NCBI GenBank assembly: GCA_003567685.1
Contig: PWYW01000054.1
Location: 1 to 32,730 of the forward strand
Reading direction: 5' to 3'
DNA: 32,730 nt
DNA from: Gammaproteobacteria bacterium
GTDB taxonomy: Bacteria > Pseudomonadota > Gammaproteobacteria > Xanthomonadales > Wenzhouxiangellaceae
Shown here one piece after another: positions 1 through 32,730 of this stretch. Below the pieces are notes generated by a model, which saw only the letters and a list, made by a program, of their open reading frames with translations, searched no databases and had not been told where the DNA came from. Position numbers and translations under genes: made by a program. The first letter of the stretch is position 1. Each line of letters begins with the position of its first letter.

Positions 1-1493
1 ACGCCCATCTTGGTTTTCAGGCTGGCGATCAGCACATCGTCTTCCAGCGTCCACAGGCGGATGGCATCGGTCTCATGCACCGTCTGGCCGCTGTGGCTGG
101 CCTCGCCAATCAATCGCTCGGGCTGGTGCTGGCGCTGGTAAACCGGCAGATCCGGACGCGGGCTGACCTGGTTGGTTTCGCCCGAGTAGGAGCCGCCTGG
201 GCCGTGCACCCCTTCAACATCGCCCACCCACTTGGGCAGCACTACGTCAACCTCGGCCTTTCCGGCCTCGGTGTCGGCTTCGATCAGGCAGGCAATGCGG
301 CGCCAGCCGGCGGCCTGCCACTGCTCGAAGGGACCCAGCTTCCAGCCGTAGCCCCAGCGCATGGCCAGGTCGATCTCGCGGGCCGATTCGGCAATCGCGG
401 CCAGGTGATGGGCGCAGTAGTGGAACAGATCACGGTGGATGGCCCAGAGGAATTCGGTTTCCGGGTAGTCGCACTTGGCCAGCTCGGCCAGCTTGTCGCC
501 CGGATCCTTGATGGCCAGGATCGCCTTGACCTCGTCGCGCAGGCTGTAGTCAGTGCTGCGATAGTTTCCGGTTTCCGGGTCGAACACCTTGATTTCCTTG
601 CCTTCCTTGCGGAACACGCCGGCGCCAGCCTTCTGACCCAGCGCGCCGGCCTCAATCAGTTTCTGCAGCCAGTCCGGTGCCTTGAACAGGTGGTGCCAGG
701 GGTCGTCTTCCAGCTTGGCGTCCATGGTCTTGATGACGTTGGCCATGGTGTCCAGGCCAACCACGTCAGCCAGCCGGAAGGTGGCGCTCTTGGGCCGGCC
801 AATGGCCGGGCCGGTCAGCGCGTCGACGGTGTCGAAGCCTAGCCCCAAGCGCTGGGCGTGGTGCATGGTCGACCACATGGTGAATACGCCCACGCGGTTG
901 GCGATGAAGTTGGCGGTGTCCTTGCAGCGGACCACGCCCTTGCCCAGGTTGCGAGTCAGGAAGTCTTCCAGCAGATCCATGACTTTGGCGTCGGTGCCGT
1001 CATGCGGAATCAACTCGACCAGGTGCATGTAGCGCGGCGGGTTGAAGAAATGCACGCCGCAGAAACGGGTTTTCAGCGCTTCGGGGACCACGCCGGCCAG
1101 TTCGGTGATCGACAGGCCGGAGGTGTTGGTCACGAAGAAGGCATCGGCATGAATGTGCGGGCCGATCTTTTCATACAGCGACTTCTTGATGTCCATCCGC
1201 TCGACGATGGCCTCGATGATGAAATCGCAGTGGGCCAGTTGCTCGAGGTCGTCCTCGAAGTTGCGCGGGGTGATGAACTGAGCCAGGCTGCGAGTGGCCA
1301 ACGGCGCGGGTTTGAGTTTGGCCAGGCCCTGGACTGCCTTGCCGGCAATCTCGCTGCGCTGTTTGCCGTCGGAAGGCAGGTCGTACAGGTCGACGGGAAT
1401 GCCGGCGGCGGTCAGATGGGCGGCAATCTGCGCGCCCATCACGCCCGAACCCAGCACGGCAGCACGCCGCACGCGAAGCTTGTGGTCAGTCAT
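1..1493 (-). CDS. 3-hydroxyacyl-CoA dehydrogenase / enoyl-CoA hydratase family protein (C-terminal part cut off by window edge)
   Basis: The first 497 residues are present; the gene continues beyond base 1. It starts at ATG 1493 with an AAGG ribosome site 7 bases upstream. Residues 11-20 read AAVLGSGVMG, the Rossmann NAD-binding loop of 3-hydroxyacyl-CoA dehydrogenases. The family motif HFFNPPRYMHLVELIP follows around residues 145-160, then the helical dimerisation region (GVFTMWSTMHHAQRLGLG). The last visible residues (DVLIASLKTKMGV) look like the beginning of a crotonase (enoyl-CoA hydratase) domain, so the whole protein is probably of the roughly 790-residue FadN-like order (dehydrogenase first, hydratase last) and not of the E. 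coli FadB order. Role: oxidation of 3-hydroxyacyl-CoA to 3-ketoacyl-CoA in beta-oxidation. It is the third gene of the regulator-fadE operon, 176 bases after fadE. A thiolase would be expected next, outside the window. Confidence 0.9.
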   Translation of the reverse strand, partial: MTDHKLRVRRAAVLGSGVMGAQIAAHLTAAGIPVDLYDLPSDGKQRSEIAGKAVQGLAKLKPAPLATRSLAQFITPRNFEDDLEQLAHCDFIIEAIVERMDIKKSLYEKIGPHIHADAFFVTNTSGLSITELAGVVPEALKTRFCGVHFFNPPRYMHLVELIPHDGTDAKVMDLLEDFLTRNLGKGVVRCKDTANFIANRVGVFTMWSTMHHAQRLGLGFDTVDALTGPAIGRPKSATFRLADVVGLDTMANVIKTMDAKLEDDPWHHLFKAPDWLQKLIEAGALGQKAGAGVFRKEGKEIKVFDPETGNYRSTDYSLRDEVKAILAIKDPGDKLAELAKCDYPETEFLWAIHRDLFHYCAHHLAAIAESAREIDLAMRWGYGWKLGPFEQWQAAGWRRIACLIEADTEAGKAEVDVVLPKWVGDVEGVHGPGGSYSGETNQVSPRPDLPVYQRQHQPERLIGEASHSGQTVHETDAIRLWTLEDDVLIASLKTKMG

Positions 1494-1550
1494 GTTTCAT
1501 CCTTAGGTAATTTGTCAGTTCGAGTTTGTTCAGGCCCTCAAAACCTTTAG

Positions 1551-1630
1551 GTCGCAAAGCAGCCAAGCAAGAAAGACTACTGACGTTTTATCTCGCAGAT
1601 ATGCCTTTGTTGCTTTTGCTGCTTCGCGAC
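1551..1630. repeat. Imperfect inverted repeat between fadE and the 3-hydroxyacyl-CoA dehydrogenase gene
   Basis: Arms 1551-1575 and 1605-1630. The outer 13 bases differ at one position (GTCGCAAAGCAGC against the reverse complement GTCGCGAAGCAGC); the inner part pairs with a few mismatches and one indel. As minus-strand RNA this gives a long hairpin in the 176-base intercistronic gap. It could affect message stability or attenuate expression of the downstream gene; no U-tract typical of an intrinsic terminator follows it. Confidence 0.5.
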
Positions 1631-1669
1631 AAAAAGGTCTTGCTTTTTGCCGTAAGGGGTCAGACCAGC

Positions 1670-4114
1670 TTAACTGGCTTCGGCCAGGACCGGGCGTTGG
1701 TCTTCGACCTGGCCTGCCAGTTCTTCCGGCGTGAACTCGTCCACGGCAATCACCTTGGCGCTGAGTTCCTGGGCCAGGATCAGGTCGGCGGCCTGATCCT
1801 CGGTAATCACGCCAGCCTCCACGCCTTTGCGCGCCAGGGCCTTGACGTTGACCGGCGACGGTACAGCCTTGAAGGCATTGCGAATGGCATTTTCAGCCGG
1901 CTCGGCCTTCAGTACCGCATCAAAGGCCTGCAGAACAATGCCGGTACCATCGGCTTCTTTTGACTCGTAGACGCCAGCGACCAAGCGCTCGCGGCTGGCG
2001 GTCTTGCTCAGCAGCAAACGGGCGATCTTGTGACCGGTCTTGTCGTCGGCCACAGGGTGGCGGCGGCCAGTCGGGAAGCAAATCAGGCGCAGGACCCGGC
2101 CCAACAGCGGAATCGGGAAGTTGCGGTACACCGAATGCAGGGCTTCCTCCACCTGGTGCAGGCTGTCTTCAACGGCGAAGCGCAGCAGCGGCAGGTCTTC
2201 CTCGGGCCGACCATCGTCTTCGAATCGACGCAGCGTGGCCGAGGCCATGAACAGGTGTGCCAGGGCATCGGCAAATCGGCCGGAAAGCTTCTCGGCGAAC
2301 TTGAACTTGCCGCCGAGAATCAGCAGCGCCAGGTCAGCCGTCAAGGTAAAGGCCGAGGTCAGGCGATTCACGCGGCGGTAATAACGGGCGCTGGGTCCCG
2401 ATACCGGGCTCTGGCTGAGCAGACCACCGGTCAGGCCCAGCAGCGGCGCGCGCACGCCGTTGCTGATCAGGAAGCCGACGTGGGCCCACAATGCCGTGTC
2501 AAAGGCGGCCAGGTCATTGTCCTGGGCGGCCAGCATTTCCTTCAGCAGGTAGGGGTGGCAGCGAATGGCGCCCTGACCGAACACGATCATCGAACGGGTA
2601 AGGATGTTGGCGCCTTCCACGGTGATTGATACGGGCAGCGCCTGATAACCCATCGACAGGTAGTTGCCCGGGCCTTCAACCACGGCTTTGCCGCCGTGCA
2701 CGTCCATGGCATCGTTGATGACCCTGCGGTTGGCTTCGGTCAAATAGGCTTTCAGGATGGCCGACAGCACCACCGGCTTGTCGCCACGGTCGAGGGCGCT
2801 CATGGTCAGCTTGTGGGCGGCCTCCATGCGATAGGCTTCACCACCAATCCGGGCCAGCGGCTCCTCAATGCCTTCGAAGTGGCCAATCGGCTGCTTGAAC
2901 TGGTAACGGATCCGGGCGTAGGCGCCGGTAAGCAGGCTGGCCATTTTGCCGCCGGCCACGCCCTGCGCGGGCAGGGAAATGGCACGTCCCGCTGCCAGGC
3001 AATGCATCAGCATGCTCCAGCCCTGGCCGATACGATCCTGGCCGCCAATCACCCAGTCCATCGGGATGAACACATCCTTGCCGCGGGTCGGGCCATTCAT
3101 GAACAGGCTGCCACCGGGCAGGTGGCGGTTGCCGATTTCCACGCCTTCGGTGCTGGTCGGGATCAGCGCGCAGCTGATGCCCAGGTGTTCCTTGCCGCCC
3201 AGCAGGCCATCCGGGTCGCGGGTCTTGAAGGCCAGGCCCAGCACCGTGGCCACCGGGGCCAGGGTGATATAGCGCTTGTCCCAACTTACGCGAAGGCCAA
3301 GGACTTCCTTGCCATCGATGACTTCCTTGCAGACAACGCCCTCGTCGGGCATGGAGGCGGCGTCCGAGCCGGCCATCGGTGAGGTGAGTGCGAAGCAGGG
3401 AACCTCTTCACCGCGGGCCAGGCGCGGCAGGTAATGATCTTTCTGGGCGTCGGTGCCAAAGTGCATCAGCAACTCGCCGGGGCCGAGCGAGTTCGGCACC
3501 ATGATCGACACTGCCGCAGTCAGGCTGCGAGTGGAAATCTTGGTGACCACGGCCGCGTTGCCCTGGGAGGTGAAATCAAGACCGCCGTATTCCTTCGGGA
3601 TGATCATGCTCAGGAAACGCTGGTCCTTGATGTACTGCCAAACCTCCGGCGGAAGATCCTTGAGTTCGCGGTTGATCTGCCAGTCATCGAGCATGGCGCA
3701 AAGCTCTTCAACAGGTCCGTCAATGAACGCCTGCTCTTCCTCGGTCAACGTTGGCTTGGGCATGTCAAAAAGGACTTTCCAGTCCGGCTTGCCGGAAAAC
3801 AGTTCCGCGTCCCACCACACGGTGCCGGCATCCAGCGCTTCCTTTTCGGTGGCCGACATGGCGGGCAGCACGCCTTTGAACCAGTTAAACAGCGGGCGTG
3901 ACAAGACCGCACGGCGTAACGGCTTGACCGCCATGAAGACCAGGGCCACGGTTGAGGCGATCAACACCACCTCGAGGGCCAGGGCCACGGGCAGCGCAGC
4001 CAGGCTAAGCGCCGTGAGACCGCCGGCAAAAGCGGCAAACAGCCAGGCAGGCGACCGGAACCACGCCAGGGCGGCCAGACCAATCAGGAAAATCAGTAAA
4101 AGTGACAGAGTCAT
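1670..4114 (-). CDS. fadE: FadE-type acyl-CoA dehydrogenase
   Basis: 814 residues, the same length as E. coli FadE. Catalyses the first, FAD-dependent step of beta-oxidation (acyl-CoA to trans-2-enoyl-CoA). Two hydrophobic stretches (about residues 1-25 and 30-62) suggest membrane association, as expected for this long subfamily. The acyl-CoA dehydrogenase core begins near residue 80 and contains FALTSPMAGSDA (substrate/FAD loop), IIPKEYGGLDF and the DVHGGKAVVEGPGNYL segment. The long C-terminal extension after the core also matches the FadE subfamily. Its ATG overlaps the stop of the TetR regulator gene (ATGA, 4111-4114), so the two genes are translationally coupled and probably co-regulated by fatty-acyl ligands. 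Confidence 0.95.
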   Translation of the reverse strand: MTLSLLLIFLIGLAALAWFRSPAWLFAAFAGGLTALSLAALPVALALEVVLIASTVALVFMAVKPLRRAVLSRPLFNWFKGVLPAMSATEKEALDAGTVWWDAELFSGKPDWKVLFDMPKPTLTEEEQAFIDGPVEELCAMLDDWQINRELKDLPPEVWQYIKDQRFLSMIIPKEYGGLDFTSQGNAAVVTKISTRSLTAAVSIMVPNSLGPGELLMHFGTDAQKDHYLPRLARGEEVPCFALTSPMAGSDAASMPDEGVVCKEVIDGKEVLGLRVSWDKRYITLAPVATVLGLAFKTRDPDGLLGGKEHLGISCALIPTSTEGVEIGNRHLPGGSLFMNGPTRGKDVFIPMDWVIGGQDRIGQGWSMLMHCLAAGRAISLPAQGVAGGKMASLLTGAYARIRYQFKQPIGHFEGIEEPLARIGGEAYRMEAAHKLTMSALDRGDKPVVLSAILKAYLTEANRRVINDAMDVHGGKAVVEGPGNYLSMGYQALPVSITVEGANILTRSMIVFGQGAIRCHPYLLKEMLAAQDNDLAAFDTALWAHVGFLISNGVRAPLLGLTGGLLSQSPVSGPSARYYRRVNRLTSAFTLTADLALLILGGKFKFAEKLSGRFADALAHLFMASATLRRFEDDGRPEEDLPLLRFAVEDSLHQVEEALHSVYRNFPIPLLGRVLRLICFPTGRRHPVADDKTGHKIARLLLSKTASRERLVAGVYESKEADGTGIVLQAFDAVLKAEPAENAIRNAFKAVPSPVNVKALARKGVEAGVITEDQAADLILAQELSAKVIAVDEFTPEELAGQVEDQRPVLAEAS

Positions 4115-4785
4115 CGAACAATCTCCAAGGTGCCTTTTGCACCGACTTGGTTTGCGGTTTGTAAAGAAGGGTGGGGCAGGCTGCCGAGGCCGGCAGCGGA
4201 AAAACGAACCAGATCGTCAGCGATCTGGCCTGGGTCATCGTGTCCGGACTCGGCCATCGTGTGGGTCAGTGCGCCGACGATGAAGTCGAGCTGGCGACGA
4301 ATCCGGTCCGGACAGTGATCGGGCAATGTTTCGGCGATGGCCGCGGCGAAGCGACGCATGACATGGGCGTATTCGCTACTGAGTGCGGCATGCAGATCGG
4401 CATCCTGATCGGCGAAGGCCCGCAACAAGATCCGCATGAATCGGTGGCCGGTTTCATCCGAAGCGTGGGTGAACACAATGGCCGGACGGACAAAGGCGTC
4501 CAGAACGGCTTCCAGGGCCGGTGGTGCGTCGCTGGCCAGCAGTTCGTCCAAACGAGCCAGGCGCGCGCTGTTCAGCGCATCCAGCCGCCGCTTGAAGACG
4601 GCAACAATCAGTGCCTGCTTGGAGCCAAAGTGGTAATTGACGGCGGCCAGGTTGACCTCGGCATCCTGGGTGATCTGACGCAACGACGTGGCGTGGAAGC
4701 CGTTTTCAGCAAACAGACGTTCGGCCACATCCAGAATGCGGTCCACCGTTCCCGTGCTTTGTGTCGCCAAATGGCTCAATTTCAA
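4111..4785 (-). CDS. psrA: TetR-family regulator, PsrA-like
   Basis: 224 residues. The N-terminal helix-turn-helix domain (VDRILDVAERLFAENGF, then TSLRQITQDAEVNLAAVNYH and FGSKQAL, about residues 14-60) closely resembles Pseudomonas PsrA, a TetR repressor of beta-oxidation genes released by long-chain fatty acids. The C-terminal half is a helical ligand domain (FMRILLRAFADQ, IVGALTHTMAESG). The listed start is a TTG at 4785; a GTG at 4746, just before the conserved VDRILD, is an alternative that would lose 13 residues. The stop overlaps the fadE start by 4 bases. A CAAAC-N4-GTTTG palindrome lies 10 bases upstream of the TTG, consistent with autoregulation of the whole operon. The family assignment is firm; the PsrA orthology rests on domain likeness, the operator and the fad context. 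Confidence 0.85.
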   Translation of the reverse strand: MKLSHLATQSTGTVDRILDVAERLFAENGFHATSLRQITQDAEVNLAAVNYHFGSKQALIVAVFKRRLDALNSARLARLDELLASDAPPALEAVLDAFVRPAIVFTHASDETGHRFMRILLRAFADQDADLHAALSSEYAHVMRRFAAAIAETLPDHCPDRIRRQLDFIVGALTHTMAESGHDDPGQIADDLVRFSAAGLGSLPHPSLQTANQVGAKGTLEIVR

Positions 4786-4794
4786 ACGCCTGAT

Positions 4795-4810
4795 TCAAAC
4801 AGATGTTTGA
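4795..4810. promoter_or_regulatory. PsrA-type operator upstream of the regulator-fadE operon
   Basis: The sequence TCAAACagatGTTTGA is a perfect 6+6 palindrome with a 4-base spacer. It fits the published Pseudomonas PsrA box form, G/C-AAAC-N2-4-GTTT-G/C. An extra half site TCAAAC occurs at 4782-4787, overlapping the proposed TTG start. Its position directly before the first gene argues for negative autoregulation relieved by acyl ligands. Binding by this regulator is inferred. Confidence 0.7.
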
Positions 4811-4865
4811 TAATACTCCCATACGCACCCGTATGCAACGTGAAGGCGCGATCGCCGTCAGTCCT

Positions 4866-5387
4866 TCAAATGCACTCTTCAGCATCGGAAAGTGTGGCCA
4901 CTCGCACCCGGCCGGGGTTGGAAACCACCACCGCCCGGCCGGCGGCACGCGCGTCTTGCCGGCAAACGCGAATGGTCAGGTTTGTGCCGTAGGCGGCACC
5001 GCCGGGTTGAAAGCGCACCCGTGTCCGGCCGCCCGATAGCATTTGCAGGTCGGCCGCCGGGCCAACCGCTCTCAGGATGTCGGCGTCACTGCCTGGCTGG
5101 CCGCTGCGGTTCGGGTCGCGGAATACGATGAACCCCTGGTGCCACTGATTGTCCTGGCTGCAGCGTTGCTGGTCTACGCTCGGACAGGCCGAGACAAATT
5201 CGCCCCGCATCACGGCCTCCTGGCGCGCATAATTCAAGTGGCCCACCAGGCCATTCGATGAAGCAACGATCCGGTTGCGTTCAATCAAGGTGGCCAGTCC
5301 GGGGGTCGTCAGGCTCACGACCACCGCCATGACGGCAAGGACAATCAGCAGTTCGACGAGACTGAGCCCGCGTGTTCGAGAGCCCAT
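4866..5387 (-). CDS. fimT: FimT/GspH-family type IV pilin-like minor pseudopilin
   Basis: 173 residues. Residues 4-25 form a type III prepilin signal: basic RTRG, cleavage after glycine, then LSLVELLIVLAVMAVVVSL with the conserved glutamate at mature position 5. The remainder matches the GspH/FimT beta domain (LNYARQEAVMRGEFVSACPS, then a paired-cysteine region CSQDNQWHQGFIVFRDPNR) and ends in a late cysteine (EECI). Expected role: minor pilin of a type IV pilus, inserted in the inner membrane and processed by prepilin peptidase. A strong ribosome site GGAGG (5394-5398) sits 6 bases before the ATG. No other pilin gene (fimU, pilV/W/X/Y1/E) adjoins it, so it is an orphan. FimT homologues have been linked to DNA binding in natural transformation in other gammaproteobacteria; that role here is untested. 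Confidence 0.85.
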   Translation of the reverse strand: MGSRTRGLSLVELLIVLAVMAVVVSLTTPGLATLIERNRIVASSNGLVGHLNYARQEAVMRGEFVSACPSVDQQRCSQDNQWHQGFIVFRDPNRSGQPGSDADILRAVGPAADLQMLSGGRTRVRFQPGGAAYGTNLTIRVCRQDARAAGRAVVVSNPGRVRVATLSDAEECI

Positions 5388-5652
5388 GTTTTTCCTCCAT
5401 TTTCCGTTCGCGACGGTGTAGGATTCTCGTGCGGGTGGTTGATGCCTGGCATGCGCCCCTTGCTTACCCTGGCCTAGGAAAAAAGAACCTCGTCAAGAAG
5501 GAATTCCACGATCCCCTGGTTCAACGACCCGGACAGCGGGAGACTGCGACTTCCGAGTCTGTCCGGCAAGCGCATTTCCGGTTCACGGTCGTTTCACCGC
5601 CCCGGCGTGTAATAGCGGCGTCTCACGTTTATCAGAGCACCAAAAATCTCGC
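5388..5652. other. Intergenic region between divergent fimT and desaturase genes, with a bulged inverted repeat
   Basis: 265 bases without a credible gene. It must hold the promoters of fimT (minus) and the lipid operon (plus). An inverted repeat CCGGACAG/CTGTCCGG at 5529-5536 and 5559-5566, with inner AGACT/AGTCT (5541-5545, 5556-5560), could fold into a bulged hairpin in the leader of the lipid operon. I found no convincing sigma-70 or ECF-type -35/-10 pair. The desaturase ATG lacks a clear Shine-Dalgarno sequence. Confidence 0.5.
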
Positions 5653-6576
5653 ATGAGTTTGAAGCAAGCAGTCAAGTCGTGGGTTCGATCCGACACCCCC
5701 GCCAACCTGTCGGATGCCAACCCGGAACGTATCGATTGGCTTCGCATCCTTCCCTTCATTGGCCTGCACCTGGCTTGCCTGGGTGTGTTCTTTGTCGGCG
5801 TGTCCTGGGTGGCGGTCGTTGTCTGCCTGGCCAGCTACCTGTTGCGGATGTTTGCCATCACGGCGTTTTACCATCGGTATTTTTCCCATCGAACCTTCAA
5901 GACCTCTCGGCCTCTACAGTTCTTTTTCGCGCTGATTGGCGCCAGCGCTACCCAGCGTGGCCCGCTGTGGTGGGCCGCCCACCACCGTCACCACCACAAG
6001 GTGTCCGATCGTCCCGAAGACCCGCACAGCCCGAGACACGGGTTCTTGTGGAGTCACATGGGCTGGTTTCTGAGTCGCAAGCATTTCGAAACGGACCTGA
6101 AACAGATTCCCGACCTGGCCAAGTATCCTGAGCTTCGTTGGCTCGACCGCCACGATCTGGCCGTTCCGGTTGCCTACGCGGCGGCACTGTTCGGGCTGGG
6201 TGCCTTGTTCGAGTGGCTGGCACCCGGACTTGGAACGAACGCCTGGCAACTGCTGGTCTGGGGTTACTTCATCTCGACCGTTGCCCTGATCCATGCCACG
6301 CTGACCATCAATTCCCTGTCCCATGTCTGGGGCAAGCGCCGTTACAACACGCGCGATGACAGCCGCAACAACTGGTTTCTTGCCTTGATCACCCTCGGCG
6401 AGGGATGGCACAACAACCACCATCACTATCCCGGTTCAGCCCGCCAGGGGTTTTACTGGTGGGAAGTCGACGTGAGCTATTACGTGCTCCGGGCCATGAG
6501 CCTGTTCGGGCTGGTGTCGGACCTCAAACCGGTGCCTGATGCGATCCGGCGCGCTCGTCGCATCGAGGCCAGCTGA
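5653..6576 (+). CDS. Membrane fatty-acid (acyl-CoA/acyl-lipid delta-9 type) desaturase
   Basis: 307 residues. All three histidine boxes of the di-iron membrane desaturases are present: HRYFSH (74-79), HHRHHH (110-115) and HNNHH (253-257). Four hydrophobic segments (about 33-69 as a pair, 88-103, 171-190, 198-220) fit the integral-membrane fold. Predicted reaction: O2-dependent introduction of a cis double bond into a saturated acyl chain, probably at carbon 9. It opens the lipid-modification operon; its TGA overlaps the next ATG by one base (TGATG). In context it would supply the double bond on which the two CFA-synthase-like methyltransferases downstream could act. That functional link is inference; the enzyme class is clear. 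Confidence 0.92.
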   Translation: MSLKQAVKSWVRSDTPANLSDANPERIDWLRILPFIGLHLACLGVFFVGVSWVAVVVCLASYLLRMFAITAFYHRYFSHRTFKTSRPLQFFFALIGASATQRGPLWWAAHHRHHHKVSDRPEDPHSPRHGFLWSHMGWFLSRKHFETDLKQIPDLAKYPELRWLDRHDLAVPVAYAAALFGLGALFEWLAPGLGTNAWQLLVWGYFISTVALIHATLTINSLSHVWGKRRYNTRDDSRNNWFLALITLGEGWHNNHHHYPGSARQGFYWWEVDVSYYVLRAMSLFGLVSDLKPVPDAIRRARRIEAS

Positions 6577-7817
6577 TGAAGATTGCGATTGTCGGCGCGG
6601 GTGTAGCCGGTCTGTATGCCGCCTGGCACCTGAGTCAGCAGCATGAAGTTGTCGTGTTTGAAGCCGATCATCGGCTGGGCGGCCACGCTGATACCCACCT
6701 GATCGAAGGCGACGGCGAGCCGATTCCGGTCGATTCAGGGTTCATCGTTTTCAACGAAGGCCACTATCCGCTGTTCAGCGAGTGGCTTCGGCAAATGGGG
6801 GTTGCCTGGAAGGATTCGGACATGAGCTTTGCGGTCTCCGACCCGGCCAGCGGAATCGAGTACAACGCGACCAACCTCAATCGCCTGTTCTGCCAGCGAT
6901 CCAACCTTTTCCGGCCACGTTTCCTGGGCATGGTGCGAGACATCATTCGCTTCTACAAGCAGGCACCGTCGCTGCTGGCATCACTTGATGATCGACTGAC
7001 CCTCGGTGACTGGCTTGATCAAAGCGGGCTCGGAAAAACCTTCTCTGAATTGCATTTGCTGCCGATGGCTTCGGCTCTCTGGTCGGCCCCGATGGGTCAG
7101 ATTCGTGACTTCCCGATGCGCCACCTGCTGGCCTTCATGGATAACCACGCAATGCTTCAGCTCAGCGACCGGCCGACCTGGCGGACCGTGAGTGGTGGCA
7201 GCCGGGCCTACGTTGAACAAGCCAGCCAGTGCGCTGCCGATTTTCGCCTCGGCAATCCGGTACACGGTGTCCAACGGCTTGATGACGGTGTCCGGCTGAC
7301 GACGGACTCTGGTGAACTGCAGGCTGACTGCGTCATTCTGGCCTGCCACTCGGATCAGGCCCTGCGCATGCTGGTCGATGCCGACGAGCTGGAACGCAGC
7401 GTCCTCGGGTCAATTGCCTATCAGCCGAATGAAACGGTATTGCATACCGACATATCGGTATTGCCCGCCTTGCCAGCCGCGCGGGCCAGCTGGAACGTCA
7501 GGCGCGACCCGCGCGATGCCGAGCAGTGCCGTGTGTCGTATTACATGAACAAGCTGCAGGGAATCCAGTCCTCGACGGACTATATCGTCTCGCTGAACCA
7601 GACCGACCTGATTGACCCCGACAAGATCCTGGTCAAGCGCCAGTATCACCACCCGGTGTTTACGCCGGAAGCCATCCTGGCGCAGCGTCGCTGGGCAGAA
7701 ATCAATGGCCAGCGGCGAACGTGGTTCTGCGGTGCCTGGTGGGGCTGGGGCTTCCATGAGGACGGCGTTCGCAGCGCGCGGCAAGTCATCGATCACCTGG
7801 CCGGGCAGAATGGATAA
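6576..7817 (+). CDS. FAD-dependent amine-oxidase-like oxidoreductase (COG2907)
   Basis: 413 residues. Starts with MKIAIVGAGVAGLYAAWHLS and continues to EVVVFEADHRLGGHADT: the GxGxxG dinucleotide-binding loop, the ribose-binding acidic residue and the GG doublet of the flavin amine oxidase/phytoene desaturase superfamily. The C-terminal FAD motif region (RTWFCGAWWGWGFHEDGVRS) is also present. COG2907 members typically sit beside DUF1365 and CFA-synthase-like genes, exactly as here. In Rhodobacter sphaeroides, related genes in this kind of neighbourhood take part in furan fatty acid formation, so a redox step on a methylated acyl chain is the best guess; the exact substrate is unknown. Overlaps the desaturase stop by 1 base and the DUF1365 start by 8 bases. 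Confidence 0.88.
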   Translation: MKIAIVGAGVAGLYAAWHLSQQHEVVVFEADHRLGGHADTHLIEGDGEPIPVDSGFIVFNEGHYPLFSEWLRQMGVAWKDSDMSFAVSDPASGIEYNATNLNRLFCQRSNLFRPRFLGMVRDIIRFYKQAPSLLASLDDRLTLGDWLDQSGLGKTFSELHLLPMASALWSAPMGQIRDFPMRHLLAFMDNHAMLQLSDRPTWRTVSGGSRAYVEQASQCAADFRLGNPVHGVQRLDDGVRLTTDSGELQADCVILACHSDQALRMLVDADELERSVLGSIAYQPNETVLHTDISVLPALPAARASWNVRRDPRDAEQCRVSYYMNKLQGIQSSTDYIVSLNQTDLIDPDKILVKRQYHHPVFTPEAILAQRRWAEINGQRRTWFCGAWWGWGFHEDGVRSARQVIDHLAGQNG

Positions 7818-8562
7818 CCGCCTGGCGCATGGCACGGTCTGGCACCGACGCCTGCAACCGACGCTCCACCGTTTCCGCTACCGTGTCAGCTACAGCCTGT
7901 TGGATGTCGATACCATCGACGCGCAGTTTCAGCGCAGCCGCTGGTGGTCGGTCGAACGCTTCAATCTGGTCAGTTTTCGTCGCAGTGACTACCTGGGGCC
8001 GCCGGAGCAGGGCCTCGGTGAAGCGGTCCGCAACCAGGTCGAAGAACAACAGGGCGTGCAACCCGACGGCCCGATCTTTCTGCTTACCCACCTGCGTCAG
8101 TGGGGCTATTGCTTCAATCCGGTCAGTTTCTACTTCTGCCACCATCAGGGCAGGCTGGCGTTCATCGTTGCCGAGATTCACAACACGCCGTGGAAAGAAC
8201 GGTTCGCCTATGTGCTGGATTGTCGGGAGCAGACCGGCCCGGATTATCAATTCAACTTCGACAAACGCTTTCACGTCTCGCCGTTTCTGCCAATGAAGCT
8301 GGACTACGACTGGCGTTTCCGACTTGAGGATGACCGCCTTGGTGTTCACATGCTGGTGACCGACGGCGGCTCAGAATACTTTGCGGCTGGCATGCAACTT
8401 CAACTCGCGCCCCTGACCGGTCGCGCCATGCGGTGGATGCCACTCCGTTTCCCGCTCATGACCATGAAGGTCGTCGCGGGCATTTACTGGCAGGCGTTCA
8501 GGCTTTGGCTCAAGCGAGTGCCGTTTTACCCGCACCCTGCCAAAGCGTCGGAGAATTCATGA
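7810..8562 (+). CDS. DUF1365 family protein
   Basis: 250 residues from ATG 7810, which overlaps the preceding stop by 8 bases. The family signature is intact: HRRLQPTLHRFRYRVSYSLL near the N-terminus, FNLVSFRRSDYLG, then LLTHLRQWGYCFNPVSFYFC and VAEIHNTPWKERF. No signal peptide; one short hydrophobic stretch near the end (MTMKVVAGIYWQAFRLWL). DUF1365 proteins are found almost always between a COG2907 oxidoreductase and a CFA-like methyltransferase and are thought to work on modified membrane acyl chains, but no reaction can be read from the sequence. Its stop overlaps the next start (ATGA). Confidence 0.9.
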   Translation: MDNRLAHGTVWHRRLQPTLHRFRYRVSYSLLDVDTIDAQFQRSRWWSVERFNLVSFRRSDYLGPPEQGLGEAVRNQVEEQQGVQPDGPIFLLTHLRQWGYCFNPVSFYFCHHQGRLAFIVAEIHNTPWKERFAYVLDCREQTGPDYQFNFDKRFHVSPFLPMKLDYDWRFRLEDDRLGVHMLVTDGGSEYFAAGMQLQLAPLTGRAMRWMPLRFPLMTMKVVAGIYWQAFRLWLKRVPFYPHPAKASENS

Positions 8563-9839
8563 GTCAGGCCGAAAAAACCATCGATACATCCGAAATGAGC
8601 ACTCAAGGTAATCGTCTTGATCGTTGGCTGCGTCGCCAGGCCGCCAAGCGCTTGTCCGTCATTACCCGAGGCCAACTGGTCATCCGCGATCCGCTGGGAG
8701 AAATGACCTTGGGCCATCCCGATGATGGTCTGGTGGGCAGGGTCGAAATACACGATCTGAAATTCTGGCGATTGATGGCCACCGGCGGCAGTATGGGTGC
8801 GGCCGAGGCCTACATGGCCGGCTTGTGGGACAGCCCCGAGCTGGTATCGGTGATCCAGGTGCTGGCCCGCAACCGCGACGCCTTGAATACACTGGACGAA
8901 GGCGGTGCCAGGATCAGCGGCGCGCTGCTCAAGATCTGGCACCGTTTCAACCGCAATTCCCTGAATGGCAGTCGCCGCAACATTGCTGCCCATTACGACC
9001 TGGGCAACGATTTCTTTGCGACCTGGCTCGACCCGAAGATGATGTATTCCAGCGGCCTGTACCTGAAGGCTGATGACACGCTGGCCGATGCCCAGGATCA
9101 CAAGCTTCATCGGATTTGCCGCCAGCTGAAGCTTGGCCCGGACGACCACCTGCTGGAAATCGGCACCGGGTGGGGCGGCCTGGCCTTGTTCGCCGCGGCC
9201 GAGTACGGTTGTCAGGTAACGACCACCACCATCTCCCGTGAGCAGTACGAACTGGCGCGTCAGCGGGTTGAGGAAGCGGGTCTGGCCGACCGAATCACTT
9301 TGTTGATGCAGGATTACCGGGCGCTGGACGGCCAGTACGACAAGGTCGTGTCGGTCGAGATGATCGAAGCCGTCGGCCATGATTTCCTCGACACCTACCT
9401 GGCCAGGATCGACAGCCTGCTCAAGCCCGGTGGCCTGGCATTGATCCAGGCCATCACCATTGAAGATTTCCGTTACGCCAAGTCGCTGAAGAGCGTGGAT
9501 TTCATCAAGCGCTACGTTTTTCCGGGCAGTTTCATTCCTTCGATCAGCGCCATCACGCAATCAATGGCGCGCTCCACCCGACTTGGTCTGATCGAGCTGG
9601 CCGACTTCGGCACCAGCTATGCGCTCACGCTCAAGGACTGGCGGGAAGCGTTCGAAGCGGCCTGGGATCGAATTGCGCCGATGGGCTTCGATGACACCTT
9701 CCGCCGTCGCTGGCGTTACTACCTGGCGTATTGCGAAGGCGGATTCAGAGAGCGGGCCATCAGCGACGTACACCTGCTGCTGGCGGGGCCAGACTATCGG
9801 CCAGCCACGCCAACCGGATTGACCGGGGACGCTCAGTGA
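8559..9839 (+). CDS. cfa: Cyclopropane-fatty-acyl-phospholipid synthase family methyltransferase (first copy)
   Basis: 426 residues from ATG 8559. SAM-binding motif LEIGTGWGG at 199-207, preceded by the lipid-site segment AHYDLGNDFF (144-153). Further CFA motifs: VVSVEMIEAVGHDFLDTY, LIQAITIEDFRY, VDFIKRYVFPGSFIPS and AYCEGGFRER. The position of the E. coli CFA cysteine in YSCAY is serine here (MMYSSGLY). Such proteins add a SAM-derived methylene or methyl group to the double bond of phospholipid acyl chains at the inner membrane. Whether this one makes cyclopropane, branched-methyl or furan-precursor chains cannot be told. It overlaps DUF1365 and the next gene by 4 bases each, so the cassette is translationally coupled. 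Confidence 0.9.
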   Translation: MSQAEKTIDTSEMSTQGNRLDRWLRRQAAKRLSVITRGQLVIRDPLGEMTLGHPDDGLVGRVEIHDLKFWRLMATGGSMGAAEAYMAGLWDSPELVSVIQVLARNRDALNTLDEGGARISGALLKIWHRFNRNSLNGSRRNIAAHYDLGNDFFATWLDPKMMYSSGLYLKADDTLADAQDHKLHRICRQLKLGPDDHLLEIGTGWGGLALFAAAEYGCQVTTTTISREQYELARQRVEEAGLADRITLLMQDYRALDGQYDKVVSVEMIEAVGHDFLDTYLARIDSLLKPGGLALIQAITIEDFRYAKSLKSVDFIKRYVFPGSFIPSISAITQSMARSTRLGLIELADFGTSYALTLKDWREAFEAAWDRIAPMGFDDTFRRRWRYYLAYCEGGFRERAISDVHLLLAGPDYRPATPTGLTGDAQ

Positions 9840-10402
9840 GTCGTGCCTGGCTGATCAACCAGGGGTTTTTCCAGCTCAGCTGGCCGGCCTGTGTCATCGG
9901 GGCGGCCTATGGCTGGCTATGGACCGGTTTGCTGGTGGTGGGCGTCATGGCCCTCTGGCAACTCAACCGGGTAAACCGTCATCCTCTCGATCTGCGAATG
10001 ATTGCCGTGTGCCTGAGCATTGGCGTCGTTCTCGATACCGCCTGGGTTCAACTGGGCCTGCTCAATTACACGCTGGCCTGGCCAGTGGCCGGTGCAGCCC
10101 CGCTTTGGATCATGCTGCTGTGGCTGGCCCTGGCCCTGGTCATCAACCATTCCATGGCGGCCTTCAAGCAGCGTCTCCGGCTGTTGGCGGTGTGCGGCCT
10201 GATTGGTTCCCCGTTTTCGTACTTTGCCGGCTCACGCTTCGGCGCTGTCGAGTGGGTAGCCCCGGCCTGGCAGGTCATTGCGGCTACCGGCATAAGCTGG
10301 GCAATCATTCTGCCTTTCCTGTTTTGGCTGGCTCGCGAAATCCCGCCGCGCGAATCGGCGAAGGGTGATGACGCCCGCGCCCGGCCTCCCGAACACGCCT
10401 GA
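9836..10402 (+). CDS. DUF2878 family integral membrane protein
   Basis: 188 residues from GTG 9836, whose first bases overlap the preceding TGA (GTGA). Mostly hydrophobic, with about five to six membrane helices (for example residues 9-43 as a pair, 54-72, 80-104, 113-130, 140-162). The pattern of an N-terminal tryptophan-rich pair, the NRVNRHPLDLR cytoplasmic loop and the GVVLDTAWVQLGLL helix matches the DUF2878 family. These proteins recur beside DUF1365, COG2907 and CFA-like genes but have no known activity. A role as a membrane partner or anchor for the lipid-modifying enzymes is speculation from context. Confidence 0.8.
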   Translation: MSRAWLINQGFFQLSWPACVIGAAYGWLWTGLLVVGVMALWQLNRVNRHPLDLRMIAVCLSIGVVLDTAWVQLGLLNYTLAWPVAGAAPLWIMLLWLALALVINHSMAAFKQRLRLLAVCGLIGSPFSYFAGSRFGAVEWVAPAWQVIAATGISWAIILPFLFWLAREIPPRESAKGDDARARPPEHA

Positions 10403-10420
10403 CACAAGGACTTCCTCATC

Positions 10421-11446
10421 ATGAATTCGATTGACCTGGCCGAAAAAGGGTTGGCCCCCGACGTGGCGATCCGTCTTGGCATTCGCCGCCTGTTGCGCAA
10501 GCGTTTGCGCCAGGAGTTTGCGCACGACCCGGAACGGTCGTCAGCACGAACCCAGGCGCTGATGGATGAATTGGCCGAATCGGCCATTGCCATCGAAACC
10601 GATGCCGCCAACGAGCAACACTACGAAGTGCCTGCCGGGTTCTACCAGATTGCCCTGGGCCAGCACCTGAAGTACTCCAGCGGCTTCTGGCCGCGCGGTG
10701 TTGAAACCCTGGACCAGGCCGAAGCGGCCATGCTGCAAGCCAGCTGCGAACACGCCGAGTTGGCCGACGGCCAGAAAGTCCTGGAACTCGGCTGTGGCTG
10801 GGGGTCGCTCAGCCTGTGGATGGCCGAACGCTACCCCAACAGCCAGATCACCTCGGTGTCGAACTCGGCTTCGCAGCGTGCCTTCATCGAATCGCAGGCG
10901 ATCGAGCGTGGTTTGCACAACCTCAAGGTCATCACCTGCGACGTGAACGAGCTCGATCTGGACGACCGTTTCGACCGTGTGGTTTCAGTGGAAATGTTTG
11001 AACACGTGCGCAACTACCGCGTGCTGCTCAGCCGCATTGCTGGCTGGCTGAACCCGGGCGGCAAATTGTTCGTGCATATTTTTTGCCATCGGTACATTGC
11101 CTATCCCTTCGAAACCGAGGGCGAAGACAACTGGATGGGGCGATATTTCTTCACGGGTGGCCTGATGCCGGCCGCCGACACCCTGTTGCACTTCCAGGAT
11201 GACCTGAAACTGGAAAACCGCAAGCTCTATTCCGGCGTTCATTACGCCCGCACGGCGCGCGCATGGCTGGACAACGTCGATGCCCGCAAGGTCCAATGCC
11301 GCCAGGTGATGAGCGAAATCTATGGTGAACACTCGGATGTCTGGCTGCAGCGCTGGCGGATGTTCTTCATGGCCTGCGAGGAACTGTTTGGCTATGACCA
11401 GGGCAACGAATGGATGGTCGCTCACTATCGCTTCCAGCGACGTTAG
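10421..11446 (+). CDS. CFA-synthase-like SAM-dependent methyltransferase (second, divergent copy)
   Basis: 341 residues. SAM site VLELGCGWGSLSLWMAERYP near residue 115, with HYEVPAGFYQIALG before it and VVSVEMFEHVRNY after it. This resembles the branch of the CFA superfamily that includes plant coclaurine N-methyltransferase-like proteins and their bacterial relatives, shorter than true CFA synthase and with a distinct C-terminus (FFMACEELFGYDQGNEWMVA HYRF split across the end). It starts 18 bases after the DUF2878 stop. Two unlike CFA-type methyltransferases in one operon suggests two chemically separate methyl transfers or two substrates. Substrate identity is unknown. Confidence 0.85.
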   Translation: MNSIDLAEKGLAPDVAIRLGIRRLLRKRLRQEFAHDPERSSARTQALMDELAESAIAIETDAANEQHYEVPAGFYQIALGQHLKYSSGFWPRGVETLDQAEAAMLQASCEHAELADGQKVLELGCGWGSLSLWMAERYPNSQITSVSNSASQRAFIESQAIERGLHNLKVITCDVNELDLDDRFDRVVSVEMFEHVRNYRVLLSRIAGWLNPGGKLFVHIFCHRYIAYPFETEGEDNWMGRYFFTGGLMPAADTLLHFQDDLKLENRKLYSGVHYARTARAWLDNVDARKVQCRQVMSEIYGEHSDVWLQRWRMFFMACEELFGYDQGNEWMVAHYRFQRR

Positions 11447-11461
11447 GGGTATGCTCACCCA

Positions 11462-12784
11462 GTGAGTTATCTGAACCGGTTCTTGAGGGGTGGTCTGAAC
11501 AGCAAACTGGTGCGCGTTTTCGTGCTCCAGGTGCTGGCCATCAGCGCCGCGACGGTGCTGGGCGTCTTCGGCGCCGCGCTGGTCGTGGAACGCGTGCTGG
11601 TGCAGGAAGCACTCAACGGTGAAGCGGATCATTTCTGGGCAAATTACTCGGTCAACCCCGAATTCCCCCTGCCCAACACCAATAACCTTCGCGGTTACAT
11701 GGCTCAACGGGTCGATTTCAGCCAGGTTCCCGATTGCCTGGTCAACCAGCCACCGGGTTTTCGCAGGGTTGTCTGCGGCGACGATGCAAGGCCGGTTGTT
11801 CATATCTCCGATCGCGGCGCCGATCGACTTTACCTGGTCTTCGATGAAGTGCAGGTATCGGCGCTGGCGTTTTACTTCGGTATTGCCCCGTTGACCGGTG
11901 TCTTGCTGCTCATCTACATCCTGACCTGGCTGGGCTATGTCTTATCACGCCGGGCGGTGTCGCGAGTGATTCGTCTTTCCGAGGCCGTTCGCAATTACGA
12001 TTTCAACGCCGGCAAGTTCGACAAGATCGACCAGGATGACGACACTGCCTCGGATTTCGAGGTCGATACCCTGGTCTCCGCGTTCAATCAGTTCATCGAC
12101 CGCATGGAGTCGTTCATCGAGCGCGAGCGCACCTTCACCCGCAACGCCAGCCATGAACTGCGCACGCCGCTGGCGGTGGTCAAGGCAAACCTGAACCTGT
12201 TGGCCAAGTTCGATGACCCCAGCCGACGTCAACGGGTGATCGAGCGCATGTCCCGGACAGTGACGGACATGGAGGCGCTGGTGGAAACCTTGTTGATCCT
12301 GGCGCGAGAGAGCGAATCAAAACTGTCCTGGTCCCTGGTGCTTATCAACGATCTGATTGCCGAAATCTGCGACCAGGTCCGACGGGCGGTGCCCCGCGAA
12401 AACGTTGAATTGAGCATACGCGCAACCGGCCTGGTGGAAATTGAAGCGCCGGAGCGGGTGGTCGCCATCGTATTCACCAACCTGATCCGCAACGCCATGA
12501 CCTACACCGAAAGCGGCAAGGTCGAAATCGTCATCGAATCGAACCGTGTCATGGTCAAGGACACCGGTGTCGGCATGAGCGAATCGGACCTCGAACGGAT
12601 GTTCGAACCGTTTTACCGCGGTCATGACCGCAGCAACGAGGGCTATGGCCTGGGAATGGCCATCGTTCGCCGCCTGTGCGATCGCTTCGGGTGGGTGCTC
12701 GAGGCCGACAGCGAGCTGGGTGTTGGCACCGAAATCCGCGTGCTTTTCACCAGCACGCGTTTCCAGCGTTTCGCGGAGAAATGA
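11462..12784 (+). CDS. Membrane sensor histidine kinase, orphan
   Basis: 440 residues from GTG 11462, 15 bases after the methyltransferase stop, with AGGGG at 11446-11450 as a possible ribosome site. Layout: cytoplasmic start, membrane helix about 19-42, a periplasmic sensor of about 90 residues holding two cysteines (C92, C105), membrane helix about 133-161, HAMP-like linker, HisKA with FTRNASHELRTPLAVV (phosphorylated H231), then HATPase_c with N box NLIRNAM (340-346), G1 DTGVGM (367-372), F box FEPFYRG and G2 GYGLGMA (404-410). All catalytic motifs are intact. No response regulator gene is beside it; its place at the end of the lipid operon suggests that it senses envelope or lipid state. 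The OmpR-type regulator at 32198 is a conceivable but unproven partner. Confidence 0.93.
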   Translation: MSYLNRFLRGGLNSKLVRVFVLQVLAISAATVLGVFGAALVVERVLVQEALNGEADHFWANYSVNPEFPLPNTNNLRGYMAQRVDFSQVPDCLVNQPPGFRRVVCGDDARPVVHISDRGADRLYLVFDEVQVSALAFYFGIAPLTGVLLLIYILTWLGYVLSRRAVSRVIRLSEAVRNYDFNAGKFDKIDQDDDTASDFEVDTLVSAFNQFIDRMESFIERERTFTRNASHELRTPLAVVKANLNLLAKFDDPSRRQRVIERMSRTVTDMEALVETLLILARESESKLSWSLVLINDLIAEICDQVRRAVPRENVELSIRATGLVEIEAPERVVAIVFTNLIRNAMTYTESGKVEIVIESNRVMVKDTGVGMSESDLERMFEPFYRGHDRSNEGYGLGMAIVRRLCDRFGWVLEADSELGVGTEIRVLFTSTRFQRFAEK

Positions 12785-12860
12785 CAAGCAGCCGGCTATC
12801 CGGCAACTTCAGGGCCGTAGTATCATGCGCGGTTGATTTTTCGGGCATTCTCGGCTCCTC

Positions 12861-13838
12861 ATGAAACCTTCTGCCGCCACAGCCAGGGCCGGCGCCAACA
12901 TTGCTTTGGTCAAATACTGGGGCAAGCGGGATCCGGTTCTCAACCTGCCGGCCGCCGGTTCGCTCTCGCTCACGCTGGATCAGTTGGAAACCACGACCAC
13001 CGTGGTGCCGGACGAAACCCTATCTGCCGATACCCTGGCGTTGAATGGCCAGGCAGCCGATGTCAGTCGCGTCAGTGCCGTTCTCGACCGGTTTCGCCGA
13101 CAGTCTGGCCATGCCGTGTTCTGCCGGGTTGAAAGCAACAACAACTTCCCGACCGGTGCCGGCCTGGCCTCATCCGCATCGGCGTTTGCCGCACTGGTCG
13201 CCGCGGCCGATTCAGCCTTTGCCACTCGGCTTGACGACCGTGCGCTGTCGGAGCAGGCCCGGCTGGGGTCGGGTTCGGCCGCTCGCTCGATCTTTGGCGG
13301 GTTCGTGGAAATGGCGGTCGGCACACGGCCCGACGGTAGCGATGCCGTCGCTCGTCCCCTGCTGTCTGCAGAAGCGTGGCCGCTGGAAGTTGTCGTGGCG
13401 GTTGTCGACGAAGCCAGCAAGGCGGTTTCATCCACGAAAGGCATGAACCAAACCCAGGCCACCTCGCCGTACTATCCGGCCTGGCTTGGCCAGGTGCCTG
13501 AAGACCTTCAGGCTGCCCGCTCGGCCATCGCCGCGCGCGATTTTGAAGCGCTGGCCCGGGTGGGCGAGGGGAGTGCCCTGGCCATGCACGCCTCGGCGCT
13601 GGCGGCCCGGCCCGGCCTGATCTACTGGCGGCCCGCCACGCTCGCCCTGATTGATGCGGTGCGTGACCTTCAGTCCGCTGGCGTGGCGGCCTTCTTTACC
13701 ATTGATGCCGGGCCGCAGGTCAAGGTGGTGTGTCTGCCCGAGGCGGGCCAGCGGGTTGCTGCCGCGTTGTCGGCTATCGATGGCGTCCAGCGACTGATTC
13801 ATTGTCGCCTGGGCCCGGGCGTGCGGGTGCTGGGGTGA
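12861..13838 (+). CDS. mvaD: Diphosphomevalonate decarboxylase
   Basis: 325 residues, the normal bacterial length. Converts 5-diphosphomevalonate with ATP to isopentenyl diphosphate, releasing CO2. GHMP-family motifs specific to this enzyme are present: ANIALVKYWGKRD (12-24), FPTGAGLASSASA (96-108), GSGSAARSIFGGF (137-149), MNQTQATSPYY (196-206) and TIDAGPQVK (281-289) carrying the catalytic aspartate D283. It is the first gene of the mevalonate unit, 76 bases after the histidine kinase, so it may have its own promoter; TAGTAT near 12816 could be a -10 element but no good -35 is visible. Its TGA overlaps the GTG of the kinase gene that follows. Confidence 0.96.
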   Translation: MKPSAATARAGANIALVKYWGKRDPVLNLPAAGSLSLTLDQLETTTTVVPDETLSADTLALNGQAADVSRVSAVLDRFRRQSGHAVFCRVESNNNFPTGAGLASSASAFAALVAAADSAFATRLDDRALSEQARLGSGSAARSIFGGFVEMAVGTRPDGSDAVARPLLSAEAWPLEVVVAVVDEASKAVSSTKGMNQTQATSPYYPAWLGQVPEDLQAARSAIAARDFEALARVGEGSALAMHASALAARPGLIYWRPATLALIDAVRDLQSAGVAAFFTIDAGPQVKVVCLPEAGQRVAAALSAIDGVQRLIHCRLGPGVRVLG

Positions 13839-14944
13839 GGTTGCTCTGGTCGCGAGCCCCGGGCAAGGCGGTGCTGGTCGGTGAATACGCAGTGCTGGAT
13901 GGCGCAACGGCACTGGCCATGGCGGTTGACCGCTATGCCCGTATCGAATTGACTGCCTGCCGGCCCTCGGCTTGCCACCTGGTTTCCCCGCAACTCAGTC
14001 ACCAGGCCCTGCCGTTCCGGCAGCAAGCGGACGGCACCATCGAGTGGGCACAAGATCATGCCGCCTATTCCGTGCTTCGTCAGACCACGCAGTGGCTGTC
14101 CAGCCTGCACCAGCAGCTTTTCGATCGCTTTGGTCCCTTGCCGCCTTTTCGACTGCGTGTCGATACCGCCGATCTGTTCATTCAATTGCCGCCGGGTTCT
14201 CCCGGTTCCGGGGTCAGCAAGCTCGGGCTTGGCTCCAGTTCGGCCGTGACCGTGGCCCTGGATGCCGCGCTGCGGCAATGGGTCAATGCGTCGGATGTTG
14301 GCGGTCTTGACCTGCGCGCCCTGGACCGGCTGATGCAGCCCTATCGCCGTGGCCAGGGCGGGCAGGGCAGCGGTATCGACGTGGTCAGCGCACTGTGTGG
14401 CGGCCTGCTTCGGTTCAGTCGCGAGGGCAGCGAGATCGACGCCCAGCGTCGCCGCTTGCCGGAAGGCCTGCAGCTCCTGTTCGTTTGGACGGGCCAGAGC
14501 ACTTCGACGCCCGAACTGCTGGCCCGCTTCCGCGACTGGCAGAACCAGTCGCCGACTGCAGCCAGTCGCCTTCTTGACGAGATGGGCCAATGCAGCGAGG
14601 CTGCCGACCGCGCCACCGTGGCCGACGATGCCGATGCGCTGCAAGCCTGTCTGCATCGTTACGGCGGCCTCATGAGTACAATGGGCGACGCGATGGGAGC
14701 GCCAATTTGCGGCGGCGTGCACGCCGAATTGCGCGCCCGGGCCGAGCAGCTTGGCCTGGCCAGCAAGCCCAGCGGCGCCGGCGTCGGTGATCTGAGCCTG
14801 ATCGCCGGTGTGGATCGGCAGGCCATTGGCCAAATGACCGATTGGCTGGAGGAACGCAACCTGACCATACTGCCGTTGGGGCTGGACGTGGACGGTGTAC
14901 AAACGGGTCTGATCGACCCAGAGGCGGCCGGACGGCCGGAGTAA
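13835..14944 (+). CDS. mvaK2: Phosphomevalonate kinase (GHMP family)
   Basis: 369 residues from GTG 13835 (GTGA overlap with mvaD). Motifs: APGKAVLVGEYAVLDG (8-23), SKLGLGSSSAVTVALDAAL around 128-146 (ATP-binding glycine/serine loop), GGQGSGIDVVSALCGG (175-190) and KPSGAGVGDLSLIA (311-324). The combination EYAVLDG plus GQGSGIDV is typical of phosphomevalonate kinases, and the neighbours require this step: 5-phosphomevalonate + ATP to 5-diphosphomevalonate. The mevalonate kinase activity is accounted for by the next gene. A cytosolic enzyme; stop is 8 bases before the HMG-CoA reductase fusion start. Confidence 0.93.
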   Translation: MRLLWSRAPGKAVLVGEYAVLDGATALAMAVDRYARIELTACRPSACHLVSPQLSHQALPFRQQADGTIEWAQDHAAYSVLRQTTQWLSSLHQQLFDRFGPLPPFRLRVDTADLFIQLPPGSPGSGVSKLGLGSSSAVTVALDAALRQWVNASDVGGLDLRALDRLMQPYRRGQGGQGSGIDVVSALCGGLLRFSREGSEIDAQRRRLPEGLQLLFVWTGQSTSTPELLARFRDWQNQSPTAASRLLDEMGQCSEAADRATVADDADALQACLHRYGGLMSTMGDAMGAPICGGVHAELRARAEQLGLASKPSGAGVGDLSLIAGVDRQAIGQMTDWLEERNLTILPLGLDVDGVQTGLIDPEAAGRPE

Positions 14945-14952
14945 GCCACATC

Positions 14953-17211
14953 ATGGAACGATCAAGAATCCCCCATTTTTACAAGATGTCCGTTTCCGAA
15001 CGGGTACGCACGGTACGCGATCGTGGCCTGCTGGGCGCCGAAGACTGCCAGAACCTGCAGTCGGGCAATCACACGCTGTCGGTGCAGCTTGCCGACAAGA
15101 TGATCGAAAACGTCATCGGCGTCATGGGCTTGCCGGTCGGTCTGGGCCTCAATTTCCAGATCAACGGCAAGGATTACGTCGTACCGCTGGTGGTCGAGGA
15201 GCCATCCATCGTTGCTGCACTCAGCTCGGCGGCCAAGCTTGCCCGGCAGACCGGCGGCTTCGATGTCGAAAGCCAGGACCCGCGCCTGATCGGACAAATC
15301 CAGATTGTCGACGTGCCGCAGCCGGAGCGGGCCAAGGCCCTGTTGCTGCAGCGCAAGTCCGAAATCCTCAACCTGGCCAACAGCCTGCATCCGAAAATGA
15401 TTGCCCGCGGCGGCGGTGCCAAGGATCTGGAAGTCTTTATTCATCCCTCCAAGGGCCCCGGCGGCACCATGGTGGTCGTTCACCTGCTGGTGGACACCTG
15501 CGATGCGATGGGCGCCAACCTCGTCAACACCATGTGCGAAGGCGTGGCCTCGATGGTCGAGAACATCGCCGAGGGCCGCGTCTTCCTGCGCATCCTGTCC
15601 AACCTGACCGATCGCGCCCTGGTCCGGGCTCGCGTGCGCATTCCCACCCAAATGCTGGCCGCCAAGGGTTTTGATGGCGAGCAGGTCCGCGACGGCATCA
15701 TCGTGGCCAACGACTTTGCTCGCGTCGACCCCTACCGGGCGGCTACCCACAACAAGGGCATCATGAACGGCATTGATGCCGTCTGCCTGGCCACCGGCAA
15801 CGACTGGCGCGCCATCGAGGCCGGTGCCCACGCCTTTGCCGCGCGCGGCGGGCGCTACACCTCGCTGACGCGCTGGGAAAAGGCCGACAACGGCGACCTG
15901 CTCGGCGAGCTGGAAATTCCGATCAAGGTCGGCACCGTGGGCGGGCCGCTGCAAACCAACCCGACCGTGGCCCTGAACCTGCGCCTGCTGGGCGTGGAAT
16001 CGGCCCGCGAACTGGCCGAAGTGATGGGCGCAGTGGGCCTGGCCCAGAATTTCTCGGCCATTCGCGCGCTGGTTACCGAAGGCATCCAGCAGGGCCACAT
16101 GACCTTGCACGCGCGCAGCGTGGCCACCGCCGCCGGCGTGCCGCCAGAACTGTTCGACACCGTGGTCGAGCGATTGATCGCCTCCGGCGAGATCAAGATC
16201 TGGAAAGCCGAAGAACTGATGCGCACCGTCGACAGCCAGGCCCACGTCGGCCCGTCGACGCAGGAAATGGACAGCCTCGAAGGCGAGGCGCTGGGCGCCG
16301 GCCACGGCAAGATCATCCTGCTGGGTGAGCACGCCGTGGTGTATGGCCGTCGAGCCATTGCCGTGCCCATTCCGCTGGCCATCCAGGCGCGCATCGAAGA
16401 CACCCGCGAAGGCGTCGAGCTGATCATCCCGCGCTGGGGCGTGGAACAGCGGGTGGATTTCAACGCCAAGCGCCCGGCCTCGTTCACCCGCTCGCTGGCC
16501 AGCCTGATTGAAGAGCTGGGCCTGGCCGGCCGCGGCATGCGCATCGAAATCTTCCCCAACGTGCCACGCGCCATGGGCCTGGGCGGCTCGGCCGCGCTGG
16601 CCGTGGCGGTCATCCGGGCGATGAACCTGCATTTCCACCTTGGGCTGGACGACGAGCGGGTCAACGCGCTGGCCTACGAGTGCGAAAAGGTCGCCCACGG
16701 CACGCCGTCCGGCCTGGACAACACCCTGGCCACCTGGGGCAAGCCGTTTTTGTTCAGGGCCGGCGAGTCCCCCCTGCGCCAGGTGATCGAGGTGCCCGAG
16801 CCGCTGCCCATTGTCATTGGCATGAGCGGAGTGGAAAGCCTGACCGCGCGCACCGTTGCCCGGGTGCGCGAGGCCTGGCAGCGCAACCAGCCCTTGTATG
16901 AACGCCTGTTCGACGAGGTGGATTTGCTGGTCGACCAGGGGCTGGCAGCCCTTGGCAAGAGTGATTACGCCACCCTTGGCGAACTGATGAACGTTTGCCA
17001 GGGCCTGCTGAATGCCATGCAAGTCTCCAGTTCCGAGCTGGAAGCGTTGATCCAGGTGGCGCGCAAGCACGGCGCCCTGGGAGCCAAGCTGACTGGTGGC
17101 GGCGGCGGTGGATCCATCATTGCCCTGTGCCCCGATAACAGTGCGGCGGTGGCGCAGGCCATTCGCGAAGCCGGTTTCCATGCCCTGGAGGTCACCATTG
17201 GCGGCGACTAA
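14953..17211 (+). CDS. Bifunctional HMG-CoA reductase (class II)-mevalonate kinase fusion
   Basis: 752 residues in one uninterrupted frame from ATG 14953 (GGAG 11 bases upstream; longer starts would overlap the previous gene). Residues 1-428 are a class II HMG-CoA reductase: VPLVVEEPS with E83, THNKGIMNGID with K268, TGNDWRAIEAGAHAF with D284 and EGIQQGHMTLHARS with H382/H386, matching the catalytic Glu, Lys, Asp and His of the Pseudomonas mevalonii enzyme at nearly the same numbering. After a linker of about 20 residues, 449-752 form a full mevalonate kinase: GHGKIILLGEHAVVYG (450-465), PRAMGLGGSAALAVA (538-552), HGTPSGLDN (582-590, D589) and KLTGGGGGGSIIAL (712-725). The protein would take HMG-CoA to mevalonate and then to 5-phosphomevalonate. 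One oddity: the usual GLGSS of the kinase loop is GLGGS. HMG-CoA synthase and thiolase are not in the window. Confidence 0.95.
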   Translation: MERSRIPHFYKMSVSERVRTVRDRGLLGAEDCQNLQSGNHTLSVQLADKMIENVIGVMGLPVGLGLNFQINGKDYVVPLVVEEPSIVAALSSAAKLARQTGGFDVESQDPRLIGQIQIVDVPQPERAKALLLQRKSEILNLANSLHPKMIARGGGAKDLEVFIHPSKGPGGTMVVVHLLVDTCDAMGANLVNTMCEGVASMVENIAEGRVFLRILSNLTDRALVRARVRIPTQMLAAKGFDGEQVRDGIIVANDFARVDPYRAATHNKGIMNGIDAVCLATGNDWRAIEAGAHAFAARGGRYTSLTRWEKADNGDLLGELEIPIKVGTVGGPLQTNPTVALNLRLLGVESARELAEVMGAVGLAQNFSAIRALVTEGIQQGHMTLHARSVATAAGVPPELFDTVVERLIASGEIKIWKAEELMRTVDSQAHVGPSTQEMDSLEGEALGAGHGKIILLGEHAVVYGRRAIAVPIPLAIQARIEDTREGVELIIPRWGVEQRVDFNAKRPASFTRSLASLIEELGLAGRGMRIEIFPNVPRAMGLGGSAALAVAVIRAMNLHFHLGLDDERVNALAYECEKVAHGTPSGLDNTLATWGKPFLFRAGESPLRQVIEVPEPLPIVIGMSGVESLTARTVARVREAWQRNQPLYERLFDEVDLLVDQGLAALGKSDYATLGELMNVCQGLLNAMQVSSSELEALIQVARKHGALGAKLTGGGGGGSIIALCPDNSAAVAQAIREAGFHALEVTIGGD

Positions 17212-17794
17212 GCAAGCCGGCGAAGCGCGAGTCGTTTCGTCCGATGCCGAATCCCTGATCCTGGTTGATGAGCATGACCGGGAACTGGGCATACTGTCCA
17301 AGGGCGAATGCCACGATGGTGACGGCCTTCTTCATAGAGCCTTTTCCGTTTTCCTGTTTGACGAAAAAGGACGGTTGCTCATTCAGCAGCGCGCCGCTGG
17401 CAAGCGCCTGTGGCCGGGCTACTGGGCCAACAGCTGCTGTTCGCACCCGCGCGCCGGCGAAGACATGGCCGAAGCCACCCAGCGCCGCATCGAGGAAGAG
17501 CTGGGCTTGCGCGTCGAGCTGGAATTCATTTACAAGTTCCGCTACCAGGCCCGTTACAGCGAGGAAGGCAGTGAACACGAGCTGTGCTGGGTTCACCTCG
17601 GCCGCATCCGCTCCAGCCAGCCGCGGCCCAACCCGTCGGAAATTGCCGACTGGAAATTCCTTAGCGCCAGCGAAATCGACACGCTGATGACTACCCCCGA
17701 TGCGCCGGTCGCCCCGTGGTTTCGGATGGAGTGGACCACATTGCGTACCCGCCATGCCGAGCGCCTGGCCGCCTATCAGGTGAATCTTGATTAA
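17198..17794 (+). CDS. idi: Isopentenyl-diphosphate delta-isomerase, type I (Nudix)
   Basis: 198 residues from TTG 17198. This start is chosen because GGAGG (17187-17191) stands 6 bases before it; an in-frame ATG at 17180 has no such site and would add only 6 residues. Both lie inside the kinase coding end, so the genes overlap by 14 bases or more. Motifs: LILVDEHDRELG, HRAFSVFLFDEKGRLLIQQR, WANSCCSHPRAGED with the catalytic cysteine, the Nudix-like helix AEATQRRIEEELG and the metal/catalytic acid segment EEGSEHELCWVH. Interconverts IPP and DMAPP, completing the supply of both isoprenoid C5 units from mevalonate. Type I is Mg2+/Zn2+ dependent and flavin-free. Confidence 0.94.
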   Translation: MAATKQAGEARVVSSDAESLILVDEHDRELGILSKGECHDGDGLLHRAFSVFLFDEKGRLLIQQRAAGKRLWPGYWANSCCSHPRAGEDMAEATQRRIEEELGLRVELEFIYKFRYQARYSEEGSEHELCWVHLGRIRSSQPRPNPSEIADWKFLSASEIDTLMTTPDAPVAPWFRMEWTTLRTRHAERLAAYQVNLD

Positions 17795-17821
17795 GGATTG
17801 CGAAATCCGTCACAATGCGGC

Positions 17822-20590
17822 ATGGCCGAGCCTACGCCTTCTACCCTGGAACTCGAACGAATTCGTGCCTTGCGCCAGACCGGGCTGGTCAACAACCGAA
17901 GCGAAGCGCGCTTTGACCGACTGACGCGGCTGGCCCAGCAGGTACTCCAGGCACCCATCTCGGTCATCTCGCTCATTGATGAGCATCGGCAGTGGTTCAA
18001 GTCGTCGCAAGGGCTCGATCCCGGGGAATCCGAACGCTCGGCGTCGTTCTGCCGATACACCATCGACCAGGACGAAATCTTCGAGGTTACGGATGCCCGC
18101 GAGGACCCTCGATTCGCCAATCACGCGCTCGTCCAGGGCAAACCCTTCCTGCGTTTTTATGCCGGTGCGCCGCTGAGGTCTCGCGATGGGCACCGGATTG
18201 GCACCTTGTCCATTCTCTCGGACACGCCTCGCACCCTGTCGGCCGAGGAACGAAACCTGCTGCGCGACCTTGCCGAGTCGGTGGAGTCGGAAATCAACCA
18301 CCAAGATTCCGAAGTTCAGCAGGAGGCCTTGCAGTTCGCCCAGGCGCTTGGACACGCCATCAGCAATGCCCAGGCACATTTCATTCGGGATGTGCATCGC
18401 AAATCGGCCTTCGAGGCACTGCTGGCCGATCTGCTCGACTTGACCGGCAGTGAGATGGGCTTTATCGGGGAAGTGCTTTTCGGCAAGGATCAATCCCCGG
18501 AACTGCACTTGATTGCCTTCAGTTGCCGGACGCAACGCGAATCCGTCCAGCAATTCTTTGACCGGTACGCCGGGCAGCAGCTGGTGCTGTCCAACCCGAA
18601 CTCACTGATTTCCCAATCAATTGCCAGGGGCGAATCGCTGGTCACTGGCAACCCGCAAACCCATCTGCGGCCCAACATCGTGCAACCACTTGGTCACCCG
18701 GAACTGAGCGCCTTCATGGGCGTGCCGGTTACCTATGGCGGCGAAGTGATTGCAATGTTCGGCCTGTCGAATCGGCCGGACGGCTATAACCTGGACCTCG
18801 TCGATCGTCTCAAGCCGCTCACCGATACCATTGGCCAATTGATCGATGCCGATCGCACCCGACGGCGACATCAGATGGCCCAGCTTGAGTTGGAGCGACT
18901 AAAGAGCTCGCTCGACCAGACCCTGGATTGCGTTTTCATGTTCGAGACGGGCGGCCTGAAAATCTTTTACGCCAACGACGGCGCCCTGAAGCTGGCCGGT
19001 CTTGATCGCGACGCCTTGTTCACCACCCGGGCCGACCAACTCATCGACCCAGCGCATCAAACAAAATTCCAGGAAACGATCAAGGCAATGTCGCAGTGCA
19101 CGGCACCGCCGAAAACCTTCGATACCCGGATCGTCAACGCCAGCGGTGCCATGGTTGCCGTTGAGGTCTTTCTCCAATGTTTCAAAAACCCGGGCCAGCC
19201 CACGCATTTTGTCGCCATCGTTCGCGATATCAGCGAGCGTCTCAAGCAGGAGGCCCGGCTGCGTTATCTGGCCACCCATGACAGCCTGACCAACCTGCCC
19301 AACCGTGCCTTGTTCCTGGACCGGCTCAGCGCCGGCATCGACGAGGCGCAGAGGCATGCTGCCGGCTTGTGTGTACTGCTGCTGGATCTTGATAATTTCA
19401 AGGTGGTCAACGACGGCTTTGGTCACCTCAATGGCGACCGCCTGTTGATTGAAGTGTCCTCTCGATTGAGCCGTGGTATTCGCAGCGGCGATATGGTGGC
19501 CCGCCTGGGGGGCGATGAATTTGCCGCGATCATCACCACCGCGGGCGACAACGATGAGGCGCTGATGGCCGCCGAACGACTGTTGAATCTCATCAGCCAG
19601 CCCGTGAATATCGAGAATGAGGAAATCATTCCAACTGCCAGCATTGGCTACTGCCTCTTCCCGGACGACGGGAGTGATTCGGAAACCCTGCTGCGCAATG
19701 CCGATTTGGCCATGTATCAAGCCAAGCGGTCTGGCCGCAACCAGATTCGTGCCTACAGCTCGGACATGGAGGAAAGTTCGCGCGAGCAATTGCATGTGCT
19801 TCAGCGCCTGCGCAGCGCCCTGGAAAACGACCAGCTCGAGCTGCATTACCAGCCACAGGTCAATGCGTTGACCGGAGAGATCATCGCGCTTGAAGCCTTG
19901 CTTCGTTGGCACGACGAGGTGCTGGGCGTGATGCCCCCCGACCGTTTCATCCCCATTGCCGAATCCTCCGGCCTGATTCTGCCGCTGGGCCGCTGGGTAT
20001 TCGAGCAGGTGTGCAAGCAGGTCGCGCGATGGCATTACCAGGGTAGGTCGGTGCGCGTAGCCTTCAACCTGTCGCCGTTGCAGTTCCGCCAGCTCGATCT
20101 GGTGACCAACATCAAGAAAACCAGTGCCCGGTGTCGGTGTCCCGTGCATTTGCTCGAAATCGAGCTGACTGAAAGTGCCGCCATGCAGAGCCCCGAGTTT
20201 GCCAAGCAGCAGTTCGCCCGGCTGGCCGAAGCCGGGTTCTCAATCGCGCTGGACGATTTTGGTACCGGGCATTCATCACTGTCGCGGCTCGGCCGTCTCA
20301 AGGTGAACAAACTCAAAATCGACCAGAGTTTTGTCGACGAGGTCCCCGGCAACAAAATGCATGAAACGCTGGTGCGTACCACCATTGGTCTGGGCAAGGA
20401 GATGGGTTTGTCGCTGGTGGCCGAAGGGGTGGAAACCGAGGCTCAGAAGGACTTTCTGGTGCAGCACGGTTGCCATGTGTACCAGGGCTGGCTGTTCAGC
20501 CCGGCGGTCACGGTCAGCGAGTTTGAATCGAGGCTGGCCAATGGCGACTGGACACTGGCCGACGACTGCCGCCCCGCCAAGGGCCTCTGA
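17822..20590 (+). CDS. GAF-GAF-PAS-GGDEF-EAL cyclic-di-GMP signalling protein
   Basis: 922 residues from ATG 17822; a TTG at 17798 is possible but abuts its AAGGA with no spacing. Order: GAF (about 18-165, with SLIDEHRQWFKSSQG and RFYAGAPL), second GAF (about 190-345), PAS (about 360-475), GGDEF domain with intact GGDEF at 563-567 and an inhibitory I-site RSGD five residues before it, and an EAL domain with EALLRW at 691, FNLSPLQFRQ, EIELTES, ALDDFGTGHSSLSR, LKIDQSFV and AEGVETEAQ. Both diguanylate cyclase and phosphodiesterase residues look complete. No membrane helices, so a cytosolic sensor with tandem GAF domains. It begins 27 bases after idi and may be read through from the mevalonate unit. 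Its stop is 4 bases from the convergent ftsX stop. Confidence 0.92.
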   Translation: MAEPTPSTLELERIRALRQTGLVNNRSEARFDRLTRLAQQVLQAPISVISLIDEHRQWFKSSQGLDPGESERSASFCRYTIDQDEIFEVTDAREDPRFANHALVQGKPFLRFYAGAPLRSRDGHRIGTLSILSDTPRTLSAEERNLLRDLAESVESEINHQDSEVQQEALQFAQALGHAISNAQAHFIRDVHRKSAFEALLADLLDLTGSEMGFIGEVLFGKDQSPELHLIAFSCRTQRESVQQFFDRYAGQQLVLSNPNSLISQSIARGESLVTGNPQTHLRPNIVQPLGHPELSAFMGVPVTYGGEVIAMFGLSNRPDGYNLDLVDRLKPLTDTIGQLIDADRTRRRHQMAQLELERLKSSLDQTLDCVFMFETGGLKIFYANDGALKLAGLDRDALFTTRADQLIDPAHQTKFQETIKAMSQCTAPPKTFDTRIVNASGAMVAVEVFLQCFKNPGQPTHFVAIVRDISERLKQEARLRYLATHDSLTNLPNRALFLDRLSAGIDEAQRHAAGLCVLLLDLDNFKVVNDGFGHLNGDRLLIEVSSRLSRGIRSGDMVARLGGDEFAAIITTAGDNDEALMAAERLLNLISQPVNIENEEIIPTASIGYCLFPDDGSDSETLLRNADLAMYQAKRSGRNQIRAYSSDMEESSREQLHVLQRLRSALENDQLELHYQPQVNALTGEIIALEALLRWHDEVLGVMPPDRFIPIAESSGLILPLGRWVFEQVCKQVARWHYQGRSVRVAFNLSPLQFRQLDLVTNIKKTSARCRCPVHLLEIELTESAAMQSPEFAKQQFARLAEAGFSIALDDFGTGHSSLSRLGRLKVNKLKIDQSFVDEVPGNKMHETLVRTTIGLGKEMGLSLVAEGVETEAQKDFLVQHGCHVYQGWLFSPAVTVSEFESRLANGDWTLADDCRPAKGL

Positions 20591-20594
20591 CCGA

Positions 20595-21554
20595 TCAGCG
20601 AGAGGGGCCGATAATCCTGAGATGCTGGCCAACCACCAGCCAGGAACCGACGATGCCAAACAGACCGGCGCCCAGAATCAACAGGGCGGTGACTTCGACG
20701 CTGGGTGAATACAGCTGGAATTGACTGGCATAACTGCCGCTCAGGCGGGCCACCGGCGCGGTCAGCAGCAGCAGGCCCAGGCGAACCAGAAGCCAGGCCA
20801 GGGCGCCGCCCAGCAGGCCATACCACAGCCCGGAATACAGAAACGGTCGGCGTATGAACGCGGCGGTGGCACCAACCAGCGCCATGACCTCGATTTCCTC
20901 GCGCCGGTTCTGGATGTCCATGCGGATGGTGTTGGCAATAATGAAGGCCACACCCACGGCGAACAACACGGCCAGCAGCAGCACCAGCTGCTCCAGCAGC
21001 GCCACCATGGCATCCAGCCGTTCCAGCCAGGCCAGATCGACAATCACCAGGTCTACGCCGTCCTCGCGCTCCAGCTCGGCCACCAGGTCGGGCATGTTGG
21101 TGGTGGGCATGGGGTCCACCTCCAATACCCAGGGCAGGGGGTTGTCGTCAATCTGCTCGCTCAGCTCGCCCAGGGCCAACTGACCGGATAATTCGGCCAG
21201 GCCCGTATCGGGGCTGATCGGGTCGACGGTATCGATATCGCCGCGGCTGGCCAGCCGGGTGGCCAGCTGCATGGCGCCGGCATCGTCCACCGACTGGTTG
21301 AGAAACACCGACAGCGTATCCATGCGCTCCCAGCCGTCGGCCAGTCGCTGGACGTTGTCGAGCGTGACATGCAGGGCGACCGGCAGGGTCAGTGCCACGC
21401 CCAGCACCACGATGGTCATGGCCGAGGCCAGCGGCTGGCGTGTCAGCGAACCCAGCGACGAGAAAAAGCTGTAGGCATGGCGGCGGGCCCAGGCGCGCAA
21501 CCCGGCTGAACCGGGCAGGGCGTCAAGCCGGCCCTGGCCGCGTGACTTGCTCAT
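20595..21554 (-). CDS. ftsX: Cell division protein FtsX
   Basis: 319 residues. Four membrane helices in the FtsX pattern: about 43-66, 183-208, 232-255 and 285-310, with a periplasmic domain of about 115 residues between the first two. The conserved NTIRMDIQNRREEIEVMALVGA segment after helix 2 and FIRRPFLYSGLWYGLLGG are characteristic. With FtsE it forms an ABC-type complex at the divisome that controls periplasmic amidase activation (through EnvC in E. coli). Its ATG overlaps the ftsE stop (ATGA). The usual neighbours ftsY and rpoH are absent on both sides. Confidence 0.95.
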   Translation of the reverse strand: MSKSRGQGRLDALPGSAGLRAWARRHAYSFFSSLGSLTRQPLASAMTIVVLGVALTLPVALHVTLDNVQRLADGWERMDTLSVFLNQSVDDAGAMQLATRLASRGDIDTVDPISPDTGLAELSGQLALGELSEQIDDNPLPWVLEVDPMPTTNMPDLVAELEREDGVDLVIVDLAWLERLDAMVALLEQLVLLLAVLFAVGVAFIIANTIRMDIQNRREEIEVMALVGATAAFIRRPFLYSGLWYGLLGGALAWLLVRLGLLLLTAPVARLSGSYASQFQLYSPSVEVTALLILGAGLFGIVGSWLVVGQHLRIIGPSR

Positions 21555-22237
21555 GCCGGCTCACCCATCAGGCGCGGCGGGATATCGTCGACAATCTCGC
21601 CTTTTTTCAGCACCAGCACGCGACGGTTCAGGCGGCGAATCAGGTCCAGGTCGTGGCTGGCAATCAGCAGGGTCATGCCCAGTTCGTTAAGCTGCAAAAA
21701 ATAGTTCATCAGCTCGGCCGACATCTCGGGGTCGAGGTTGCCGGTGGGCTCGTCGGCCAGCAACATGGGCGGCTTGGTAATAATGGCTCGTGCGATGCCC
21801 ACGCGCTGCTGTTCACCGCCCGAGAGCATGGGCGGATACATCCGTTCCTTGTCGAGCAGACCCACCTTGTCCAGGGCGGCGCGCACCCGGCGCTGGATTT
21901 CGCCGTAGGAAAAGCCGGCAATCATCAGCGGCAGGGCGACGTTGTCGAACACGCGCTTGTCGCTCAGCAACCGATGGTCCTGGAAAATCACGCCGATGCG
22001 CCGGCGCAGGTAGGGTATATGCCGTCTGGCCAGTCGCGAGACGTTTCGCCCGTCAAACATCACCTGCCCCCGGCTGGGCCGTTCGAGCAGGGCAATCAGC
22101 TTCAGCAGGGTGGATTTGCCGGCGCCGGAGTGGCCGGTCAAAAAGGCCATTTCGCCCGGCTTGAGCGAGAAATTGACGTCACTGAGGGCCTGAATGCCCC
22201 CCGGATACCGTTTGCCGACGTGTTCGAAGCTGATCAT
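21551..22237 (-). CDS. ftsE: Cell division ATP-binding protein FtsE
   Basis: 228 residues from ATG 22237 ([14 protein letters not shown], which aligns with the E. coli start MIRFEHVSKAYLGG). A TTG three codons upstream (22246) is possible but unneeded. Walker [10 protein letters not shown] (35-43), Q loop VIFQDHRLL, signature LSGGEQQR (137-144), Walker [13 protein letters not shown] and the switch histidine in IASHDLD are all present. It is the cytosolic nucleotide-binding partner of FtsX. No gene lies directly upstream on this strand, so the ftsEX promoter must be in the inverted-repeat region that precedes it. Confidence 0.95.
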
Positions 22238-22361
22238 TACCGGCAAATATAACGGACTTCGGAGTAGGGGATTGATGCGTGTTTGGAATAGCCGTTCTCA
22301 CGGTGTTTTACCGGGAGGTCTTTAGTGCTTGTCGAGAGGTTCGAGCATCCGGAGGTGCCAG

Positions 22362-22537
22362 GTGCGCCGGGCCGGCCGGGGCGATCGGCTTGGGAGTCTG
22401 GCAGGGCTAACGGGAGCTGGGTGGCTGTCGCATCGTTACTCGCGGCTGGCGGCCTTGCAGTCTTGGGAAACATTACTCAAGGCCATGGATGCTGAGGTCT
22501 TAAGGGAGCTTGCCGCGCCCCGGCCGGCCCGTCGCAC
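22362..22537. repeat. Inverted repeat pair A (22-base arms, one mismatch)
   Basis: Left arm 22362-22383 and right arm 22516-22537 are reverse complements apart from one position (GTGCG-N-CGGGCCGGCC core continuing to GGGGCG). The arms enclose 132 bases. The core GGCCGGCC is itself palindromic, but the flanking GTGCG/CGCAC and GGGCG/CGCCC parts give the repeat a defined inverted orientation. Confidence 0.7.
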
Positions 22538-22620
22538 CCAACACCCCCGGACGCAGCAGGTTGATGGATCGCAAAACCTGCCCTTAGCACCCTCCAAACC
22601 CGTCAGCGGGGGGTGGTGCT

Positions 22621-22801
22621 GAATCCTGGCGGGCGCTGGCGCGCAGCGGAAGCCAGTACGCTGTTTCAGCCGCTTGAAGTGCCCGAGAACCTTGTCGAAG
22701 TCGACGAGTCCGCCATTGCTTCCCAACGAGTCGAAGGCACCCAAGCTTCTATTAACTCGCCAAATCGACCAGGCCGATCGCGCCAGCGCCCGCCAGGATT
22801 C
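22621..22801. repeat. Inverted repeat pair B (23-base perfect arms)
   Basis: Left arm 22621-22643 begins GAATCCTGGCGGGCGCTGG and its exact reverse complement is at 22779-22801. The arms enclose 135 bases, almost the same spacing as pair A (132). A perfect 23-base match at this distance is very unlikely by chance even at high GC. The right arm lies 36 bases beyond the gspF stop. The unit could be a MITE-like insertion or the stem of a long RNA hairpin. Confidence 0.75.
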
Positions 22802-22837
22802 GGCGCCACTCGCCGCCCAGCACCCAAACCTGCCAAA

Positions 22838-24034
22838 TCAAGCCAGCAACTGACTCATTCCGAGGATGGGCAGCATGATGGCCAGGACGATGTAGAGCAC
22901 GATCAGTCCAACGGCCAGGATCAGCAGGGGCTGGATGACGGCCAGCAGCAGGGTGCTGGCCGAGTCGAGTTCGCGTTCCTGGATGTCGGCGGCGTGTTCC
23001 AGCATGGCGGCCAGTTCGCCGCTTTTCTCGCCACCGTCGATCAAGCGGCGGGCCACCGGCGGCAGCCAATCAGCCACCTCCAGCGAGCGGCTTAGCGACA
23101 CGCCTTCGCGCACCTGGGCGGCGGCCTGGTCGATGTCGGCGCGCACCGCGCGGTTCATGACCACGGCCGAGGCTACCTTCAGGGCTTCAACCAGCGGTAC
23201 GGCGCTGGCGGCCAGGATGGCCAGGGTGCGGGTGAAGCTGGCGGTCTGGCGGGCACGCACCAGGCGGCCGATCAGCGGCAGCTTCAGCAAGAGCCGGTCG
23301 AAGGCCAGGCGAGGGCCGGGCTGGCGCAGCAGGGCCAGGCCCAGTGCGGTGACCGCGGCCAGCGCCAGCACTACCCAGAGACCATAGCTGCTGATGCCCG
23401 ATGACAGCGCCAGCAGACTGCGAGTGACGGCGGGCAGGGTCTGGCCGGTTTGTTCGAACACACCAATCACGCGGGGCACCACGTAGCCAATCAGCCCCCA
23501 GACCACGGCAATGGCCACCAGCACCAGCAACACCGGGTAGACCAGCGCCAGGCTGATGCCGCGCTGAACGGCCTCGCGCTTTTCGGCGTAGTCGGCCAGG
23601 CCGTCGAGCACGGTGTCCAGGCGACCGGCCCGTTCGCCGGCGGCCACCGCGGCGGTGTAAAGCGGTGGAAACAGGCCGGGGTGCTCGGCCATGGCGACCG
23701 ATAGCGACTGGCCTTCCATCACCGATGAACGAATGGCGCCCAACTGGCGCTTCTGGCGGCCGACCGGAGCCTGTTCCAGCAGAATGCCCAGCACTTCTTC
23801 CAGGGTCAGCCCGGCGCGCAGCAGGGTGGCGAGCTGGCGTACCAGCAGGGCGCGGTCGCGCTGGTCGCTGCCCCGGGCCCAGCCGGCGCTTTGCTGGCGG
23901 GACACGGCGCGCACCTCCAGCGGCACCAGGCCGCGCTCGCGCAGTTGGGCTCGCGCCGCGCGTGGCGTGTCGGCCTGAATCACGCCCCGGGTGGTCTTGC
24001 GGCCCTGCAGGGCCTGGTATTCGAAGGCGGACAT
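22838..24034 (-). CDS. gspF: Type II secretion system inner-membrane platform protein GspF
   Basis: 398 residues, typical for the family. Starts FEYQALQGRKTTRGVIQADT, the usual N-terminal motif of GspF/PilC. Two copies of the T2SSF helical domain (about 68-190 and 270-393) each end in a membrane region; the hydrophobic segments near 168-190, 215-237 and 370-395 fit the three-helix topology. The GERAGRLDTVLDGLADYAEKRE and GGEKSGELAAMLEHAAD stretches are the conserved repeats. GspF couples the GspE ATPase to pseudopilus assembly. It lies 76 bases after gspE, with a strong hairpin and a heptamer repeat in the gap. No gspG follows, contrary to most type II operons. Confidence 0.94.
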   Translation of the reverse strand: MSAFEYQALQGRKTTRGVIQADTPRAARAQLRERGLVPLEVRAVSRQQSAGWARGSDQRDRALLVRQLATLLRAGLTLEEVLGILLEQAPVGRQKRQLGAIRSSVMEGQSLSVAMAEHPGLFPPLYTAAVAAGERAGRLDTVLDGLADYAEKREAVQRGISLALVYPVLLVLVAIAVVWGLIGYVVPRVIGVFEQTGQTLPAVTRSLLALSSGISSYGLWVVLALAAVTALGLALLRQPGPRLAFDRLLLKLPLIGRLVRARQTASFTRTLAILAASAVPLVEALKVASAVVMNRAVRADIDQAAAQVREGVSLSRSLEVADWLPPVARRLIDGGEKSGELAAMLEHAADIQERELDSASTLLLAVIQPLLILAVGLIVLYIVLAIMLPILGMSQLLA

Positions 24035-24037
24035 TAT

Positions 24038-24064
24038 TGGGCCATCCGTGGGGCGGATGGCCCA
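24038..24064. promoter_or_regulatory. Perfect 11-bp hairpin directly before gspF
   Basis: TGGGCCATCCG (24038-24048) and CGGATGGCCCA (24054-24064) form an 11-bp stem with the 5-base loop TGGGG. On the minus strand it occupies the bases immediately upstream of the gspF ATG (24034), where a ribosome site should be, and no Shine-Dalgarno sequence is visible outside it. It could therefore limit gspF translation or act as a partial terminator after gspE; no U-tract follows. Confidence 0.6.
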
Positions 24065-24092
24065 GTGAGAGGTAAGCGGTGAAAGGTAAAAG
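24065..24092. repeat. Degenerate heptamer tandem repeat (GTRARNG), four units
   Basis: Reading the plus strand, four consecutive 7-base units GTGAGAG, GTAAGCG, GTGAAAG, GTAAAAG, followed by a partial GTG. The 18-base string GGTGAAAGGTAAAAGGTG (24078-24095) recurs exactly at 32084-32101. Located in the gspE-gspF gap beside the hairpin. Confidence 0.75.
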
Positions 24093-24110
24093 GTGCGTGC
24101 GCGGGCATGG

Positions 24111-25592
24111 TTAACTGCCGGAGCGGGTAACGCGGAGGACTTCTTCCAGGGAGGTGTCGCCGGCCTGGGCGCGGCGCCAGCCGTCTTGCAGGATGGATGG
24201 CACCTGCTGGCGGGCCAGGGCTTCCAGACGGGCTTCGCTGGCCTGGTCGTGGATCAGCTCGCGCATGGCCTCGTCGACCGGCACCAGTTCGTAGATGCCG
24301 CTGCGCCCCTTGTAGCCGGAAGCGCCGGCCGGGCGATCGTCGCGCGGGCGGTACAAGTGGGCGTCCTGTTCGGCCGGCAGCCCCAGCCGGGCCAGTTCCT
24401 GGGCCGATACGGTATAGCCCTCGCGCCAGTCCGGGTCGAGCAGACGGACCAGGCGCTGGGCCAGCACGCCGTTCAGGCTCGATGCCAGCAAAAAGGGCTC
24501 GATGCCCATGTCGACCAGGCGGGTAATGGCGCCAACGGCGGTGTTGGTGTGCAGGGTAGACAGCACCAGGTGGCCGGTCAGGCTGGCCTGGACGGCGATG
24601 CGAGCGGTTTCCAGGTCGCGGATTTCGCCCACCATCACCACGTCCGGGTCCTGGCGCAGGATGGCGCGCAGGCCACGGGCAAAGGTCAGGTCCACCTTGG
24701 GGTTGACCTGGGTCTGGCCGATGCCGTCCAGGTCGTATTCAATGGGGTCTTCCACCGTCATGATGTTGCGGCTGCGGTCGTTCAGGCGCAGCAGCGCGGA
24801 ATACAGCGTGGTGGACTTGCCCGAGCCGGTCGGGCCGGTAACCAGCAGAATGCCGTGGGGGCGGGCAATCAGCCGGGCCATGCGCTGCTCGGTGGTCGGG
24901 TCCATGCCCAACTCGGCCAGGCCCAGCCGGCCGGCCTGCTTGTCGAGCAGGCGCAGCACCACGCGCTCGCCGTGGCTTGACGGCAGGGTCGACACGCGCA
25001 CGTCAACCGGGCGGCCGGCAATCTTCAAGCCAATGCGACCGTCCTGGGGCAGGCGCTTTTCGGCGATATCCAGCCGGGCCATGACCTTGATGCGCGAGGT
25101 GATCAGCCCGGCCAGGGCGCGCGCAGGCGACATCACTTCGCGCAGCACGCCGTCGATGCGAAAGCGAATCGACAGGCGGTCCTCGAAGGGCTCGAAGTGA
25201 ATGTCGGAGGCCTGTTCGCGCACGGCCTGCGTCAGCACGCCGTTGATCAGGCGGATGATCGGCGCGTCGTCTTCGCTTTCCAGCAGGTCGGCGGTTTCGG
25301 GCAAGTCATCGGCCAGGCGGGCCAGGTCAAGATCATCGCCCAGGTCTTCGGCCACCTGGCGGGCGGCATCGTCGTTGCTTTCGTAAAGCTGGCTGACCAG
25401 GCGCTCGTATTGGTCGGCGGCCATTTTCTCGATGCCGACCGGGCGGCCCAGCCGCCGGCTGACTTCCTGCACGGCGGCGGTATCAACGGGCGTGCGCACG
25501 GCTAGCAGCGGCCGGCCCTGGCTGTCCTGGCCGTTGACGGCTACCCCGCGCTTGCGGGCAAAGCTGTAGGCCGGACGAAACTCAGCGTCCAT
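24111..25592 (-). CDS. gspE: Type II secretion system ATPase GspE, lacking the tetracysteine zinc site
   Basis: 493 residues from ATG 25592, which overlaps the gspD end by 11 bases. N-terminal domain with [11 protein letters not shown], then the secretion ATPase core: Walker A GPTGSGKS (253-260), Asp box [16 protein letters not shown], Walker [13 protein letters not shown] (315-326) and His box [15 protein letters not shown]. GspE powers pseudopilus assembly at the cytoplasmic face. The CxxC-x29-CxxC element of most GspE proteins is gone: the segments that normally read CPxC and CxxC are [10 protein letters not shown] (about 384-393) and [16 protein letters not shown] (415-430), with D, W, D and A at the cysteine positions. 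The small C-terminal module is otherwise retained ([16 protein letters not shown]). Second gene product to be coupled in the C-D-E series. Confidence 0.94.
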
Positions 25593-27480
25593 CCGGCGGG
25601 TTTTGCAGGAAGGCGTCCAGTTCCGGCAGCAGCGGGCGTTCCTCGCGCGGCACCAGGGTGGCCGGCCGGGCCCGTTGCTCCAATTGAACGTCACGCAGGT
25701 TGCTGTACTTGCGCCGGGTGACGTCGTTCATCAGTTCATCGTCATGCAAGATCTGCGGCCGGATGAACACCATCAGGTTGCGTTTGATGCTGCTGGTCGA
25801 ACGGTACTTGAACAGCTCGCCCAGCAGCGGAATGTTGCCCAGGCCGGGCACGCTTTCCAGTTCTTCCTGCAGGTCTTCGCTGATCAGCCCGCCCAGCACC
25901 AGGATGCCGCCGTCGGGCACCATCACGCGGGTGGTGATGGTGCGTTTGTTGGTAATCAGGTCCACCGCGCCCACCGAGGGCGCCAGCGTCGAGACTTCCT
26001 GGTTGATGTTCAGGATGACCGTATCGCCCTCGTTGATGTGCGGGGTGACATTGAGCTTGATGCCGATTTCCTGGCGATTGATGGTCTGGAAGGGGTTCAC
26101 CTGGCCCTCGCCAGTGGTAAAGCCCTGGGTGGCGAAGCTGCCGGAAAGAAACGGCACTTCCTGGCCCACGTTGATGCTGGCTTCGTGGTTGTCCAGCGTC
26201 ACGATCGACGGGGTGGACAGCACGTTGGTGTTGGCGTCGCTGCTCAGCGCCCGGGCCAGTGCGCCAATTTCCAGAATTTCCACGCCCAGCAGGCTGCTGC
26301 GGCCGCGCACATAGCCCAGGTTCATGCCGCGTCCGGGCAGAACCAGGTCACCGGCTTCGCCGCCAGCGGCAGCCAGGTTCAGGATGTTGCGCCCGCCGGT
26401 CTGGAAGTTGGTGCCGCCAAACAGGCCGCGATCGCCTGAAGAAAAGGCCTGCCACTGAATGCCCAGCTCGCGGCTGGTGTCTTCGGCCACTTCGGCAATG
26501 ATGGCTTCGACCAGCACCTGGGCGCGGCGGATGTCGAGCTGGCGCACCACCGACTGAATATTGCGAAACACGCTGGGCGGCGCGGTCACCACCAGCGAGT
26601 TGGTGTCGGCATGGGCCTGGATGCGGGCTCGCGCACCGTTCTCGCCCTCCAGGTCGAGCAGGCCGTCCAGCACCGGCAGCAGGCTGTCGGCGGTGGCATA
26701 GCGCAGGTAAATCACCTGGGTGGAGCCGTCGGCTTCCAGCGGCGTGTCCAGGTGGCTGATCAGCGTGCGAAGGCGCAAGCGGCGGTTGGGGTCGCCGCCC
26801 AGAATCACGGTGTTGGTGCGCTCATCGGCCACGGCCGAACTGCCGCCGTCGGCGTACAGGCGGTTCAGCAGGCCAACCACTTCGCCGGCATCGGCATGAC
26901 TCAGGCGAATCACTTCGATATCGCTGTCGGAGACGGCATCCAGCCGGCGCACGATGTTTTCGATGCGTTGCACGTTGGCGGCCCGGTCGCTGATCACCAG
27001 GCTGTTGGAGGCCTCGTGGTGAATCAGGTAGGCCGACTGCGGCATCAGGTTGCGCAGCATGCTGGCGGCGTCAGATGCGCGCACGTGTTCCAGGCTGAGA
27101 ATGCGGGTGACCGGCTCGTCGCCGCCCAGGCGCATGTCGTCAACCGGCACGCGGCCGTCCTGGCGCGCTGCGGTGTCGGGCAGGATGCGCACCACGCGGT
27201 CGTCGGCCACCGCGCTGTAGCCGTGCACGCGCAGAATCGACAAGAAGACCTCGTAGACCTCGTCGGCTGCCAGCGGCTGGCTGGAAATCACCGTCACCCG
27301 GCCGGTGACCTGCGGGTCGACAATGATGTTCTTGCCGGTCAGGTCGGCCACCGTGGTGATCAGTGCACGGATGTCGGCATCGTTGAAGTTGAGCACGGTG
27401 CCGTCTTCGGTCCGGGCCAGGCTGGGCACGGTCGTGGCCAGGCCAAGGGCAAACAGCAGGCAGAGCAGGCGCTGGGTCAT
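25582..27480 (-). CDS. gspD: Type II secretion system secretin GspD
   Basis: 632 residues. Signal peptide 1-22 ([18 protein letters not shown]). N0 domain with [21 protein letters not shown], then three N1-N3-like repeats (KNIIVDP...[34 protein letters not shown]-type segments) and the C-terminal secretin domain ([50 protein letters not shown]). Assembles as the outer-membrane channel. Unlike many GspD proteins there is no obvious long S domain; the end ([15 protein letters not shown]) is short and proline-containing. Its ATG overlaps the gspC stop by 4 bases and its own end overlaps gspE. Confidence 0.95.
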
Positions 27481-28313
27481 GGGTTCTGAAGGCTCCGGAG
27501 CAATCGTTCGGTATCCGGGCGCAGGACCAGTTCCTGCCCCTGACGGTTGATGGTAATGGCTAGGTCGCCGCCTTGCAGCACATCGCGAAACAGGGCGCGG
27601 GCGTCGTCTTCGGTTTCCAGCGGCTGGCCGTTGACGGCGGTGACCACATCGTTGACTTGCAGGCCCAGTTCGGCAAACCAGCGTGCATCGCGGCTGGGGC
27701 GCACCCGAAAGCCACCGCTGGATACCGGCAGAATGCTGACCTGGCTGGCCATGCCGCTGCCGGCCTGGTCAGGCAGGCGCTGCAGGTTGGCCAGGTTCAG
27801 GCGGCTGGCGGTGTCGCCACGCGAGTCACCGGCCGGGCGGTTGGCGGGGGCGGTGTCCAGACGGTCGGGGTTCAGCTCCAGCGCCTCCTGGCGACCGGAC
27901 CGAAGCAGGATGACCCGCTGGGCTTCGATGCGCTGGACGCGGCTGCCGTCGGGCAGTTCGTCATCCTCGCGGTAAACGGTTTCCCGGCCGTTCTGGTCGG
28001 CAATGATGGCGTAGGCGCGCGGGCCGCTGACAATGCCTCGCAGCCGGAGATTGTCGCCGCGCGCTGGCGCAATCGGTGCTACCACGGCAGCGGGGTCGTC
28101 GGCACGGCCAAACAGCGGGTGGCTAAAGCGTTCGCGCTGGCTAGCGCTGGCCTGGGTTTGCGGCAGCGGCGGCAGCGGTGCGCTCTGCACTTCGGGGCCA
28201 ACCAGCACCAGCCACAACAAACGCACCAGCAGCCACACCACCAGCAGTGCCATGGCTGCCATGGTCAGCAGGGCGAGGCGGGCAGACTGGCGTGGCGACA
28301 GGGTGGCGTTCAA
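27477..28313 (-). CDS. gspC: Type II secretion system protein GspC
   Basis: 278 residues. A TTG at 28313 is the first usable start: an in-frame TGA lies just upstream and the next ATG would remove most of the cytoplasmic tail. Single membrane helix about 14-40 (LLTMAAMALLVVWLLVRLL), then the HR domain (RLRGIVSGPRAYAIIADQNG through ELNPDRLD, about 90-148) that contacts the secretin, a linker, and a C-terminal PDZ-like domain (FAELGLQVNDVVTAVNGQPL to ITINRQGQELVL). GspC links the inner-membrane platform to GspD. It starts 64 bases after the rhlB stop on the same strand. Confidence 0.92.
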   Translation of the reverse strand: MNATLSPRQSARLALLTMAAMALLVVWLLVRLLWLVLVGPEVQSAPLPPLPQTQASASQRERFSHPLFGRADDPAAVVAPIAPARGDNLRLRGIVSGPRAYAIIADQNGRETVYREDDELPDGSRVQRIEAQRVILLRSGRQEALELNPDRLDTAPANRPAGDSRGDTASRLNLANLQRLPDQAGSGMASQVSILPVSSGGFRVRPSRDARWFAELGLQVNDVVTAVNGQPLETEDDARALFRDVLQGGDLAITINRQGQELVLRPDTERLLRSLQNP

Positions 28314-28377
28314 GGGGACGTCCAGGCAGTTGGCAACCGGTCAAAACAGCGTTTGCTGAGGTTAGCACAGGGTGCAA

Positions 28378-29841
28378 TCAGGAGTCCGACGACGACTCCG
28401 GGGCAGACGCATTATTGTTGCCCGACGATTCCGTCGAGGCCGGCTTGCGCCGACGCCGGCGGCGGCGTTTCTTGCCGCTGCCGTCGGCCGTTTCACCCTC
28501 AGCGCCGCCGGTGCTGGCATCGGCTGCCGGCTTCTGGCCGCTGCTGCCATCGCCCCGGCCGCCACCGCGACCACCGCGCCCACGTCCGCCGCCGGCGCCG
28601 CGACCACCGCCACGGCGGCCTTGCTCGGGCTTTTTCTTGACCGGGGCAGGGCGCTCCAGGCGCGGCAGGCTGTCGGGGTCGTGCTGTTCCACCGGCAGGC
28701 TCAAATCGATGTACTGCTCGATTTCCGGCAGGTAGAAGGCATAGTCTTCGCAGGCAAAGCTGATGGCATCGCCGCTGGCGCCCAGGCGGGCGGTACGGCC
28801 AATGCGGTGGACGTAATCGGCGGCGTCCTGCGGCAGGTCGTAGTTGATCACGTGGCTGACGTCGGGAATGTGCAAGCCACGGGCGGCCACGTCGGTGGCC
28901 ACCATCACGTCAATTTCGCCAGCGTGGAAGCGCTTGAGCAGCTTCTGGCGCTTGATCTGCGGCACGTTGCCGGCCAGCATGGCGGTGTTGATGCCGTTGG
29001 CCGACAGCGTGCGAGCCACCCGGTCAGCCGCATGGCGGGTGTTGACGAACACCATCACATGGCCGTCGGGCCGGTCGCGCAGCAGTTGCACCAGCAGCGG
29101 CAGCTTCTCGCGGTTGGCCGGGTAGTACACCACCTGGGTGACGCGCTCGGTGGTCATCTGCTCCTCTTCGATGCGGATGGTCTCGGCTTCGCGCATGTGC
29201 TCGTAGGCCAGCTCGGTCACTTTCAGCGGGAAGGTGGCCGAGAACATCAGGGTCTGGCGCACGCCGGCATCCGGCATGTGGCGGAACAGGTAGCGAATGT
29301 CGCCGATGAAACCCAGGTCGAACATGCGGTCGGCCTCGTCGAGCACGGCCACTTCAATATGTTTCAGGCTGTACACGCGCTGCTTCAGGTAGTCGATCAG
29401 GCGGCCGGGCGTGCCGATCAGCAGGTCCACGCCGTCGGCAATCTCGTCGCGCTGCTTGGCGTAATCCACGCCGCCGTAGGCCAGCAGGGTGCGCAGGCCG
29501 GTGTGCTTGCCCAGCAACTCCGCGTCGCGGTGAATCTGGATGGCCAGTTCGCGGGTGGGCGCAATCACGATGGCGCGCGGGTTGGGGCCCGGGCCGGCGC
29601 TGCTGTCATCCAGCAGTTTGCGGAAAATGGCCAGCAAAAAGGCGGCGGTCTTGCCGGTGCCGGTGCGGGCCTGGCCCAGCACGTCCTGGCCCTTGAGAAC
29701 CAACGGCAGGGTCTTTTCCTGAATGGGGGTGCAGTATTCGAAGCCGGCCGCAGCCAGGCTGTCATTGATGCGGGGGTCGAGGTTGAAGCTGCCGAAGGCG
29801 GTCTCGGTCAGCACGGTTTCATTGATTGGGTTTTCGCTCAC
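28378..29841 (-). CDS. rhlB: ATP-dependent RNA helicase RhlB with long RGG/basic tail
   Basis: 487 residues from GTG 29841 (VSENPINETVLTETAFGSF). An AAGGA lies about 11 bases upstream. DEAD-box motifs: Q motif CTPIQEKTLP, I ARTGTGKT (58-65), Ia PTRELA, Ib TPGRLID, II DEAD (168-171), III SAT (201-203), V ARGLHIPDV and VI HRIGRTARLG (355-364). The core is close to E. coli RhlB (DYAFYLPEIEQYI near the end), and the gene is divergent from trxA with rho beyond, as in E. coli. RhlB unwinds RNA for the degradosome RNase E. Unusual: the C-terminus carries an RGG-type stretch (409-431), an acidic Ser/Gly region and a run of about eight arginines near 460, longer than the E. coli tail. Confidence 0.93.
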   Translation of the reverse strand: MSENPINETVLTETAFGSFNLDPRINDSLAAAGFEYCTPIQEKTLPLVLKGQDVLGQARTGTGKTAAFLLAIFRKLLDDSSAGPGPNPRAIVIAPTRELAIQIHRDAELLGKHTGLRTLLAYGGVDYAKQRDEIADGVDLLIGTPGRLIDYLKQRVYSLKHIEVAVLDEADRMFDLGFIGDIRYLFRHMPDAGVRQTLMFSATFPLKVTELAYEHMREAETIRIEEEQMTTERVTQVVYYPANREKLPLLVQLLRDRPDGHVMVFVNTRHAADRVARTLSANGINTAMLAGNVPQIKRQKLLKRFHAGEIDVMVATDVAARGLHIPDVSHVINYDLPQDAADYVHRIGRTARLGASGDAISFACEDYAFYLPEIEQYIDLSLPVEQHDPDSLPRLERPAPVKKKPEQGRRGGGRGAGGGRGRGGRGGGRGDGSSGQKPAADASTGGAEGETADGSGKKRRRRRRRKPASTESSGNNNASAPESSSDS

Positions 29842-30041
29842 GTAAATCTCGGGTCCTTGAAAATTGCGGGCGCTGGCTCGATTTATTCGAAGTATGCGGT
29901 GCCACGCGCCGATAGCCGTAGTATAGGGTGTGAGCAGCCCGAATGCCCGCGTAACCTTATAATGCGGCGCAGCAATCCGAGCTTGAGCGACCCCGTGAGT
30001 GCCAGCCAGGCCGCCCAGACGAATTCCCAAGGAGTGACATT
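29842..30041. promoter_or_regulatory. trxA: Divergent rhlB/trxA promoter region
   Basis: 200 bases. On the plus strand TATAAT at 29958-29963 is a consensus -10 element for trxA, leaving a leader of about 70 bases; the -35 position is weak. On the minus strand TATACT (29925-29920) is a possible -10 for rhlB, again without a clear -35. The trxA ribosome site AAGGAG is at 30029-30034. Confidence 0.55.
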
Positions 30042-30368
30042 GTGAGTGACAAAATCGTACACGTGAACGACGCCGACTTTGACCAGGTAGTGCTTAAGGC
30101 CGACGGCCCGGTGCTGGTGGACTACTGGGCCGAATGGTGCGGCCCCTGCAAGATGATCGACCCCATCCTGCATGAAATTGCCGATGAATACGCTGGCAAG
30201 CTCACTGTGGCCAAGGTGAACATCGACGAAAACCAGCAGGTGACCACCCGCTTCAAGATTCGCGGCATCCCCACGCTGATGGTGTTCCAGAACGGCGACC
30301 ACCAGGCCACCAAGGTGGGCGCGCTGACCAAGTCGGCCCTGAAAGCCTTCGTCGACGAAAACGTCTGA
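30042..30368 (+). CDS. trxA: Thioredoxin
   Basis: 108 residues from GTG 30042, with AAGGAG 7 bases before it. WCGPC redox site at 32-36 ([13 protein letters not shown]), the buried aspartate in LVDYWAEW, the cis-proline loop [10 protein letters not shown] and the [13 protein letters not shown] end are all standard for TrxA. Cytosolic dithiol reductant. It is divergent from rhlB and followed by rho, with the palindromic element and an intrinsic terminator in between. Confidence 0.97.
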
Positions 30369-30389
30369 TCGGCTTTCGGTTAATCGACC

Positions 30390-30556
30390 TAGCCCGGACA
30401 ATTCGTGAACTCGCGCGATGATCGCGCAGGATATTGTTCGCACAGCGGATTTTCCGATGGAGTGCCGTATCGAGCTATACGGCCGACTGAGGAAAATCCG
30501 CTGTGCGGACAGTAGACTAGCGAGGGCCCGCGTATGTTCACGAATTGTCCGGGCTA
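30390..30556. mobile_element. MITE-like nested-palindrome element between trxA and its terminator
   Basis: 167 bases bounded by perfect 21-base inverted repeats (30390-30410, beginning TAGCCCGGACAATTCGTG, and 30536-30556). If the outer TA pairs are counted as a duplicated target, the terminal repeats are 19 bases. Inside is a second inverted repeat, 16 bases perfect (30440-30455 and 30491-30506) and about 20 if one G-T pair is allowed, and in its centre GCCGTAT/ATACGGC (30464-30470, 30477-30483). A small stem GCGCG/CGCGC lies at 30413-30427. No coding capacity. The architecture fits a non-autonomous transposon-derived repeat; the family is not assigned. Confidence 0.75.
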
Positions 30557-30561
30557 TCGGC

Positions 30562-30587
30562 AACAGCCCGGCACCTGCCGGGCTGTT
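30562..30587 (+). terminator. trxA: Intrinsic terminator of trxA
   Basis: AACAGCCCGG (30562-30571) and CCGGGCTGTT (30578-30587) form a 10-bp GC-rich stem with a 6-base loop, followed by TGCCTT, a poor U-tract. It stands 194 bases after the trxA stop because the palindromic element lies between them. Confidence 0.7.
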
Positions 30588-30810
30588 TGCCTTCCAGGCC
30601 CACGATCAAGGCGCTGGACGCGGCGAACAAATGCTGCTATCGTTAGCGCCAATCGAGGCGGGGCCAACCGCCCAATCCCCATTTTTGTGGACTCCCTGAC
30701 GCATCGCGTCAATTCAAGGAAAGACCTGTCAAACCCAATTCTTCGGGTGCCTTGTCGGTGAACTCTCCGTTTGCCAGCGGCGCTCTCGTGCAACCTCGGA
30801 ACACTCTTCC
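30588..30810 (+). promoter_or_regulatory. rho: rho leader region
   Basis: 223 bases with no recognisable gene. It must hold the rho promoter and leader. Stems GGCGCT/AGCGCC (about 30610-30615, 30645-30650) and GGCGG/CCGCC (30657-30672, followed nine bases later by five Ts) could act in attenuation; rho is autoregulated by premature termination in E. coli. No convincing promoter boxes or Shine-Dalgarno sequence are visible. Confidence 0.4.
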
Positions 30811-32067
30811 ATGAACCTGACTGAACTGAAAGCAAAATCCGCTGGCGAATTGATTGAAATGGCCAATGAACTTGGCATCGAGAACATGGGACGTTCTCGC
30901 AAGCAGGACGTGATTTTCGCGATCCTGAAAGCCAAGGCCAAGAACAAGGAACCCATCTACGGTGATGGGGTACTGGAAATCCTCCAGGATGGCTTCGGCT
31001 TCCTGCGCTCGTCGGAGGCCTCCTACATGGCCGGGCCGGACGATATTTACGTCTCGCCGTCGCAGATTCGCCGCTTCAACCTGAGAACCGGCGACTACAT
31101 CTCCGGCAAGATTCGCCCGCCCAAGCAGTCCGAGCGCTACTTTGCGCTGCTGAAGGTCGAAGAACTCAACTACGACCGCCCCGAGAATTCCAAGAACAAG
31201 ATCCTGTTTGAAAACCTGACGCCCGAATTCCCGCGCGAACAGCTCAGACTGGAACGCGGCAACGGCTCGACCGAAGACATCACCGGCCGCATCATTGACC
31301 TGATTGCCCCCATCGGCAAGGGCCAGCGCGGCCTGGTCGTCAGCCCGCCCAAGGCCGGCAAGACCATGATGCTGCAGTCCATGGCCACTGCCATCCGGGC
31401 CAATAACCCGGAATCGCACATGATCATCCTGCTGATCGATGAGCGTCCGGAAGAAGTGACCGAGATGCAGCGCGGCGTGGATGCCGAAGTGATTTCCTCG
31501 ACCTTTGACGAGCCGGCCACCCGTCACGTCCAGGTGGCCGACATGGTCATCGAGCGGGCCAAGCGCCTGGTCGAGCACAAGAAAGACGTCATCATCCTGC
31601 TCGATTCCATCACCCGCCTGGCGCGCGCCTACAACACCGTGGTGCCGTCCTCCGGCAAGGTGCTTACCGGTGGTGTCGACGCCAACGCCCTGCAGCGGCC
31701 CAAGCGGTTCTTTGGTGCAGCCCGCAACATCGAAGGCGGCGCCAGCCTCACCATCATTGCCACCGCCCTGGTCGACACCGGCTCGAAGATGGACGAGGTG
31801 ATCTACGAAGAATTCAAGGGCACCGGCAACATGGAAGTGCACCTGAACCGCCGCATTGCCGAAAAGCGCGTCTACCCGGCCATCGACATCAACCGCTCGG
31901 GCACCCGTCGCGAAGAAAAGATGGTGGACGAGAACCAGCTGCAAAAAATGTGGATTCTGCGCCGCATCCTGCAGCCCATGGACGAAGCCCAGGCCATCGA
32001 ATTCATGCTGGACAAGCTCAAGGTCACCAAGACCAACGAGGAGTTTTTCAATTACATGAAACGCTGA
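30811..32067 (+). CDS. rho: Transcription termination factor Rho
   Basis: 418 residues (E. coli 419). N-terminal helical domain [21 protein letters not shown]-binding cold-shock-like domain with [20 protein letters not shown], Walker A SPPKAGKT (178-185), Walker [14 protein letters not shown] loop [20 protein letters not shown] and R loop region [19 protein letters not shown] are all intact. A hexameric ATP-dependent RNA translocase that ends untranslated transcripts. No insertion in the N-terminal region. The stop codon is within a perfect 10-bp hairpin. Confidence 0.98.
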
Positions 32068-32083
32068 CAAGGCCAGCGTTTCA
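32057..32083 (+). terminator. rho: Hairpin spanning the rho stop codon
   Basis: TGAAACGCTG (32057-32066) and CAGCGTTTCA (32074-32083) form a perfect 10-bp stem with loop ACAAGGC. The left arm contains the last two rho codons and most of the TGA. It is followed by a purine-rich heptamer repeat instead of a U-tract, so it may protect the message end or terminate weakly. Confidence 0.5.
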
Positions 32084-32084
32084 G

Positions 32085-32112
32085 GTGAAAGGTAAAAGGT
32101 GAGAGGAAAGAG
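32085..32112. repeat. Degenerate heptamer tandem repeat, four units, after rho
   Basis: Units GTGAAAG, GTAAAAG, GTGAGAG, GAAAGAG in direct succession. Same consensus, and an identical 18-base segment, as the array at 24065-24092. Lies immediately behind the rho hairpin. Confidence 0.75.
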
Positions 32113-32155
32113 GTTGCAACGGTTCGGGGCATTCATTCAGCCTTGACGGGGAGCC

Positions 32156-32184
32156 TTCACAATTGTCAAAACGACAAATGTGAA
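32156..32184. promoter_or_regulatory. 12-base inverted repeat before the response regulator
   Basis: TTCACAATTGTC (32156-32167) and GACAAATGTGAA (32173-32184) are reverse complements with one mismatch, separated by AAAAC. The right arm runs into the AAGGAG ribosome site (32183-32188). A TTGACG at 32143-32148 could be a -35 box, but no matching -10 is seen. Could be an operator for autoregulation or an RNA hairpin masking the ribosome site. Confidence 0.5.
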
Positions 32185-32197
32185 GGAGCGAACCACC

Positions 32198-32730
32198 ATG
32201 TCAGAACCTGAAAGCAATGCCACCATCCTGCTGGTGGAAGATCACGACGATCTGGCCGCCAGTGTGGGTGATTACCTGGAAGCCGCCGGCTTCGCCATGG
32301 ACTACGCCGCCGACGGCGCCATCGCGCTGAACCTGCTGGAAGAAAACCCCTACGACGCCATCATCCTCGACCTGATGCTGCCCAAGATTGACGGCATCCG
32401 GGTGTGCGAGCGTCTGCGCGAGCGCGGCGATGGCACCCCCATCCTCATGCTCACCGCCCGCGACCAGCTCGACGACAAGGTGGCCGGCTTCGACGCCGGG
32501 GCCGACGACTACCTGATCAAACCTTTCGAAATGGAAGAGCTGCACGCTCGCCTGCGTGCCCTGGTGCGTCGTGCCCGCGGTGAAATGTCCGACGGCGCCA
32601 TGCGGGTAGGCGACCTGGTGTTCGACCCGCGCACCATGCGCGTAGAGCGCGACAGTAAACGCATCAACCTCTCGCCCACCTCGGTGCGCATCCTGAAAGT
32701 GCTGATGCGTGAATCCCCGCGCCTGGTCAG
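32198..32730 (+). CDS. OmpR/PhoP-family response regulator (C-terminus cut off by window edge)
   Basis: First 177 residues from ATG 32198 (AAGGAG 9 bases upstream). Receiver domain complete: acidic pocket VEDHDD (13-18), phosphoacceptor D58 in IILDLMLPKIDG, T86 in LMLTARD, K108 in DDYLIKPF. From about residue 135 the winged-helix DNA-binding domain begins (VGDLVFDPRTMRVER, INLSPTSVRILKVLMRE). A cognate kinase gene is usually next and would lie beyond the window. The orphan kinase at 11462 is a less likely partner. Confidence 0.95.
   Translation, partial: MSEPESNATILLVEDHDDLAASVGDYLEAAGFAMDYAADGAIALNLLEENPYDAIILDLMLPKIDGIRVCERLRERGDGTPILMLTARDQLDDKVAGFDAGADDYLIKPFEMEELHARLRALVRRARGEMSDGAMRVGDLVFDPRTMRVERDSKRINLSPTSVRILKVLMRESPRLV

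Follow-up and report, generated by a model that had tools for sequence, protein, structure and literature searches.

A predicted HMG-CoA reductase-mevalonate kinase fusion protein in Wenzhouxiangella and other bacteria

We report a bacterial gene in which a class II HMG-CoA reductase (HMGR) and a mevalonate kinase (MK), two consecutive enzymes of the mevalonate pathway, are joined in one reading frame, and which in all likelihood encodes a single bifunctional HMGR-MK enzyme of isoprenoid biosynthesis. The fusion is real and widespread; both enzyme families are known, but their pairing is apparently undescribed.

Results

The fused gene was found in the window, by which we mean the whole 32,730-nucleotide stretch of DNA that was analysed; it is the entire contig 28 of a 2.74-Mb draft genome (107 contigs, 99.6% complete), and the nearest named relatives belong to Wenzhouxiangella. 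The gene sits in a mevalonate cluster whose members all lie on one strand:

12861..13838, + strand: diphosphomevalonate decarboxylase (TIGR01240, 295 bits against a cut-off of 171)
13835..14944, + strand: probable phosphomevalonate kinase (TIGR01220, 94 bits, below the cut-off of 166; GHMP_kinases_N; position in the cluster)
14953..17211, + strand: fused HMGR/MK gene, 752 amino acids (frame and profile matches)
14953..16230, + strand: class II HMGR part, residues 1-426 (Pfam match at 14-387, TIGR00532, phmmer match to 6dio over 4-426)
16231..16299, + strand: variable linker, about residues 427-449, borders approximate (conservation dip, length variation, low pLDDT)
16300..17208, + strand: MK part, residues 450-752 (TIGR00549 at 451-725; PDB matches 2hfs and 6mde)
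17198..17794, + strand: IPP isomerase, Nudix type, start codon uncertain (TIGR02150, 165 bits against a cut-off of 106)

The frame at 14953-17211 runs from an ATG to a TAA without a single internal stop. The original prediction of a full class II HMGR followed by a full MK in one continuous frame agrees with the identities returned by both profile collections. Pfam places HMG-CoA_red at residues 14-387 (E 3.6e-111), GHMP_kinases_N at 515-593 (E 6.6e-18) and GHMP_kinases_C at 665-741 (E 7.2e-15), and in NCBIfam the N-terminal half scores 415 bits with the HMGR model TIGR00532 (cut-off 260) and the C-terminal half 238 bits with the MK model TIGR00549 (cut-off 163; residues 451-725); neither scan found a thiolase domain in the fused protein. 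Among solved structures, phmmer aligned residues 4-426 with the Delftia reductase 6dio and the stretch up to residue 424 with the Pseudomonas mevalonii enzyme 1qax, while residues 448-729 matched the MK of Leishmania major (2hfs) and residues 450-742 that of Methanosarcina mazei (6mde). An antisense open frame of 779 amino acids spans the whole fused gene (window 14962-17301, - strand) and is probably a codon-usage shadow, since it is the sense frame that matches protein families.

The home genome is a draft in 107 contigs, which could make one suspect that two separate genes were joined in assembly. A pattern search of named genomes matched 466 stretches of DNA, 444 of which encode a relative of the fusion, and in 79 of the 80 loci kept as the best of those 444 the fusion is a single unbroken frame, isolates such as L034 and L049 included. 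The same joined frame is carried by genomes assembled as one contig (G019, G026, G027, G406 and G454), and an assembly artefact is thereby ruled out. The exception, L081 from Nevskia soli (5404-7677, + strand), breaks into two frames at about residue 135, through either a sequencing error or a broken gene.

A full-length fused match was present in 35 of the 61 relatives searched, the home genome counted. Within the genus it was full length in 26 of 30 genomes and cut by a contig end in one (G008); the three members without a match (G014, G020 and G021) are 65-84% complete, and all 15 members that are at least 90% complete carry the fusion. Across the order (299 genomes) the fusion was full length in 52 and partial in three, with an unfused HMGR relative only in two, and in an evenly drawn sample of the class (321 genomes) it was full length in seven and cut by a contig end in one; in a further 18 the matches were confined to unfused HMGR relatives or fragments, and the remaining genomes of that sample gave no match at E 1e-25. 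These counts overlap, as some assemblies occur both in the genome surveys and in the set of loci. The lineages represented among the 80 kept loci include Wenzhouxiangella, Dyella, Nevskia, Rhodanobacter, Dokdonella and Litchfieldella, and some assemblies carry the labels Acidobacteriota (Thermoanaerobaculia) or Calditrichota. Verrucomicrobia (L060, on a contig of 3.1 kb) and Marinobacter (L042) are represented by one record each, and in these two the label may be wrong or the assembly contaminated. The fusion is not a lone case, and constitutes a conserved family across many gammaproteobacterial lineages and some Acidobacteriota- or Calditrichota-labelled assemblies.

Conservation was assessed in an alignment of 80 rows, composed of the window and the 79 unbroken loci from the best 80 of the 444 relatives. 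The catalytic residues of both enzymes had been said to be visible in the sequence, and the ten active-site positions that we checked are invariant in all 80 aligned fused proteins: E83, K268, D284 and H382 in the reductase part, which we take to be the catalytic Glu, Lys, Asp and His of class II HMGR, and K453, E459, S546, E578, D589 and G715 in the kinase part, presumably the MK active-site Lys/Asp and the three GHMP motifs. The least conserved 20-residue block of the fusion is 421-440 (score 0.47), and the segment 424-449 ranges from 17 to 33 residues in length across the 80 rows. A structure model built from 42 aligned fused proteins had a mean pLDDT of 80.7 and a pTM of 0.49, with pLDDT below 50 at residues 41-58, 377-385 (the stretch that holds the catalytic His) and 431-444, and with Foldseek one part matched HMGR structures and the other MK structures. 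The protein thus has two well-formed enzymatic halves, and the linker between them is uncertain and probably flexible.

These features bear on how the two halves might work together. Besides being bifunctional, the enzyme might channel mevalonate directly between its reductase and kinase sites, as these catalyse successive steps and the fused frame has persisted across divergence down to 52% identity (L107). We consider this unlikely, however, because the linker varies in sequence and length and is modelled with low confidence, features more in keeping with a flexible tether than with a fixed tunnel, and because the pTM of 0.49 is too low to place the two parts relative to each other.

Conversely, proteolysis or internal translation could separate the halves, which would then act as independent proteins released by linker cleavage or made from an internal start. 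The linker is probably exposed in the model, and in G036 a stand-alone MK lies next to the fusion, evidence that a separate gene can encode the kinase; yet a Met at any place between residues 426 and 452 occurs in only 17 of the 80 rows. A conserved internal ATG for a separate kinase is consequently unsupported (ATG alone was scored as a start), and we regard separate halves as very improbable. The extra MK gene of G036 (L190, G036:C4:91000-100000, positions 2967-3926, - strand) comes directly after the fusion, and the C-terminal half of its product is near-identical to that of the adjacent fused kinase, as after duplication with gene conversion.

The genes beside the fusion place the predicted bifunctional enzyme in isoprenoid biosynthesis. 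In the window the probable phosphomevalonate kinase gene has a GTG start that, as read from the sequence, overlaps the stop of the decarboxylase gene. Around the fusion in the best 80 of the 444 relatives, IPP isomerase was found in 79 loci, phosphomevalonate kinase in 76 and the decarboxylase in 70, counts in which short contigs were scored as misses. The arrangement varies in places: the decarboxylase of L075 lies apart from the cluster on the opposite strand, a squalene/phytoene synthase gene stands between phosphomevalonate kinase and the fusion in L047 (2390-3532) and L087 (about 4776-5942), and gaps separate the same two genes in L065 and L077. Just 5' of the cluster, the window encodes a cyclopropane-fatty-acid-synthase-like methyltransferase (10421-11446, + strand) and a histidine kinase (11462-12784, + strand), and just 3' of it a large signalling protein with two GAF domains and PAS, GGDEF and EAL domains (17798-20590, + strand).

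The dxr gene of the MEP pathway was not found in the home genome, nor in any of the 25 genus genomes searched (21 with the full fusion, one with a cut fusion and three without). Among 16 other genomes of the order it was absent from both fusion-bearing ones and present in the other 14, one of which (G052) gave a partial match below the cut-off. In a second, chosen set, which overlaps the first, dxr was absent from 29 of 33 fusion-bearing genomes (G099, G454, G504 and G544 retain it) and present in all five fusion-negative ones. With dxr mostly missing, the mevalonate cluster that holds the fusion is in most but not all cases the sole visible route to IPP.

The reductase half might alternatively depend on NADH and serve catabolism, as P. 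mevalonii-type enzymes do, and run towards HMG-CoA, with the kinase half incidental. Its best solved relatives are indeed the P. mevalonii and Delftia enzymes, and the title of NCBIfam model TIGR00532 calls the family degradative. The gene nevertheless lies within a biosynthetic cluster, dxr is mostly absent, and residue 146 is His in 79 of the 80 rows and Gln in one, hence acidic in none, whereas phmmer alignments place Asp at this position in three solved HMGR relatives. In the Ruegeria pomeroyi HMGR, according to the accessible part of the source, Asp154 decides cofactor use, and a Lys mutant takes both NADH and NADPH (PMC12292504). Position 146 of the fusion would correspond to Asp154, as reckoned from the pairing of E83 with E91, and from the His found there we infer that the fused enzymes, unlike the catabolic ones, are not strictly NADH-dependent. 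A catabolic role is disfavoured on all three counts, and we hold it to be very improbable.

The cluster leaves the source of HMG-CoA to be explained. The HMG-CoA synthase Pfam family was not found in the home genome by a search that was positive in archaeal and lactic controls and in 11 of 25 congeners. A congener synthase, which itself scores 340 bits with TIGR01835, just below the cut-off of 360, was then used as a query: 13 of 30 congeners had clear orthologues, and the home genome and 16 more had none. Restricted to the 15 congeners that are at least 90% complete, the synthase was present in seven and missing from eight, among them the home genome and the one-contig genomes G019 and G027. 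What remained were weak hits of 28-34% identity over about 150 residues, which resemble FabH-type synthases. Another, divergent type of synthase occurs in L067 (HMG_CoA_synt_N 49.7 bits, HMG_CoA_synt_C 26.2 bits) and was sought in 20 chosen genomes, including 12 of the 17 synthase-negative congeners; five other genomes gave strong matches and G018 a weak one that came from its own synthase, and none of the 14 genomes without the first type matched, which speaks against a hidden synthase of the L067 type in those 14. When mapped on a tree of 28 fused proteins, synthase presence required eight changes, and 82 and 102 of 500 shuffles were as low; a single loss of the gene is not borne out, as there is no clear clustering. 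With so patchy a pattern, gaps in the drafts may account for some of the absences.

Leucine is converted to HMG-CoA through methylcrotonyl-CoA carboxylase and methylglutaconyl-CoA hydratase; HMG-CoA lyase running in reverse is unlikely energetically as a source of HMG-CoA. The genus Wenzhouxiangella includes protein-degrading predators. All nine genomes tested (six without and three with the synthase) have at least one long carboxyltransferase gene, which in the home genome and G019 adjoins an enoyl-CoA hydratase and a biotin carboxylase with a methylcrotonyl-CoA carboxylase alpha BT domain. In the same two genomes an HMG-CoA lyase lies beside a thiolase; the loci in question are L187 and L219 in the home genome and L188 and L220 in relatives. 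Irrespective of the fusion, HMG-CoA lyase gave a match in 40 of the 41 genomes searched, and 37 of these scored above the cut-off.

Since the synthase is missing and leucine-degradation genes are present, we tentatively propose that leucine feeds the pathway: in synthase-less Wenzhouxiangella, HMG-CoA could come from leucine breakdown alone, with the fused HMGR-MK committing this branch point to isoprenoids. The odds lie somewhat against this proposal, and they are lowered by the near-universal occurrence of HMG-CoA lyase, which would drain the pool. The carboxylase also occurs in synthase-bearing genomes, so these genes do not set the synthase-negative genomes apart; the eight changes on the tree, synthase genes perhaps missed in drafts and a possible unknown synthase also count against it.

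The ancestry of the fused reductase was examined in a tree of 32 fused HMGR domains (27 of the 79 unbroken loci, the window and L104-L107) and 17 unfused ones, with the fragments L108, L123 and L127 excluded. The fused HMGRs formed one side of a branch with support of 99/98 that was recovered in 100% of 200 bootstrap trees, although the unfused rows all come from one class and wider sampling could alter this single fused branch; the long branches L125 and L126 are unsurely placed. Within the fused branch, four Acidobacteriota rows clustered with a Chromatiales assembly, a pair of Calditrichota rows grouped with two gammaproteobacterial genomes, and such mixed-phylum groups suggest transfer of the cluster between phyla. 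Relatives of the kinase half among 349 genomes of the phylum numbered two, the home genome itself and one at 27% identity. The home genome has no second HMGR, its sole other match to the fusion being a weak one inside the phosphomevalonate kinase gene.

Discussion

Our results point to a biosynthetic enzyme that would carry out two consecutive steps. The N-terminal part is predicted to reduce HMG-CoA to mevalonate with two NAD(P)H, and the C-terminal part, which a flexible linker attaches after the C terminus of the reductase, to convert mevalonate and ATP to 5-phosphomevalonate; phosphomevalonate kinase, diphosphomevalonate decarboxylase and IPP isomerase from the adjacent genes would then finish the route to IPP and DMAPP. 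Such an arrangement would supply the two activities in a fixed 1:1 ratio, and prompt phosphorylation may pull the reversible reductase step forward.

A natural fusion of consecutive mevalonate enzymes offers ready parts for terpene engineering and a clean test of whether joining consecutive enzymes aids flux. It is also a marker by which transfer of the whole mevalonate cluster between phyla can be traced. The absence of HMG-CoA synthase makes the origin of HMG-CoA in such bacteria directly testable, and if the leucine route is true, the mevalonate pathway of these bacteria draws on an amino acid rather than on acetyl-CoA.

The original prediction knew of no described HMGR-MK fusion, and we likewise found no description of one in the open-access papers searched. 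It goes unmentioned in the available portion of PMC7691419, and a 2026 review of bacterial isoprenoid pathways, in the sections accessible, gives MvaE and IspDF as two-enzyme proteins (PMC13001223).

The reductase part resembles the class II HMGRs of P. mevalonii and Delftia acidovorans (1qax, 6dio) over its whole length, in its active-site residues and in fold, but those enzymes stand alone and have Asp at the position, 146, where 79 of the 80 fused proteins have His. Similarly, the MKs of L. major (2hfs) and M. mazei (6mde) are the best solved relatives of the kinase part and match it in fold; they too are stand-alone proteins, to which the kinase part is about 31-34% identical. The Enterococcus protein MvaE is, in the accessible text of the review, likewise a bacterial fusion containing a class II HMGR (PMC13001223). 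MvaE joins HMGR to acetoacetyl-CoA thiolase and not to the next enzyme of the pathway, whereas our fusion has no thiolase domain and carries MK instead, a difference that had been anticipated from the sequence and that holds. IspDF of the MEP pathway, described in the same part of that review, also unites isoprenoid enzymes in one chain (PMC13001223), but it belongs to the other pathway and its steps are non-consecutive.
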